A stretch of DNA of 64,000 nucleotides from Tahibacter amnicola (GTDB taxonomy: Bacteria; Pseudomonadota; Gammaproteobacteria; Xanthomonadales; Rhodanobacteraceae), in NCBI RefSeq assembly GCF_025398735.1, contig NZ_CP104694.1:2319001-2383000 (forward strand), read 5' to 3'. Of the stretch, positions 1 through 64,000 are shown one piece after another. Under the pieces are notes generated by a model, which saw only the letters and a program-made list of their open reading frames with translations, was not told the origin of the DNA and made no database searches. Numbering within the stretch: position 1 is the first letter of the stretch; every line of letters begins with the position of its first letter. The translations under genes and the position numbers were made by a program.

Positions 1-702
1 GTCGTGTTCGCCGTAGTGGGAATCGACCCGAAGGTGCGTCTGTATTACTCCAACGTGATGCAGACGCTGCTGTCGCTGGCGGCAGCATTCTTGTGTTTTC
101 GCACCGTGTTCGCCCTGCCCGAGGGCAGCCCCCTGCGCAAGGTATGGGGCCTGATCGGCGGCGGCGTGCTGGCCTGGGGCATCGGTGCCACGGTGTTCGC
201 CAGCTATCCGCTGCTCAATGACGGTAAGGAAACACCGTTTCCGTCGCTGGCGGACGTGGGCTATCTGCTGACCAGTCCACTGATTGCAGCAGGATTGCTG
301 GTGTTCACCCGATCTACCGGCCTGGTGGCGCCGCTGTGGGGCAAGGCGGTGGCCCTGGCCCTGTTCGGCATTTCCTTTGCCATTGCGATCTGGGCCAACT
401 GGCCCGGCCTGACCAGCGGTGCGCCGCTCCTGGTGCTGACAGCGGGCTGCTACGCCCTGTTCGACCCGGTGCTGCTGGGGGTGACCGTGATGACGGCGTC
501 GGCGTTTCGCGGCGGCGAAATCGCGCAGGCCTGGTGGTATCTCCTGGCTGGCATCCTCCTCTACTACGCCGGCAACCAGATCTACAACTACCTGTCTGTG
601 ACCAAGCAGTATGCGACGGGATCGCCGATCGACGTGGGCTGGCTCCTCGGCTTTGGCCTGATCGCGATCGCGGCAGTGAAGATCCGCAGCCTGATGACCT
701 AG
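1..702 (+). CDS. Multipass membrane sensor-like protein, 3' part
   Basis: The reading frame is open from the window's first base, so the true start probably lies upstream; a GTG at 4 is only the first possible start inside the window. The 233 visible residues contain about seven hydrophobic stretches separated by short loops. One loop reads PFPSLADVGYL, a motif seen in the membrane-embedded sensory halves of many GGDEF/EAL or kinase proteins. Here the protein stops right after the last membrane segment (…KIRSLMT), so no output domain follows. I infer a stand-alone membrane sensor or an unrelated multipass protein; no enzymatic role can be assigned. It converges on the next gene across a perfect hairpin. 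Confidence 0.6.
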   Translation, partial: VVFAVVGIDPKVRLYYSNVMQTLLSLAAAFLCFRTVFALPEGSPLRKVWGLIGGGVLAWGIGATVFASYPLLNDGKETPFPSLADVGYLLTSPLIAAGLLVFTRSTGLVAPLWGKAVALALFGISFAIAIWANWPGLTSGAPLLVLTAGCYALFDPVLLGVTVMTASAFRGGEIAQAWWYLLAGILLYYAGNQIYNYLSVTKQYATGSPIDVGWLLGFGLIAIAAVKIRSLMT

Positions 703-712
703 GAAGCCATCC

Positions 713-742
713 GACAGCCCCCTTGAACCCAAGGGGGCTGTC
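713..742. terminator. Bidirectional terminator-like hairpin
   Basis: Perfect 13-bp stem GACAGCCCCCTTG / CAAGGGGGCTGTC with a 4-nt loop, between the ends of two convergent genes. No T run follows on either strand, so it is a hairpin-type rather than a canonical rho-independent terminator. Confidence 0.6.
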
Positions 743-755
743 GAGCGGGACCGGA

Positions 756-1229
756 TCAGCCTTCGATGGCGTCCGCCGGCACGCGGTCGCGTTTGCGACG
801 GATGTACAGCTGCTTGCGGACCTGTGCGATGCGTTCGCCGGCGGCGGTGGTCACATCGACGTCGAACCAGCGCAGGTATTTGTCGCCGCTGGCGGTGGCC
901 TCGCGGATCTCGTCCAGCACGGCCTGGTCGACGGTGAACTCGGCGAAAACGTCCTCGCGTCCAGGCGCGAGGAAATCAATGACGCCGGATTTGTCCCACA
1001 CGATGTAGTCGCGTCCGAGGGCGTGCATCACGAGGATCATCCAGAACGGATCGGTCATCGCGAACAGGCTGCCGCCGAAATGGGTGCGGACGTAATTGCG
1101 GTTGTACCAGGCCAGCTTGAGGCGGACGCTGGCGTGGCGCCAGTCCGCCGAAAGCGCCTTGACGCGAATGCCGGCGAACAGGAAGGGTGGCCAGAGGTTG
1201 AGGATCCGGCGGAGAACAGACGCTTTCAT
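756..1229 (-). CDS. DUF4442 hotdog-fold thioesterase-like protein
   Basis: 157 residues matching the DUF4442 family (hotdog fold, related to YiiD C-terminal and PaaI-type thioesterases). Visible family features are the N-terminal NLWPPFLFAGIRV, the central NYVRTHFGGSLFAMTDPFWM with the conserved His/Gly stretch, and the C-terminal beta-rich KYLRWFDVDVTTAAGERIAQVRKQLYIRR. Family members are assumed to act on acyl thioesters, but the substrate is not known. It stands alone, convergent with the upstream membrane protein and separated from cnoX by about 124 bases. The function is inferred from the fold only. Confidence 0.75.
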   Translation of the reverse strand: MKASVLRRILNLWPPFLFAGIRVKALSADWRHASVRLKLAWYNRNYVRTHFGGSLFAMTDPFWMILVMHALGRDYIVWDKSGVIDFLAPGREDVFAEFTVDQAVLDEIREATASGDKYLRWFDVDVTTAAGERIAQVRKQLYIRRKRDRVPADAIEG

Positions 1230-1353
1230 ACGAGCCCGGGCGTAGTGGAGGGGAGGAGGCCTGCCGGGGCGGGTCGCGCCGCCGGCAGGACATCGCGGGC
1301 TCGATTAAAGCAAGAGAAATTAGAGCAAAATGATGAAGTTATGACGCACCGCG

Positions 1354-2211
1354 TCAGAACAGCACGGACGCCATCTTGCGCCGGTAGGTGCCGACGAGGT
1401 CCGCGTCGTCGAGCACGTTGAACGCAGCGATCAGGCGCTTCTTCGCCAAGCCGTCGTTCCAGCTGCGATCGGTCCGGAGAATGTGGAGGAAGTTGTCGAG
1501 ACCTGCCGTCGTGTCGCCGCTGACCACCTGGTACACCGCAAGCAGGTCGCGCGCCGCGTGATCGTTGGCGTCCTGGTCCAGGCGCTGGCGCAGTTCCGGC
1601 AGGGCCGGCGCGCCGTCCAGCGCGCGGGCGAAATCGAGCTGGCCGCGCAGCCGGACGGCGCGGGCATCGCCAGTGAGCTTGGGCGGCAGCGAATCCAGTT
1701 CGGCTTCCGCGGCTGAGGCGTTGCCCAGTTGCATGAAGGCCTGGGCGAGTTCCAGCTTCAGCTCGGGCTGGTCCGGATGGGCGGCAATTTCCTGTTGCAG
1801 GCGTGTGACAGTCTGCGTGGGAGATTCATCCAGCGTCAGCTCTTCCTCGACCGTCATGTCGACGCCCGGAACGATCTCGTGCCGGGCAAGGAATTCCCGG
1901 ATAGCCTGCTCCGGAAGGGCGCCCATGAACCCGTCGATCATCTGACCGCCCTTGAGCAGCACGACCGTGGGCAGGGAACGGATGCCGAACACGGCAGCCA
2001 GCTGCATCTCGGCCTCGGTATCGACCTTCGCCAACCGGAAAGCACCGGCGTATTCGTCGGCCAGCTTTTCCAGCACCGGCTTGAGCTGGCGGCAGGGGGC
2101 GCACCAGGCGGCCCAGAAATCCACGAGGACGGGCTGCTCGAAGGACGCCTGGATGACGGCGGCCTCGAAATTGTGCTGGGTGGCGTCGAACGCGTGGGTG
2201 GACTCGGCCAT
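1354..2211 (-). CDS. cnoX: CnoX/YbbN-type thioredoxin with TPR repeats
   Basis: 285 residues. The N-terminal thioredoxin domain (about 5-112) has the active site WCAPC (Cys37, Cys40) and the cis-Pro in SLPTVV (Pro81). The rest (about 125-285) is helical and Ala/Leu-rich, matching the tetratricopeptide tail of YbbN/CnoX. E. coli CnoX, a chaperone-holdase that hands clients to GroEL and DnaK, lacks the first active-site Cys. This protein keeps both, so it may also reduce disulfides, as reported for other CnoX homologues. It is divergent from leuS across about 211 bases. Confidence 0.85.
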   Translation of the reverse strand: MAESTHAFDATQHNFEAAVIQASFEQPVLVDFWAAWCAPCRQLKPVLEKLADEYAGAFRLAKVDTEAEMQLAAVFGIRSLPTVVLLKGGQMIDGFMGALPEQAIREFLARHEIVPGVDMTVEEELTLDESPTQTVTRLQQEIAAHPDQPELKLELAQAFMQLGNASAAEAELDSLPPKLTGDARAVRLRGQLDFARALDGAPALPELRQRLDQDANDHAARDLLAVYQVVSGDTTAGLDNFLHILRTDRSWNDGLAKKRLIAAFNVLDDADLVGTYRRKMASVLF

Positions 2212-2410
2212 GGCGGTACTCCTTGTGGATCGGCGCGAACGGGATGCGTCAGGTTAAGCGATCGGGCGGCGCATTCCCATGGCCGGGGCGGTCTCCGGCG
2301 GTGCCGCACGGCATGCCCGGCGCCGAGGCTTGGCGGACCTTGCTGCGCTGCGGTAGTCTGCCGTGACTATTCCCCCTTATTTTGTGCCGCGGTCCGAGCC
2401 GCCGGCCTGA

Positions 2411-5164
<2,754 letters not shown>

Positions 5165-5165
5165 A

Positions 5166-5663
5166 ATGACTGCATTGTTGCGTTGTATTCTTGTGTGCTT
5201 CGCGCTGGCCCTGGCCGCGTGCGGGTTCCACCTGCGTGAACAGGCCAACGTGCCCGATGCGCTGCGTACCGTGTACCTGGAGATCGCCGATCCGGGCAGC
5301 CGCCTCCATCGCGACCTTCCCGGCGCGCTCGAGCGCGCGGGTGCAAAGGTGCTCGAAGCGCCCGCGCCGGAAGCGGCGACGCTGCGCATTCCGGTCAGCA
5401 GCCTGGGACCGGAGCCGCTTTCGGTCGGCTCCACGGCGCGGGTGCGCGAGTACACGATGCGTTACCGCGTGGAATTTGACGCCGTCGACGCCGCCGGTGC
5501 CGTGGTCATCCAGCGCCAGCAGATCGAACTGAGCCGCGATTACACATTCGATGAAACGCAGGCTCTGGGCGTGGCGGCGCAGGAAGAGGAATTGCGCCGC
5601 CAGCTCGAACGCGACATGGTGCAGGCGATCCTGCGCCGCATCGAAGCGGCCGGCCGGCACTGA
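5166..5663 (+). CDS. lptE: LPS-assembly lipoprotein LptE
   Basis: 165 residues. A lipoprotein signal peptide ends in the lipobox LAAC (Cys19), followed by the typical GFHLR start of mature LptE. LptE plugs the LptD barrel in the outer membrane and guides lipopolysaccharide to the cell surface. The pattern TMRYRVEFDAVDAAG and the Tyr-rich SRDYTFDETQALG match the family. It begins one base after the leuS stop, so translation is probably coupled. Confidence 0.93.
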   Translation: MTALLRCILVCFALALAACGFHLREQANVPDALRTVYLEIADPGSRLHRDLPGALERAGAKVLEAPAPEAATLRIPVSSLGPEPLSVGSTARVREYTMRYRVEFDAVDAAGAVVIQRQQIELSRDYTFDETQALGVAAQEEELRRQLERDMVQAILRRIEAAGRH

Positions 5664-5694
5664 GCCGGACACTCCAGGCCTTGGTGAATCCGCC

Positions 5695-6720
5695 ATGCCG
5701 CTGAGCCTTGAACAGCTGCGCCGGCACCTGGGCGGCAGCGAACTCAAGCCGGTCTATTTCCTGGCCGGCGAAGAGCACCTGCTGCTGATCGAGGCCGCTG
5801 ATGCCCTGCGCGCACGTGCGCGCGAACTCGGGTATCTCGAACGCGACATCCTGGATGCGGAGAGCGGCTTCGACTGGGACGACCTGGCGCGCGCTGCCAG
5901 TGGCATGTCGCTGTTCGCCAGCCGCAAGGTGATCGACCTGCGCGTACCGACCGGCAAGCCCGGCAAGGACGGCGCGGCCGCGATCACCGAGTACTGCGAA
6001 CGACCGCCGCCGGACACCGTGCTGCTGATCACCGCCACCCAGTGGAGCAAGCAACACGCAGCAGCGTGGGTCGACGTGGTGGATGCGGCGGGTGCGTTCG
6101 TGCCGATCTGGCCACTCAAGACCAACGAACTGTACGACTGGATCTCGCAACGCCTGGCCAGCCGGGGCGTGCGTGCCCAGCGCGATGCGATCGAAGTGCT
6201 GGTCGAGCGCGTCGAAGGCAATCTGCTGGCCGCGGCGCAGGAAATCGACAAGCTGGCGCTCCTGGCCGGCGACACGCTGCTGGATGCCGATACGCTCGAA
6301 AACCTGGTGGCGGACAGTGCACGCTACGACGCGTTCAAACTGACGGACGCAGCGCTGGCGGGTGATGCGGCGCGCGCCCTGCGCATTCTTGGCGGCCTGC
6401 GGGGCGAAGGTGAACAAGTGCCGGCACTGATGGGCTGGGTGCTCAACCAGCTGCAATTGATGGTGCGCCTGGCCAGTGCGGCGAATCCGGCCCAGGGATT
6501 CCGCGCGGAGCGGATCTGGCCGGCGCGCGAAGGGTTGTACCGCAAGGCCTTGCAGCGCGGCAGTCTGGTCCACTGGGAAACCTGTCTGGCGCAGGCGGCG
6601 AAGATCGACCGCATCAGCAAGGGGCGTGGCGCCGGCGATGCCTGGGTGGAGTTTGAGCGCCTGCTGGCGGCAATGGCGCTGCCGCGGTCCACGGCGTTGA
6701 TTCGAAACATCGCGATATGA
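5695..6720 (+). CDS. holA: DNA polymerase III subunit delta
   Basis: 341 residues starting at MPLSLEQLRRHL, the family's usual N-terminus; the frame is open further upstream, but that part overlaps lptE out of frame and looks nothing like HolA. The delta subunit is the clamp-loader wrench that opens the beta sliding clamp. Family markers are KPVYFLAGEEHLLLIEAADALR near the N-terminus and the AAA+-like core. A C-terminal collar domain ends in WEFERLLAAMAL-like sequence. Its TGA stop overlaps the nadD ATG (ATGA), which suggests translational coupling. Confidence 0.94.
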   Translation: MPLSLEQLRRHLGGSELKPVYFLAGEEHLLLIEAADALRARARELGYLERDILDAESGFDWDDLARAASGMSLFASRKVIDLRVPTGKPGKDGAAAITEYCERPPPDTVLLITATQWSKQHAAAWVDVVDAAGAFVPIWPLKTNELYDWISQRLASRGVRAQRDAIEVLVERVEGNLLAAAQEIDKLALLAGDTLLDADTLENLVADSARYDAFKLTDAALAGDAARALRILGGLRGEGEQVPALMGWVLNQLQLMVRLASAANPAQGFRAERIWPAREGLYRKALQRGSLVHWETCLAQAAKIDRISKGRGAGDAWVEFERLLAAMALPRSTALIRNIAI

Positions 6721-7373
6721 GCGACGCGTCCGCGGCTCCCATCGCACTGATGGGTGGCACCTTCGACCCGGTCCACAACGGTCACCTGCGTGCCGCGTGG
6801 GAAGCCTCCGCATGGCTGGGCGCGCGTGTCCGCCTGATGCCGGCAAACGTACCGCCGCACCGGCCGCAGCCCCAGGCCCCGGCCGCCGCACGCGCAGCGA
6901 TGCTGCGGCTGGCCCTGCATGGGCAGGAACGGCTCGTCGTGGACGATCGCGAACTGCGACGCGACAGCCCTTCCTTCACGGTCGATACGCTGCGCGAGCT
7001 GCGCGCGGAAGTGGGGGCACGGCACCCGCTGGTGCTCCTGGTCGGCGAGGATGCGTTCGCGGGCCTTGCCAGCTGGCGCGAATGGCGTGAACTGTTCGCG
7101 CTGACCCATTTCGGCGTCATGACCCGGCCCGGCCATGAGCCGGCCTGGCCGGGCGAACTCCAGGCCGAGGTCGCAGGGCGGGAGTGCGCACTGGACGGCG
7201 ACTGGCGGAGCGCCCCGGCGGGGTTCGTCCTGCGCCTGGACGTGACGGCGCTGGAGATTTCTGCCACTGCCATCCGGCAGCAGCTGGCCGTGGGCGAGGA
7301 GCCGCGCTACCTGGTTCCCGAGGCGGTACTGGCGGCCATCCGCGCCGAGGGCTGGTACACCCGCCGCGCCTGA
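6717..7373 (+). CDS. nadD: Nicotinate-mononucleotide adenylyltransferase
   Basis: 218 residues. Makes nicotinate adenine dinucleotide from NaMN and ATP in NAD synthesis. The nucleotidyltransferase signature GGTFDPVHNGHL (13-24, HxGH at 20-23) and the C-terminal ISATAIR motif are intact. The ATG overlaps the holA stop by 4 bases. The gene order holA-nadD-rsfS-rlmH is conserved in gammaproteobacteria. Confidence 0.96.
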   Translation: MSDASAAPIALMGGTFDPVHNGHLRAAWEASAWLGARVRLMPANVPPHRPQPQAPAAARAAMLRLALHGQERLVVDDRELRRDSPSFTVDTLRELRAEVGARHPLVLLVGEDAFAGLASWREWRELFALTHFGVMTRPGHEPAWPGELQAEVAGRECALDGDWRSAPAGFVLRLDVTALEISATAIRQQLAVGEEPRYLVPEAVLAAIRAEGWYTRRA

Positions 7374-7411
7374 GCCCGCCGGTGCGGGCGGACCGGCATC
7401 TCCAGTGGCGG

Positions 7412-7417
7412 TATACT
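7412..7417 (+). promoter_or_regulatory. Possible -10 element for rsfS-rlmH
   Basis: TATACT stands out in a GC-rich 96-base gap between nadD and rsfS. No convincing -35 lies 16-18 bases upstream, so this is a weak candidate. Confidence 0.3.
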
Positions 7418-7469
7418 GCGCCCGTCCGGCCCCGGCCGGGCATTCGCCAAAACCAGAGGTATTACACGC

Positions 7470-8084
7470 TTGGCCACCACCAAAAAGCCGACTTCCAAGA
7501 CCCCATCCGCTTCCCCGAAGAAGTCCGCGACGCCTCGCACGACGGCGAAAAAACCCGTCGCAAAATCCGCGAGCCCCAAGCTGCCGCCGTCGCAGCGCAA
7601 GCCCGCGGCCGCGAAGAAGACCGTCGCAAAGCGCCCCGCCGCCAGGAAAGACATCGCTGCCCTGCAGCCGTCGGTGGCCGCGGCGCTGAAGAAGACCCGC
7701 AAGGCGGGCAAGAAGCCGGCGGTGCCGCTGGACATTGTCGAACACCTGCACGCGGAAGTGATCCGCGCGCTGGAAGAGCTCAAGGCCAAGGACATCACCG
7801 CACTGGATGTACGCGGCAAGACCACCATCGCCGATTTCATCATCATCGCCAGCGGTACCTCGACGCGGCATGTGAAGTCGGTGTCCGATGAGGTCATCAA
7901 GTACGCCAAGAAGATCGGCGTCATGCCGCTGGGCGTGGAAGGCCAGCGTGAAGCCGAATGGGTACTGGTCGATCTGGGTGACATCGTGGTGCACGTGATG
8001 CTGCCGCGGGTGCGCGAGTTCTACGGGCTGGAGCGCCTGTGGACGGCCGGTGCCGATGAGTTTTCGGAAGCCGCCAGCGCCTGA
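7470..8084 (+). CDS. rsfS: Ribosomal silencing factor RsfS with Lys/Ala-rich N-terminal tail
   Basis: 204 residues from a TTG start with AGAGG 10 bases upstream. Residues 88-195 are the RsfS (DUF143/Iojap) domain, with the core ALDVRGKTTIADFIIIASGTSTRH. RsfS binds ribosomal protein uL14 and blocks 50S-30S joining in starvation. The first ~85 residues are not part of the family: they are low-complexity and histone-H1-like, with about 24 Lys/Arg in 82 residues spaced by Ala, Pro, Ser and Thr. E. coli RsfS is about 105 residues, so this is nearly double length. A start nearer the domain exists only as weak alternatives; continuous Lys/Ala coding bias supports translation of the tail. A similar tail is found on DksA in this window. 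Confidence 0.88.
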   Translation: MATTKKPTSKTPSASPKKSATPRTTAKKPVAKSASPKLPPSQRKPAAAKKTVAKRPAARKDIAALQPSVAAALKKTRKAGKKPAVPLDIVEHLHAEVIRALEELKAKDITALDVRGKTTIADFIIIASGTSTRHVKSVSDEVIKYAKKIGVMPLGVEGQREAEWVLVDLGDIVVHVMLPRVREFYGLERLWTAGADEFSEAASA

Positions 8085-8186
8085 CCGGCGGCCCGTGCCT
8101 CGCCTTCGGCTGAACGCGCCGGCGCCGGGCTTCCTCCGACTCCGGGGTGACCTTCTTTTCGCTGACACCGTCCATCCGGTGCGCCC

Positions 8187-8657
8187 GTGAGGGCGCGCGT
8201 GATCTCGGTCGGCGAACGCATGCCCGGCTGGGTAGCGGAAGGCCTGGCGGAGTACCAGAAGCGCCTGTCGCGGGAACTTCCCCTGGACCTGGTGGAACTC
8301 AAGCTCGGTGATCGCGGCAAGGGACGTGACCTGGTGCGGGCGCTGGAGGACGAAGGCGCGGCGATGCTCGCCGCCATTCCCAAGGGGGCCCACGTCGTGG
8401 CACTGGATGGCCGGGGCAAGACCTGGTCCAGCGAGGAACTCGCGGTCCAACTGGGGCAGTGGCGCATGCAGGGGCGCGATCCGGTCTTCCTGATCGGCGG
8501 GCCCGACGGCCTGGCCGCTGCTGCGCTGGCGCGCGCGGACCAGCGCTTCTCGCTCGGCGCCTTGACCCTGCCACACATGCTGGTGCGGTTGATTCTCGCC
8601 GAGCAGTTGTATCGCGCGGTCAGCCTGCTGGGAAATCATCCCTACCATCGCGCGTGA
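8187..8657 (+). CDS. rlmH: 23S rRNA (pseudouridine1915-N3)-methyltransferase
   Basis: 156 residues from a GTG start. RlmH is a small SPOUT (knotted) methyltransferase that methylates pseudouridine 1915 in helix 69 of 23S rRNA. The SAM-site motif FLIGGPDGL and the C-terminal knot region LTLPHMLVRLILAEQLYRAVSLLGNHPYHR are typical and complete. It follows rsfS after about 100 bases in the conserved order. Both gene products act on the large ribosomal subunit. Confidence 0.96.
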   Translation: MRARVISVGERMPGWVAEGLAEYQKRLSRELPLDLVELKLGDRGKGRDLVRALEDEGAAMLAAIPKGAHVVALDGRGKTWSSEELAVQLGQWRMQGRDPVFLIGGPDGLAAAALARADQRFSLGALTLPHMLVRLILAEQLYRAVSLLGNHPYHRA

Positions 8658-8772
8658 CGCGCGGTTTTTCCATTGTGAATTTGTGGTTAAGTGATGCCGA
8701 TGCGCCGCTTCGGGCGTCGTCGGGCTCGCGCGGGAGGGGTTAGACTCCGACCCAGGCCGCTCTCGAAAGGAT

Positions 8773-9351
8773 ATGGACCGTATGCTCTACCTTGCCTCCC
8801 AATCTCCGCGGCGGCGCCAATTGCTTGAGCAGGTCGGACTGCGGTTCAGCGTGCTGGACGTGGATGTCCCGGAGTTGCGCCGTGCGGGTGAACCGCCCGA
8901 GGACTATGTGAGCCGGGTGGCACGGGAAAAGGCCGGCGCGGGATTTCTCGCCGTTGCTGCGGTCGAGCGCGCTGTCGTCCTGGGCGCCGATACCGAGGTG
9001 GTACTCGATGGTGACATCTTCGGAAAACCAGCCGACGCCGCGGACGCCCTCGCGATGCTGCGGCGCCTGTCGGGCCGGACTCACCAGGTCATCTCCTCCG
9101 TCTGGGCGGTCAGTGCGGGTCGCGAGGAACACGTCACCCAGATTTCCGAAGTCACCCTCGCCCCCCTGGATGAGGCCACCATCGCGCGCTACATCGCGAC
9201 CGGCGAACCTTTCGGCAAGGCCGGCGCCTACGGCATTCAGGGGCACGCGGCCGCCTTCATCGCCCATCTGTCGGGCAGCCATTCCAGCGTGATGGGCCTG
9301 CCGCTGCACGAAACCACGCGACTCCTGTCGCATTTCGGCATTGTCGGATGA
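8773..9351 (+). CDS. maf: Maf-family nucleoside triphosphate pyrophosphatase (YhdE type)
   Basis: 192 residues. The phosphate-binding loop SQSPRRRQLL (9-18) and the later GADTEV (about 75-80), YIATGEPFGKAGAYGIQG and MGLPL motifs define the Maf family. Members hydrolyse non-canonical or excess NTPs; the YhdE branch prefers dTTP/UTP. Placement directly before rng, yhdP and tldD matches yhdE in E. coli, which is the main reason for preferring that branch. The start could be the ATG at 8773 or the one three codons later. Confidence 0.92.
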   Translation: MDRMLYLASQSPRRRQLLEQVGLRFSVLDVDVPELRRAGEPPEDYVSRVAREKAGAGFLAVAAVERAVVLGADTEVVLDGDIFGKPADAADALAMLRRLSGRTHQVISSVWAVSAGREEHVTQISEVTLAPLDEATIARYIATGEPFGKAGAYGIQGHAAAFIAHLSGSHSSVMGLPLHETTRLLSHFGIVG

Positions 9352-9372
9352 ACGCCCATGGCCGGCGTGGCA

Positions 9373-9402
9373 TCGACAAGGCCAACAAGGCCCGGCTATA
9401 AA
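9373..9402 (+). promoter_or_regulatory. Promoter of rng
   Basis: TCGACA (9373-9378), an 18-base spacer and TATAAA (9397-9402): 5 of 6 matches to each sigma-70 box. This predicts an RNA start near 9409 and an approximately 87-nt 5' UTR for rng, so rng need not depend on maf transcription. Confidence 0.55.
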
Positions 9403-9426
9403 CCCGGTTCCCTGACGCCGGTCACT

Positions 9427-9458
9427 CCGGTCCGACCGGTTCAGTTCTGGTCGACCGG
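9427..9458 (+). promoter_or_regulatory. 5' UTR hairpin ahead of rng
   Basis: CCGGTC-(C)-GACC pairs with GGTC-GACCGG: 10 base pairs, one bulged C and an 11-nt loop. It ends 37 bases before the rng start codon, inside the UTR predicted from the promoter above. RNase E is known to autoregulate through hairpins in its own 5' UTR; a similar role here is inference. Confidence 0.45.
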
Positions 9459-9495
9459 GGGGTCTGGTTCAGGTCTGCGCTGACAAGGTAGCCCC

Positions 9496-10983
9496 GTGAG
9501 CGAAGAAATACTGATCAACGTGACGCCGCGCGAAACGCGCGTGGCCGTCGTCGAAAACGGCATGTTGCAGGAAGTGCACATCGAGCGCGCCCTGCGACGT
9601 GGCTATGTCGGGAATATCTACAAGGGCAAGGTCAGCCGGGTCATGCCCGGCATGCAGGCGGCGTTCGTCGAGATCGGCCTTGAGCGCGCGGCATTCCTGC
9701 ACGCCTCGGATATCGTGCGTGCCGCGCCCTCGCTGGTCGGCGAGGCGGGCAACGAGAACGGCACCGCGCCGACGGTGACGCCGCCGATCCTCGACCTCGT
9801 GCGCGAGGGGCATGAGATCGTCGTCCAGGTGGTGAAGGATCCGATCGGCAGCAAGGGCGCGCGGCTCACGACCCACCTGTCGATTCCCTCGCGTTACCTG
9901 GTGCTGCTGCCGTACTCGCGCATGGTCGGCGTATCCGTGCGCATCGAAGACGAGGCGGAACGTTCACGCCTGAAGGAAGTGCTGCAGAACCTCGGGCGCG
10001 ACAGCGCGCTGGGGTACATCGTGCGCACCAATGCCGAAGGGCAGACCGAAGAGGCACTGGCCGAAGACGTCGACTACCTCGGCCGCCTGTGGATGGCGGT
10101 GCGGGAAGGCATCGAGAAAGCCAAGGTCGGCGCACGCATCTACGAAGACCTTCCGCTGTCCTTGCGCGCCCTGCGTGACCTGATGCGGCGCGACATCGAG
10201 AAAGTCCGCGTCGATTCCCGAGAGACTTACGACAAGACGATCAGCTTCGCCCAGCAGTTCATGCCCGACATGGTCGAGCGCATCGAGCACTACCCGGGCG
10301 AGCGGCCGATCTTCGATCTCTACGGCGTCGAGGATGAGATTCAGCGCGCCCTGAAGAAGGAAGTGCCGCTCAAGTCCGGTGGCTACCTGATCGTCGACCA
10401 GACCGAGGCCATGACCACGGTCGACGTGAACACCGGTGGCTTCCTCGGCCATCGCAACCTCGAGGAAACGGTCTACAAGACCAATCTCGAGGCGGCCCAG
10501 GCGGCGGCGCGGCAGCTGCGGCTGCGCAACCTGGGCGGGATCATCATCATCGACTTCATCGACATGACCGACGAGGAGCACAAGCGCCAGGTGCTGCGCA
10601 CGCTCGAAAAGGCCCTGTCGCGCGACCACGCCAAGACCACGGTGTACGACATGTCACCGCTGGGGCTGGTTGAGATGACGCGAAAGCGCACCATGGAAAG
10701 CCTGGAACGGCAGCTGTGCGAACCCTGTCCGGAATGTAGCGGACGCGGCAGCCTGAAGACGGCTGAAACGGTGACCTACGAGATCTTTCGCGAGATCACG
10801 CGCGCCGTGCGCCAGTTTGATGCAGAAAAATTGCTCGTTCTGGCGGCACCCAAGGTGGTCGGGCGCATACTGGAGGAAGAATCGGCCGCCGTGGCCGAGC
10901 TCGAAGAATTCATCCGCAAGACCATCCGGTTCCAGCCGGAAGAGCATTACTCGCAGGAACAGTTCGATGTCGTGCTGCTCTGA
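9496..10983 (+). CDS. rng: Ribonuclease G
   Basis: 495 residues (E. coli RNase G 489) from a GTG start after AAGG. RNase E/G-family endonuclease that matures the 16S rRNA 5' end and cleaves some mRNAs. An S1 RNA-binding domain (about 35-125) carries the typical GNIYKGKVSRVMPGMQAAFVEIG. The catalytic domain holds the metal-binding aspartates in TVDVNTGGF (about 310) and IIIDFIDM (about 352-355). The Zn-link is CEPCPECSGRG, with the family's CPxC. The C-terminal scaffold of RNase E is absent, which together with the neighbours fixes RNase G. yhdP starts 15 bases downstream. Confidence 0.96.
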   Translation: MSEEILINVTPRETRVAVVENGMLQEVHIERALRRGYVGNIYKGKVSRVMPGMQAAFVEIGLERAAFLHASDIVRAAPSLVGEAGNENGTAPTVTPPILDLVREGHEIVVQVVKDPIGSKGARLTTHLSIPSRYLVLLPYSRMVGVSVRIEDEAERSRLKEVLQNLGRDSALGYIVRTNAEGQTEEALAEDVDYLGRLWMAVREGIEKAKVGARIYEDLPLSLRALRDLMRRDIEKVRVDSRETYDKTISFAQQFMPDMVERIEHYPGERPIFDLYGVEDEIQRALKKEVPLKSGGYLIVDQTEAMTTVDVNTGGFLGHRNLEETVYKTNLEAAQAAARQLRLRNLGGIIIIDFIDMTDEEHKRQVLRTLEKALSRDHAKTTVYDMSPLGLVEMTRKRTMESLERQLCEPCPECSGRGSLKTAETVTYEIFREITRAVRQFDAEKLLVLAAPKVVGRILEEESAAVAELEEFIRKTIRFQPEEHYSQEQFDVVLL

Positions 10984-10998
10984 CACGGGGTACACATC

Positions 10999-13900
10999 GT
11001 GACACCGTGGCGTCGCCGCCTCCGGCGACTACGGTTGTGGCTGACCGTGCTGTCGGCCGGCGCCATCATTCTGGCGGCGGTCGTGGTCGGCCTGACGAAA
11101 CTCCTGCTGCCGCAGGTGAGCCTGCACAGGGAGCGCGTAGCGGCCTTCCTCTCCGAGCGCGTGCACCGGCCGGTGAGCCTGGACAAGGTGGAAGGCTTCT
11201 GGGAAGGCGGTGGACCCATCCTGCGCCTGGAAGGCGTGCACATTGCCGCGGCCGATCCCGCACTGCCACCGATCGTGATCCCGCAGGCCGAGCTGGTGCT
11301 CGATTTCACCGCCGGCCTCCGGCGCAACCGGCGTTGGAGTGAGTTCCGCCTCAACGGCCTGGACCTCACGCTCGAGCGTGCCGACGGCGGCCGCTGGTCG
11401 ATATCGGGACTGAGCGGCAGTACCGCCCCGGACAGTGGCGACAATCCCCTCATGATGCTGGGCGCACTGGTGGTGCGGAACAGCCGCCTGCGCATCATCG
11501 ACGTGCCGGCCGGTATCGATGCGGCGCTGCGCGCAGACGAACTGCGCCTGCTCAACCAGGGCAGCCATCATCGCGTCCTCGGCATCCTGCGGCGCGACAG
11601 CCGTGCCGGCGCGCCGGTGGAGCTGGTGGCCGAATACGATGAATCCACCCGCAAGGGCGTCGTCTACGCCGGTGGCCGCGCGATTGACCTGGCCGACCTG
11701 GCCGAAGGCCTCGCCTGGCGCGGCCTGCGGCTGGCCGAAGGTCGCGGCCGCCTGCAGGTGTGGGCAAGCGTGGCGGACGACCGCTTTGCGACGGCCCATG
11801 TCGCGATGGACCTGACCGACATCCGCGCGGCATCGGCCGCGTCGTCCGAACCGGTCGATCCGGCGGCGAACGCGGATGCGGCGGCCGCCGGGAAGGACCC
11901 CGCTGCCAGAGACGTGCACCTGGCATCCCTTTCGGGCGTCGCACGCTGGCAACGCGTCGGACCGGGCTGGCAGCTCGACGTCGCGCAGCTCAAGGCATCC
12001 ATCGCCGGCGCCACTCCGGCGCCGAGTTTCCTGTCGGTGCGACAGGCTGCGCCGGATGCCGACATGGAATTCAATGCCGAGCAGGTCGACCTCACCAGCA
12101 TTGCCGCGCTGGTGCGTCTTTCCGGGCAAGGTGGTGAACGCCTGCAGAACTGGTTGACCCGATCGGCGCTGCGTGGACGCGTCGAGCAGGCCTCGCTGCG
12201 ACTGGCACCGGATGGCGGCAGCCACTTTGCCGTATCGGGCCGCCTGGCCGAGTTTGGCGCTGACGCGGTTGACCGCATTCCCGGTATCGATGCACTCAAC
12301 GGTGAATTGCTCGGTGACGAGGCCGGCATCGTGCTGACCCTGCCGCCGCAATCCACGACGTTTCGCTATCCGCGCAAATTCCGCGAGCCGTTTGCCTGGC
12401 CGCACCTGGCCGGGCGCATTGCCGCCTTCCCGATCGAGGATGGCTGGCGCATCGAAACGGACGCGCTGGATATCGACGGCCAGGGGTACGCGCTGCAACT
12501 GCGTGGCGGCGTGGAATTTGTCAAGGACGGCAACAAGCCCTTGCTGGATGTGTATGCGGTCGTCCTCGGCGCCGAGGTGACGGCCGCCAAGCAGTTCTGG
12601 CCGATCGGCGATATGTCGCGCAATACCGTGAACTGGCTCGATCGCGGCCTGATTTCCGGCAAGGTGACGCACGGTCGCGCTGTCATCCACGCCGACCTGG
12701 ACGACTGGCCGTTGCGGAATCTCGCCGGCCGCTTCGGTGCGCGCGCCGAGATCGACGATCTGGTCCTGGATTACAGCCCCAACTGGCCCCGTGCCGAACG
12801 CGTGTCCGCGGTAGCGGAGTTCGTCAACCAGAGCATGCGTGTGGAAGCGACAGGCGGAACCGTGCTCGGCACCGAGACCACGCGCGCCGTTGCCGACATC
12901 CCCGAATTCAAGGACGCGGTGCTGTCGCTTGACGTCGAGGGCCAGGGCACCGGCGCACAGCTGCTGGGCGTGGTCCACGCATCGCCCCTGGGCAAGCGCT
13001 ACGCCGACGAACTGCGCGGCATCACCGTCGGTGGGCGCGGCGTGGTCAAGTTCCGCCTGGACATGCCGTTCAAACCCGGTGCTCCCGATGTCCTGCGCGG
13101 CACGGTCGATCTCACCGACTCGGTGCTGACCGCGAAAAAGTGGGATATCGATTTCTCCCGCGTCAACGGGCGTCTGGCTTTTACCGGCGACGGCTTCATT
13201 GCGCCCTTCGACGTCGATTACGCCGGCAAGGACGCACGTTTTACCCTGGCCGTCGGCAAGACGGTCAGTGATGCCACGAATGCGGTGGAGGCGAGCCTGG
13301 AAGGCCACCTTCCGGTGTCCGATGTATTCGCCGATTTCGAGGCGCTCAAGCCCTGGTGGCCGAACTTCCCGGGCAGTTCCGACTGGCGGATCGATGTCGC
13401 CGTACCGCGCGAAGCGGCGCCAACCCGCTTGCGCGCCCGCTCCGAGCTGCGTGGCACGGCCTTTATCCTGCCGCCGCCGCTGGACAAGGCAGCCGGTGAT
13501 GCGATGCCGGTCGAACTGTCGCTGCAGCTGCCGGTGGAAGGCAGCCCGTTGCACATGACCGTTGGCGACGTGTTCCGCCTGGAAGGCCGGCTGCCGGATG
13601 CAACGCGTGCGTTTGCGGCCGCGGTGGCCGTGGGCGCCGGCGAGCTGCCGGCGATGCCCCAGGAGGGCGTGACCATTGCCGGCCATACACGCATCGTCGA
13701 CCTGTCTGCCTGGACGGGCCTTGGCGTCGGCGCCGGGCCGTCGCTCCTGCGCAGCATCGACCTGAAGGCCGATGTCGCTCGCCTGGGCGGGCGCGATTTC
13801 GAAAACCTGGGCCTGGTCCTGGCGGAAATGCCGGATCAGGTTGGCGTCAGCTTCAGCGGGCCCACGCTCCAGGGGACGCTGCAGATCCCGCGTAGTGACC

Positions 13901-14868
13901 TCGTCAAGCGCGGTATCACTGCCCAGTTCGAACGCCTGCATTGGCCCGAGCCGAAGCGGCTACCGACGGAGGGCCCCGTGCCGCCGCCGGACGAAACGGA
14001 TCCGATGGCCGGCGCGATTCCCGCGATGGTGCCGCCGCTGCATGTATGGATCGGCGATTTTCGCCTTGGTGCCGCGAATTTCGGCGAAACCCGGTTCGAA
14101 TCCACGCCGATCGACGGCGGCATGAAGATCGAGCAGTTCGATACGCGGTCGTCCGACATGCAGATGCACGTCCGTGGCGAATGGCGCGGCGACGGCAAAT
14201 CCCAGCGGACCGAGGTGGATATGGATCTGACCGCCGAGAATCTTGGCCGCATGCTCGGAGCCCTGGGTTTCTCCGGACTGTTCGAGGGTGGCCAGACGCT
14301 CGCGCACCTGTCCGCCGGCTGGGATGGTTCGCCGGCGGTATTTGCACTGGCCCGACTCGACGGCCGCTTGCGCATCACCGTCAACGCCGGCCGGGTGCTC
14401 GACGTCGAGCCGGGAATGGGGCGACTGTTTGGCCTCTTCTCGATCCGGGAGATACCGCGACGGCTGGCGCTGGATTTTGGCGACTTCTTCCAGTCCGGCA
14501 TGAGTTTCAATGCGATCAAGGGCGAGTTCGAGCTACGCGGGGGCAGCGCGTACACGCAGAACCTGTCGATCACCAGCCCGGCGGCGGACATCCGAATCAG
14601 CGGACGCACCGGGCTCAGGGACAAGGATTACGACCAGCAGATGGTGGTGACGCCCCACGTCGGCGGCACCCTGCCCGTCGTCGGCGCACTGGCGGGCGGC
14701 CCCGCCGGGGCGGCCGCGGGACTTGCGGTACAGACGCTCTTCAACCGCGCGATCAACCAGGTCACGACGGCGCGCTACCAGGTCACCGGCAGCTGGGAGA
14801 AACCCGACATCACCCTGACGGCCCGCGAAGGTGGGCGACGCCGCAAGGACGACAGCATCAAGCGTTGA
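10999..14868 (+). CDS. yhdP: AsmA-like phospholipid transport protein YhdP
   Basis: 1289 residues (E. coli YhdP 1266), GTG start. One N-terminal membrane anchor (about 14-36) follows an Arg-rich start. The remainder is a long beta-rich periplasmic region with the DUF3971/AsmA-like repeats of the family, ending in GGTLPVVGALAGGPAGAAAG and a basic tail. YhdP, with TamB and YdbH, is thought to form bridge-like conduits moving phospholipid from inner to outer membrane. A Pro/Asp-rich linker lies around residue 990. It is co-directional with rng and tldD, as in E. coli. Confidence 0.93.
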   Translation: MTPWRRRLRRLRLWLTVLSAGAIILAAVVVGLTKLLLPQVSLHRERVAAFLSERVHRPVSLDKVEGFWEGGGPILRLEGVHIAAADPALPPIVIPQAELVLDFTAGLRRNRRWSEFRLNGLDLTLERADGGRWSISGLSGSTAPDSGDNPLMMLGALVVRNSRLRIIDVPAGIDAALRADELRLLNQGSHHRVLGILRRDSRAGAPVELVAEYDESTRKGVVYAGGRAIDLADLAEGLAWRGLRLAEGRGRLQVWASVADDRFATAHVAMDLTDIRAASAASSEPVDPAANADAAAAGKDPAARDVHLASLSGVARWQRVGPGWQLDVAQLKASIAGATPAPSFLSVRQAAPDADMEFNAEQVDLTSIAALVRLSGQGGERLQNWLTRSALRGRVEQASLRLAPDGGSHFAVSGRLAEFGADAVDRIPGIDALNGELLGDEAGIVLTLPPQSTTFRYPRKFREPFAWPHLAGRIAAFPIEDGWRIETDALDIDGQGYALQLRGGVEFVKDGNKPLLDVYAVVLGAEVTAAKQFWPIGDMSRNTVNWLDRGLISGKVTHGRAVIHADLDDWPLRNLAGRFGARAEIDDLVLDYSPNWPRAERVSAVAEFVNQSMRVEATGGTVLGTETTRAVADIPEFKDAVLSLDVEGQGTGAQLLGVVHASPLGKRYADELRGITVGGRGVVKFRLDMPFKPGAPDVLRGTVDLTDSVLTAKKWDIDFSRVNGRLAFTGDGFIAPFDVDYAGKDARFTLAVGKTVSDATNAVEASLEGHLPVSDVFADFEALKPWWPNFPGSSDWRIDVAVPREAAPTRLRARSELRGTAFILPPPLDKAAGDAMPVELSLQLPVEGSPLHMTVGDVFRLEGRLPDATRAFAAAVAVGAGELPAMPQEGVTIAGHTRIVDLSAWTGLGVGAGPSLLRSIDLKADVARLGGRDFENLGLVLAEMPDQVGVSFSGPTLQGTLQIPRSDLVKRGITAQFERLHWPEPKRLPTEGPVPPPDETDPMAGAIPAMVPPLHVWIGDFRLGAANFGETRFESTPIDGGMKIEQFDTRSSDMQMHVRGEWRGDGKSQRTEVDMDLTAENLGRMLGALGFSGLFEGGQTLAHLSAGWDGSPAVFALARLDGRLRITVNAGRVLDVEPGMGRLFGLFSIREIPRRLALDFGDFFQSGMSFNAIKGEFELRGGSAYTQNLSITSPAADIRISGRTGLRDKDYDQQMVVTPHVGGTLPVVGALAGGPAGAAAGLAVQTLFNRAINQVTTARYQVTGSWEKPDITLTAREGGRRRKDDSIKR

Positions 14869-14942
14869 TATTGCCAGTCCCTGTCTTGTGCCCTAACGTC
14901 TCCACCCTTATCTCGGCGCTGTTGCCGCTGTAGGAAATCCCG

Positions 14943-16385
14943 ATGAATGCTCTGATCGCAGAAGCCAGCGAACGGCTGTTGCGCCCCGGTGGCCTGTCCA
15001 CCGGCGAACTCGACCGTGTTTTCGCGCGCCTGATGGGTCCGGGCATCGATGCAGCCGACCTGTATTTCCAGCATTCGCGCTCCGAGCACTGGGTGCTGGA
15101 AGATGGCATCGTGAAAGAGGGCAGCCATTCGATCGAACAGGGCGTCGGCGTGCGCGCCATGTCCGGCGAGAAAACCGGGTTTGCCTATTCGGACGAGATC
15201 ATCCTGCCGCAGCTGCTGGAAGCGGCCGGTGCCGCGCGTGCCGTGGCCAAGTCGGCCGGCAACGGGGTTGGTCGCCCGCTGGCGCTCGCGACGGGGCGCG
15301 CCCTGTACAAGCCGGTCGATCCGATCGAAAGCCTCGACAACGCCGCCAAGATCGCGGTGCTGCGCGAGGTCGATGCCTACGCCCGCACGCTCGACACGCG
15401 CGTGACCCAGGTGATCGTCAGTCTCGCTGCCAGCCTCGACACGATTCTCATCGCGGCAGCGGATGGCACGCTCGGCGCTGATGTACGGCCGCTGGTGCGG
15501 CTCAACGTGCAGGTGATCGCCGAGCAGAACGGCCGGCGCGAGCAGGGAACCTCCGGCGGCGGCGGACGATTCGACTATGCCGAGCTCCTGGCCGGCGGCC
15601 GCGCGCACGACTGGGCGCGCGAGGCGGTGCGTCTGGCCGTGACCAACCTTGATGCCGTGGATGCGCCCGCCGGTAGCATGCCGGTCGTGCTCGGGCCAGG
15701 CTGGCCCGGCGTGCTGCTGCACGAGGCGATCGGCCACGGGCTGGAAGGCGATTTCAACCGCAAGGGGACGTCGGCGTTTTCCGGACGCGTCGGCGAACGC
15801 GTTGCGGCGCCCGGAGTTACCGTTGTGGACGATGGTACTTTGCCCGGCCGGCGCGGTTCGCTCAGCATCGACGACGAGGGCGTCCTGACGGAACGCACCG
15901 TGCTGATCGAGGACGGCATCCTCAAGGGTTACATGCAGGACAAGCTCAACGCGCGCCTGATGGGCACGCGTTCCACCGGCAACGGCCGGCGCGAATCGTT
16001 TGCCCATCTGCCGATGCCGCGCATGACCAACACCTACATGCTGGCCGGCACGCAGGACCCAGCGGAGATCATCCGCTCGGTCAAGCGCGGCCTCTATGCG
16101 GTGAATTTCGGCGGCGGCCAGGTCGACATCACCAACGGCAAGTTCGTGTTCTCTGCCAGCGAGGCCTATCTGATCGAAGACGGCCGCGTGACGCGACCGG
16201 TGAAGGGGGCCACCTTGATCGGCTCCGGCCCGGAAGTGATGGGCCGAATCAGCATGATCGGCAACGACTTGAAGCTGGACGAGGGCGTCGGCGTGTGCGG
16301 CAAGGATGGCCAGAGCGTTCCGGTCGGCGTCGGCCAGCCCAGCCTCAAGATCGACGGCATGACCGTGGGCGGAACCGCGGCGTGA
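14943..16385 (+). CDS. tldD: Metalloprotease TldD
   Basis: 480 residues (E. coli 481). TldD is the zinc-bearing half of the TldD/TldE (PmbA) heterodimeric protease that trims unfolded peptides, such as microcin precursors and the CcdA antitoxin. The HExxxH metal motif [11 protein letters not shown] is present at about 259-269, along with the N-terminal [21 protein letters not shown]. Its partner pmbA lies about 630 bases downstream, with darP on the opposite strand in between. Confidence 0.96.
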
Positions 16386-16427
16386 TCAACCGTCCCGTCA
16401 TGCCGACGGCTTGCGCGTCCCGGGTGA

Positions 16428-16973
16428 TCAGGGCTCGTCGGTGCCGGGTTCGCCCTCAAACAACTCACGCAGTACGCGGAACAGTTCGCGGTAGGCGTGC
16501 GGCGGCCGGTTTTCCAGGCGTTCGGTGCGTGCCTGGCGCGTCAGCTGCCGCAGGTGCTGGCGGTCGGCGTGCGGCATCTGCTCCAGCAGCTCGTTCAGGA
16601 CGTCATCGCCCTGGTCGATCAGCCGGTCACGCCATTTTTCAAGACGGTGCAGCCCGGCCGTTTCGCGTCGCGACAGGTCGCGATCATGGTCGAGGGCGGC
16701 ACGGATCGCGGGCAGTTCGTCGTCCCGCCGCCGCATCTGCTTGGCCAGGAATTGCACCTGGCGCTTGCGCGCGATGTGCTGCGTCACGGCGCGCGCCTTC
16801 ATGACTTCATCGCGCAGATCGTCATCGAGCGGAATCTGCGCCAGTTGCGGGTCGCTCAGGGCCACCAGGCGCTCGGCGAGCTCGAACACGGCCAATGCCT
16901 CGCGCCGCCGCTGGCTGCGACTGGGTTCGTCCGGCAGGTCGTCGTCGTGATCGTCGTCGTGGTGGTCGCGCAT
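16428..16973 (-). CDS. darP: Ribosome biogenesis factor DarP (YjgA)
   Basis: 181 residues with the start taken at MRDHHDDDHDD; an in-frame extension to 17021 would overlap the pmbA start and adds non-family sequence. DarP/YjgA promotes late 50S assembly around the peptidyl transferase centre. Recognised features are SRSQRRREALAVFELAERLV, ARAVTQHIARKRQVQFLAKQMR and LRQLTRQARTER. In E. coli yjgA also lies next to pmbA, on the other strand. The acidic, His/Asp-rich N-terminus is as in the family. It converges with tldD. Confidence 0.93.
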   Translation of the reverse strand: MRDHHDDDHDDDLPDEPSRSQRRREALAVFELAERLVALSDPQLAQIPLDDDLRDEVMKARAVTQHIARKRQVQFLAKQMRRRDDELPAIRAALDHDRDLSRRETAGLHRLEKWRDRLIDQGDDVLNELLEQMPHADRQHLRQLTRQARTERLENRPPHAYRELFRVLRELFEGEPGTDEP

Positions 16974-17011
16974 GAGAATCAAATACTGATGGAAGACGTA
17001 AAGGATAGGCC

Positions 17012-18364
17012 GTGACAGCACCGATCGCCAGCAAGGACAACAGCCAACGCGAACTGGACCGCCTCGCCGACATCTCGCGCGACGTGATCCGGCGCTGCAT
17101 CGACGCCGGCGCCAGCCAGGCCGAAGTCGGCGCGAGCATCGACGTCGGGCTGAATGTGAGCGTGCGGCTCGGCGAGACCGAGACGATCGAGCACACGCGG
17201 GACCGCGCCTTTGGCGTCACCGTGTATTTCGGCAAGCGCAAGGGCTCGGCCAGTACGGCCGACCTCGCGGCCGACTCGATTGCCAAGACGATCGAACAGG
17301 CCTGCGCGATCGCCCGTTACACGGAAGAGGATCCGGCCTCCGGCCTCGCCGATGCCGATCGCATGGCCAGCGACTTTCCGGACCTGGACCTCTGGCATCC
17401 GTGGGATATCGACGTCGAGCGCGCCATCGCGCTGGGGCTCGAAATGGAGGACGCCGGTCGTGCCGTTGCCGGTATCACCAACTCCGAAGGCGCTACCGTA
17501 CAGATGGGCGAGGCGCTGTCGGTATACGCCAATTCGCACGGTTTCGTCGGCCTGGAGCGCGGTACCCGGCACATGCTGTCGGTCGCCCTGCTGGCGGAGA
17601 ACGAAGGCGGCATGCAGCGCGATTACTGGTACGACTCGGTCCGCTGCGCCGACGATTTCGGATCCGCCGCGCAGATCGGCCGCACGGCCGCCGAGCGGAC
17701 CCTGGCGCGCCTGGGCGCGCAGTCCCTGTCGACGCGCCAGTGTCCCGTCCTGTTCGCACCGGAGATCGCCCGCGGGCTGATCGGGCACCTGCTGTCGGCG
17801 GTCAGTGGCGGTGCGTTGTACCGCAAGGCCAGCTTCCTCCTGGGAGAGCTCGGCAAACCGGTCCTGCCGTCCTTCATCGACCTGGTCGAAGACCCGCTGA
17901 TCCGACGCGGTCATGGCTCGGCCGTCTTCGACGCCGAGGGCGTGGCGACGCGGCGCAATCCTTTGGTCGAAAAAGGCGTGCTGCAGCGTTACCTGCTGTC
18001 GAGCTATTCGGCGCGCAAGCTCGGCATGGCTTCCACCGGCAATGCCGGCGGTATCCACAATCTGTGCGTCAGCACCGGCGATGACGACTTCGCCGCGATG
18101 CTGCGTCGCCTGGGCACCGGGCTGTATGTGACCGAGGTGATGGGGCAGGGCGTGAGCACGGTGACGGGCGATTACTCCCGCGGTGCGGCCGGATTCTGGG
18201 TCGAGAACGGCCAGATCGCCTTCCCGGTGGAAGAGATCACCATCGCCTCTAACCTGCGCGAGATGTACCGGGGGATCGTTGCGGTCGGCAAGGATATCGA
18301 CCCGCGTTCGCATATCCGGGTCGGGTCGATCCTGCTGGACCAGATGACGGTCGCCGGCGGCTGA
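17012..18364 (+). CDS. pmbA: Metalloprotease partner PmbA (TldE)
   Basis: 450 residues (E. coli 450), GTG start preceded by AAAGGATA. It lacks the HExxxH metal site seen in TldD, as expected of the TldE subunit. The family's C-terminal YVTEVMGQGVSTVTGDYSRGAAGFWVENG and FPVEEITIASNL are intact. It works with TldD as one heterodimeric protease. The 38-base gap to darP contains both start regions, so the divergent promoters must overlap. Confidence 0.96.
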   Translation: MTAPIASKDNSQRELDRLADISRDVIRRCIDAGASQAEVGASIDVGLNVSVRLGETETIEHTRDRAFGVTVYFGKRKGSASTADLAADSIAKTIEQACAIARYTEEDPASGLADADRMASDFPDLDLWHPWDIDVERAIALGLEMEDAGRAVAGITNSEGATVQMGEALSVYANSHGFVGLERGTRHMLSVALLAENEGGMQRDYWYDSVRCADDFGSAAQIGRTAAERTLARLGAQSLSTRQCPVLFAPEIARGLIGHLLSAVSGGALYRKASFLLGELGKPVLPSFIDLVEDPLIRRGHGSAVFDAEGVATRRNPLVEKGVLQRYLLSSYSARKLGMASTGNAGGIHNLCVSTGDDDFAAMLRRLGTGLYVTEVMGQGVSTVTGDYSRGAAGFWVENGQIAFPVEEITIASNLREMYRGIVAVGKDIDPRSHIRVGSILLDQMTVAGG

Positions 18365-18403
18365 GCGGCGCAGTACCATGACCCGGGTCATCCAGGTGCA
18401 ACC

Positions 18404-18886
18404 ATGACCGCTTCCGCCCCGCACAAACACGGCCAGCACCAGCACCGGCACGATGCGCGCAGCCTCGTGCGGGCCGTGGCGGAGGTGTGCGAGAACCGCA
18501 ACCTGCGGCTGACGCCGCTGCGGCTGCGCGTGCTCGAACTCATCGCCGCCAACGACAAGCCGATCAAGGCCTACGACCTGCTCGACCGGCTCAAGGATGA
18601 ACGGGCCGGCGCCGCGCCACCGACGGTTTACCGCGCGCTCGATTTCCTGCTGGAAAATTGCTTTATCCACAAACTGGAATCGATCAACGCCTACGTCTCG
18701 TGCCATCACCCGGACGAGGCGCACCAGGTGCCGTTCCTGATCTGCGACATCTGCGCCGGTGCAGTGGAAATCTGCGACAGCGGCGTGGCCAAGCTGCTGG
18801 GCGACCAGGCGCGCGAACACGGGTTCCGTCCGCGCGCCCAGACGCTGGAAGTGCACGGCGTGTGCGCCAGCTGCGACAAACGCTGA
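18404..18886 (+). CDS. zur: Fur-family zinc uptake regulator (Zur type)
   Basis: 160 residues. Begins with a His-rich segment (HKHGQHQHRH), then a winged-helix DNA-binding domain (NLRLTPLRLRVLELI… PPTVYRALDFL). A dimerisation domain follows, with CHHPDEAHQVPFLICDICAGAVEICD and a terminal CASC. The CxxC pair (CDIC) with the terminal CxxC forms the structural zinc site found in Zur/Fur proteins. The HHPDEAHQ stretch resembles Zur rather than Fur. It probably represses zinc uptake genes when zinc is ample. No zinc transporter is adjacent; it may be cotranscribed with pmbA (39-base gap). Fur or PerR identity is less likely but not excluded. Confidence 0.85.
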   Translation: MTASAPHKHGQHQHRHDARSLVRAVAEVCENRNLRLTPLRLRVLELIAANDKPIKAYDLLDRLKDERAGAAPPTVYRALDFLLENCFIHKLESINAYVSCHHPDEAHQVPFLICDICAGAVEICDSGVAKLLGDQAREHGFRPRAQTLEVHGVCASCDKR

Positions 18887-18983
18887 GCACCGCGCCAGGC
18901 TGCCGACGCCTTCACGGATTGTTTGCGTTTTTCCACGCTCGCGCGGATGCTAGACGCCGGCAATCGTCCGACGGGAGATGCGG

Positions 18984-20621
18984 ATGTTCGAAGTGCTGCG
19001 CGGCAAGCATGAGGCGATGTCCAAGGTCGACACGGCCTGGTTGCGGATGGAGAGTCCGACCAACCTGATGATGATCACGGGTGTGCTGATGTTCGATGGC
19101 AACCTGGATCTGCCCGCGCTCAAGAAGATCATCGCCACCCGCTTCCTGGCGTTCCGGCGTTTCAGCCAGAAGGCCGTCGACACGGGTACGTCCGCCAGCT
19201 GGCAGACGGACCCGGATTTCGACCTCGACTGGCACGTCCGCCTGACCGCCCTGCCGGGCAAGGCAGGGAAGGCCGAGCTGGAACGCCTGGTCGGCCAGCT
19301 CGCCTCCACGCCGCTGGATCAATCCAAGCCGCTCTGGCAGTTCCACGTGGTGGAAAACTACCGTGGCGGCAGTGTCCTGATTGCGCGCATCCACCATTGC
19401 TACGCCGACGGGCTGGCGCTGGTGCAGGTACTGCTGTCGCTGACCGATGCGGCGCCCGATGCGCAGCAGAAGGCCGATCTCGCCCGCGTCTGGCTCAACA
19501 AGGACCAGGGCAACGTCATCCAGCGCCTGCTGGAGCCGACCAAGGCTGGCATCGCCAAGGCGGTGACGGTTGGCGAGAAGGTGATCGAGAAGGGCGTCGA
19601 GCTTTTCAGCGATCCGGCGCTGGCTGCTGAACTGGCCCGCGAAGGCGGGGAAATCACCCGCGAGCTGGCGCATGCGCTGTCGTTGGCCGATGACCCGCCG
19701 ACCAGCTTCAAGGGACCGCTGGGCGTGAGCAAACGCGTCGCGTGGGCCGAGCCTCTGCCGCTGGAGGAGGTCAAGGCGGTCGGAAAGGCGCTGGGTTGCA
19801 CTGTCAATGATGTTCTACTGGCCTGTGCGACCGGCGCCCTGCGCGGGCATCTGATCGAGCGTGGCAACGCCGTCGACGGGCTGGTCGTCCGCGCGACCGT
19901 GCCCGTCAACCTGCGACCGCTGGAGCATGCCAAGAAACTCGGCAACCACTTCGGCCTGGTCTTCCTGGACCTGCCGATCGGCGAACCCAACCCGCTCGGT
20001 CGCCTGGAACGCATCGCAGGCAGCATGCGCGAGCTCAAGCGCTCGCGCCAGGCAGCGCTGACTTTCGGTCTGCTGGCGGCCGTCGGAATGGCGCCCGTCG
20101 CGGTGCAGCGGGCCGCACTGGAGCTGTTCAGCAGAAAGGCCACGGCCGTGGCCACCAATGTGCCGGGCCCGCAGATGCCGCTGTACCTGGCCGGTTGCAA
20201 GGTGCGGGAACTGATGTTCTGGGTGCCGCAGAACGGCACCATCGGGCTGGGGCTGTCCATCCTCAGCTACAACGGCCACGTCTATTTCGGGTTGATCGGT
20301 GATGCCAAGCGCGTCGACGATCCGGATGCCGTCGTCCAGCGGTTCGGCCAGGAGTTCGAAAAACTGGTGCTGTCGACCCTGATGGAAGACTGGTCCGAGG
20401 ACATCACAGCCGCCGATGGCGCGGCCACGTACCGGCACTTCTGTGGCATGACGGAACCGGTTGCCGCCGCGGCGCCGGCAGCGCCGGAGTCGGGCGCCAA
20501 GATCCGCAGGGCGAAAAAGCCGGGCGCGTCCCGTAAACCGGCCACCGCGCCGGCCGCGGCGCCCTTCAATGCGGAACTGGCGAAGTTCCGCCGCGATTCG
20601 GGTCCAAAATCCCGCCTCTGA
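18984..20621 (+). CDS. Wax ester synthase / diacylglycerol acyltransferase
   Basis: 545 residues from the second of two close ATGs; GGGAG at 18973-18977 gives it a 6-base spacing, while the first ATG abuts GGGAG. The WS/DGAT catalytic motif HHxxxDG appears as HHCYADG near residue 137. The C-terminal DUF1298 region contains ATNVPGPQMPLYLAGCKV and a PQNGTIGLGLSILSYNG stretch. The family esterifies fatty alcohols or diacylglycerol with acyl-CoA to make storage wax esters or triacylglycerol. The last ~45 residues are Lys/Ala/Pro-rich (KIRRAKKPGASRKPATAPAA) and lie outside the fold. It converges with the chitinase gene. Confidence 0.9.
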   Translation: MFEVLRGKHEAMSKVDTAWLRMESPTNLMMITGVLMFDGNLDLPALKKIIATRFLAFRRFSQKAVDTGTSASWQTDPDFDLDWHVRLTALPGKAGKAELERLVGQLASTPLDQSKPLWQFHVVENYRGGSVLIARIHHCYADGLALVQVLLSLTDAAPDAQQKADLARVWLNKDQGNVIQRLLEPTKAGIAKAVTVGEKVIEKGVELFSDPALAAELAREGGEITRELAHALSLADDPPTSFKGPLGVSKRVAWAEPLPLEEVKAVGKALGCTVNDVLLACATGALRGHLIERGNAVDGLVVRATVPVNLRPLEHAKKLGNHFGLVFLDLPIGEPNPLGRLERIAGSMRELKRSRQAALTFGLLAAVGMAPVAVQRAALELFSRKATAVATNVPGPQMPLYLAGCKVRELMFWVPQNGTIGLGLSILSYNGHVYFGLIGDAKRVDDPDAVVQRFGQEFEKLVLSTLMEDWSEDITAADGAATYRHFCGMTEPVAAAAPAAPESGAKIRRAKKPGASRKPATAPAAAPFNAELAKFRRDSGPKSRL

Positions 20622-20636
20622 TCCGGGGTAATGGAG

Positions 20637-20660
20637 CGCCGTGGCGTCGCCGCCACGGCG
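20637..20660. terminator. Bidirectional terminator-like hairpin
   Basis: CGCCGTGGCG-TCGC-CGCCACGGCG, a perfect 10-bp stem with a 4-nt loop in the 52-base gap between the convergent acyltransferase and chitinase genes. No T run is present on either side. Confidence 0.6.
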
Positions 20661-20673
20661 TCCGGTTCATCCC

Positions 20674-22998
20674 TTACTGCAGGCCGTCCTTGATCGCCTT
20701 GGCGAGCGAACCCTGCGCATCGTCACCGCTGAATTCCCAGAAGAACGCACCGCCCAGTCCCTGGTTTTTCACGTACTGCATCTTCTCGAACACGAGCGGC
20801 GGGTCATCGAAACTCCAGAAGGTGCTGCCGTTGAAGATCCAGTGGGCCTTGGCCGTCGCGTCATTGTGGCCGGGCCAGCCGAGGTTCTTGAGCACCTTGT
20901 AGTCCTCGATGCCGGCTTCATAGGTGCCCGGCGCGGCGGAACCGTTCCGGTAGAGTCCATTGTTGGAATTGGGAACATTGGTCCAGCCGCGGCCGTAGAA
21001 GCCGATGCCGAGGTGGAGCTTGGACGCCGGAACGCCACGGCTGATGAACGCCTGCAGGGCGTCGTGGGAGTTGTAGGAGCGCACGTCGCCGGTGGACGGA
21101 TCCGCGGGCGAGCCGTACAGGGCCGAGTGATGATTGGTGGTCGATTCCCACGCGCCGTGGAAGTCGTAGGTCATCACGTTGATGAAATCCAGATACTGGT
21201 GGTACTGGCCCGGATCGGTGACGCGGATCTTGTCGATGCCCGCACCGGCGGCGATGGACAACAACAGGCCCGGGCGCACGGCATCCAGCTGGCGCCGGAA
21301 CTCGGCCAGGAGCGCGGTGAAGTTGGCGCTGTCTTCCGGACTGCCGCACTGCAGGCCGCAGGCGGCGGGGTATTCCCAGTCCAGGTCGATGCCGTCGAAC
21401 ACACCAGCCGCCGCGCCCGCACCGCCGGCGCCATCGGTCACCGGGAGATTGCCGCGGATGTACGCATCGATGCACGAGGCCACGAAGGCCTGGCGGTTCT
21501 CCGGCCGCGCCGCGCTGGAGAATCCGCGCGACCAGGTCCAGCCGCCCAGCGAGATCATCACCTTGAGGTTCGGGTACTTGGCCTTGAGCTTCTTGAGCTG
21601 GTTCCAGTTGCCGCGCAGCTTCTGGTCCCAGGTGTCAGCAACGCCATCGACGCTCTGCGCCGCGCCAAAGGCTTTGGTGTAGTCGGCAAAGGCATCACCG
21701 CCGGCGCCGGTGTTCGGATCGGACGGCTGCACCACGCCGACTTCGCAACGGTTGTTGCGCACGTTGCCGAAGGCATAGTTGATGTGGGTGAGCCTGGCTG
21801 CGCTGTCGCTGGTGTCGATATTGCGCACGATGTAGTTGCGGCCGTAGATGCCCCACTGGGTGAAATAGCCGATCACCTTCTTGGCGCCGTTGCTGATGGG
21901 CGAGGTACGCACCGTGATGGGCGCACTCTGGGCCGACTGGCCGGCTTCGTCGATCGCCTGGATGGTAAAGGTGTAAACCGTGTCCGCCGCGAGCCCGCCG
22001 GCGGTCGCCGATGTCGAGGCGGTTTCCGCGATCTGGCTGCCGCCCCGGAAGAGGCGGTAACGCACGGTGCAGTTGGCGCCGGCGCTGACGGCGTTCCAGG
22101 CCAGGTTGATGCTGCTGCTGGTCACGCCCGTCGAGCGCAGGTTGCCGGGCACGGGCGGCACGGTCGTGCAGGCGGCCGATGTCGTGCTGGCAGTGATTGC
22201 GCCGCTTTGCGCGGACGCATTGCCGGCGTTGTCGCGGGCACGGACGCGATAACTGTAGGAAGTGGCCGGCGTGAGGCCCGAATCGGTGAAGCTGGTCGAG
22301 GTGCTGGCGCCAACCAGGCTGCTGTTGCGGTAGACATCGTAGCCGGCGACGCCGCTGCCACCGGCGTTGTCGGTCGATGCGCTCCAGCTCAGGCTGATCG
22401 ACGTGCCGGTCTGGCTCGGCGAGGCCAGGTTGGACGGTACGCTGGGTGCAATCGTGTCGCCGCCGCCGGATACGGTGATCGAAACGGTGCCGGACGTGGC
22501 GCTGGCACCGGCGTTGTCGGTGGCGACGGCCTTGAGGGTGTAGTTGCCGGCCGGCACGTTCGCCCACGACACGCTGTACGGCGACGAGGTATCAGTGCCC
22601 AGCGACACCGCACCCTGGAAGAATTCCACCTTGCTGACCTGGCCATCGGCGTCCGATGCGCTGGCCGAGACGGTAATCGTGCTGCCGGGGGTGTGGGTCG
22701 ATCCGCTGGCGGGCGCCGTGAGCGTGACGGTCGGCGCGGTGTTGCTGCCGCCGCACATGCCCAGGTCGCGGTACCAGCCGCAGCTGGCGCAGTAGTTGGG
22801 CGGCGCATTCCAGATGGGCACCAGGGCTTCGTAGAGCCGGTTCTGGTACACCATGCGGTCGCCGGGGTTGTAGACCGTGGACGCATTCCACGTGGCCACA
22901 CCGCTGCAGTTGACGGTCTGCGCCGCCACGGCGCCGCCGCCCAGCGTCAGGCACAACAGGAAACTCAACCGGATGGTGAGTCGGGTTCGGAATCGCAT
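20674..22998 (-). CDS. Secreted multidomain GH18 chitinase
   Basis: 774 residues from an ATG with GGGAG about 8 bases upstream; the frame continues upstream but without a signal peptide. Order of parts: Sec signal peptide (1 to about 25, ending AVAAQ); CBM5/12-type chitin-binding module (about 28-80, ATWNASTVYNPGDRMVYQN, paired Cys); Ig-like domain (about 85-182). Two fibronectin type III domains (about 190-280 and 285-372) precede the GH18 TIM barrel (about 378-774). The catalytic DxxDxDxE motif is DGIDLDWE with the acid Glu542. The enzyme should cleave chitin to N-acetylglucosamine oligomers outside the cell. A LacI-type operator palindrome lies about 320 bases upstream. Confidence 0.95.
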   Translation of the reverse strand: MRFRTRLTIRLSFLLCLTLGGGAVAAQTVNCSGVATWNASTVYNPGDRMVYQNRLYEALVPIWNAPPNYCASCGWYRDLGMCGGSNTAPTVTLTAPASGSTHTPGSTITVSASASDADGQVSKVEFFQGAVSLGTDTSSPYSVSWANVPAGNYTLKAVATDNAGASATSGTVSITVSGGGDTIAPSVPSNLASPSQTGTSISLSWSASTDNAGGSGVAGYDVYRNSSLVGASTSTSFTDSGLTPATSYSYRVRARDNAGNASAQSGAITASTTSAACTTVPPVPGNLRSTGVTSSSINLAWNAVSAGANCTVRYRLFRGGSQIAETASTSATAGGLAADTVYTFTIQAIDEAGQSAQSAPITVRTSPISNGAKKVIGYFTQWGIYGRNYIVRNIDTSDSAARLTHINYAFGNVRNNRCEVGVVQPSDPNTGAGGDAFADYTKAFGAAQSVDGVADTWDQKLRGNWNQLKKLKAKYPNLKVMISLGGWTWSRGFSSAARPENRQAFVASCIDAYIRGNLPVTDGAGGAGAAAGVFDGIDLDWEYPAACGLQCGSPEDSANFTALLAEFRRQLDAVRPGLLLSIAAGAGIDKIRVTDPGQYHQYLDFINVMTYDFHGAWESTTNHHSALYGSPADPSTGDVRSYNSHDALQAFISRGVPASKLHLGIGFYGRGWTNVPNSNNGLYRNGSAAPGTYEAGIEDYKVLKNLGWPGHNDATAKAHWIFNGSTFWSFDDPPLVFEKMQYVKNQGLGGAFFWEFSGDDAQGSLAKAIKDGLQ

Positions 22999-23315
22999 GA
23001 GCCTTGCTCCCTTTCGAGGTGATCGTGAGAGCACCCGGGAGAGACGCGGAACCGGCGTGCGGGTCAGTCCAGCCACGGCCGCGCCGACACGCCTGCGCGA
23101 CGGCAACAACGCCCCATGACCGATGCGATCCGTCGCGCGATGCTCCAGGACTCCGCAAGACGACGATTACCGCACGCTCCTCCCCGAGCGCACGTGGGAC
23201 TGCCTGCGACGTCAGGCCCTATCCCCCGAATAGGCGACGACCACGCCGGACCGAGACGGCGGCCTGTGCAAATACACGGTGCCGTACGTCCGTCGCGGTG
23301 CGCACAATGAACCCG

Positions 23316-23333
23316 GTTGACAACGTTGTCAAC
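23316..23333. promoter_or_regulatory. LacI-type operator palindrome
   Basis: GTTGACAACGTTGTCAAC is a perfect 18-bp palindrome centred on CG, the hallmark of LacI-family operators. Its core TGACAACGTTGTCA matches, as I recall it, the consensus for the LacI-type GlcNAc regulators of Xanthomonas and related bacteria. Read toward the chitinase it contains a consensus -35 (TTGACA, 23332 down to 23327), with CATTGT 17 bases further on. A bound repressor would therefore cover the promoter. No LacI regulator gene is in the window. Confidence 0.65.
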
Positions 23334-23434
23334 ATAATGACTTCGAATTTTGTGGGGATGTTCACAAGCGACGCCTTCTGTGAGCGCCTGCTGTTAATTC
23401 GCCGTGAAACGGCGTCGTCCGCGGCAAGACAGGC

Positions 23435-23450
23435 GTGACAACGTTGCCGG
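23435..23450. promoter_or_regulatory. Degenerate second LacI-type operator
   Basis: GTGACAACGTTGCCGG keeps the left half-site TGACAAC and the CG centre, with two changes in the right half. It is centred 118 bases from the perfect site. A main plus auxiliary operator arrangement, as in looped LacI systems, is possible. Confidence 0.4.
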
Positions 23451-23572
23451 TAGTGTGCGTGCGGTCAGCCGGTTCCGCCGGCCGGTCGGGCGGGAGATCG
23501 CTTCCGACGTGACACTTGCCGCGCCAATTCCGCGAACGCTACCTTTCCGTTTCATCCACACGGGAGCGTGTC

Positions 23573-23932
23573 ATGACCTACCAGGGCGGCTGCCATTGCG
23601 GCGCGATCAGCATCCAGGTGCAGGGCGAAATCGGCGAGGTCTATGAGTGCAATTGCTCGCTGTGCAGCAAGCGCGGCTACCTGCTGTGGTTCGTCGATCG
23701 CAGCCAGGTGACGGTCACGGGTGAGTCCGCGATGGCCACCTATCGCTTCAACACCCATAAGATCGGCCACCATTTCTGCCCGACCTGCGGCTGCGCACCA
23801 ATGGGCAGCGCCGGCGACAAGGCCGCAATCAACGTGCGTTGCCTGGATGCTGTCGATGTGAAAGCGCTGACGATCAAGCCGGTTGACGGCCGCAGCATTC
23901 CGATGGCGCCGCCAGCCGCGCAGAACGCGTGA
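23573..23932 (+). CDS. GFA-family (glutathione-dependent formaldehyde-activating) protein
   Basis: 119 residues; GGGAG lies 6-7 bases before the ATG. All cysteines of the zinc-binding GFA fold are present: CHC at 7-9, CNCSLC at 26-31 and CPTCGC at 69-74. GFA/CENP-V-type proteins bind zinc and glutathione or small thiol adducts. True formaldehyde-activating function is shown for few members, so the specific role is open. Stop codons of this gene and the next, opposite gene are 4 bases apart. Confidence 0.88.
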   Translation: MTYQGGCHCGAISIQVQGEIGEVYECNCSLCSKRGYLLWFVDRSQVTVTGESAMATYRFNTHKIGHHFCPTCGCAPMGSAGDKAAINVRCLDAVDVKALTIKPVDGRSIPMAPPAAQNA

Positions 23933-23936
23933 TGGG

Positions 23937-25178
23937 TTATTCGGGTCGCCGTGCCCAGCGCGCTGCGGCCCGACCGGCGATGCGGCCGCTGGCGAACGAC
24001 GCCGTCAGCAGATAGCCGCCAGTCGGGGCTTCCCAGTCCAGCATTTCGCCGGCGCAGAATACGCCCGGCATGTCGCGCAGCATGAGGTCCGCATCCAGGC
24101 CCTCCAGGGCCACGCCGCCGGCGGTGCTGATGGCTTCGGCCACCGGTCGCGGGCGGTGCAGGGTCAGCGGCAGGGCCTTGATGGCCTTCGCCAGCGTGGC
24201 GGGGTCGTTCATGGCGGCGCGGTCGAGCACCTCATAGAGCAGGCCGGCTTTCACGCCGTCGATGCCGGCGTGCCGCCGCAGATGCTCGCTGAGCGAGCGC
24301 TTCCCACGCGGCTTGGCCAGATCCTGGGCAATGCGCGACGCGGTCTTTGCCGGAGCGAGGTCGAGCGTCACGGCTGTCGGTCCCTGGGCGTCGATCTGGT
24401 CCCGGATTGCCGCGGATGCCGCGTAGATCAGGCTGCCTTCGACGCCATACTCACTGATCACCATTTCGCCCTGGCGCGTCTGCGGACCTTGGAGGCCGAC
24501 CCAGCGCAACGTGACCGGCTTGACGGGATCGCCCGCATGGCGCGAGCGGAAGTGCTCGCTCCACGGTACCTCAAACCCGCAATTGGCCGGCTTGAGCGGC
24601 GCCAGTGGAATACCGCGGTCCGCCAGCAGCGGGAACCAGCGACCATCTGATCCCAGTACTGGCCAGCTGGCGCCACCGAGCGCCAGCACGAGCGCGTCCG
24701 CCGCTACGGCAACGGCAGCTCCCTCGCGCGGCTGCAGGCGCACGGTGCCGTCGGCGTTCCAGCCCTCCCAGCGGTGATTGACGTGGAAGGTCACGCCACG
24801 CTCGCGCAGGCGTCGCACCCAGGCGCGCAGCAGCGGCGCGGCCTTGAGATCGACCGGAAAGACGCGGCCGGACGTTCCGACGAAGGTTTCGACGCCCAGC
24901 CCGCGCGCCCATTCGCGCAGCGCGGGCGCGTCGAACTCACGCAGCCACGCGGCGACGGCGTCTGACCGGGCGCCGAAGCGCGCGACGAACGGCGCAAATG
25001 ATTCGGAATGGGTGAGATTGAGACCGCCCTTGCCCGCCAGCAGGAACTTGCGCCCGACCGAGCCCATGGCGTCGTAGAGGTGAACCGGGCAGCCCGCATC
25101 GGCAGCGGCTTCGGCCGCCATCAGGCCGGCGGGGCCGCCGCCGATCACGACCACGGAGGAAGACGAGGGCATCGGCAT
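23937..25178 (-). CDS. HI0933-family flavoprotein (PP_4765/YhiN-like oxidoreductase)
   Basis: 413 residues. The N-terminal dinucleotide-binding motif VVVIGGGPAGLMAAEAAADAG (about 9-29) is followed by GRKFLLAGKGGLNLTHSE, the strongly conserved FAD-site signature of the HI0933/YhiN family. The C-terminal GGVALEGLDADLMLRDMPGVFCAGEMLDWEAPTGGYLLT completes the FAD site. Family members bind FAD; their substrates are largely unknown. It resembles the PP_4765 branch more than E. coli YhiN. It may be cotranscribed with the upstream channel gene (about 58-base gap). Confidence 0.9.
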   Translation of the reverse strand: MPMPSSSSVVVIGGGPAGLMAAEAAADAGCPVHLYDAMGSVGRKFLLAGKGGLNLTHSESFAPFVARFGARSDAVAAWLREFDAPALREWARGLGVETFVGTSGRVFPVDLKAAPLLRAWVRRLRERGVTFHVNHRWEGWNADGTVRLQPREGAAVAVAADALVLALGGASWPVLGSDGRWFPLLADRGIPLAPLKPANCGFEVPWSEHFRSRHAGDPVKPVTLRWVGLQGPQTRQGEMVISEYGVEGSLIYAASAAIRDQIDAQGPTAVTLDLAPAKTASRIAQDLAKPRGKRSLSEHLRRHAGIDGVKAGLLYEVLDRAAMNDPATLAKAIKALPLTLHRPRPVAEAISTAGGVALEGLDADLMLRDMPGVFCAGEMLDWEAPTGGYLLTASFASGRIAGRAAARWARRPE

Positions 25179-25236
25179 CGGACGATCAGGGACGGGCGCG
25201 CATGATACGCGACACGGTACCCCGTCGCGGAGCGGC

Positions 25237-27114
25237 TCAGCTGGTGACGACGATGAGTTGGTCCTGGGTGGTGTAGCGGATCTTCTCTGCCCGGTCCGGA
25301 TTGAAGACGACGCCGAACTGGCGGTCGGGGTCGTCCGTCAGCGCGGCGCGCCGGTAGCCGATGGCGGTTTCACCCCGGAGTGCGGCCGACTCGATCAGGG
25401 TCTGGAAGTCCACCGCCGTGTTGATGCGGATGTAGCTGGGAATCAGGCGCGCATGAATCACCGGGGCCGGCGCGCTGGACAGGCTCGCGTACACCGGCGC
25501 GCAGGCCCGCGACTCGGCCACGCGGGCCAGCAGTGAGCCGATCATGCGCGTCGTCGGGACGATGTCGTCCAGTCGCGCCAGTCGCGCCAGCGAGGGGCTG
25601 TGCAGGTCGAGCATCTCGCTGATGACCGGCAGCGGCCGGCCAATCTTTTCCGCCAGGTGGCGCAGGTGCAGCAGGATCATCACCGTAACCGAATCGGCCT
25701 GTGACAGCGCGGTTCCAGCGGGCGAAAGCACCACGATCTGCTGGAAGTCGGCTGGCGCGAGCGATTCGAGCAGCGCCGCGTCGGAGGGATCGCCGTCGCA
25801 GTGATGCAGGCGGCGCGACGTCATCTGCTGCGCCAGGCCGGAGAGCTGCCCGGGTACGCGTGCATCGTTGCTGACCACGACGATGTCCGAGCCCGCGGCC
25901 GGCGCGGCATCGAGTTCGCGGATCAGGCGCGCGGCGCGCGTGTTCCACCCGAGCAGCAAGGTGCGCTCGACAGCGGGTTCCGCCCGCGCGCCCAGGAGGA
26001 TGGCGGAGCGATTGGCCTTGGGCGTCGTGGCAAGGGCATTGGCCGGCTGGTCGCCGATGGCAATCAGCCGGTCGCCCGGCGCAAGCCGTGTGCGCATCGG
26101 CGGGTTGAACTGGCTCTCGCCGCCGGCGTGCACGACGCCCAGCGGTGCATAGCCCTGGTTGGCGAGCAGGGCCTCGCGGTAGGTGCGGCCGATCAGGGCG
26201 GGCTCGTCGCGCAGCACCAGCGGTGCCTGGGCGCGATCGAGCAGCGAGCGGTAGATGACGCTGATGCCCGGCTGGCGGCAGCTCTGCGCCAGCACGCGGG
26301 CGACCAGATCGTCCCCGCGGACGAAGTGAGTGTCGGTGCCGCCGGCCAGGGCCGCGGCGGCCGGGTGCATATCGGCCTGGAGTTCGGCGACCACATGGCA
26401 CGATCCGGCCCGGAACGCCGGGTGCCCGGTGATCGCCAGCACTGATTGCAGCACCGCGCCATCGGAAGCACCCGCGTCATCGGCCAGTACCACGATGGCG
26501 TTGGCCGATTCCGGCGATACCTGGCGCAGGTCGCCGTGATCGCGCGCGCTGCCGCGCCGGAACACCACGTTGCGGTGGCTGGCGTCCGGGAGGTTCCAGG
26601 CCAGGTGGTCTTCGACGTGAATGGCATCCTGCTCGGCCAGCACGACAACGCGCTGCAGCTCGCCTTCGCCGTCGGGCTGGCTGAGCGAGCTGACCACCGA
26701 GGCGGTCTTGCTCGACCAGCCTACGACCACGGTGTGCCCGCGCTCCACGACCAGTGCCCGGCGCGGGCGCGGCGTGGTGCGGGCGTGCAGCGCAAGGCCC
26801 AGCGTTCCGGTGAGAAGCGCCGCGGTCAGGAGCACGCCGATGGTGACCACCGCCAGCAGCACCGGCACGATCCAGCCGCCGCCCAGCCCCAGGGCATCGA
26901 GCAGGCTGCGCCAGGTCATGATGATCAGGCCCAGGGGCAGGGTGGCGCTGGTCAGCTGGCTGTCGCCCGACAGGCCGACGACAAGGGCGGTCAGCACCGC
27001 GCACAGGCTGCAGGCCAGGATGACCGGTCCGTACGGAATACGCGCCTTGCCCGCGAGGGTGCTTTCCCATCGGTAGCGCAGACGGTCGCGCCAGGTGATC
27101 GGTGCTTGCGGCAT
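25237..27114 (-). CDS. CASTOR/POLLUX-like putative ion channel
   Basis: 625 residues. Two membrane-spanning stretches lie near the N-terminus (about 28-50 and 85-108), with a pore-loop-like segment (TLPLGLIIMTWRSLLDALG) between them. Two RCK/TrkA-N-like nucleotide-binding regions follow; the first starts at HTVVVGWSSKTASVVSSL and has a TGHPAF motif near 230. This layout matches the bacterial relatives of plant CASTOR and POLLUX channels, which pass cations and are gated by ligands on the RCK ring. The ion is not deducible. It diverges from the multicopper oxidase gene. Confidence 0.82.
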   Translation of the reverse strand: MPQAPITWRDRLRYRWESTLAGKARIPYGPVILACSLCAVLTALVVGLSGDSQLTSATLPLGLIIMTWRSLLDALGLGGGWIVPVLLAVVTIGVLLTAALLTGTLGLALHARTTPRPRRALVVERGHTVVVGWSSKTASVVSSLSQPDGEGELQRVVVLAEQDAIHVEDHLAWNLPDASHRNVVFRRGSARDHGDLRQVSPESANAIVVLADDAGASDGAVLQSVLAITGHPAFRAGSCHVVAELQADMHPAAAALAGGTDTHFVRGDDLVARVLAQSCRQPGISVIYRSLLDRAQAPLVLRDEPALIGRTYREALLANQGYAPLGVVHAGGESQFNPPMRTRLAPGDRLIAIGDQPANALATTPKANRSAILLGARAEPAVERTLLLGWNTRAARLIRELDAAPAAGSDIVVVSNDARVPGQLSGLAQQMTSRRLHHCDGDPSDAALLESLAPADFQQIVVLSPAGTALSQADSVTVMILLHLRHLAEKIGRPLPVISEMLDLHSPSLARLARLDDIVPTTRMIGSLLARVAESRACAPVYASLSSAPAPVIHARLIPSYIRINTAVDFQTLIESAALRGETAIGYRRAALTDDPDRQFGVVFNPDRAEKIRYTTQDQLIVVTS

Positions 27115-27193
27115 GGGGCGGATTGTCGGTCAGGGGCGCGCACGATACAGGGCGGGACTGGCCGGCGGAAGTTGCGCGGTGTCAATCCCGCCA

Positions 27194-27215
27194 CCCGGTA
27201 CGGAGCCGTACCGGG
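27194..27215. promoter_or_regulatory. 22-bp inverted repeat between channel and oxidase genes
   Basis: CCCGGTACGG-AG-CCGTACCGGG: perfect 10-bp arms, in the 425-base divergent gap. A 12-bp palindrome, TGTCCCGGGACA, lies at 27301-27312. The rest of the gap holds the promoter candidate below and nothing else that I recognise. The repeat may be a regulator site, but no partner is identifiable. Confidence 0.4.
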
Positions 27216-27445
27216 CGATCCCGGCGGACGAGACTCCGCGACCGCCTATCTTCCGACAGGAACGGCCGCCGATCTTTGCCGTAAACGACACTTTGGCGAC
27301 TGTCCCGGGACAAGACACCGCACCGGAGCCTCTGCCGGGAGGTCCGTCCGCCACTGGATGGCCGTCGCCGCCCCCGGGGCAGAATGCGTCGCCAACCGCG
27401 GACGTGCGACAGATTACAGAGGTAGCCAAAGAGTCAATTAGCTTT

Positions 27446-27472
27446 TTGGCAAAGCGGATTTCGTGCTAGCGT
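27446..27472 (+). promoter_or_regulatory. Candidate promoter for multicopper oxidase
   Basis: TTGGCA (27446-27451), a 15-base spacer and TAGCGT (27467-27472) with a TG extended -10 (TGC before TAGCGT). It lies in an AT-richer stretch 68 bases before the start codon. Confidence 0.35.
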
Positions 27473-27539
27473 AGCCGGGCAGTCCGTTCGAAGTCCGGGG
27501 TGCCGCCGCAACGGTGGCCATGCATTGCTAGGGGGCTTT

Positions 27540-29525
27540 ATGGGTATGCCGGTCGTTTCGGCAGGCGCGCGCCTGCCGCGTTCATATCGTTTCCGCGCCG
27601 TATCGGCGGTGCCGCTGGCGCTGCTGGGCGCCCTGGTCGCCGTCGCGCCGGCCAGCGCCGATGCACCGCGGCAGGATCTTCCGCCCGTGCTGGCGAACAT
27701 TCTGCGTGATGCGGTCGGCGCGCCCGCCGCCGAAAACGCCATCAGCGGGTTTACGCGGCTGCCGGAGATCCGGCCGCATGACGCGCGGCTGGACCTGGAC
27801 ATCGTCTACACCGAATCGACGATCTACAACCCCGCCACCGGCCGGGATGACAAGGTGCGCCTGCGCTCCTACCGGGGCAAGGGAACCAACCCGAAGATTC
27901 CCTTTGTCGCGCCGACGATCGAGATCCAGCCCGGCGAGACCGTGCGCATCGGTCTTAACAACCAGTTGCCGCCGGAACCCAATTGCACGCCGCCGGACAT
28001 CAACACGCCGCATTGCTTCAATTCCACCAACTTGCATTCGCATGGCCTGTGGGTAAGCCCCACCGGCAACAGCGACAACGTGCTGCTGACGATCCGCCCG
28101 ACGGTGAGCTTCCAGTACGAATACAACGTGCCGTTCGACCACCCTGCCGGCACCTTCTGGTACCACCCGCACCTGCACGGTTCCACCGCGCTGCAGGTGT
28201 CCAGCGGCATGGCGGGAACCCTGATCATACGTGGCAGCCGCAAGCCGACGCCGGAGAAGAACGGCGACATCGACACCCTGCTGTCGGTGTATCCGGATGG
28301 AAAGCCGGTCGTGGAGCGCGTGCTGGAATTCCAGCAGGTGCAATACGCCTGCCGCGACAAGAATGGTCAGATCAAGGTGGAGAAAGACGCCGCCGGCAAG
28401 GTGATCGCCTGGGTGTGCGACCCGGGCGATGTCGGCACCATCGAGAGCTACGACCAGTTCGGGCCGAACAGTTGGCAGGAGTCGAATCGGTACACCAGCA
28501 TCAATGGCCAGGTTCTGCCCACCTTTGCCGGTGTTGCAGCCGGACGCCTCGAACGCTGGCGTGCCGTACACGCCGGCGTGCGCAACACCGTCACCCTGCA
28601 GTTCAAGAAGATGCGCGCCAATGCGCCGACCTTCGACAAACTCCGCGCCGCGGATCTGGATGCCTGGGCGCACGAGAACTGCACCGGTGACGTCCTGCCC
28701 CAGTGGGAAATCGCCGCAGATGGCCTGACCCACGCGCAGATGATCGAGAAGACCCAGAACGTGCTTCAGCCGGGTTATCGCAGCGACGTGCTGGTTGTCT
28801 TTCCCGAAGCGGGCGAGTACTGCGTCATCGACGCGGCCGCGCCAGCCAACTCGGCCGTCGGGAATATCGAGGAGAGCCGCCAGGTGCTGGGCAAGGTGCT
28901 GGTTTCCAAGGGCGTGCCGGTCGGCGGCGACATCCGCAAATTCCTGACCACGCAGTTGCAGGCGATGGCCGGCAAGTCCATGCGGCCGGACATGCGGGAA
29001 AAGGTGAAGGCGGCCCTGGGCGACAACCTGCAGACCGGCAGCTTCGTACCGCACCCGACGATCGAACAGGTCAACGGCTATCAGGATGTGGAATTCAACA
29101 TCGTCACGACGCAGACGCCGCCGCTGTTCCAGGTCAACGGCCATTCCTATGACCCGACCCAGGCGCGCACGCTGATCCTGGGGAAAGTGGAGGAATGGAC
29201 GATCACCTCCAAGCTGGCAGGCCATCCGTTCCACATCCATGTCAATCCGTTCCAGGTGGTGAAGATCCTCGATCCGGCGGGCAATGACGTGAGCGAGAAG
29301 GGCGAGCCGAACGATCCCCAGTACGCCAACCTCAAAGGTACCTGGAAAGACACGCTCTTCGTCAAGCAGAACTACAAGATCGTGATGCGCACGCGCTACC
29401 AGCGTTACATCGGCGAATACGTCCTGCATTGCCACATCCTCGATCACGAGGACCAGGGCATGATGCAGAACATCAACATGGTGCTGCCTGATGGCCAGGG
29501 CGGCGGCATTACCGGCCATCACTGA
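27540..29525 (+). CDS. Secreted multicopper oxidase (laccase-like)
   Basis: 661 residues from the ATG at 27540 behind AGGGGG; an ATG two codons later has better spacing and is a real alternative. An N-terminal signal peptide ends near AVAPASADA. The copper sites are complete: LHSHGLW (His166, His168), WYHPHLHG (His209, His211), HPFHIH (His562, 565, 567) and HCHILDHE (His630, Cys631, His632, His636). The Cys631 and nearby Met in DQGMMQ supply the type 1 site. It oxidises phenols, metals or similar one-electron donors with O2 in the periplasm or outside; the substrate is unknown. No copper-resistance partner genes are adjacent. Confidence 0.93.
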   Translation: MGMPVVSAGARLPRSYRFRAVSAVPLALLGALVAVAPASADAPRQDLPPVLANILRDAVGAPAAENAISGFTRLPEIRPHDARLDLDIVYTESTIYNPATGRDDKVRLRSYRGKGTNPKIPFVAPTIEIQPGETVRIGLNNQLPPEPNCTPPDINTPHCFNSTNLHSHGLWVSPTGNSDNVLLTIRPTVSFQYEYNVPFDHPAGTFWYHPHLHGSTALQVSSGMAGTLIIRGSRKPTPEKNGDIDTLLSVYPDGKPVVERVLEFQQVQYACRDKNGQIKVEKDAAGKVIAWVCDPGDVGTIESYDQFGPNSWQESNRYTSINGQVLPTFAGVAAGRLERWRAVHAGVRNTVTLQFKKMRANAPTFDKLRAADLDAWAHENCTGDVLPQWEIAADGLTHAQMIEKTQNVLQPGYRSDVLVVFPEAGEYCVIDAAAPANSAVGNIEESRQVLGKVLVSKGVPVGGDIRKFLTTQLQAMAGKSMRPDMREKVKAALGDNLQTGSFVPHPTIEQVNGYQDVEFNIVTTQTPPLFQVNGHSYDPTQARTLILGKVEEWTITSKLAGHPFHIHVNPFQVVKILDPAGNDVSEKGEPNDPQYANLKGTWKDTLFVKQNYKIVMRTRYQRYIGEYVLHCHILDHEDQGMMQNINMVLPDGQGGGITGHH

Positions 29526-29542
29526 TGCGCTGAGTGACCGAT

Positions 29543-29577
29543 CGGGTGGGTGCGCATAGTGGCGTACCCACCCGTTT
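29543..29577 (+). terminator. Rho-independent terminator of the multicopper oxidase gene
   Basis: Stem of 13 pairs (one G-U) built on CGGGTGGGT / ACCCACCCG with a 6-nt loop, followed by TTTGTT. It lies 17 bases after the stop and 15 bases before the end of the convergent OmpA-like gene. Confidence 0.75.
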
Positions 29578-29592
29578 GTTCGGTGAAGTACC

Positions 29593-30489
29593 TCAGCGGG
29601 CGACCGGGTTCTGCACCACCACTTCCACGCGCCGGTTCTGCTGGCGGCCGCTGGCACTGGTGTTGTCGGCAATCGGATAGTCCGGACCCATGCCGCGGGC
29701 CGACAGCCGTGCCATGTCGACGCCGCGATTGGCCAGGTAGGATTTCACCGATTCGGCCCGGTCGCGCGACAGCGCGATGTTGAAATCGCGCGCCCCGACG
29801 GTGTCGGTGTGGCCTTCGATGGAAACCGTGGCTGCATCGTCGGACTTCAGTGCGTTGGCCAACTGGTCGAGGTTGCGCGTGGCTCCGGGTTTGAGCTCGG
29901 CGCGGCCGGTTTCAAACAGGACGTCGCCCAGGGTGACGACCAATCCGCGCTGGGTAGGCCGTGCCTCCAGGTCAGCGAGCTTCTCCTGCAGGACGTCGCG
30001 TTCCGCGCGGGCGGCCTGTGCATCCAGGCGCGCCTGGGCGGCGGCAATTCGCTCGTTCTGCGCCTGCTGTTCGGCGGCGGCTGCCTCCTTGAGGGCGGTT
30101 TTGGCGCGCAATTGGGCGATGTCGATCTGGCGTGCGCGCGCATCGGCGAGCAGGCGCTCGCGCTCGGTGCCAAGCTCCTGGGCGCGCACCTCGGCAAAGC
30201 GCGCCAGGCCTTCGGCTTCGGCGGTCCGCAGCAGGCGGTCAGCCAGGTAGACACCATGGTCGAACAGCTCGTGGTCGAGACGGCGTCCGTCGCGTGCGAG
30301 CACGACAATCGCGGCCTCGGCGTTGTCGAGTTCGGCGTCGGCGTGCACGGCGATGCGCTGGTCGTGGCGCAGGCGATCCAGTTCCGATTGCAGTCGGACA
30401 ACCTGGGGCGCCGGGCCGTCCGGGGTGGTCGCGCAACCGGCCAGCATCACGGCGGACATCACAGCAAAGGCGATAGGTCGACGGTCCAT
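29593..30489 (-). CDS. OmpA-family lipoprotein with DUF4398-like helical region
   Basis: 298 residues. Lipoprotein signal with lipobox LAGC (Cys19). Residues about 30-180 are a long, heptad-rich, Ala/Glu/Arg-rich coiled coil; its first part resembles DUF4398. Residues about 185-295 are an OmpA-like peptidoglycan-binding domain, with LFETGRAELKPGA, SIEGHTDTVGARDFN and LSRDRAESVKSYLANRGV. It should tether the outer membrane to peptidoglycan. It is the last gene of a minus-strand set of small envelope proteins. A strong hairpin separates it from the upstream DUF4398 gene. Confidence 0.9.
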   Translation of the reverse strand: MDRRPIAFAVMSAVMLAGCATTPDGPAPQVVRLQSELDRLRHDQRIAVHADAELDNAEAAIVVLARDGRRLDHELFDHGVYLADRLLRTAEAEGLARFAEVRAQELGTERERLLADARARQIDIAQLRAKTALKEAAAAEQQAQNERIAAAQARLDAQAARAERDVLQEKLADLEARPTQRGLVVTLGDVLFETGRAELKPGATRNLDQLANALKSDDAATVSIEGHTDTVGARDFNIALSRDRAESVKSYLANRGVDMARLSARGMGPDYPIADNTSASGRQQNRRVEVVVQNPVAR

Positions 30490-30617
30490 GGCAATTCCTC
30501 GTGGGCAGTCGGTCGTTTGGAGCGCGGAAATGCTGCCCGACTTCTCCGTTCCCCTGATCCGGACGGGACGCGCTGGGTGCCTGTCCGTCAGTGTTCGGCG
30601 CGGCGGACGCCGGGCGC

Positions 30618-30654
30618 CTGCTGCAGCGCTTCTTGATCCGTAGCGCTGCAGCAG
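30618..30654 (-). terminator. Intercistronic 13-bp stem-loop
   Basis: CTGCTGCAGCGCT and AGCGCTGCAGCAG form a perfect 13-bp stem with an 11-nt loop, 31 bases after the stop of the DUF4398 gene on the minus strand. There is no T run. It may be an attenuating terminator or an RNA-processing or stability hairpin ahead of the OmpA-like gene. Confidence 0.55.
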
Positions 30655-30685
30655 TACGTCGCGCGGCCCTGCGCCCTCGTGGTGG

Positions 30686-31039
30686 TCAGTGAATCTGCGC
30701 GCGCAGGCTTTCGACCGCGACTTCCACTTCCCGGGTCGTCGCCTCGGCGCGGGCCTGCCGGCTGCGGGCCTCGGCGAGGATGGCGTCCGCGCGGGTGCGC
30801 TCGGAGGCCATGATGCTGTCGTTCCAGTCGCGGTGGTCGGCGCGGTCGACGGCAGCGGCCAGGTTGTCGCGTGCGGCGGTCAGGTCCGTGATGGCATGTT
30901 CCGTGGCGCCGGCACGTTCGGCGGCTTCGACCGAGGTGCGGGCCTCGGTAAGGGCCAGCTCGGCGTCACGGCGGTTGGCGGCGATGGCGGGCAGGCTGAC
31001 CGCGCAGCACAGCGCCAGCACGATGAGTTGTCGTTTCAT
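30686..31039 (-). CDS. Exported DUF4398 protein
   Basis: 117 residues. Signal peptide MKRQLIVLALCCAVSLPAIA, then one continuous helical region rich in Ala, Arg and Glu (AELALTEARTSVEAAERAGA…). This matches DUF4398, a small periplasmic coiled-coil family of unknown function commonly found beside OmpA-like lipoproteins, as here. The same kind of helical domain is fused to OmpA in the next gene, so the two probably act at the same cell-wall site. Confidence 0.82.
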   Translation of the reverse strand: MKRQLIVLALCCAVSLPAIAANRRDAELALTEARTSVEAAERAGATEHAITDLTAARDNLAAAVDRADHRDWNDSIMASERTRADAILAEARSRQARAEATTREVEVAVESLRAQIH

Positions 31040-31063
31040 GGGGGCACTCCCTGTGCCGGGCGA

Positions 31064-31372
31064 TCACCAGCGGTCGAATTCCCGCCGCGAGATGCGCCCG
31101 TCATTGTTGTGGTCGGCGTAGTCGAAGTCGTTGGCGAGGGTCAGGTAACGACGGGCTTCGCCCTCGTCGATGCTGTCGTTGGCGTCGCTGTCGAGTTGCT
31201 CGAAGGCCGGCCGCGATTCCGCGGGGCGCGGATCAGGCTGGCCCCAGCGGACGATCAGCTCGCCGTCCTGGGTCTGGTACCGCGTTTCGCGCAACTGGGT
31301 GGCGGACGCGGTGGCCAGCCCGAGGGCGCCGCCGATCAGGAATACGGCGATGAGGGGATGTTGGAATCGCAT
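31064..31372 (-). CDS. Exported EF-hand calcium-binding protein
   Basis: 102 residues. Signal peptide to about residue 24 (…GLATASA). Two EF-hand loops lie near the C-terminus: DSDANDSIDEGE (about 61-72) and DHNNDGRISRRE (about 87-98), both with Asp/Asn at the ligand positions and Glu at position 12. It probably binds Ca2+ in the periplasm. It starts 24 bases ahead of the DUF4398 gene and lies 13 bases behind the basic membrane protein gene, so it is likely in one operon. Confidence 0.85.
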   Translation of the reverse strand: MRFQHPLIAVFLIGGALGLATASATQLRETRYQTQDGELIVRWGQPDPRPAESRPAFEQLDSDANDSIDEGEARRYLTLANDFDYADHNNDGRISRREFDRW

Positions 31373-31385
31373 GGCGGCCTCCGCG

Positions 31386-31712
31386 TCAGTGCAGGCGGGC
31401 CGAAACGTCGCGGCCGAACTCGGCCAGACTGCTGGCGGCCTTGGACAGTCGTGGCGTCAGGTTGGCGGCCAGTCGCTCGGGCAGCGATGTCGACGACCGG
31501 CGCATCATCGTCCCGACGATGGCCGCGACGCCGACGCCAACGGCGACGAGCAAGGGAACAACGATCTTGCGCGTCCGGGCTGCGCGGGCCTTTGCCATCC
31601 GGGCGGCACGCCCGCGGGCTGGCGCCGCTTTCTCGGTCATGGCGCTGCCGTTCTTGCGCGTCATGGTCCGGGCGTGGGTATTGGTACGGGACTGGGATGT
31701 AGTGCGCTCCAT
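31386..31712 (-). CDS. Small basic single-pass membrane protein
   Basis: 108 residues from an ATG with CAGGAG 7 bases upstream; the frame extends further upstream without a ribosome site or family features. The N-terminal ~50 residues are strongly basic (Arg, Lys, Thr, Ala). One membrane segment (about 52-70, IVVPLLVAVGVGVAAIVGTMM) and a short C-terminal part (LPERLAANLTPRLSKAASSLAEFGRDV) follow. I do not recognise a family. The topology is most likely N-terminus in the cytoplasm. First gene of the tightly spaced set leading to the EF-hand, DUF4398 and OmpA-like genes. Confidence 0.65.
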   Translation of the reverse strand: MERTTSQSRTNTHARTMTRKNGSAMTEKAAPARGRAARMAKARAARTRKIVVPLLVAVGVGVAAIVGTMMRRSSTSLPERLAANLTPRLSKAASSLAEFGRDVSARLH

Positions 31713-31905
31713 TGTCTGGCTCCTGGTGAGTGACCTCGGCCGAAAGGAGGACAACAGGTTCCGTGCCAACGGGCGGATCCGGGGAATTCCCCGCTGCTCC
31801 GCGCCATTGGCCGGGATGCCGCGGATGGGGCGCCGGGCAGTTTGCAGAGGCAGTCTTGACCGCGGTTGCAAAGCGCAGCAGCCGCGGCGGCTGGCGGAAC
31901 GGGCG

Positions 31906-32577
31906 CTACTGGTTGGCGAAGGTGGCGCCCAGCTTGACGCGCCGTTCGATTGTCTCCGCATTGCGATGGATGCGAAGGACGACGACCTTGCCCATTTTCT
32001 CGCGCAGTTGGGATTGGAACGCGGCGCGGTTCTCGACCGCCTTGCCGTCGATGGTGAGGACGACGTCGCCGCTCAGCAAATTGGCGCGGGAGGCGGGACT
32101 GTCGCCGACGATGTCTCCCAGGCGGACGCCGCCGTTGAACTGGCGGCGCTCGGAGGCCGAAAGATCGCGGAAGGTGGCGCCGAACGGCAGGCGGAGGCGG
32201 ACGTAGTAAGCCGCGATGGTGATGCCGGGCGGGTAGGTCAGTACGCGATCTGCGCCAACGCGGCGGGCCTGCTCAGCGATGGCGCTGGCCGGGTCGCCGT
32301 CCTGCGGACCGAAGTGGCTGTTGCCCACCAGGACGTAGCCTTTGGTGGCGAGGCTGGCTTCATCCGCGGCGGGTTGGGTGCCGGCAAGGACTTCCGTCTG
32401 TTCCGGCGCCGGGGCGGCGCGCAGGTCGGCCAGCGCCGCCGGGTCGCGCCCGGGAACGGCGGTGAAATGCCGGGCAGCGGCTGGTTCGTGGGCGCCCGGT
32501 TCCACACTGTGACGCGTGACGGTGGCACAACCGGAGAGCAACAGGCAGAGCAGGGCGAAAAGGCGGATTCGGTGCAT
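31906..32577 (-). CDS. PDZ-domain lipoprotein
   Basis: 223 residues. Lipoprotein signal with lipobox LSGC (Cys17). The middle part (about 78-130) has KGYVLVGNSHFGPQDGDPASAIAEQARRVGADRVL, a small alpha/beta unit seen in uncharacterised envelope lipoproteins. The C-terminal PDZ domain (about 135-218) carries GGVRLGDIVGDSPASRANLLSGDVVLTIDGKAV. No protease domain is present, so it probably binds protein ends rather than cleaving. It diverges from serS. Confidence 0.78.
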   Translation of the reverse strand: MHRIRLFALLCLLLSGCATVTRHSVEPGAHEPAAARHFTAVPGRDPAALADLRAAPAPEQTEVLAGTQPAADEASLATKGYVLVGNSHFGPQDGDPASAIAEQARRVGADRVLTYPPGITIAAYYVRLRLPFGATFRDLSASERRQFNGGVRLGDIVGDSPASRANLLSGDVVLTIDGKAVENRAAFQSQLREKMGKVVVLRIHRNAETIERRVKLGATFANQ

Positions 32578-32657
32578 TCGGGACGTCCTTTTTCCAGAAC
32601 CGAAGCATCGCCCGTGCGCCGTGATCGGAATGCAAAGCCCGTCACGTGCCGTACGGT

Positions 32658-32687
32658 TTGCGCCGCGGCGGCGCTAGCGCCGATAAT
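32658..32687 (+). promoter_or_regulatory. Candidate promoter of serS
   Basis: TTGCGC (32658-32663), an 18-base spacer and GATAAT (32682-32687), 33 bases before the serS start, in the divergent gap with the PDZ lipoprotein gene. Confidence 0.45.
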
Positions 32688-32699
32688 TCCGCCCTTTGA

Positions 32700-33998
<1,299 letters not shown>

Positions 33999-34093
33999 GG
34001 GCAACCGGCCGGGTTCGTCGCCAGAACACAGCGTTCTAAGCACGTGACGAAAATTCGGCGGGAAGCTCAGGCCGGGCCTGTTACCCTAGTGGC

Positions 34094-34123
34094 TGCCGGC
34101 AGCGGAGGCCTCCGTTGCCGGCA
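34094..34123. terminator. 30-bp dyad downstream of serS
   Basis: TGCCGGCAGCGGAGG / CCTCCGTTGCCGGCA: 15-bp arms with one change that remains a G-U pair in RNA and essentially no spacer. It lies about 95 bases after serS and 98 bases before folE2. There is no T run. It could terminate serS transcription or act in the folE2 leader. Confidence 0.45.
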
Positions 34124-34220
34124 CTGCGTCAGGGGCGACTGCTAAGCTATTGCGACGCACTGCCGGCGCCCCCATGTCACGGCGTTGCCGCGTGTCACCG
34201 GTGCGTCCCGAGGATCTGCC

Positions 34221-35192
34221 ATGCGTAACACCGAAAATACCGCCCGCGCCATGCCCGACGTCGCACAGGATGCCCGCCCCCATGTGGCCGGCGCCCTGGA
34301 CTGGGTCGGCATGGGCGAGATCCACGTACCGGTGAGCCTGTCGCTGGCGGACGGGCGCAGCGTGCAGTCGGGCGCCCGGGTGACGGCCTATGTCAACCTG
34401 GCCAAGCCGGACGTGCGTGGCATCCACATGTCGCGGTTATACCTGCATGTCGACCGTTCCTTGTCGACCGAGCCGCTGACCCCGTGCTCCCTGCGGCGGC
34501 TGCTCAAAGATTTTCTCGATTCCCATGCCGAGCTTTCCGACCGCGCCATGGTGCGGATCGCGTTCGACTACCTCATCCGTCGGCCGGCGCTGGTCAGCGA
34601 CAACAGCGGCTGGAAGTCGTACCCCATCGTGTTGACGGCCCTGATGGACCGCGGCCAGTTCTCGCTGGAGCTGGGTTGCGAGGTGGTGTATTCCAGTACC
34701 TGCCCCTGCTCGGCGGCGCTGGCGCGCCAGCTGATCCAGGAGAAATTCGGCCAGGACTTCGCCCGTGGCCAGGCGCTGGACTACGACGCCGTCGTCGCCT
34801 GGCTTGGCAGCGAGCAGGGGATTGTTGCCACACCGCACAGCCAGCGCAGTTCGGCCGAAGTGCGCGCCCGCCTGGCGCAGGGCTTCGACCTGCCGATCAT
34901 CGACGTCATCGATCGCGTCGAAGCGGCGCTCAAGACACCGGTGCAGACGGCGGTGAAGCGCGTCGACGAGCAGGCCTTCGCCCGCTTGAATGGCCAGAAC
35001 CTGATGTTCTGCGAAGATGCTGCCCGGCGCGTGCAGCAGGCGCTGGACACGGACGAACGCATCGTCGACTTCTGGGTCCGTACCTCGCACTTTGAAAGCC
35101 TGCATCCGCACAACGCGGTGGCCGTGGCCACCAAGGGCGTGACCGGCGGCTACACCGGCGGTATCGACGCCTTCGCCACCGTCGGCGCCTGA
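34221..35192 (+). CDS. folE2: GTP cyclohydrolase FolE2
   Basis: 323 residues from an ATG with GAGGA 6 bases upstream. Catalyses GTP to 7,8-dihydroneopterin triphosphate, the first step of folate synthesis. Unlike FolE, the FolE2 (GCYH-IB) type does not require zinc. The metal/active-site Cys in YSSTCPCSAALARQL and the C-terminal SFHFESLHPHNAVAVATKG-like region are present. Where both enzymes exist, folE2 is often Zur-regulated. A Zur-like gene is in this window, but no AT-rich Zur palindrome is visible upstream here. Confidence 0.94.
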   Translation: MRNTENTARAMPDVAQDARPHVAGALDWVGMGEIHVPVSLSLADGRSVQSGARVTAYVNLAKPDVRGIHMSRLYLHVDRSLSTEPLTPCSLRRLLKDFLDSHAELSDRAMVRIAFDYLIRRPALVSDNSGWKSYPIVLTALMDRGQFSLELGCEVVYSSTCPCSAALARQLIQEKFGQDFARGQALDYDAVVAWLGSEQGIVATPHSQRSSAEVRARLAQGFDLPIIDVIDRVEAALKTPVQTAVKRVDEQAFARLNGQNLMFCEDAARRVQQALDTDERIVDFWVRTSHFESLHPHNAVAVATKGVTGGYTGGIDAFATVGA

Positions 35193-35199
35193 CGCCGCA

Positions 35200-35219
35200 G
35201 GGTCGCCTGCCGGCGACCC
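35200..35219 (+). terminator. Terminator-like hairpin after folE2
   Basis: GGGTCGCC-TGCC-GGCGACCC, a perfect 8-bp stem with a 4-nt loop starting 7 bases after the stop, followed by GTTCCTTGTC. Confidence 0.55.
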
Positions 35220-35319
35220 GTTCCTTGTCTGACGCGTCCGCTGCCGTCTTGAACGGCGGTGTGGTCGTGCCCGTCGTCCGCGTTCCCGGCAGAAACGGCA
35301 GGAGAGAGCCTCCGCACGC

Positions 35320-35348
35320 AAAAAAACGGCGCGGTTGCCCGCGCCGTT
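35320..35348 (-). terminator. Rho-independent terminator of the TonB-dependent receptor gene
   Basis: On the minus strand AACGGCGCGG-GCAA-CCGCGCCGTT is followed by a run of T (plus-strand A7 at 35320-35326). It lies about 57 bases after the receptor's stop codon. Canonical form. Confidence 0.88.
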
Positions 35349-35405
35349 CACTCAACCATCCTTGTTTGCCGCGCCGGATGACCGGCGCGGCGACGTTGTC
35401 GAATC

Positions 35406-38330
35406 TTAGAACTTCTGCTGGTAGCTCACGTAGTAGAAACGACCCGGCACGCGGTAGTTCGTTTCGTAGTTGTTCGCGAAGCAGGAGAAGCACACCGGCG
35501 GATCCTTGTCGAACAGGTTGCGGATACCGGCGGTGATCTTGGCCTTCCACGGCGCTTGCCAGGTGGCCTGCGCGTCGAAGTACCACACGTCTTCGATCTC
35601 GTTCTGCGGCTGCAGCGACGGACGGGCAACGATGTTGGCGCCAGACAGCGAATACGTGTTGATCACGCGATTCGGGTTGGAGCACAGGTTGCGCAGGTCG
35701 GCCTGGCCCAGCGCGTTGGCGGTGTTGACCACCAGCGAGCAGTTTTCCTTCAGCGCGGAGGTGTAGTTCGCGCCGAGGGTCGCACTCCAGTCGCCCTGGG
35801 TCCAGGTCGTGGAGATGCGCGACTGCAGACGCCACAGCGAGCCGGCGCTGGAGTTGTTCAGCTGCGTACCGATCTGGTTGCCCAGGGTCGGGTCGCCGTC
35901 GCCGTTACGCACGCCGCGGTCCGGCTGGTGCAGGTCGCCGTAGTACGAGATGTAGGCGTTGTCCCAGTTGACCTTGAAATCGCCGTAGTCGGTCGAGAAG
36001 TTGTAGTCGACGGTGAAGTCGAAACCTTCCACTTCCAGGCCAGAGGCGAAGTTCTGGTTGGTCGCCAGCACCTGGCGGACTTCACCCGGGTTGCCGAACT
36101 GCGAGCCGTCCAGGTCGCGGAAGATCAGGGCGCAACGGCTGCTGATGTTCGAGACGAAGCAGTCGTTGAGGATCTGCTGCGTGGTACGCGCCGAGATGTT
36201 GTTCTCGATCTGGATGTTGTACCAGTCCAGGGCGACGTTCAGACCTTCGACGAATTCCGGGCTGTAGACCAGGCCCAGGGTCTTCGTACGGGCCGTTTCC
36301 GGCGACAGGTTCGGGTTGCCGCCGCTGGTGCCACGCACCTGGGCCGCCGACTGCTGGTAGTTGGTCGGCACGCCGGCTGCTGCGCAGCGGGCGCGGACGT
36401 CCGCATTTTCCTGGAAGATCGTGCTGTTGCGCGAGCAGGGGTCGACGGCGGTCGGGAAGCCCGTCGCCTGACCGGCGAACAGTTCGTTGATCGACGGCGC
36501 GCGGAAGCCCTCGGCGTAGTTGCCGCGGACCAGCAGGTCGTCAATCGGACGCCAGGTGAAGCCGAACTTCGGGTTGTTGGTCGTGCCGAAGTTGGAGTAG
36601 TCGGAGTGACGCGTGGCCACCGAGAATTCCAGCGACTTGGCGAAGGTCACGTCACGCAGGACCGGAACCGCCAGTTCGATGAAGCCTTCGGTCAGGTTGT
36701 AACCGCCGCGGGTGGCGGTGGCCGGGTTGTCACCCAGCACGTTGCCCGACTGGGTCAGCGGATCCGGATCGAAGTAGCCGAATTCCTTGCGGTATTCCAG
36801 GCCAGCCGCGAAGGCCAGCATGCCGGCCGGCAGCTCGACGATTTCGCCGGACAGGTTGGCCGTGTAGTTCTTGGTCTGCTGTTCGGTGATGTTGCGCGGA
36901 ACCACGCCGACGTAGGCGAGCATTTCCGGCGTGATGCCGGACTGGCCGCCCGTCAGGTTGAACGGCACGCAGCCGGCGATCGGCGCAGCGGCCGTGCCGC
37001 AGCGGGCAACGCCGCCAGCGTCGATGAACGACGGGCCGGTCGCCAGGCCGAAGCGGGTGGCGTCAAAGAAGCCACGCTTGACCTGCACCAGTTCGTTGTT
37101 CGAGTAGCTGTAGTTCACGTCCCAGTTGAAGCCGCGATCCCACAGACCGAAGTTGCCTTCCAGGCCCAGTCCGTAGCGGACGGTGTCCTGGTCGACCGCG
37201 AACGAACGCGGCTGGACGGTCGGGCGGAAGGTCACGCCGTTCACGGTGACGCCGAACGGGTTGTAGACGTTGTCCGCGTGCAGGCGGACGCCCGAGAGCG
37301 GCTGGGCGGCGAGCTGGGCTTCGCTGCTGCGCTGGTTGAACAGCATTTCAGCGCGGAGCTTGACGTTGTCGGTGAGGTCGTAGCGACCCTGGGTGTAGAC
37401 CGACTGCGTCTCCTGCGGCTGCACCAGGTAGTTCACCGGGGTGAAGTTGTAGCCGTCGGTGCGGAAGTTGAACACGCGGAAGTCCGACAGGCCGGTGGCG
37501 TCGGTGCAGTCCTGGTTCGGACGGCAGCCCGGCTTGCTCGGATCCAGCGTCAGCACGCCGCGGTCCGGCACGTTGAAGCTGCCGAACGGGGTGGTCGGGC
37601 TGGCGCGGCCCGGCGACGAGGTGTTCGCCGGGAAGCCGAACAGCGGGACCGACGAGATGTCGCGGTCACCGGCCATGATCGGCTCTTGATTGGTGTAAGC
37701 AACGTTGAACAGCACGGAGCCGCGGTCGTTGCTGGTGCCCATGGTGAGGTCATAGGCGGTGCGGCGGCCGTCGCCGTGCGAGTTCTCGCCGACGTAGGCA
37801 GTCGCCTGCGCGCCTTCGAACTTGTCGCGCATGGTGATGTTGATCACGCCGCAGATGGCGTCGGTGCCGTAGATCGACGAGGCGCCGTCCTTGAGGACTT
37901 CAATGCGCTCGATCGCGGCAAACGGGATGCTGCTGAGGTCGACGTTGCCGTTGAGTTCCGGCACCCAACGACGGCCGTTGACCAGGACCAGCGTACGGTT
38001 CGAGCCGCAGTTACGCAGGTCGACGCGGCTGGTGCCGTTGGTGTTGCCGTTGTTCACGGTCAGGCCGATCGATGCGCCGTTGCTGGTCAGGTCGGTCAGG
38101 ACGTCAGCGACCGAGGTCAGGCCGGTGCGTTCCAGGTCGACGCGCTCCAGGGCGAACACCGGCTGGGCGGTTTCGGTTTCGGCGCGCTTGATGCGCGAAC
38201 CGGTGACGATGATGGCTTCGAGCTCTTCGCCCTTTTCTTCCTGGGCGATGGCAACGCTCTGCGCCAGCATGCCGGCGAGACCGCCGTACAGCGCCAGCGT
38301 GATGGAACGGGTAAGTACGCGGGATTTCAT
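35406..38330 (-). CDS. TonB-dependent outer-membrane receptor
   Basis: 974 residues starting at MKSRVLTRS, with a GGGGG stretch about 8 bases upstream; an ATG five codons earlier is possible. Signal peptide to about residue 30 (…AQSVAIAQ). The TonB-box/plug start EAIIVTGSRIKR is followed by the plug domain with RTLVLVNGRRWVPELNG and IERIEVLKDGASSIYGTDAICGVINI. A 22-strand-type beta barrel ends in the aromatic C-terminus FYYVSYQQKF. It imports a large or scarce ligand using TonB energy; the ligand is unknown. Unusual cysteines occur in the plug (DLRNCGSNR and DAICG). Codon use is smooth and the gene stands alone between its own dyad and terminator. Confidence 0.94.
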   Translation of the reverse strand: MKSRVLTRSITLALYGGLAGMLAQSVAIAQEEKGEELEAIIVTGSRIKRAETETAQPVFALERVDLERTGLTSVADVLTDLTSNGASIGLTVNNGNTNGTSRVDLRNCGSNRTLVLVNGRRWVPELNGNVDLSSIPFAAIERIEVLKDGASSIYGTDAICGVINITMRDKFEGAQATAYVGENSHGDGRRTAYDLTMGTSNDRGSVLFNVAYTNQEPIMAGDRDISSVPLFGFPANTSSPGRASPTTPFGSFNVPDRGVLTLDPSKPGCRPNQDCTDATGLSDFRVFNFRTDGYNFTPVNYLVQPQETQSVYTQGRYDLTDNVKLRAEMLFNQRSSEAQLAAQPLSGVRLHADNVYNPFGVTVNGVTFRPTVQPRSFAVDQDTVRYGLGLEGNFGLWDRGFNWDVNYSYSNNELVQVKRGFFDATRFGLATGPSFIDAGGVARCGTAAAPIAGCVPFNLTGGQSGITPEMLAYVGVVPRNITEQQTKNYTANLSGEIVELPAGMLAFAAGLEYRKEFGYFDPDPLTQSGNVLGDNPATATRGGYNLTEGFIELAVPVLRDVTFAKSLEFSVATRHSDYSNFGTTNNPKFGFTWRPIDDLLVRGNYAEGFRAPSINELFAGQATGFPTAVDPCSRNSTIFQENADVRARCAAAGVPTNYQQSAAQVRGTSGGNPNLSPETARTKTLGLVYSPEFVEGLNVALDWYNIQIENNISARTTQQILNDCFVSNISSRCALIFRDLDGSQFGNPGEVRQVLATNQNFASGLEVEGFDFTVDYNFSTDYGDFKVNWDNAYISYYGDLHQPDRGVRNGDGDPTLGNQIGTQLNNSSAGSLWRLQSRISTTWTQGDWSATLGANYTSALKENCSLVVNTANALGQADLRNLCSNPNRVINTYSLSGANIVARPSLQPQNEIEDVWYFDAQATWQAPWKAKITAGIRNLFDKDPPVCFSCFANNYETNYRVPGRFYYVSYQQKF

Positions 38331-38359
38331 CAAAACTGCCCCCATGAACAGGTCAGGTC

Positions 38360-38383
38360 AAAGTACGTAAGTCATCGTACTTT
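38360..38383. promoter_or_regulatory. Inverted repeat ahead of the TonB receptor gene
   Basis: AAAGTACG-N8-CGTACTTT: perfect 8-bp arms with an 8-base spacer, 29 bases upstream of the receptor start. A further half-site (CGTACTT) is at 38647-38653. A regulator-binding site or a leader hairpin is likely. Confidence 0.45.
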
Positions 38384-38740
38384 TTCGGCGAAAAAGAACG
38401 ACTCTGGTCGCGAGGAACCAGCCAGGCCGTCGTGACAAACCCCAACACCCCGGACTTACAACCAGACGCAGCAGGCTGCGCCAAATGTGAAGCATTTATT
38501 AAGGTAACGGGGTCTGACCGATTTGTATAGCGTGTCTTTTGCCGTTTTTGTGGTCTTGGGATATGGATTGGCCGAAATCCACGTCGATATGCCGGTTGGT
38601 AGACGTCGAAAGTTCGCTGAAATCCGAAAAAAAACCCCCGATTTCACGTACTTCCGTCGCCCACTGTCGTCGCGTCATTCTGTCGCCGTACTGGGCCGAA
38701 CTTTTCTGCCCGGCGACGCCCCCGGGCCGGGGAAGCAGGG
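38384..38740. other. 357-base AT-richer noncoding stretch
   Basis: The region upstream of the TonB receptor and downstream of the M23 peptidase, clearly lower in GC than its surroundings. It contains a run of eight A (38630s) and a weak hairpin GCCCGG/CCGGGC at 38708-38727. It probably contains the receptor promoter, but I cannot place the boxes with confidence. The short frames within it show no family or ribosome-site support. Confidence 0.5.
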
Positions 38741-39613
38741 TTAGCGACGCCGGCCGGCCGGTCCGGAAGCCGCTCCGCCCTTTGGCGCAGCTTTTTCCGC
38801 GGTGGCAGGCAGTAGCTGTGGGTCCAGCCGGACATCGAACCAGTTGAATCCCCAGTGCACATGCGGCCCGCTGGCGCGCCCCGTCGCGCCCGCGGCGCCC
38901 AGAACCTCGCCCTGCGCCACGGCCTGGCCGACGACGACGTCAATGCGGCTCAGGTGCGCGAAGGCGCTGGTGAGGCCATGGCCATGGTCGACCAGGACGG
39001 TGCCGCCGGTCAGGACCAGGTCTGGATCGGCGAAACTGACGACGCCGCCGGCCGGCGCCTTCACGGGCGTACCGGTTGGCACGGCGATGTCCAGGCCCAT
39101 ATGCGGCGACTTCGGTATGCCGTTATTGACGCGCTGGCTGCCGTAGACGCCGCTGATGCGGCCTTCGGCGGGCCGGGCGAATCCCGCCAGGAAGTCGGTC
39201 CGCGGGTCGTTCCGCTGGCGCGCCTGGGCAACCCGTGCCTGCTCCTCGGCGATCCGCTTCTCGGTCTCCGGATCGGGCGTGACGGTGCGCTGCGGCAGCC
39301 CGTCGACACGTTCGATCGCGTAGCTGCGCTGCGTGACCGCGAGTGCGTGCTCGACCGCTTGGCCGCGGGGCAGTGACACGGATACGACCAGGCGTTCCGG
39401 CGCGTCGCGGGCGATGCCAAACGCAATGACACCGTCCGCGCCGGCGGCCAGTGTGCGGTCGCCGACCTTCACCTGGCTTCCGGCGGGGACGTGGCCCACG
39501 ACGAGCTGCCCCTGTTGCACGGTGTTCGGCAAATCGATGACGCCAGCGTCTGCCCAGGCGCCTGGCGACGTTGCCGCGGCCAAGGCCAGCGCCCATTCCA
39601 CCGGTCGCTTCAT
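38741..39613 (-). CDS. Exported M23-family peptidoglycan peptidase
   Basis: 290 residues. Signal peptide to about 22 (…SPGAWADA). Residues about 25-110 form an Ig-like N-terminal domain. The LytM/M23 domain (about 150-265) has the zinc ligands in HMGLD (HxxxD), the HGHG loop and HVHWG (HxH). It should be an active zinc endopeptidase cleaving peptidoglycan cross-bridges, or an amidase activator if inactive, although the residues look complete. The C-terminal tail is Ala/Gly/Arg-rich. Its start overlaps the end of the dihydroorotase gene by 4 bases, so the two are translated together. Confidence 0.92.
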   Translation of the reverse strand: MKRPVEWALALAAATSPGAWADAGVIDLPNTVQQGQLVVGHVPAGSQVKVGDRTLAAGADGVIAFGIARDAPERLVVSVSLPRGQAVEHALAVTQRSYAIERVDGLPQRTVTPDPETEKRIAEEQARVAQARQRNDPRTDFLAGFARPAEGRISGVYGSQRVNNGIPKSPHMGLDIAVPTGTPVKAPAGGVVSFADPDLVLTGGTVLVDHGHGLTSAFAHLSRIDVVVGQAVAQGEVLGAAGATGRASGPHVHWGFNWFDVRLDPQLLPATAEKAAPKGGAASGPAGRRR

Positions 39614-40944
39614 CGGGCGAATTCCAGCCGCTTGCCCATCTGGCTGTCGTCGAGCTGGCCCTGGTGCCAGGCACGATGGCCGTTGACCCAGGTGGCCGTG
39701 ATCGACGAACGGAACGTGGTGCCTTCAAACGGCGACCAGCCGCAGCGGGACAGCACCTGGTCACGGCTGACCCTGTGCGGGCGGCGCGGATCGACCAGGA
39801 CGAGGTCGGCCCAGTAGCCTTCGCGCAGGAAGCCCCGTTCCTTGACCCGGAACAGGTTCGCCGGTGCATGGCTGGTGCACTCCACGACCCGTTCGAGGCT
39901 CAGCTGGCCGTCGAAATGGCGCTCCAGCGCGCACTGCAGCGCGAACTGCACGAGCGGAAGCCCGGACGGCGCCTTCTCGTAGGGTTGGGCCTTCTCCTCC
40001 AGCGTATGCGGTGCATGGTCGGTGGCCAGGACGTCGATCCGGCCTTCACGGACGGCGGCGATGATGGCGTCGCGGTCAGACGCGGACTTGATGGCCGGGT
40101 TGCACTTGATCTGGTTGCCCAGCGTCGCGTAGTCCTCTTCGCTGTAGTGCAGGAAGTGCATGCAGGTTTCGGCGGTGATGCGCTTGCCCTGCAGCGGTCC
40201 CGGCGAGAACAGGGCCAGCTCGTCGGCGGTCGTGATGTGCAGGACATGCAGTTGCGTCCCGTGTCGTTGCGCCAGGCTGATGGCCAGCCGGGTGGACTTT
40301 ATGCAGGCCTCGCGCGACCGGATGTACGGGTGGCGTCCGACCGGAATCGCGTCGCCGTAGCGTTCGCGCTCGGCAGCCAGGTTGGCCTCGATGGTCGGAG
40401 TGTCCTCGCAATGCGTGACGATGATCGTCGGGGCGTCCCGGAAAATCGCATTGAGCGTATCGGGGTTGTCCACCAGCATGTTGCCGGTCGAGGCGCCCAT
40501 GAAGATCTTGATACCGCAGGCGGCCTTCGGATCCAGCGCGCGGATCACCTCGAGATTGTCGTTGGTGGCGCCGAGGTAGAAGGCGTGGTTGGCCACCGAC
40601 TTCGCCGCGGCGCGGGCGTATTTGTCTTCAAGTGCGTCGAGCGTGGTGGTGGTTGGCTTGGAATTGGGCATCTCCATGTAGCTGGTGATGCCGCCGGCCA
40701 CGGCGGCGCGCGATTCGGTGGCGAAGTCGGCCTTGTATTCCATGCCGGGCTCGCGAAAGTGCACCTGGTCGTCGATCATGCCCGGCAGCAGCCACAATCC
40801 GGTGGCGTCGACCACCGTTTCGTCGGCGCGTCCGCTCAGCCCCGGCGCTATCGTGTCGATCCGGCCGTCGCGGATACGCAGGTCGCTGACGGTGCGCTGG
40901 CCTTCATTGACGAGGAGGGCGTTCTGAATCAGCCAATTCTTCAT
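39610..40944 (-). CDS. pyrC: Dihydroorotase-family amidohydrolase
   Basis: 444 residues. TIM-barrel amidohydrolase; dihydroorotase closes carbamoyl aspartate to dihydroorotate in pyrimidine synthesis. Seen: [20 protein letters not shown] (about 56-75), the carbamylated-Lys region [14 protein letters not shown], the metal-binding His in VTHCED and [11 protein letters not shown], and the catalytic Asp in LATDHAPHT. The usual HxH at the first site reads QVH (His62 kept, first His replaced by Gln). This [10 protein letters not shown] form is typical of the Bacteroidetes-type branch also found in Xanthomonadales. Activity as dihydroorotase is therefore likely but less certain than for a canonical enzyme. 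Confidence 0.85.
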
Positions 40945-41209
40945 GGAGAGGGTTCTCTGGCGTCGGGGCCGCGGGTGGGCGATGACGGAACGTAAAATCA
41001 GTCGGCACCGGATCGATACCGCCGGCGCTGAAGGGATGACAGCGTAGCAGCCGCCAGGCCGCCAGCAGCGAGCCGCGCCCCGCCCCGTGGCGTGCGACGG
41101 CGACCCGGGCGTAGTCCGAGCAACTGGGATGATAGCGGCATCGCGAGCCCAGCAGAGGACTGAGCAAGCGCTTGTACATGCCCAGCAAAAGGAGTATTAG
41201 CCGAGACAC
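40904..41209 (-). CDS. yidD: Membrane protein insertion efficiency factor YidD
   Basis: 101 residues from a GTG that gives the family's usual N-terminus ([21 protein letters not shown]); the frame extends upstream without family sequence. The hallmark [12 protein letters not shown] (two Cys) and the [22 protein letters not shown] block are intact. YidD is a small amphipathic inner-membrane protein aiding YidC-dependent insertion. It normally lies between rnpA and yidC near the replication origin; here it overlaps the dihydroorotase start by 41 bases. The C-terminal tail beyond PVP is extended and basic/Pro-rich. Confidence 0.88.
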
Positions 41210-41262
41210 TGGCGGCGTGATCCGATGGGGCCAGGCGTTGATCTGGCGAGGATTTCCGGCGG

Positions 41263-41291
41263 TTGCCGGCATTACCGACTTAGGCTATAAC
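41263..41291 (+). promoter_or_regulatory. Promoter of dksA
   Basis: TTGCCG (41263-41268), a 17-base spacer and TATAAC (41286-41291), 32 bases before the dksA start. Good sigma-70 form. Confidence 0.6.
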
Positions 41292-41323
41292 ACGCCGCCG
41301 CCTAGCCACAACGGTGAACGGAA

Positions 41324-42358
41324 ATGGCGAAAAGCACGCGTAGTTCTGCGAAGAAACCTGCTGCGAAGGGGAAAGCCGTAGTCAGCAGCAAGAGCGCGAC
41401 CAAAGCAGTCGCGCCGGCAAAGAACAAGGTTGCAGCCAAGACGACTGCCAAGCCCGTCAAGAAGGCGGCGCCACCGGCCAAGGTGGCAAATGCCGCGAAG
41501 GCGACGAAGGTGGCAAAGGCGGTCAAGCCGGCCCCACCGGCCAGCAAGTCAGTAGTCGCAACGAAATCGGTGAAACCGGCAGCCAAGGCTCCCGCCGCGG
41601 CAGCCAAGTCCGCCAAGCCGACGACGTCGGAACCGGTCACGGCGAAATCCGCCGCCAAGCCCGCTCCTACGGTTTCCAAGCCAGCGCCGGTCGCGGCGCC
41701 AGCAGCATCCGCACCTGCTTCGACACCCAAGTTGGCGGAGCACCCCAAGCCGGCCGCCGCAGCGGGGCCGGCCTCGCAGCCGGCGGTAACGTCGGAGCCC
41801 GTCAAACAAGACACCACCAGCAAATCGACTAAGCAAGTGATTACCGAAGAGTCCAAGAAAGCAAAAGGTAAAGGAGTGATTGCGCCGACCGCGTCCGAGG
41901 CCGGAATCACCATGGAAGGCGGCCGCTACGCTCTTGCGGCAACCACACACATTGACCTTCCGCCGGGCTACCGCCCGTCGTCGGATGAGGAGTACATGAA
42001 TCCCATGCATCTTGCCTTCTTCCGCAACAAGTTGCGGGAGTGGCGGGACCAGCTGGTCGAGGAATCGAAACAGACGATCGACAACCTGCGCGAGGAAGTC
42101 CGCGACATCGGCGACGAAGCCGAGCGGGCGACCCGCGAGACCGAAAACTCCCTGGAGCTGCGTACCCGGGACCGCTATCGCAAGTTGATCGCCAAGATCG
42201 ACAAGGCGCTCAAGCGGATCGAAGAAGGACGCTACGGCTACTGCGAAGAGACCGATGAGGATATCGGCCTGGAGCGTCTGGAGGCCCGTCCTATCGCCAC
42301 GCTGTGCCTTGATGCGCAGGAGCGCTGGGAACACCGCCAGCGCCAGATGGGCGACTGA
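41324..42358 (+). CDS. dksA: DksA-type RNA polymerase regulator with long Lys/Ala-rich N-terminus
   Basis: 344 residues, more than twice E. coli DksA (151). Residues about 222-344 are the DksA core: a coiled coil (FFRNKLREWRDQLVEES…) with the Asp-containing tip (EVRDIGDEAERA) and the zinc-finger region GYCEETDEDIGLERLEARPIATLCLDAQE. The site has only two of four cysteines (Cys307, Cys328); positions 310 and 331 are Thr and Ala, as in Cys-Thr/Cys-Ala DksA variants that may not need zinc. DksA enters the polymerase secondary channel with ppGpp in the stringent response. Residues 1 to about 190 are a histone-H1-like Lys/Ala/Pro tract with no known fold. Own promoter and terminator. Confidence 0.93.
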   Translation: MAKSTRSSAKKPAAKGKAVVSSKSATKAVAPAKNKVAAKTTAKPVKKAAPPAKVANAAKATKVAKAVKPAPPASKSVVATKSVKPAAKAPAAAAKSAKPTTSEPVTAKSAAKPAPTVSKPAPVAAPAASAPASTPKLAEHPKPAAAAGPASQPAVTSEPVKQDTTSKSTKQVITEESKKAKGKGVIAPTASEAGITMEGGRYALAATTHIDLPPGYRPSSDEEYMNPMHLAFFRNKLREWRDQLVEESKQTIDNLREEVRDIGDEAERATRETENSLELRTRDRYRKLIAKIDKALKRIEEGRYGYCEETDEDIGLERLEARPIATLCLDAQERWEHRQRQMGD

Positions 42359-42386
42359 TCACGATCGCATGCACGCCCCTGCAACG

Positions 42387-42413
42387 CCCCGCCTTGAGCG
42401 GGGTGTTGTTTTT
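42387..42413 (+). terminator. Rho-independent terminator of dksA
   Basis: CCCCGC-CTTGA-GCGGGG followed by TGTTGTTTTT, 28 bases after the stop. Confidence 0.85.
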
Positions 42414-42435
42414 CCGGGGTACGGCAGGAGCGGGA

Positions 42436-42870
42436 TCAGGCGGTGAGGGTGGCGCGGGCGTGCTGCTTGATGGTCTGGAGCATGGCGGCAAGGCCGTTCG
42501 ACCGCGTCGGCGACAAATGCTTGGCCAGCCCGATGGCCTCGATGAAACGGGGCTCGGTGGAAACGATCGCGTCGGCCGAACGACCGGAGTACACGCGCAG
42601 CAACAGGGCGATCAGGCCGGTGACGATGGATGAGTCGCTGACCGCCGCGAATTCCAGGCGCCCCGCATCGCCCGACGGTACCAGCCAGACCTGTGACTGA
42701 CAGCCATGCACCTTGTGGGCGTCCGTCTTCCAGGCATCCGGAAATTCCGGCAGCTTGCGGCCGAGGTCGATCAGGTACTGGTAGCGTTCGGTCCAGTCCG
42801 CAAAAAAGGCGAATTCGTCAATGATCGCGTCCTGCGCTGCCTCGGCGGCCATGGCACTGGTTTCGCTCAT
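42436..42870 (-). CDS. sufE: SufE-family sulfur acceptor
   Basis: 144 residues. SufE-like proteins accept sulfane sulfur from a cysteine desulfurase on a conserved Cys; here it lies in [12 protein letters not shown] (about residue 57). The rest ([35 protein letters not shown]) matches the family end to end. No suf or csd partner is adjacent. It overlaps the cysS stop/start by 4 bases, with cysS upstream, pairing a cysteine-using and a cysteine-desulfurating function; whether that is meaningful is open. Confidence 0.9.
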
Positions 42871-44252
42871 TGCGACGCCACCCGCCAGCGCGTGCCCTGG
42901 GCGCCATCCTCGATCGTGACACCCATGTCCGCCAGCGTCTTGCGGATCTCGTCGGCCTTGGCGAATTCACGGGCGGCGCGAGCGGCGTTGCGATCGAGAA
43001 TCAGCTGTTCGATGGCCGCCGCGTCGACGCCACTGCTGGCGCCCTGCTTGAACCAGGCTTCGGGCTCGCCGGTGGCAAGGCCGATCATCCGGGCGCAGCC
43101 GAGGAGATCGCGCTTGGCGGCGGCAGCCTGGTCGGTACCGATGGCTTTGCGCGCCGCATCGGCGACGCGCGCCATGATCGCCAGTGCTTCGGGCGTATTG
43201 AGATCGTCGAGCAGGGCGGTCTCGAACTCGGCCGGTACGGCGTCGTGGTCGATCTCGACGGGGACGTCGGCCAGGTCGCGGAGTACGCCATACCAGCCGT
43301 CGAGCGTGGCACGCGCCTGGCGCAGCGCGCCCTCCGACCAGTCCAGCGGCTGCCGGTAATGCGCCTTGAGCAGGACGTAGCGCAGCACTTCCGCGGGATA
43401 GAGTCCCAGCAGCTCGTGCAGCACCACCGTGTTGCCCACCGATTTGGACATCTTCTTGCCGTCCATGGTGAGCATGCCGTTGTGCATCCAGTAACGCGCA
43501 AACACCTTGCCGCCGTGCGCGCAGGTGCTCTGCGCGACCTCGTTTTCGTGGTGCGGGAACTGCAGGTCGACGCCGCCGGCATGGATGTCGATGGTCTCGC
43601 CCAGGTGAGTGGCGCTCATGGCCGAGCATTCGATGTGCCAGCCGGGGCGGCCGATGCCCCAGGGGCTGTCCCAGCCCGGCAGGTCGGGTGTGGAGGGCTT
43701 CCACAGTACGAAGTCCGCGGGATTCTTCTTGTACGGCGCCACTTCGACGCGGGCGCCGGCGATCATGTCTTCCAGCGAGCGGCCGGAGAGATGACCGTAC
43801 TCCGGATAGCTCGATACATCGAACAGCACGTGTGACTCGGCCGCGTAGGCATGGCCGCTGGCGATCAGCTTCTCGCACATCGTGATGATCTGTGGGATGT
43901 GATCGGTCGCGTGCGGCTCGACATCGGGCGCATCGGCGCCGATCCGCCCCATGTCCTCGCGATAGGCAGCGGCGTAACGCTGGGTAATGGTGCCGATCGG
44001 CACGCCGGCTTCGCGTGCGGCGTTGTTGATCTTGTCGTCGACGTCGGTGATGTTGCGGGCGTAGGTGACGTTCGGGAAATGGCGCCGCAGCAAGCGGGCC
44101 AGCAGTCCGAATACCACATACGGCCGGGCGTTGCCGATGTGGACATAGTTGTAGACCGTCGGCCCGCAGACATACAGGGTGACCCGGTCGGGGTTCTGCG
44201 GCGTGAATTCCTCGACCCGGCGGGTCAACGTGTTGTACAGGCGAAAGGTCAT
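42867..44252 (-). CDS. cysS: Cysteinyl-tRNA synthetase
   Basis: 461 residues (E. coli 461). Class I synthetase charging tRNA-Cys. The zinc-ligand Cys lies in [20 protein letters not shown], which also contains the HIGH-type HIGN motif. [13 protein letters not shown] and [15 protein letters not shown] hold further zinc ligands, and KKMSKSVGN is the KMSKS loop. Complete. sufE follows with a 4-base overlap. Confidence 0.97.
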
Positions 44253-44485
44253 CGGCGTCGACTCTGAATAAGATGAATAGTCTAGCAGTGCGGGCGGACA
44301 TTCCCAGGTACCCGCCGCCCGCAGGGGAGGCGGTCCGGTCCCGTACGCCTTATCGCAGATTCAGGCTCGGTCAGTTAAATTCTCATTCAAGTCCATGGTG
44401 GAACGCTCCGATCCGGCGCGGAATCAATTCCGTCCACGCGGCCCATGGGTGTGTCGTACCGTTCCTCTGCCTTCCGGAGATCACG

Positions 44486-45022
44486 ATGTCGCGTACGTTG
44501 CTGCTTATCCTCGCCGCCGGGCTCGTCATGAGCCAGACAGTCAGCGCCCAGGAAGACCGGGGTCGCTCCGACGAGGCAGTGCACTACGCCTGGGCCGATG
44601 TGGTCCGCGTCGATCCGATCTATACCTATGAACGTGTCAGCCGCCCCGAGCGCGAGTGCTATGACGAGCGCGTGACCCATCGCGAAGACGGCCGGGGCAA
44701 CAACACCGGCGCTACGGTGCTCGGCGCCATCATCGGTGGCGCGCTGGGCAATCAGGTCGGCAAGGGCGACGGGCGCAAGGCGGCCACCATTGCCGGTGCG
44801 GTCGCCGGCGGCGCCATCGGCAACAGCGCGGCCCGGCGCGATGACCGCACCTACACCAGTACCGAACGCCATTGCCGTGAAGTGGATGGCGGCTACGAAG
44901 AGCGTCGCGTGAACGGCTACGACGTCGAGTACCGTTATCGGGGCGAAACCTACATGTCGCGCCTCGACTACGATCCGGGCGAGCGCATCCGCGTACGGGT
45001 CAGCGTCACGCCGGCCGAGTAA
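44486..45022 (+). CDS. Exported glycine-zipper 2TM-domain protein
   Basis: 178 residues; CGGAGA lies 5 bases before the ATG, and the frame upstream of it is not signal-like. Signal peptide to about residue 22 (…MSQTVSAQ). A glycine-zipper segment (about 78-112, TVLGAIIGGALGNQVGKGDGRK and AATIAGAVAGGAIGNSAARR) is followed by a region resembling SlyB/Rick_17kDa relatives (RHCREVDGGYEERRVNGYDVEYRYRGETY). Such proteins sit in or at the outer membrane; the function is poorly known. No lipobox Cys is present, unlike true 17-kDa antigens. Confidence 0.85.
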   Translation: MSRTLLLILAAGLVMSQTVSAQEDRGRSDEAVHYAWADVVRVDPIYTYERVSRPERECYDERVTHREDGRGNNTGATVLGAIIGGALGNQVGKGDGRKAATIAGAVAGGAIGNSAARRDDRTYTSTERHCREVDGGYEERRVNGYDVEYRYRGETYMSRLDYDPGERIRVRVSVTPAE

Positions 45023-45100
45023 CCGACGGGATGCGGCCGGCAGCCTTGTGTTGGCCGACCCGCCGGGCGTGCGTCGGACGCTGCCGCATATTCCCATGTA

Positions 45101-45130
45101 TTGTTGCGCCGCGGAAAACTTCCGTGTAAT
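45101..45130 (+). promoter_or_regulatory. Promoter of the arginine leader and operon
   Basis: TTGTTG (45101-45106), an 18-base spacer and TGTAAT (45125-45130, 5 of 6). It predicts a start near 45137, about 24 bases before the leader ATG. The spacer contains the dyad CGGAA-AAC-TTCCG (45112-45124), a possible operator. Confidence 0.5.
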
Positions 45131-45160
45131 GATCCCGGCGTCCACCCCACCCGAGGCAGC

Positions 45161-45265
45161 ATGAGCGCGAACTACGCCGACGCCGATATCCTGACCAGCG
45201 CCCGCATGGCTGCTGGCATGACGTCGCGTGCGCGTCGACCGTTCCCGCCATTGCCAGCCGGGTAG
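45161..45265 (+). CDS. Putative arginine leader peptide (34 aa)
   Basis: ATG with GAGG 4 bases upstream, 34 codons, then TAG at 45263-45265. Arginine codons are 15 (CGC), 23 (CGT), 25 (CGT) and 26 (CGA); the last three lie within four positions at 45227-45238, in the stretch SRARRP. The reading frame is too short and too unlike any protein family to be judged as a functional protein. Its placement between a promoter and a terminator ahead of the arg operon, with overlapping alternative RNA stems, marks it as a regulatory leader. I know of no annotated homologue. Confidence 0.65.
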   Translation: MSANYADADILTSARMAAGMTSRARRPFPPLPAG

Positions 45266-45323
45266 GTCGTCGCACTGCATCATCAGTTTCCGACAAAAAC
45301 CCGGCCTTCGCGCCGGGTTTTTT
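45212..45323 (+). promoter_or_regulatory. Putative ribosome-mediated arginine attenuator
   Basis: Four RNA segments. Segment 1, GCUGGCA (45212-45218), pairs with UGCCAGC (45252-45258) of segment 2, looping out the Arg codons. Segment 2's GCCGGGU (45257-45263) pairs with segment 3, ACCCGGC (45299-45305), supported by GUCG (45266-45269) with CGAC (45291-45294). Segment 3 alternatively pairs with segment 4, GCCGGGU (45312-45318), as the terminator. A ribosome stalled on scarce Arg-tRNA would cover segment 1 and free segment 2 for 2:3 antitermination. A ribosome reaching the stop at 45263 would cover segment 2, so 3:4 would terminate. Confidence 0.68.
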
Positions 45324-45327
45324 GTTT
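45295..45327 (+). terminator. Rho-independent terminator (attenuator stem) before argF'
   Basis: AAAAACCCGGC-CTTCGC-GCCGGGTTTTTT then GTTT: an 11-bp stem with a full T run, ending 52 bases before the argF' start and 30 bases after the leader stop codon. Any transcript from the promoter upstream must pass it to express the operon. Confidence 0.88.
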
Positions 45328-45378
45328 GTGGTCCCAAGCCCGGCGAGCGAAGTCCCCCACCTTCTGCCGAGGCTTCCG

Positions 45379-46395
45379 ATGTCACTTCGCCACTTTCTCA
45401 CCACGCAGGATTGGTCACGCGCCGAGCTGGACGCGTTGCTGGACCAGGCCGTCGCCTTCAAGCATTCCCGCTTCGGCCAGCAGCTGGCGGGCAAGTCCAT
45501 TGCCCTGCTGTTCTTCAACCCCTCCATGCGCACGCGCACCAGTTTCGAACTGGGCGCCCATCAGTTGGGCGGGCATGCGGTCGTGCTGGCGCCCGGCAAG
45601 GATGCCTGGCCGATCGAGTTCGACCTGGGCACCGTCATGGACGGCGATACCGAGGAGCACGTCTCCGAAGTAGCCCGCGTTCTGTCGCGCTACGTCGACC
45701 TGATCGGCGTGCGGGCGTTTCCGAAGTTCCAGGACTGGTCAGTGGACCGCGAAGACCGCGTCATCAAGGCATTCGCGAAGTACGCCACGGTGCCGGTGAT
45801 CAACCTGGAAACCATCACGCATCCGTGCCAGGAGCTCGCGCACGTGATGGCGTTGCGTGAGAAATTCGGCAATCTGGACAAAAAGAAATACGTCCTGACC
45901 TGGACGTACCACCCCAAACCCCTCAACACGGCAGTGGCAAACTCGGCGCTCCTGATCGCCACGCGTTTCGGCATGGACGTGACGCTGCTGTGCCCGACGC
46001 CCGAGTACGTACTGGACGAGCGTTACATGGAACTGGCCCGCCAGAACGTTGCCGAGAGCGGCGGTTCGCTGCGGGTGAGCCACGATATCGAGGACAGCTA
46101 CCGCGGCGCCGATATCGTCTACGCCAAGAGCTGGGGCGCGTTGCCGTACTTCGGCCGCTGGCAGGACGAGGCCCCGATCCGCCAGTCGCACAAACATTTT
46201 ATTGTGGACGAGGCAAAAATGGCGCTGACCAACAACGGCGTCTTCAGCCATTGCCTGCCGCTGCGGCGCAATATCAAAGCGACCGACGCCGTAATGGACT
46301 CGCCGGCCTGCATCGCGATCGACGAGGCGGAAAACCGCCTGCATGTGCAGAAAGCCGTCATGGCAGCCTTGGCCCGGCACACGCCTTCGCGCTGA
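45379..46395 (+). CDS. argF': N-acetylornithine carbamoyltransferase (AOTCase)
   Basis: 338 residues from an ATG with GAGG 6 bases upstream; close to Xanthomonas AOTCase (339). It makes acetylcitrulline from acetylornithine and carbamoyl phosphate, replacing ornithine carbamoyltransferase. The carbamoyl phosphate loop is [11 protein letters not shown], with [16 protein letters not shown] and [12 protein letters not shown] further on. The AOTCase-type stretch [31 protein letters not shown] replaces the SMG loop of ordinary enzymes. First structural gene after the attenuator, heading argG, argE' and the rest. Confidence 0.94.
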
Positions 46396-46453
46396 ACGCA
46401 GCCCCTTTATTCAACCCATCCGGCTGCCGCGAAGCGGCCGACAGGAACACGTC

Positions 46454-47659
46454 ATGAGTCAGAAAGATATCGTCTTGGCATTTTCAGGCGGACTGGATAC
46501 CAGTTTCTGCATTCCCTATCTGCGCGAACGCGGCTACACGGTGCACACCGTATTTGCTGATACGGGGGGCGTGGACGCCGAGGAGCGGGCCTATATCGAG
46601 GCGCGCGCCACCGAGCTTGGCGCCGCCAGTCACGTCACGGTCGACGGTGGTCCGGCAATCTGGTCCGGATTCGTCAAACCCTTCGTCTGGGCCGGCGAGG
46701 GATACCAGGGCCAGTATCCGCTGCTGGTGTCCGATCGTTATCTCATTGTCGAAGCCGCCCTCAAACGCTGCGACGAGCTCGGCACGACCCTCATCGCGCA
46801 CGGCTGCACCGGCATGGGCAACGACCAGGTGCGTTTTGACCTTGCGGTGAAAGCCCTCGGCGACTACACCATCGTTGCGCCGATCCGCGAGATTCAGCGC
46901 GAACACAAGGAAGTGCGGGCGTACGAGCAGAAATATCTGGAAGACCGCGGATTTTCGGTGCGCGCCAAGCAGAAGAGCTACACGATCAACGAGAACCTCC
47001 TCGGGCTGACCATGTCCGGCGGCGAGATCGACCGCTGGGAAATTCCCGGGCCGGGCGCGCGCGGCTGGTGCGCACCGCGCTCCGAATGGCCGGCACAGGC
47101 ATTGCACGTGGAAATCGTATTCGAGCAGGGCGAGGCGGTGGCGCTCAACGGAGAGCGCATGGCGGGCCATGCCATCCTCGCCCGGCTCAATACACTGTTC
47201 GCGTCCTACGGTGTCGGGCGTGGGCTTTACACGGGCGACACGACGATCGGCCTGAAAGGCCGCATCATTTACGAGGCGCCCGGCCTGGTTTCCCTGCTCG
47301 CCGCGCATCGCGCGCTGGAAGAGGCCGTGCTGTCGCGGCCGCAGAACCGCTTCAAGCCCGAGATCGCCCGGCGCTGGGTCGAGCTGGTGTATGAGGGCTT
47401 CTACCACGATCCCCTCAAGGCTGACCTGGAAGCCTTCCTGGCCTCCAGCCAGCGCTGCGTCAACGGCACGGTCGTGCTGGAATCCGTGGGCGGAACTGTC
47501 AATGCCGTCGCGGTGCGTTCGCCGCACATACTCAATGCCAAGGGTGCGACGTATGCGCAGTCGGCGGATTGGGGCGTGGCCGAAGCCGAGGGATTCATCC
47601 GTCTCTACGGCATGAGCTCGACGCTGTGGGCTGAAGTCAATCGCGGCCAGGGTGACTGA
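46454..47659 (+). CDS. argG: Argininosuccinate synthase
   Basis: 401 residues; AGGA lies 7 bases before the ATG. Joins citrulline and aspartate with ATP to give argininosuccinate. The N-type ATP pyrophosphatase loop AFSGGLDTS (9-17) is intact, followed by FADTGG and the citrulline/aspartate-binding regions ([14 protein letters not shown]). The gene lies between argF' and argE', 58 and 36 bases away. In the acetylcitrulline pathway its substrate citrulline is released by the product of the next gene. Confidence 0.95.
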
Positions 47660-47695
47660 GGTGCGGCCGATGCGTACACACGAGGGCAAGTGCCC

Positions 47696-48787
47696 ATGAT
47701 CGCCACGACACTGGACCACCTGCGTGCCCTGGTCGCCTGCGACACGCGCAATCCGCCGCGGGATATCGGCACCGGCGGCATCTTCGACCATCTCAAGGCG
47801 GCCTTGCCCGGCTTCAGCCACACCGTGACCGATCATGGTGCCGGCGCAGTCAGCCTGTACTCGGTGCGTGGAAAACCACGCTTTCTGTTCAATGTTCACC
47901 TGGATACCGTGCCCGCGTCGCCGACCTGGTCGCGCAATCCACACGAGCTGCTGGTGACGGATGATCGCGCAATCGGCCTGGGCGCCTGCGACATCAAGGG
48001 CGCCGCCGCCGCCCTGCTCACGGCCGCGGCGCACACTTCGGGCGGTTGCGCCTTCCTGTTCACGACTGACGAGGAAGCCAACGACGCACGCTGCATCGCG
48101 GCCTTCCTCCGGGATCCGCCGCCGTTTGACGCCGTCATCGTGGCCGAACCCACGCGTGCCGAAGCGGTTCTTGCCCATCGCGGCATCAGCGCCGTGCGGA
48201 TGCGACTCGCCGGACGCGCAGGGCACGCGTCGGGCGACATCGCGCTGTCGGACAGCGCGGTACACCAGGCGATGCGCTGGGGCGGCCGGGCACTCGATTA
48301 CGTCCAGGCGCAATCGCATCACCGCTTCGGCGGGCTGACCGGGCTGCGTTTCAATATCGGTCGCGTCGACGGTGGCATCAAGCCGAATGTCATCGCACCG
48401 TCGTGCGAAGTCCGGTTCGGATTCCGTCCCCTGCCGAGCATGTCGACGGACGAACTGCTGGGGACATTCCGCGCCTTCGCGGAACCTGCGCCCGCCGAGT
48501 TCGAGGAAACGTTTCGTGGCCCGTCGCTGCCCGCGGGTGACATCGCCGCCGCGGAGTCGCGCCGGCTGGCTGCGCGCGACCTTGCGGACGAACTGGGCCT
48601 GCCGATCGGAAATGCCGTGGATTTCTGGACTGAATCATCGCTCTTCTCGGCCGCCGGCTACACCAGTTTCGTCTACGGTCCTGGCGATATCGCGCAGGCA
48701 CACACGGCCGACGAATGGGTCGCCCTGGAACAATTGCAGAAAGTAACCGAAAGCTATGTACGGATCATCGACCATGCATGCGCATAA
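47696..48787 (+). CDS. argE': Acetylcitrulline deacetylase (M20 family, ArgE-like)
   Basis: 363 residues; GAGGG gives the ATG at 47696 a 9-base spacing and disfavours the GTG two codons earlier. M20 metallopeptidase fold with dinuclear zinc ligands in [19 protein letters not shown] and TTDEEAND, and a dimerisation domain with [19 protein letters not shown]. In Xanthomonas this enzyme removes acetyl from acetylcitrulline to give citrulline. Position in the AOTCase operon supports that substrate over acetylornithine. Its end overlaps the next gene by 14 bases. Confidence 0.9.
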
Positions 48788-50090
48788 AGATGTACGCCAG
48801 ACGATCGTGCGCCTGTTGTCGAGCATGGCCAGCGCGAAAGAAATACACCAATACCTCAAGCGTTTTTCGCAGCTGGACGCCAAGCGCTTCGCCGTGGTCA
48901 AGGTCGGCGGCGCCGTTCTGCGCGATGACCTGGAGGCGCTGACCTCTTCGCTGGCATTCCTGCAGCAGGTGGGTCTGACACCGATCGTGGTGCACGGTGC
49001 CGGTCCCCAGCTGGACGAACAGCTGTCCGCAGCTGGCATCCAGAAGCAGACCATCGACGGCCTGCGCGTGACTTCACCCGAGGCACTGGCGATCGTGCGC
49101 CGCGTTATGCTGACCGAGAACCTCAAGCTCGTCGAATCGCTGCAGGCGACGGACGCGCGTGCGACCTCAATCGTCGGCGGCGTCTTCGACGCGGAGTTCA
49201 TGGACCGCGAACGCTACGGCCTTGTCGGCGAGGTGACCGGCGTAAATCTGGCGCCGATCGAAGCCAGCCTCAACGCCGGCTCCATTCCCGTGATCGCGAG
49301 CCTGGGCGAAACACTGGGCGGTCAGATTCTCAACATCAATGCGGATTTCGCGGCCAATGAGCTGGTGCAGGTGCTGCAGCCCTACAAGATCATCTTCCTG
49401 ACCAGCACGGGTGGCCTGCTCGACGGTGAAGAGGCGGTGATCGATTCGATCAACCTGTCGACCGAATACGATCATCTGATGGCGCAGCCGTGGCTGCATT
49501 CGGGCATGCGGCTGAAGATCGAGCAGATCAAATTGCTGCTGGACCGCCTGCCGCTGACGTCCTCGATCTCGATCACGCGGCCGGCCGAGCTGGCCAAGGA
49601 ACTCTTCACCCACAAGGGCTCGGGCACGCTGGTGCGGCGCGGCGAGAAAGTCCTGAAGTTCCATTCCTGGCAGGGCATCGACTGCGATCGCCTGCGCTCG
49701 CTGATCGAGTCGAGTTTCGGGCGGCGCCTGGTCGCGGACTACTTCGAGCGCACAGTTCCCCAGTGCGTCTACATCAGCGAGAACTATCGCGCCGCGGTGA
49801 TCCTGACGGAGGTCCAGGGGCATACCTATCTCGACAAATTCGCGGTGCTCGACGAGGCGCAGGGCGAGGGACTGGGGCGTGCCGTGTGGCAGGTGATGCG
49901 CGAGGAGGTGCCGCAGCTGTTCTGGCGCTCACGACACGGCAACCTGGTCAATCCGTTCTACTACGCCGAATCCGATGGCTGCTTCAAGCAGGAAAAGTGG
50001 AAAGTGTTCTGGTATGGGCTGGAAGATTTTTCCGACATCGCCTTCTGCGTGGACCATTGCCGCGACCGGCCGCCAACCCTGATCGGTTGA
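48774..50090 (+). CDS. argB: Bifunctional N-acetylglutamate synthase/kinase
   Basis: 438 residues from the ATG inside the end of argE'. The N-terminal acetylglutamate kinase domain (about 1-285) has [26 protein letters not shown] and [11 protein letters not shown]. The C-terminal GNAT domain (about 290-438) has [38 protein letters not shown] and [21 protein letters not shown]. This architecture is the Xanthomonas/Maricaulis-type NAGS/K, covering steps one and two of arginine synthesis, with arginine feedback known for the family. It resembles vertebrate NAGS rather than E. coli ArgA. The symbol argAB is also in use. Confidence 0.92.
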
Positions 50091-50121
50091 CGGCCCTGAA
50101 CCCCTGGAGATTCCGTCGTCC

Positions 50122-51081
50122 ATGAAGAAATCCGTTGGCATCATCGGCGCGCGCGGTCACACCGGCGCCGAACTGATTTCCCTGATCGCAGGACATCCGG
50201 GCCTGGAGCTGGCCTTTGTCTCGTCACGTGAGCTGGATGGCCAGCGCGTCAGCGATCACAATGCCCACTACCGTGGCGATCTGCGCTACACCAATCTAGA
50301 CCCCGCTCAGACTGCCGCCCATGACGCGGACGCTGTCGTCCTGGCCCTGCCCAACGGCAAGGCTGCTCCCTACGTCGAGGCGATGGGCGAATCCTCGACC
50401 ATCCTGCTCGACCTGTCGGCCGACTACCGCTTCGATCGCAGCTGGTACTACGGGCTTCCCGAGCTGTACCGTTCCGCCTGGCAGGACCAGCGGCGCATCA
50501 GCAATCCCGGCTGTTATGCCACGGCCATGCAGCTGGCGATCGCGCCCATCAAGGATCTCCTGGCCGGCCCGCCGACCTGCTTTGGTGTTTCCGGCTATTC
50601 GGGCGCCGGAACGACGCCGTCCGACAAGAACGATCCGCAGAAATTGCGCGACAACCTGATGCCGTATTCGCTGGTCGGCCACGTGCATGAGCGGGAGGTC
50701 AGCGAACATCTGGGCCTGCCCGTGGAATTCATGCCGCACGTAGCGCCGCACTTTCGCGGCATCACCATGACCGTCAACCTGTGGCTGCAGACACCGCAGA
50801 CCTTGCCGGCAGTCACTGGCCGGTATCGCGAGCGCTATTCGGCCGAGCCGCTCGTCCGCGTCGTGGACGAGGCGCCCTGGGTCAGCCGGATCGCCGGCGA
50901 CCACGGCTGCGAGATCGGCGGATTCGCGCTGGCGCCGGGCGGAAAGCGTCTGGTGGTCGTCGCCACGATCGACAACCTGCTCAAGGGGGCCGCAACGCAG
51001 GCCCTGCAGAATCTCAACCGTGCCCTTGGCTTTGACGAGCTGACGGCAATTCCCGTGACCGCATCGAAGGCGGAGCCCTGA
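50122..51081 (+). CDS. argC: N-acetyl-gamma-glutamyl-phosphate reductase
   Basis: 319 residues. NADPH-dependent third step of arginine synthesis. The N-terminal Rossmann motif is [21 protein letters not shown] (5-25). The active-site Cys lies in [16 protein letters not shown], and the catalytic His region is [15 protein letters not shown]. One base separates it from argH. Complete and typical. Confidence 0.95.
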
Positions 51082-51082
51082 C

Positions 51083-52396
51083 ATGTCCGAACTGCTGTGG
51101 CAGAAATCCGGTGTCGAAGTCGACAAGCGCATCATGCAATTCCTCGCCGGTGACGACGTGCTGCTCGACCGCGAATTTTTCCTGCACGACATCCAGGCGA
51201 GTCAGGCCCATGTGGAGGGGCTCGCCCGCATCGGGTTGATCACGGCGGAGGAATCGGCGCAGCTGGTACGTGAACTGGCGGAACTGGGCGAGGATTTTCA
51301 TTCCGGCCGCTTTATCCTGGACGACAGCTACGAAGACGGTCACTCGGCCATCGAGGCACGTCTTATTGCGCGACTGGGGGATATCGGACGCAAGGTGCAC
51401 ACCGGGCGCAGCCGCAATGACCAGATCCTGGTCGCGTCGCGTCTGTGGCTGAAGGAGAAGCTGGCCGAGCTGGTGACGCTATGCCGTGGCGTCGCGCGCG
51501 TTTGCCTGGATCGGGCCGCGCGCGACGACCTGCCGATGCCCGGCTACACGCACCTGCAGCGGGCGGTGGTGTCGTCCACGGGAATGTGGTTCGCCGGCTT
51601 TGCCGAGGCGTTCATCGATAACGCCCGGCGCGCGGCCGACACCTTGGCCCTGGTCGACTGCAATCCGCTCGGTACTGCGGCAGGCTATGGCGTCAACCTG
51701 CCGCTGGACCGGGATTTCACGACGCAGCGCCTGGCCTTCGGCCGCCTCCAGCTGTCGCCGATCTACGCGCAGTTGTCGCGCGGAAAGTTCGAGCTGGCGG
51801 CGCTCGACGCCCTGGCGGGCGCCTTGCTCGATCTGCGTCGTCTGGCGTGGGACCTTAGCCTGTTCACCACCGCCGAGTACCGGTTCGTGCAGCTGCCTGC
51901 CGCGTACACCACGGGCTCGTCGATCATGCCAAACAAGCGCAATCCGGACGTCGTCGAGCTGATGCGGGCGAGCTATTCCGCCGTGGCGGCCGCACGCTGC
52001 GAAGTGGAACAGTTGCTTTCGCTGCCGTCGGGTTACCAGCGCGATCTGCAGTTTTCCAAGGGCTCCATCGTGCATGGATTCACGCGTGGGCTTGGTGCTC
52101 TGGCGCTTTTGCCGAATCTGTTGCGTGAGCTGGGCTGGGATGCCGCCGCCATGCGCGCGGCGATCGAGAGCAGCATGTATGCCACCGACGTGGCGATTGA
52201 GCAGGCCGCCGCCGGCGTGCCGTTCCGCGAAGCCTACCGGCGTGCGGCGGATACGGCGAACGAAGCGGGGCAGGGGCGTACACCGGAAGCCAGCCTTGCG
52301 GCCCGCGTGTCCCCCGGCGGCGCTGCTGACCTGCGTCTGGCGGAGCTTGAACGGCGCTGGCAGGCCGGGGAGATCAGCGATGCGTCCCGCGCATAG
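51083..52396 (+). CDS. argH: Argininosuccinate lyase
   Basis: 437 residues. Fumarase/aspartase superfamily enzyme that splits argininosuccinate to arginine and fumarate. The signature [18 protein letters not shown] with the catalytic serine loop is present, as are [11 protein letters not shown] and [11 protein letters not shown]. The last 17 bases overlap the proB start in another frame, so arginine and proline genes are translationally coupled. Confidence 0.96.
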
Positions 52397-53525
52397 TCCG
52401 CACGGACTTCCTCCTTGGCGCCGCGCCGTGCTGAAGGTCGGCAGCAGCCTGCTGGCGGCGGACGGCGCCGGCCTGAGCACGCGCTACGCTCTTGGTATCG
52501 CCGAGTTCATCGCTGCGGCGCACCGCGCCGGTCGCGAAATCGTGCTGGTGTCCTCCGGTGCCGTGGCGGCGGGGCGTGCCCTGGTCCGTTCGCAGCCGGA
52601 GACAGCCCACGGTCTTGCCGCGCGGCAGGCGCTGGCGGCGATCGGTCAGACCAGCGTGGTGGCGCTGTGGCAGCGCTTCTTCGATCGACCGGTTGCCCAG
52701 GTGCTGCTGACCCATGACGACCTGCGTAACCGCCGCCGCTACTTGAACGCCCGCGCGACGCTGCGCGAACTGCTCGGCCTGGGTGCGCTGCCTGTCGTCA
52801 ATGAAAATGACACGGTCGCTGTCGATGAGCTCAAGCTGGGTGACAACGACAATCTCGCCGCGATCGTCGCTGCACTGGTCGATGCGGACGTGTTGATGAT
52901 TGCCACGGATATCGACGGCCTGTTCACGGCCAATCCACGCACGCACAGCGATGCCGTTCCTGTCGAGGACGTGCCGGTTATCACGCCTGCCGTCATCGCG
53001 ATGGCCGGTGGCGCCGGCAGCACCGTCGGAACCGGTGGGATGGCCACCAAGGTCGAAGCGGCGGGCAAGGCTGCAGCCGCCGGCATTCCGACGCTGCTCT
53101 TCAATGGCACCCGGGCGGATGTTCTGCGCGATCTCTCTGTCGACCGCCTCTGCGGCACCCGCTTTCGCGCCGAAGGCGGGCGACTGCACGCGCGCAAGTA
53201 CTGGCTGCGCCACACACCGGGCAACGGCGGGCGCATTTGCGTCGACGCCGGCGCGGTGCGCGCCCTGCATGGCGCGGGCGCGTCGCTGTTGCCCAGCGGC
53301 GTGGTGGCCGTCGATGGCGATTTCGCGCGCGGTGACGTGGCGGACATCGTCGATGCAGAGGGTCGCACCATCGCACGTGGCCTGTGCCAGTACGGCGCCG
53401 TGGAGATCCGCCGCGTGGCCGGCCGCAAGTCGCGCGAGATTGAAGCCCTGCTGGGCTATAGCTACGGCGAAACCATTGTGCATCGCGACGATCTGGTCGT
53501 CCTGGAAGGAGCAGTGTCCGCATGA
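52380..53525 (+). CDS. proB: Glutamate 5-kinase
   Basis: 381 residues from an ATG with GGGGAG 7 bases upstream; the frame upstream overlaps argH and is not family sequence. First step of proline synthesis. The amino-acid-kinase domain (about 14-265) shows [46 protein letters not shown] and [14 protein letters not shown]-terminal PUA domain (about 285-375, [22 protein letters not shown]) is present. proA follows with an ATGA overlap. Confidence 0.95.
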
Positions 53526-54781
53526 CTGACTCGATCCGTACCTTGGCCTTGGCCTGCCGCGACGCCGCCGCGACCGTGGCAGCGCTGGATGCGGCGCGCA
53601 AAGCGGCGGTGCTCGTGGCGATGGCCGAGGCGATCGAACACGATGCCGATGCCATCCTGTCTGCCAACGCGCTCGACATGGCTGCAGCGCGGCAGAAGGC
53701 GCTCTCTTCGGCGATGCTGGATCGGCTCGCTCTGGATCCGGCGCGTGTTCGTGCCATGGCTGACGCACTGCGCCATGTGGCCGGATTGCCGGATCCGGTG
53801 GGGAGCGTGACGCGTCGGGAAACCCGGCCCAATGGCCTCACGATCGAACGCGTCCGCGTGCCACTCGGTGTGGTGGCAATGATCTATGAGGCCAGGCCGA
53901 ATGTCACCGCTGACGCGGCGGGTCTCTGCCTGAAGGCCGGCAATGGCGTGATCCTTCGCGGCGGTTCGGAAGCCCTGCATTCCAACCGCGCCATCGCGGC
54001 CGCGCTGGGGCGCGCGCTGGAGATTAGCGGTATTTCACCGCACGCGATCACCCTGGTGGAGGATACGCGCCGCGAGGTCATGGTCGAACTCCTGCAGTTG
54101 ACGGACATTGTGGATCTTGCCATTCCGCGCGGTGGCGAAGGGCTGATCCGGTTTGTCGCCGAGCACGCGCGCGTGCCGGTGATCAAGCACTACAAGGGTG
54201 TCTGCCATCTTTTCGTCGACAAGGACGCGGACCTGGCGTTGGCGCTGGCACTCCTGGTGGATGGGAAGACCACGCGCCCGGCGGTCTGCAACGCGCTGGA
54301 GACACTGCTGGTCCATCGCGCGTGTGCGGGGCAGTTCCTTCCAGCCGCGGTGCAAGCTCTCAGGGCCCGCGGGGTCGAGTTGCGCCTGTGCGAACGCGGC
54401 ATCGCCATTGCCGGTGATCATACGCTGGCGACCGATGACGACTACGCGGCCGAATTTCTCGACCTGGTGCTGGCGGTGAAGGTGGTCGACGGTATCGACC
54501 AGGCTATCCACCACATCCGGCGATTCGGCTCGGATCACACCGAAGTCATCGCTACGCGCGATGCGCAACGCGCGGATCATTTCGTACGCAGCCTGCGCTC
54601 GGCGGTGGTGATGGTGAATGCGTCGTCGCGCTTTTCCGATGGCGGCGAGCTCGGCCTGGGCGCCGAGATTGGTATCTCCACCACCCGATTGCACGCCTAT
54701 GGTCCGATGGGAGCGGAATCGCTCACCATCGAGCGCTTTGTCGTGCGCGGCAACGGCCAGGTTCGCCACGCTCCCACCTGA
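53522..54781 (+). CDS. proA: Gamma-glutamyl phosphate reductase
   Basis: 419 residues. NADPH-dependent aldehyde-dehydrogenase-fold enzyme, second step of proline synthesis. Seen: [44 protein letters not shown] and the catalytic Cys region [17 protein letters not shown]. The C-terminal [30 protein letters not shown] is also present. End of the arginine/proline operon; no clear terminator is visible in the 150 bases after it. Confidence 0.96.
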
Positions 54782-54931
54782 ACCAGCTGCGTATATGCCA
54801 TCAGTTGGGTCAATTTCGAGCCGATCTGGCGCAACCAAAGTGCTTCGGCCGACATCCTAACGGACACTGACACGTACCGCCCGATGAGGAGCGGAACCCG
54901 GTCAGCCAATCCAATTCGTCGGAGCGCTGCC

Positions 54932-55585
54932 ATGTGGTCTTTCGCGGAAATTTCTGATCGTGCCCGTCACACCTTCTGGGTTCGTGCCTTGATCGCTGTG
55001 GTCGGCGGCGCCGTGCTGGCGCCCTCATTTGCCGATGCGGCCGAGCGCCAGGCCCTGGTGCTGGCCGATGCCCAGCCGACGGTGGTCAGTGAGGCGCTCG
55101 GAAAGGGCTACCGCGAGCGCGGGTTTGCCGTGCAGGCGATGCAGCCCGATGCATCCGGCGACGTGGTCGCCTACGCCGAAAGCGTGGCCAGGAAGGCGCG
55201 CGAAATGATGGCGGCGGGTGTGGAAGCCGCCGACATCACCATCGTGGCATCCGGCGACGCCACCAGTGCCGCTGTCCTGGCGTCGGCGATTCTCGGTCGT
55301 CTCGACATGAACTACGTGCTGGTCGGCGGCTGCGATCCGCAGCTGCAGGCGAACTACCGCTATCGTCCATCTGGTCGCATGCTCTCGCTCGTGGAGCCTG
55401 GCAGCAGTCGTTCCTGCCGTCCGGAGTGGAGCAACGCACCGCGTGTGTCACAGCGGCGCGAGCTTGACCTGGCGACGACCGGCTTCGCCGCGCCCGGTGC
55501 ACCGACGCTCGATGCGATGGTGCAATGGTCGCAGGGCGAGTACCTCGCCGCGCGCACCGACCTGATAGTAGCCAACACCCGTTGA
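54932..55585 (+). CDS. Exported protein of unknown function
   Basis: 217 residues from an ATG with GGAG 7 bases upstream; an earlier ATG at 54884 is possible. A hydrophobic segment and signal-like site lie at about 17-37 (ALIAVVGGAVLAPSFADA). The mature part has an alpha/beta look (ITIVASGDATSAAVLASAILGRLDMNYVLVGGCD) reminiscent of an alpha/beta-hydrolase core, but I see no convincing Ser-His-Asp triad. Two or three cysteines (GGCDPQL, RSCRPEW) could form a disulfide. No named family recognised. Followed by two strong hairpins. Confidence 0.7.
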   Translation: MWSFAEISDRARHTFWVRALIAVVGGAVLAPSFADAAERQALVLADAQPTVVSEALGKGYRERGFAVQAMQPDASGDVVAYAESVARKAREMMAAGVEAADITIVASGDATSAAVLASAILGRLDMNYVLVGGCDPQLQANYRYRPSGRMLSLVEPGSSRSCRPEWSNAPRVSQRRELDLATTGFAAPGAPTLDAMVQWSQGEYLAARTDLIVANTR

Positions 55586-55594
55586 CGACGCGGT

Positions 55595-55630
55595 CATGGT
55601 GCGGACGCAAGGGTCGGCGTCCGCACCGTG
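55595..55630 (+). terminator. Terminator-like hairpin
   Basis: CATGGTGCGGACGC pairs with GCGTCCGCACCGTG (14 pairs, one G-U, loop of 8), 9 bases after the stop of the exported protein gene. No T run. Confidence 0.6.
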
Positions 55631-55685
55631 CCTTCGGGCTGCGCCTGAAACAGCATCCTGACGTCGCAACGGCCGCCATGAATCG

Positions 55686-55716
55686 AACGCGCCGGTGCAC
55701 GCCACCGGCGCGTTTT
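55686..55716 (+). terminator. Second, rho-independent-type terminator
   Basis: AACGCGCCGGTG-CACGC-CACCGGCGCGTT then TT: a perfect 12-bp stem, with TTTT at the 3' edge. It sits in tandem behind the first hairpin and 85 bases before the acyl-CoA dehydrogenase. Confidence 0.65.
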
Positions 55717-55801
55717 CGCGTATCCGCTGCGGCGGCGCGCCGCTTGCGATCCTCCCATAGGCGATGGACACTGCCGGACGTTCCCCCAGGAGGCAGTGGC
55801 G

Positions 55802-57577
55802 ATGAATACCGCACCCGCGCCCGCGGCAGCATCTTCCGGCGATGCACTGCGCCACGACCAGAGCGTGGCGAAAGGTCTGTTCTTCGGTGAGATTGTCGAA
55901 GAAAACCTCTTTCCCTATCCCGCACTGCGCGAGCGCGACCGGGAAATGCTCGGTGCGATGACCGATGCCATCGATGCCTTCCTGGCCGACAAGCAGGCGG
56001 AGCTCAAGCACTGGGATCGCATCGCCGAGCAGCCCGCCGAGTTCATCCAGGCGCTGCGCGACATGGGGCTGTTCGGGCTGATCATCCCCGAGGCCTTCGG
56101 TGGACTGGAGCTATCCAATGCGGCCTACGCCCGCGTGCTCTGCCAGACGAGCCAGCACGACAGTTCCGTCTCCCTGACCATTGGTGCGCACAGCTCCATC
56201 GGCATGAAGGGCGTGCTGCTGTTCGGCACCCCGGAACAGAAGGCGCAGTACCTGCCCCGGCTCGCCAGCGGCGAGATGATCGCCGCGTTCTGCCTTACTG
56301 AATCGGGCGCCGGCTCGGACGCGGCATCCGTGCGCACGCGTGCGACGCGCAACGCCGACGGCAGCTGGACCTTGAGTGGCGAGAAGATCTGGATCACCAA
56401 TGGTGGAATAGCGGATTTATATACGGTGTTCGCGCGAACCGACACCCCCGAGGGCAAGATGACCGCCTTCATCGTCGAGGCGGCGTGGCCGGGGGTCAGC
56501 CATGGTCCGCACGAGGACAAGATGGGCATCCGTGCGTCCTCCACGACGACGGTGGCGTTTGCAGACGTGACGGTTCCCGCCGCCAACGTGCTGGGTGAGG
56601 TCGGCAAGGGTTTCAAGGTTGCGATGGCGATCCTCAACAATGGGCGCACGGGACTTGGCGGCGGCGCGGTTGGCGGCATGAAGGCGCTGATCCGCCTGGC
56701 CACGGCCCAGTCCAAGGAACGCAAGCAGTTCGGACGCCCGATCGCGGAATTCGGGCTGGTGCGCGAGAAAATCGCGCAGATGACCGTCGACTGTTTTGCC
56801 GCGGAAAGCGCGGTCTGGATGGTTGCGCACTACATCGACAGCGGTTGCGCCGACTATTCCGTCGAAGCAGCGATCAGCAAGATCTTCGCCAGCGAAGCCG
56901 TGCAGCGTGCGAGCTACGAGGCATTGCAGATCGCCGGCGGCAACGGCTTCATGCGCGAATATCCCTATGAGCAGATCAGCCGCGATACGCGCATCCTGTC
57001 CATCTTCGAAGGGACCAACGAAATCCTGCGACTATACGTGGGCCTTTCCGGCCTGAAGGACGTCGGCGCCACCCTGTCGAACCTGAAATCGGCGGTGGGC
57101 AACATTTTCAACGATCCCATCAAGGGCTTTGGCGTTCTGACCACCTACGCCAGCCGTCGCGTGCGCGAAACGACCGGCTACGGCACCGACAAGATCCTGC
57201 GCGAGCTGTCGCCGCCGCTGCGACGGGCCGCCGCGACGTACGAGAGGTACGTCGTCGAGCTGTCCAAAAGTTCCGATGCGCTGCTGCGCCGCTACGGAAA
57301 GTCCATTGCCGACCAGCAATACGCGCTCAAGCGGGTGGCGGACATGGCGATCGATCTCTTCGTGGGATTGTGCGTGCTGTCGCGCGCCGATTCCCTGGTT
57401 CGCGCGGCGCATGCCGACGCGGTGGCGGCCGTACAGATTGCGGAAGTGTTTACCCGGCAGGCGCGGCGACGTCTTTCGCGCAATGTGCGCGGCCTGGAGC
57501 GCAATGCCGATACGGAGATGGACGCATTGGCGGCGCGCATCCTGGAGCGCGGCGACTACGCCTGGGATGTAATCTGA
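55802..57577 (+). CDS. Long-chain-type acyl-CoA dehydrogenase
   Basis: 591 residues from the ATG at 55802; a consensus AGGAGG at 55788-55793 gives 8-base spacing and rules out the GTG two codons earlier. FAD enzyme of the first fatty acid beta-oxidation step. AFCLTESGAGSDAASVRTRA and WITNGGIADLYTVFA are FAD/substrate signatures. GNGFMREYPYEQISRDTRILSIFEGTNEIL contains the region of the catalytic Glu. The length and the ~180-residue C-terminal extension resemble mammalian VLCAD/ACAD9, suggesting long-chain substrates and membrane association. Its stop lies 2 bases from that of the opposite sensor kinase gene. Confidence 0.92.
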   Translation: MNTAPAPAAASSGDALRHDQSVAKGLFFGEIVEENLFPYPALRERDREMLGAMTDAIDAFLADKQAELKHWDRIAEQPAEFIQALRDMGLFGLIIPEAFGGLELSNAAYARVLCQTSQHDSSVSLTIGAHSSIGMKGVLLFGTPEQKAQYLPRLASGEMIAAFCLTESGAGSDAASVRTRATRNADGSWTLSGEKIWITNGGIADLYTVFARTDTPEGKMTAFIVEAAWPGVSHGPHEDKMGIRASSTTTVAFADVTVPAANVLGEVGKGFKVAMAILNNGRTGLGGGAVGGMKALIRLATAQSKERKQFGRPIAEFGLVREKIAQMTVDCFAAESAVWMVAHYIDSGCADYSVEAAISKIFASEAVQRASYEALQIAGGNGFMREYPYEQISRDTRILSIFEGTNEILRLYVGLSGLKDVGATLSNLKSAVGNIFNDPIKGFGVLTTYASRRVRETTGYGTDKILRELSPPLRRAAATYERYVVELSKSSDALLRRYGKSIADQQYALKRVADMAIDLFVGLCVLSRADSLVRAAHADAVAAVQIAEVFTRQARRRLSRNVRGLERNADTEMDALAARILERGDYAWDVI

Positions 57578-57579
57578 GG

Positions 57580-60500
57580 TCAATGCATGAGAGATCCGTC
57601 GGGGCTGTTGCGTCGGGCGGGCGGGTGAATCGGAAGGAACACCGCAAAGCAGCTGCCGTGTCCCGGTTCGCTGACGACCTGGATGGTACCGCCGTGGCGT
57701 TCCACGATACTCCAGGCGACCGACAGGCCCAGCCCGGTTCCCGCACCAACCGGCCGGGTTGAGAAGAATGGCTCGAAGATCCGGCCCAGGTGTGCCGGAT
57801 CGATGCCGACGCCCGTGTCGCACAGGTCCACGCGTACACGGGCGCCGTCGACGCTGGTGCGCACGGTCACGCGGCCGCGTCCGGAAATCGCCTGCAACGC
57901 GTTGACGAGAATGGCCAGGAACACCTGGTTGATCTGGAAGGGGATGGCGGTGATCAGCGGCACATCGCCGAATTCGCGCACCACCTCGACGCGGTCACGA
58001 ATCGCATGTGCCAGGATGTTGAGGGTGCTTTCAAGTCCTGTCCGCACGTCCATCGCCTGCCACTCGGGCATGCCCGGGTGCACGTCGATGCGGGAGAAAT
58101 CCCGCAGGTCGCGGACGATCTGTGCAATGCGCTGCAAACCGTCCTGGGATTCATCGATCAGCTTGGCCGTATCCGCCAGTACGAAGTCCATGTCCAGGTC
58201 GCGTCGCAGCGCCTGCAGATTGCGGTATTCCGGTGTATCGGCGTACTGGGCCTTTTCCAGCGTCGCGTAGGCGGCAAGCAGGGTGGACATGTTCTCGGCG
58301 TAGAGGCGCAGGCTGCCGAGGTTGGCCTGGACGTATCCGATTGGCGTATTGATTTCGTGCGCGACGCCGGCGGCCAGCTGGCCCACCGACGCCATCTTTT
58401 CCGACTGCAGCAGCTGCGTCTGCGTGCCGGCGAGTTTGCGATTGACGGTTTCCAGTTCCACGTTGCGCTGTTGCACGGCGCGTTCGGCCGACAATCGCTC
58501 GTTGATCTCCGTCAGCAGCTGGTCGTTGGCCTGGTTGAGCGCTTCCAGTGCCTCGCTCTGCCGCTGGTGGGCGACGCTCAGCTCGCGCGTGCGGTGTTCG
58601 ACGTGCTCTTCCAGCAGGCGATTACGCCGGTGCAATGCGGCCACGCGCCATTGCACCCCAAGCAGTACGACGAGGACCGCGCTGAGGCCGAGCAGCAGCC
58701 GGAACCACCAGGTCTGCCACCAGGGCGGCAGTACTGTGAACTCAAAGGAACGCGACGGGCCCCAGGCGCCGGCTGGACTGATCCGCGCGGCCACTTCCAG
58801 GCGATAGTCGCCCGCTGGCAGTGCGGGATAGCGCACATCGCGGTTATCACTGACATGGGGGTCTTCTTCCAGACCATGCAGGCGCACGCGGTACTGCAAG
58901 GTACCGTCGCGCACGAAGCTGGGCGCCGCGAATCGCGCTTCGAAATGGCTCTGCGTGGCCGGAACGCGCACGGGCGCGCCGCCAGGCGTGATCGGCGAGG
59001 TGCCCAGCCGCAGTCCGACGAAAACGGGCGGTGGCGCGACGGCCACCGGCAGCTTCGCATGTGCCGACCCGTCAAAGCGGGCCAGCCCGGCGGACGTGCC
59101 GATCCAGACATCGCCGTTGGGTTCGGCCAGGAAGGCCATCGCGGCGCAGTCCTCGCCGGGCATGCCTTCGGCGATGCCGAAATGCTCGGTGCCGTAGGGG
59201 CTGACCAGGTCGATGCCTTCGCCACCGCCGAACCACAGGCGACGGTGCGCGTCCTCGCCGACGATAAAGATCTTGTCGGGAGTGTGCGTCGTATCCGAAG
59301 CGAAGTGGCGCAGCATTTTCAAGCTACCTGATTCGTAGCGCGCCTCGGCCGCGCCCACCGGATCGAAGTAGGCAAAGAGCAGGTTTCCATTGCCCAAGGC
59401 CCTGACGTAGGCCACGTGATCCCGCCGCAGCCCGTCTGCCCGCGTGAATCGGTGCCAGGTGCCCTCATGACGCACGGCCAGGCCGAACTGGCCGGCTGCC
59501 CAGAGGCGTCCCGCCGCGTCGCGGTGCAGATCGCTGATGTATTCCTTGTTGTTGCCGCCGGGAAGCGCGACCTGGCGGAACTGCGGCGTACCTGTCCGCG
59601 TGTCGGCGCTGAATAGCCCGGCGCCGTCGGTGCTGGCCCACAGGACTCCCTCGTCATCGAGCACCAGGCGGAAGATCCGCTTGGCGGGCGCTTCGGGACT
59701 CAGTGGTATTCGCTCCACGGGCCCATCCGGCGGTCGGAAGCGGATCACTTCGTTAGCCGGAATGCCCGCCATGTAGAACGTTCCATCCGGCGCTTCCAAC
59801 AATGAACGGATGGCATTGGCGCGGGTATCGGTGACAGTGATCCACTGGCGACCATCGAACCGCGCCAGCCCGTGCGCCGTGCCGATCCAGAGCGTGTCGT
59901 TGCGGTCGCGCAGGATTTGCCAGACCACGTTGTCGGGCAATCCGTCGGACTTGGTATAACTTTGCACGACGCCGCGCCCGGCGATGCGCAACAGGCCCAG
60001 TGCCCCGATCCAGACCGACCCCTCGCGATCCTGCAGCACGGTGCGGGCCCAGTTGGTCGGCAACCCATGCGCTTCGTCGATGACGTTCCAGCGATCGTGA
60101 TCGAAATGGGCGATGCCCTGGCCGGTCGGAATCCAGAAATCGCCATGGTTTCCCGGTGAAAAGTAGCCACTGTTGCTGAAAAGGGGAATAGGCGCTTTTT
60201 GCGGCTCGAAACGGGCGCCCGGATGGGAGAGCATCCAGATGCTGCGAGAGGTGCGGGCCCAGGTGCGGCCGGCATCGTCTTCGAACAGGCCGTCGATGCG
60301 TTCGAGCGCGTGTTCGGGTGGTGCTTCGTAGCTGATCCAGCGACCTTCTTTCCAGGCCAGGACGCGCGCCGAATTGTTCCACCATCCAGCCCATATCGTG
60401 CCGCTGCGGGCTCCCGACCATAATGCCGTCGCTTCGCCCGCCGGCCACCCGGTTGCGCGGCGGAAAGCCGTCTGCGCCACGCCGTGGGTGAGTCCCTCGG

Positions 60501-60993
60501 CGGTCGCAATCCACAGCCCCTCGCTGTTGGCCGCCAGATCATTCACCTGCATGCCGGTGACCCCGGGCACGTCGTTGATGGCGCTGAATCCGCTGCCGTT
60601 CCACTGCGCCAGGCCCGCATGCGTGCCGACCCACAGCAGGCCGCTGGTGTCGATCTTCAGGGCGTCCACCTGTGAGGAGGGAAGTCCCTCGCGGATGCCG
60701 TAGGCATCGAAGCGGTGGCCGTCGTAGCGATACAGCCCGTTCTCCGTGCCGACCCACAGAAAGCCAGCCGCGTCCTGCACCAGTTGCACGACACCGGGAT
60801 TGGCCAACCCCTGGGAAGAACCGTAAGTGCGGAAGCTCAATCGCCCCTCGGGTGTACGCCTCGATGCCTCCGCCGTTGTCGCTGGCGCGTGCGACAGCGC
60901 CAGCAGGAAGCCAAGGGCCACAGCGCAAGCCCGCAAAGCCCGGCGAGGACGGAACCGCTCCCACTGGGGGTTCCGCTGGGACTGGCCAGTCAC
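57580..60993 (-). CDS. Beta-propeller (Reg_prop/Y_Y_Y) sensor histidine kinase
   Basis: 1137 residues from a GTG with a perfect AGGAGG 8 bases upstream; the frame upstream is not signal-like. Signal or anchor segment at about 22-42. A two-component-regulator propeller (about 50-690) is built of repeats such as GFLWVGTENGLYRYDG, GLLWVGTHAGLAQWNG and GDVWIGTSAGLARFDG. A Y_Y_Y domain (about 690-770), one membrane segment (about 775-795) and a coiled coil follow. The kinase part has MASVGQLAAGVAHEINTPIGYVQ (phospho-His879) and an HATPase with DTGVGIDP and GTGLGLSVAWSIVE. There is no receiver or DNA-binding domain and no response regulator next door, so it is an orphan kinase. Such propellers often sense polysaccharides. 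Confidence 0.92.
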   Translation of the reverse strand: MTGQSQRNPQWERFRPRRALRACAVALGFLLALSHAPATTAEASRRTPEGRLSFRTYGSSQGLANPGVVQLVQDAAGFLWVGTENGLYRYDGHRFDAYGIREGLPSSQVDALKIDTSGLLWVGTHAGLAQWNGSGFSAINDVPGVTGMQVNDLAANSEGLWIATAEGLTHGVAQTAFRRATGWPAGEATALWSGARSGTIWAGWWNNSARVLAWKEGRWISYEAPPEHALERIDGLFEDDAGRTWARTSRSIWMLSHPGARFEPQKAPIPLFSNSGYFSPGNHGDFWIPTGQGIAHFDHDRWNVIDEAHGLPTNWARTVLQDREGSVWIGALGLLRIAGRGVVQSYTKSDGLPDNVVWQILRDRNDTLWIGTAHGLARFDGRQWITVTDTRANAIRSLLEAPDGTFYMAGIPANEVIRFRPPDGPVERIPLSPEAPAKRIFRLVLDDEGVLWASTDGAGLFSADTRTGTPQFRQVALPGGNNKEYISDLHRDAAGRLWAAGQFGLAVRHEGTWHRFTRADGLRRDHVAYVRALGNGNLLFAYFDPVGAAEARYESGSLKMLRHFASDTTHTPDKIFIVGEDAHRRLWFGGGEGIDLVSPYGTEHFGIAEGMPGEDCAAMAFLAEPNGDVWIGTSAGLARFDGSAHAKLPVAVAPPPVFVGLRLGTSPITPGGAPVRVPATQSHFEARFAAPSFVRDGTLQYRVRLHGLEEDPHVSDNRDVRYPALPAGDYRLEVAARISPAGAWGPSRSFEFTVLPPWWQTWWFRLLLGLSAVLVVLLGVQWRVAALHRRNRLLEEHVEHRTRELSVAHQRQSEALEALNQANDQLLTEINERLSAERAVQQRNVELETVNRKLAGTQTQLLQSEKMASVGQLAAGVAHEINTPIGYVQANLGSLRLYAENMSTLLAAYATLEKAQYADTPEYRNLQALRRDLDMDFVLADTAKLIDESQDGLQRIAQIVRDLRDFSRIDVHPGMPEWQAMDVRTGLESTLNILAHAIRDRVEVVREFGDVPLITAIPFQINQVFLAILVNALQAISGRGRVTVRTSVDGARVRVDLCDTGVGIDPAHLGRIFEPFFSTRPVGAGTGLGLSVAWSIVERHGGTIQVVSEPGHGSCFAVFLPIHPPARRNSPDGSLMH

Positions 60994-61197
60994 CGTAACC
61001 GCCTCCTGTTGCGCGGGTGGCTGCCAGCGCAGAGCGCGCACGTCCCGGCACGACGAGTGTACCCGCCGCCGGCCGGGGCGTACCACGGCGCTGCAAAGCG
61101 TCACAGATTCCGCGACGGCACCGGCCCCGTCAGGTGTAGCGGCCACGCCTGGCCGATGGCGCACCCGACCGCGGATGGCAGCAAGGTGGGCGAGCTG

Positions 61198-61806
61198 CTA
61201 ACGGCAGGCAATCGGGTTGCCCTGCGCGTCGTAGCAGGTGCCGGAGTGGTTGACGCCGTCGCCCTTCTTCACGCTCGTCTCGCCCTGGTAGCTGTTGCCG
61301 CCGGCTCCTGTGGCGGTAGTGGTGTGGCGCGCGCCCTGGCCACTTGCGTAGGTGGAATCACCGGCATAGGTACCGCCGCTTGCCCCTTGCGCGCGCGTGG
61401 AGCGTGCGCCGGTGACGCTACCGTCGGCGTTGCGGTTGAAGCCGCCGGCCGTCGCGCCACTGCCGCCATTCGGGCCTTGCGCGGCGGCGCCGGAACGGTG
61501 CGCGACGGTGCCGTCGTCTGTGACGGTCGTGGCGCCGGCGCGTGCCGCACGGCCGCCACCGGGACCGCGTACCGCACCAGCGCTGCCGGCAACGGCGTTG
61601 CCCTGGCCGTCAGTGGCAACACCACGCGCGCCGGCTCCCGCTGCGCCGTTCGGGCCGCGTGCTGCGCCCGCGCTGCCGGCCGTGACGCCGCCGGAGCTGT
61701 TCGCCTGGGCGCCGCGCGCCTTTACGCGACCCGCAGCGTCAGCATCAGACACGCCGATCACCAACGTGGACAGCACGACGAGGGCAAGTGCGGGGAACGT
61801 TCGCAT
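61198..61806 (-). CDS. Exported glycine/alanine-rich repeat protein
   Basis: 202 residues from an ATG with GGAG about 8 bases upstream. Signal peptide to about residue 24 (…GVSDADA). The mature protein is low-complexity Gly/Ala/Arg/Thr with imperfect repeats of roughly 30-37 residues. Each has an A-R/Q-G-P-N/G-G unit (GAARGPNGAAG, GAVRGPGGGRA, GAAAQGPNGGSG) followed by a short turn such as TDGQGNAV, TDDGTVAH or NADGSVTG. The end has SGTCYDAQGNPIACR with two cysteines. No family recognised. Possibly a surface or matrix protein; its position next to a sensor kinase may be chance. Confidence 0.72.
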   Translation of the reverse strand: MRTFPALALVVLSTLVIGVSDADAAGRVKARGAQANSSGGVTAGSAGAARGPNGAAGAGARGVATDGQGNAVAGSAGAVRGPGGGRAARAGATTVTDDGTVAHRSGAAAQGPNGGSGATAGGFNRNADGSVTGARSTRAQGASGGTYAGDSTYASGQGARHTTTATGAGGNSYQGETSVKKGDGVNHSGTCYDAQGNPIACR

Positions 61807-62131
61807 GGGAGGTGCTCCGTTGTATAAAAAGTAAAAGTGGAAAAGAGTGGCGGGTGCGGTGCACGCCGCAGATGGCCTCATGCATGCGGCATGCCTTGGT
61901 CAATGGCTGGGAAAATCGAGAAATTTCAGGTCGTTGCCGTGCACACACCGGTACGTCGCCCGGGCCGCGTCAAAGAATTGGTGCGCCGTCGACGGGCTGT
62001 CGGCGCCCGGGGCGGAGCCGGCGAGTGCTGGCATGTGAGCGCAAGGTTTGGCACAGTCCGCGCCTTATCCGTTCCGGCATCAAACTCGCAGGACGGAAGA
62101 TTCATTGCCATCACGCCTGCGGAGTTCCGAC
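61807..62131. other. 325-base divergent intergenic region
   Basis: Lies between the glycine-rich protein (minus) and the membrane protein (plus). The first 50 bases are AT-rich (the leader of the glycine-rich gene, with TATA-like TTTTTATAC on the minus strand). The remainder is GC-rich. Open frames here lack family features. Confidence 0.5.
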
Positions 62132-62713
62132 GTGGACGACAATCACTATCGTGTTCCCGAGTCCCGTCTGGGCGACAGTCCGGACGAATCCGAGGCGTTC
62201 TACGTCGTTGCGCCGTACAAGTTCTGGATGCTGGCGGTTCTGACGATGGGCTTGTATGTGCCGTATTGGTTCTACCGCAACTGGGCGGCGTATCGTGATT
62301 CGGCGCGCGCCAATGTGTGGCCGGTTCCCCGGGCCTTGTTCTCGGTGTTTTTCACGCATTCGCTGTTCGCCCATATCGACAGCCGGGTGCGCCAGCAGAG
62401 CCCGGCCTTTGCCTGGTCGGCCTCGAACATGGCGTGGGCCTACGTCGTCGCTGCCATTGCGGCCAATCTCCTCGCCCGTGCGGCGGGCGAGGAGGTCAGC
62501 TTCATGATCTTGTCGCTGGTACTGACGGTCGGCATGTGCATTCCATTGTCCCGTGCGCAGGATGCAATCAACGCCGCACACGGCGATCCCGCCGGCAGCA
62601 GCAACAAGACCCTGACGGCAGCCAACTGGTTCTGGCTCGTCATTGGCGCCTTGCTCTGGTCGCTGACGCTGCTCGGAATCTTCTACCAGTTCTATCCCGC
62701 GCCGACGGAATAA
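62132..62713 (+). CDS. Integral membrane protein of unknown function
   Basis: 193 residues from a GTG with GGAG 7 bases upstream; the upstream part of the frame is not protein-like. About four membrane segments: FWMLAVLTMGLYVPYWFYRNW (about 35-55), AWAYVVAAIAANLLA, FMILSLVLTVGMCIPL and FWLVIGALLWSLTLLGIFYQF. The first, with its PYKFW…YVPYWFY pattern and following Arg-rich loop, resembles DUF4234-like small membrane proteins. The role is unknown. It stands alone with a strong hairpin after it. Confidence 0.7.
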   Translation: MDDNHYRVPESRLGDSPDESEAFYVVAPYKFWMLAVLTMGLYVPYWFYRNWAAYRDSARANVWPVPRALFSVFFTHSLFAHIDSRVRQQSPAFAWSASNMAWAYVVAAIAANLLARAAGEEVSFMILSLVLTVGMCIPLSRAQDAINAAHGDPAGSSNKTLTAANWFWLVIGALLWSLTLLGIFYQFYPAPTE

Positions 62714-62760
62714 GACCGCTCCCTGATCAGCCAGGTTGCCAGGGCAATGGCGTGCGCCCT

Positions 62761-62788
62761 GCTGCGGGCGCGTTCCCGCGCCCGCAGC
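62761..62788 (+). terminator. Terminator-like hairpin
   Basis: GCTGCGGGCGCG-TTCC-CGCGCCCGCAGC, a perfect 12-bp stem with a 4-nt loop, 47 bases after the membrane protein's stop. No T run. Confidence 0.6.
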
Positions 62789-63078
62789 ATTCACCGTGAC
62801 GGCCGCAGGTTCGAATGCGGGTGGTGCTCACCTGTCTTCTACGACGAACCCCGTGCGGCGGTGCGATTGCGACGGCAACGGCCGGGTTCGCCTGCCGTTG
62901 GCACCGATACTGCTCTAGGTATCCCGCCGGAACGGAATTTGAGCATCAAGTAGCGGATTCTAAAGACCTTCTTTCCGGCACTACACCGACAGCACGACGG
63001 AAAGCCGACGTCGGCGCGTCAAGGAAACGTAGACGCGACGACAAAGCGGCGTGAACCAGGCAGGCAAGGGGGATTCCC
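62789..63078. other. 290-base noncoding region
   Basis: Upstream of the next gene. It has a tRNA-like GGTTCGAAT at 62808-62816 without the rest of a tRNA, and AT-richer sequence from about 62920, where the promoter of the next gene is likely. No gene is supported. Confidence 0.45.
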
Positions 63079-63621
63079 ATGAACGAGAACGCTATACCGG
63101 TCAAAACCCTCGAAGGGCAGCGGGAAGTCACAGCGCGGCGCTACAACCTGCCGGCGCGGACACGGGCAGTGCTGATTTCGATCCAGGGCAGCCTCGCCGT
63201 GCACGACATCCGCGACCAGTTCCGCGGACTTGGTGATGTCGACAAAATGCTGCGTGAGCTGGAGGCGGCGGGCCTGGTGCGCATGAGTGAAGGCGCCGAG
63301 GCCGCGCGTTCAACCATGGAGAAAGTGGACCAGCTGGCAGGCCCCGGGCCCTCGCCGCTCGTACTGGCCAAGCAGTTCATGCGGACGACCGCGCTGGCCG
63401 CAGCCGGTGTTCGCGCCATGTTCTTCGTCTGGGCGCTGGACCGGCGTGAATCGCGCAGTGAACTGGAACAGCTTCTGGCACGGTTCCATCGCCTCCTGAG
63501 CAAGTCCAGGGGTGAGGCATTCGCGGGCGTCATGGTGCGGCGGGTGGACTACCTGCTGCTGCGTGCGCAGGCGCAAACGCGCAACGAACCGATCGTTCTG
63601 GGTCGCCAGCTGGCGCATTGA
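63079..63621 (+). CDS. Cytoplasmic protein with winged-helix-like N-terminus
   Basis: 180 residues; AGGGGG lies 9 bases before the ATG. No signal peptide or membrane segment. Residues about 15-75 (YNLPARTRAVLISIQGSLAVHDIRDQFRGLGDVDKMLRELEAAGLVRM) have the pattern of a winged-helix domain, as in small response-type regulators that ask whether a setting applies to the cell. A helical C-terminal part (about 90-165) follows, rich in Arg/Glu/Leu. DNA binding is possible but not shown. Not recognised as a named family. Confidence 0.65.
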   Translation: MNENAIPVKTLEGQREVTARRYNLPARTRAVLISIQGSLAVHDIRDQFRGLGDVDKMLRELEAAGLVRMSEGAEAARSTMEKVDQLAGPGPSPLVLAKQFMRTTALAAAGVRAMFFVWALDRRESRSELEQLLARFHRLLSKSRGEAFAGVMVRRVDYLLLRAQAQTRNEPIVLGRQLAH

Positions 63622-63685
63622 GGCTTCAGGCGCGACGATGACTCTCCGTCGGCGCACGATTTCACCGCATCCGGGTCGCTGATTT

Positions 63686-63701
63686 CGGGCCTCGCGGCCC
63701 G
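63686..63701 (+). terminator. Weak hairpin after the preceding gene
   Basis: CGGGCC-TCGC-GGCCCG, a 6-bp stem, 64 bases after the stop, followed by GGTGCGTCTTCTCC. Weak support. Confidence 0.3.
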
Positions 63702-63720
63702 GGTGCGTCTTCTCCGAGCG

Positions 63721-63750
63721 AAAGAAAACGAGGGCCCGTTCGGGCCCTCG
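63721..63750 (-). terminator. Rho-independent terminator of the partial gene at the window end
   Basis: CGAGGGCCCG-AA-CGGGCCCTCG on the minus strand, followed by TTTTCTTT. It lies 19 bases after the stop codon of the gene entering from the right edge. Confidence 0.85.
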
Positions 63751-63769
63751 CGAACCTTGCGGGGCAATG

Positions 63770-64000
63770 CTACTGGTTGGTGCGGCCCTGGCACTTCACC
63801 AGGTCCTTGTCCGAGATCGCCCAGGTATGCGACTCAGCGCACAGCTGTACGTTGGTGATCTCGCACTGGTCGCCGTCTTCGTCGACCAGCTTCACGTCGT
63901 ACGAACCGCACGGGATTTGTGTCAATGTGAAACTGTCGCCGCTGCCGACGGTGGTCTTGCCGAGCTGGTCGGTGCCCCAGTGGTTGCTTGAAGCGCGCGA
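63770..64000 (-). CDS. Cys-rich protein, C-terminal part (runs off window)
   Basis: Open on the minus strand from the right edge to a TAG at 63770-63772; 76 residues are visible. It reads SNHWGTDQLG, then GSGDSFTLTQIPCGSYDVKL, VDEDGDQCEITNVQLC and ends KCQGRTNQ. The pattern of short beta strands, an IPCGSYDVKLVDEDGDQC block and five cysteines suggests a small extracytoplasmic beta-sandwich domain with disulfides. The start and any signal peptide are outside the window. I associate this WGxDQLG…YDVKxVDEDGD style with uncharacterised exported proteins of Lysobacterales, from memory only. Confidence 0.6.
   Translation of the reverse strand, partial: SRASSNHWGTDQLGKTTVGSGDSFTLTQIPCGSYDVKLVDEDGDQCEITNVQLCAESHTWAISDKDLVKCQGRTNQ

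What the first reader, a model, noticed from the sequence alone, without database searches (positions are those of the whole stretch)
45101..45378. Complete ribosome-mediated arginine attenuator ahead of the argF'-argG-argE'-argB-argC-argH-proB-proA operon
Seen directly: a TTGTTG-N18-TGTAAT promoter; a GAGG-preceded 34-codon frame with Arg codons at 23, 25 and 26; segment 1 (45212-45218) complementary to 45252-45258; segment 2 (45257-45263) complementary to segment 3 (45299-45305); segment 3 complementary to segment 4 (45312-45318) followed by T6. The segment-2 and segment-4 sequences are identical (GCCGGGT), so the two folds exclude each other. The Arg codons (45227-45238) lie in the 1:2 loop, and the leader stop (45263-45265) lies on segment 2, where a terminating ribosome would sit. 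This is trp/his-type logic applied to arginine. Gammaproteobacterial arg genes are classically controlled by the ArgR repressor, and I know of no described arginine leader-peptide attenuator of this form. I cannot exclude an existing report.
Basis: partly seen in the sequence, partly recalled or inferred. Interest (0 to 1): 0.88.

Follow-up and report, generated by a model that had tools for sequence, protein, structure and literature searches.

The report
Arginine-sensing attenuator before arginine operon
Ahead of an arginine-making operon, these bacteria carry a tiny gene rich in arginine codons whose translation probably decides whether transcription stops or goes on, which would let much of a bacterial order sense arginine without the usual arginine repressor protein.

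Summary
The reported anatomy is real and where stated: 34-codon leader 45161-45265, Arg codons 45227-45238, and mutually exclusive antiterminator (45257-45263:45299-45305) and terminator (45299-45305:45312-45318). Comparison strongly supports an arginine attenuator. 109 of 110 AOTCase loci have the frame 124-263 nt ahead (the last has a variant); segments 2, 3 and 4 change together; CGA-to-segment-2 distance is 21 nt in 132 of 141 leaders. More distant families keep an Arg-cluster frame with different peptides (42 of 45 loci with terminator and antiterminator, 6.3 expected). ArgR was found in 8 of 220 genomes of the order, all in one family (f12). The leader RNA is already in print, unrecognised, as sRNA Xoo5 (Rfam RF02242). 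Codon counting does not explain that; it hints that the nascent chain helps the ribosome pause. Response to arginine is untested, and the published 3' end of Xoo5 lies before the terminator.

The parts
45101..45133 (+). promoter of the leader (reader: TTGTTG-N18-TGTAAT; relatives favour TTGCGC 45104-45109, N18, AATGAT 45128-45133)
   Evidence: sequence and comparison by eye; inference, not mapped
45153..45156 (+). GAGG, possible ribosome-binding site
45161..45265 (+). leader peptide frame, 34 codons, MSANYADADILTSARMAAGMTSRARRPFPPLPAG*
45200..45241 (+). core codons A-R-M-A-A-G-M-T-S-R-A-R-R-P, conserved at amino-acid level in relatives (the first R and M here vary most)
45227..45238 (+). regulatory codons CGT GCG CGT CGA (codons 23-26); all three Arg codons expected to be read by tRNA-Arg(ACG)
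45236..45238 (+). CGA codon, the same in 68 of 68 unique AOTCase-anchored codon rows
45257..45263 (+). segment 2 (GCCGGGT), overlaps the first base of the leader stop codon
45266..45294 (+). second helix (GTCG 45266-45269 with CGAC 45291-45294) and apical hairpin inside the antiterminator
   Evidence: fold of 45251-45311
45299..45305 (+). segment 3 (ACCCGGC), pairs with segment 2 or segment 4
45295..45323 (+). intrinsic terminator (3:4) with T6
45379..46395 (+). argF' (AOTCase), first gene of the operon
46454..54781 (+). argG, argE'-like M20 peptidase, fused acetylglutamate synthase/kinase, argC, argH, proB, proA

Best explanation
A ribosome-mediated transcription attenuator that senses arginine through charged tRNA-Arg(ACG, presumably inosine-modified). 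When arginine is plentiful the ribosome reads codons 23-26 and runs to the stop codon, which lies on segment 2; segment 3 then pairs with segment 4 and transcription ends at about 45323. When charged tRNA-Arg is short the ribosome waits at CGT-GCG-CGT-CGA; its front edge stays short of segment 2, so 2 pairs with 3 before 4 is made and RNA polymerase goes on into argF'. In families f1-f4 the conserved nascent chain A-[A/S]-G-M-T-S-R-A-R-R-(P), which would fill the upper exit tunnel just then, probably deepens the pause. Shown by computation: frame, selection on it, Arg cluster, register, exclusive pairings, lack of ArgR. Inferred: ribosome stalling, its arginine dependence, and the role of the nascent chain.
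For: 109 of 110 AOTCase-anchored loci L001-L110 (97 distinct leader cores; some genomes come twice) hold the frame once, 124-263 nt before the AOTCase match, with an ATG or GTG 18-21 codons before M-T-S-R; the last, L012, reads MTSRARRN. Segments 2/3/4 switch together: C/G/C 108, T/A/T 31, T/G/C 2, C/A 0 of 141; pair counts (2:3, 96.3% of cells paired). CGA to segment 2 is 21 nt in 132 of 141. In families f5-f11, 42 of the 45 loci (of 60 looked at) that have terminator and antiterminator carry 3 or more Arg in 9 codons at that place, 6.3 expected from shuffles; 4 or more: 31 against 1.6. In 45 leaders of f5-f11 picked by eye, codons expected for other Arg tRNAs (CGG, AGA, AGG) are 9 of 207 in the clusters against 75 of 227 in the AOTCase genes. 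ArgR: 8 of 220 genomes of the order, all f12, none in the window's genome. The Xoo5 RNA starts 2 nt before the leader ATG by its Rfam model and precedes an AOTCase gene.
Against: No expression data against arginine supply. By the Rfam model the 3' end of Xoo5 lies 20 nt after the stop, 8-10 nt short of the terminator arm, and its northern sizes (about 130 and 100 nt) are below the roughly 160 nt expected for the terminated RNA. No conserved 1:2 helix. In f5-f11, 7 of 34 leaders have a mismatch between segments 2 and 3 and 14 more gave no segment-2-like match; 15 of 60 loci failed the terminator/antiterminator rule. f6 (1 of 1) and 12 of 19 f10 loci show no such leader, and ArgR was not found there either. 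In GC-rich f2-f4 loci the Arg cluster alone is not far above shuffles (8 of 11 against 4.2). Minimum-energy folds of the leader behind a stalled ribosome give the terminator in 4 of 7 species tried, the window included, and the antiterminator in 3, so the 2:3 state would have to be kinetic. The tRNA list (49 matches) lacks tRNA-Ile(gat) and tRNA-Ala(tgc), so it is incomplete and the absence of a tcg tRNA-Arg is not proven.
Confidence: 0.85

Rival explanations
1. The leader is chiefly an arrest peptide: the nascent chain A-[A/S]-G-M-T-S-R-A-R-R-P stalls the ribosome by itself, and arginine or a pathway intermediate relieves or sets the stall, as ornithine is reported for SpeFL (recalled). tRNA charging would be secondary.
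For: Non-Arg core codons pS 0.409, pN 0.0096 (ratio 0.023) against 1.05 in the five codons after the core and 0.77 in codons 2-11; the conserved residues span about 14 positions ending at R-R-P, about the length of the upper tunnel (recalled). Three clustered Arg codons in f1-f4 against up to six in other families.
Against: Outside f1-f4 the peptides differ while the Arg cluster stays, which fits codon sensing. P is not essential: MTSRARRN, MTSRARRL, MTSRARRC, MTSRARRR, MTSRARRT in L012, L158, L157, L250, L159.
Confidence: 0.25
2. The leader RNA or its peptide has its own job in trans (Xoo5 as a small RNA, or a released peptide as reported for peTrpL), and the attenuator anatomy is secondary.
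For: Xoo5 is detected as a discrete RNA; the peptide core is conserved; peTrpL is reported as a leader peptide acting in trans (PMC7298713, search listing and start of abstract only).
Against: Frame, register and terminator stay together in 141 of 150 distinct leaders; both ends of the peptide vary nearly freely; the paper saw no obvious phenotype in seven sRNA deletions (abstract; whether Xoo5 was among them was not checked).
Confidence: 0.06
3. An ordinary, unregulated terminator of the upstream gene with a chance short frame over it.
For: An upstream frame 44273-45022 lies on the same strand.
Against: Promoter-like sequence shared with relatives between them, 5' end of Xoo5, amino-acid-level selection on the frame, three-way covariation.
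Confidence: 0.02
4. A metabolite-binding riboswitch for arginine or a related compound.
For: Structured leader with terminator before a biosynthetic operon.
Against: No Rfam match in the window at the gathering cut-off, and no riboswitch family among the 12 sub-threshold matches; conservation is protein-coding in pattern, third positions mostly free.
Confidence: 0.02

Closest known systems
trp/his/leu/thr-type leader-peptide attenuators of proteobacteria
   Same: leader frame with cognate codons, antiterminator exclusive with an intrinsic terminator, stop codon placed on segment 2
   Different: arginine as the sensed amino acid; no conserved 1:2 helix; in f1-f4 a nearly invariant peptide core with only three clustered Arg codons; in Xanthomonadaceae a transcript that by the Rfam model starts 2 nt before the leader ATG
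E. coli leu leader (rare leucine codon)
   Same: use of a codon that is rare in the genome (CGA here; CUA there is recalled; the leu operon as the rare-codon paradigm is in PMC1183508, passages)
   Different: amino acid; and CGA is expected to share one tRNA with the common codons CGC and CGT
orf34/SpeFL ahead of speF (PMC6386406, passages read)
   Same: 34-residue leader peptide with a conserved Arg-Arg core in Gammaproteobacteria, arginine response through Arg codons
   Different: controls ornithine decarboxylase, through Rho-dependent termination, RNase G and ribosome access; no sequence relation seen (no Pfam match)
Rfam RF02242 / sRNA-Xoo5 (PMC3039613, sections 6 and 7, abstract and passages read)
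   Same: same RNA by homologous place, model start 2 nt before the ATG, next gene AOTCase
   Different: filed as a non-coding sRNA of unknown function; no leader peptide or attenuation of it is mentioned in what was read

Membership tests
ribosome-mediated (leader-peptide) transcription attenuator | short translated frame with a cluster of codons for the end product | tested here: met
   translation inferred from the selection pattern, not seen
ribosome-mediated (leader-peptide) transcription attenuator | intrinsic terminator before the first gene | tested here: met
ribosome-mediated (leader-peptide) transcription attenuator | antiterminator exclusive with the terminator, conserved by covariation | tested here: met
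   (7 of 7 pairs in 126 of 133)
ribosome-mediated (leader-peptide) transcription attenuator | fixed register of regulatory codons, stop codon and segment 2 | tested here: met
   132 of 141 at 21 nt (segment 2 taken as the GCYGG nearest the stop)
ribosome-mediated (leader-peptide) transcription attenuator | read-through rises when the amino acid or its charged tRNA falls | not testable with these tools
   needs expression data
four-segment trp/his form | conserved 1:2 pause/protector helix | tested here: not met
   7 of 7 pairs in 3 of 133 unique leaders, the window among them; regional duplex mean z +0.45
Rfam RF02242 Xoo5 | score over the gathering cut-off (50 bits) | tested here: not met
   window 30.5 bits; 8 of 14 leader loci scanned score 53.5 to 144.2; 17 of 151 order genomes over cut-off, 0 of 14 control genomes
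SpeFL/orf34 (PF10940, accession as given in PMC6386406) | PF10940 match | tested here: not met
   0 Pfam families at E up to 1 for 4 leader peptides
ribosome arrest peptide | stall depends on nascent-chain residues | not testable with these tools
   only indirect: pN/pS 0.023 in non-Arg core codons
ArgR regulon | ArgR present in the genome | tested here: not met
   0 matches in G000; 8 of 220 order genomes, all f12; 2 of 61

The most novel reading that the evidence does not exclude
In f1-f4 (which include the families of Tahibacter and of Xanthomonas) an ancestral run-of-arginine attenuator has turned into a nascent-peptide device: A-[A/S]-G-M-T-S-R-A-R-R-P arrests or primes the ribosome, with the rare CGA read by inosine as the trigger codon, so that the leader reads arginine supply through both tRNA charging and the nascent chain, and stands in for ArgR across most of a bacterial order.
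Probability: 0.35. Interest if true: 0.85.

Novelty: new variant of a known kind. Interest (0 to 1): 0.7.

Why it matters
Arginine synthesis in Gammaproteobacteria is the textbook ArgR regulon (recalled). Here most sampled genomes of an order that includes plant pathogens and soil bacteria gave no ArgR match (212 of 220), and most sampled AOTCase operons outside f6, f10 and f12 are headed by a leader-peptide attenuator that was not found described in the searches named. It gives a likely function to an orphan Rfam sRNA (Xoo5), it suggests a codon-counting attenuator evolving into one with a conserved peptide, which makes the step from tRNA sensing to arrest peptide directly testable, and it offers a natural case for the role of CGA and inosine wobble in sensing amino-acid supply.

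Tried and rejected
The first test of its register was off by one base; replace it: 7 of 7 pairs in 3 of 133 unique leaders (the window is one), 6 in 15, 5 in 74, 4 or fewer in 41; mean 4.76, against 4.70 when partners are exchanged among leaders (7.3% of exchanges reach the observed mean). So a partial pairing of about 5 bases is common, without sign of co-change. The regional duplex test does not depend on the register (mean z +0.45).

Post-stop GTCG pairing with the CGAC of the CGA-CCG codons, and a small hairpin TCGCG-YGCN-CG-Y-CGA over the Arg codons, were considered as reasons for the invariant TCG and CGA codons; neither could be shown (TCT in 1 of 99 and CAC in 1 of 99 unique rows break the hairpin). 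Left open.

The first terminator/frame scan read the minus-strand loci among L002-L030 unturned and so missed their leaders; corrected. The first shuffle expectation (5.7) summed the chance of reaching the observed count, not of 3 or more; one search replaces it. A hand-made alignment (A2) held one row off by one base and was dropped; A3 was used. In A3 the 3:4 pairing was part of how rows from f5-f11 were chosen, so leans towards it; segment 2 was chosen without looking at segment 3. In one search the number of pairs with double changes (2) and of further pair types (5) is not above its shuffles; the percentage paired, the cells with double changes and the score are. Fisher P values treat codons as independent, which relatives are not, so only counts are quoted. 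One f4 locus (L253) had only 7 bases upstream and says nothing.

Searches for prior description (open-licence PMC only): no arginine-biosynthesis leader attenuator of this order seen in their listings; Vitreschak 2004 on proteobacterial attenuators is recalled and was not looked up. PMC2965389, PMC1262725, PMC8632094, PMC9413887: passages only.

Full report
What is there. Reading the window and checking coordinates by script confirms every sequence element of the finding: a 34-codon frame 45161-45265, Arg codons 23, 25 and 26 (and 15), GCCGGGT / ACCCGGC / GCCGGGT at 45257-45263, 45299-45305 and 45312-45318, and six T. With the Arg codons covered and segment 4 not yet made, 45251-45311 folds as a compound antiterminator: 7 bp of segments 2 and 3, 4 bp GTCG:CGAC, and an apical hairpin. 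With segment 4 present, minimum-energy folds behind a ribosome waiting at CGA give the terminator in 4 of 7 leaders tried (the window, L186, L109, L096) and the antiterminator in 3 (L143, L011, L002). The window lies in a 6.46-Mb genome (G000) of the genus of Tahibacter: contigs of G005 and G006, same genus, have the lengths of T. caeni and T. harae records; NCBI places the genus in Rhodanobacteraceae, order Lysobacterales.

Conservation near by. AOTCase (argF') was used to fetch upstream DNA without regard to the leader: 30 loci and 80 (some genomes come twice; mostly Rhodanobacteraceae and Xanthomonadaceae by their titles, some unplaced metagenome bins). In 109 of the 110 a pattern for M-T-S-R-A-[R/H]-R-P occurs once, 124-263 nt before the AOTCase match, 97 distinct cores; an ATG (101) or GTG (8) lies 18-21 codons before it, and 104 of 109 frames have 15 codons from that M to the stop. 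The last locus (L012) reads MTSRARRN. The peptide pattern as DNA was then searched in whole genomes: 247 of 398 genomes of the order, all in families f1 to f4 by the table, none in f5-f12; the reversed pattern, as control, matched in 5. In a class-wide sample 5 of 369 matched, all five of them genomes of this order; control 3. Whether each of the 247 lies before AOTCase was not checked; G006, G078 and G294 have two matches, and the second ones of G006 and G078 have unlike codons and are probably chance.

The peptide is selected as a peptide. Among 68 unique AOTCase-anchored codon rows, the non-Arg core codons (A, A/S, G, M, T, S, A, P) have pS 0.409 and pN 0.0096, ratio 0.023; the next five codons have 1.05 and codons 2-11 have 0.77. 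Over 130 unique leaders, pattern-anchored ones included, the resampling range is 0.018-0.086 for the core and 0.89-1.19 for the tail. Thr, the two Arg-CGY codons and the Ala between them change at third positions, so this is not conservation of RNA as such. Three codons do not vary in those 68 rows: TCG (Ser), CGA (last Arg) and CCG (Pro); over 99 unique rows the counts are 98, 99 and 96. CGA is 22 of 1515 Arg codons in the AOTCase genes of L031-L110.

Pairing and register. Of 150 distinct leader cores, 147 show the terminator-arm motif and in 141 segments 2, 3 and 4 could be placed (not placed: L004, L041, L060, L112, L113, L118, L162, L163, L175). Their variable base is C/G/C in 108, T/A/T in 31, T/G/C (wobble) in 2 and never C/A. 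From the CGA codon to segment 2 is 21 nt in 132 of 141. In 133 unique leaders segments 2 and 3 pair 7 of 7 in 126. Over 54 distinct rows from f1-f11, 2:3 pairs in 96.3% of cells and 3:4 in 100%, slid controls reaching at most 54.8% and 56.6%. A third form, GCCAGGT with ACCTGG[C/T] and GCCAGGT, occurs in f9. Against this, 7 of 34 f5-f11 leaders have a mismatch between 2 and 3 and 14 more had no segment-2-like match under the rule.

Other families. 56 of 74 have terminator and antiterminator by the rules. In f5-f11 (60 loci, 45 passing), 42 of 45 have a frame with 3 or more Arg in 9 codons at the right distance, 6.3 expected from dinucleotide shuffles; 4 or more: 31 against 1.6. The peptides differ (for example ...LRRRRR......NPRRRR......RRARRTRRP......VVRRARRR...), so what is kept is the arginine cluster and its rough distance to segment 2. 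This is the strongest single argument that arginine codons are read. f4 members keep MTSRARR but not always P. Without leader: f6 (1 of 1), f12 (2 of 2) and 12 of 19 f10 loci.

Codon choice. In 45 leaders of f5-f11 that I picked, CGA is 79 of 207 cluster Arg codons against 26 of 227 in the AOTCase stretches of the same loci, and CGG+AGA+AGG are 9 of 207 against 75 of 227; 42 of 45 hold at least one CGA (the three of f5 none). Among the window genome's 49 tRNA matches, Arg anticodons are acg, ccg, tct and cct, none tcg; the list lacks tRNA-Ile(gat) and tRNA-Ala(tgc), so it is not complete. If it holds, CGT, CGC and CGA are read by one tRNA (inosine reading of CGA is recalled knowledge). Sensing through one isoacceptor fits the selective-charging theory (PMC1183508, passages).

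ArgR. Pfam Arg_repressor is found in 8 of 220 order genomes, all eight in family f12, and not in the window's genome; the same search finds E. coli and B. subtilis among 9 of 14 controls (2 of 61, also f12). Going by the table, f12 has nine genomes in such a sample, so 211 others gave none. Two f12 loci were looked at upstream of their carbamoyltransferase and show no such leader.

A transcript already in print. Rfam RF02242 (Xoo5) matches 45168-45281 at 30.5 bits, under its cut-off of 50, but 8 of 14 leader loci scanned pass it, at 53.5 to 144.2 bits, and 17 of 151 order genomes have a match over it. The source paper (PMC3039613; abstract, sections 6 and 7 and passages read) maps the 5' end by RACE and the 3' end from clones, gives 124 nt and northern bands near 130 and 100 nt, the longer only in early growth, counts it as likely Hfq-independent, and lists the downstream gene PXO_00353, named there N-acetylornithine carbamoyltransferase. 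The X. oryzae sequence itself was not read here; taking the 124-position Rfam model for the 124-nt RNA, it starts 2 nt before the leader ATG in 7 of 8 loci (1 nt inside in L176) and ends 20 nt after the stop in all 8. So the RNA begins almost on the leader start codon, and a short RNA accumulates there, as attenuation predicts; but its 3' end is 8-10 nt before the terminator arm, which I cannot explain (processing or cloning). The words 'leader' and 'arginine' do not occur in the paper's main text.

Mechanism. The ribosome at the leader stop would cover segment 2, so 3:4 forms; the ribosome waiting at CGA, whose front edge reaches about 12 nt past the start of the A-site codon (recalled), leaves segment 2 free, so 2:3 forms first. 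No conserved 1:2 helix is needed for this. What codon counting does not explain is the fixed chain A-[A/S]-G-M-T-S-R-A-R-R-(P) of f1-f4. Its length and its end at the Arg codons fit residues lying in the upper exit tunnel of the paused ribosome, so I hold a nascent-chain contribution likely (about 0.6) but not shown. The Salmonella speF leader is a useful warning: it too was read as an arginine-codon sensor (PMC6386406, passages) and was later reported as an ornithine-dependent arrest peptide (recalled).

Verdict. Ordinary in class (leader-peptide attenuation), unusual in amino acid, breadth, lack of ArgR, codon choice and peptide conservation. No earlier description of an arginine-biosynthesis attenuator in this order was seen in ten full-text searches of the open PMC library; subscription papers were not searched.

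Noticed in passing
window 48756-50087: The frame called argB carries AA_kinase plus NAT domains: a fused acetylglutamate synthase/kinase, so the operon holds the first two steps in one protein.
   Followed up: partly
window 44273-45022: The frame upstream (no Pfam match at E up to 1e-10) ends in a stretch like MSRLxYDPGERxRVRVSVxPAD that also stands upstream of the leader in several relatives: conserved neighbour of unknown function with glycine-rich repeats.
   Followed up: no
L066 (contig CAJCJD010000114.1): A contig titled Candidatus Eremiobacteraeota carries a Dyella-like leader and an 81% identical AOTCase; probably a mis-binned metagenome contig.
   Followed up: no
L166 (G043 C7:33600-34600): The leader region is present twice in tandem with an N between the copies; assembly artefact or recent duplication.
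   Followed up: no
families f6 and part of f10 (L164, L170, L222, L231, L234 and others): AOTCase operons with neither leader nor ArgR match; how arginine genes are controlled there is open.
   Followed up: no
RF02242 model, loci: The Xoo5 model starts 2 nt before the leader ATG, and many leaders of other families have a -10-like box a few bases before their ATG (by eye): leader peptides on almost leaderless transcripts.
   Followed up: partly
leader codons TCG 45224-45226, CGA 45236-45238, CCG 45239-45241: Three codons nearly invariant also at third positions while neighbours vary; cause not found.
   Followed up: partly
G000 tRNA list: No tRNA-Ile(gat) or tRNA-Ala(tgc) among 49 tRNA matches; perhaps the rRNA operons are masked in the held genome.
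   Followed up: no
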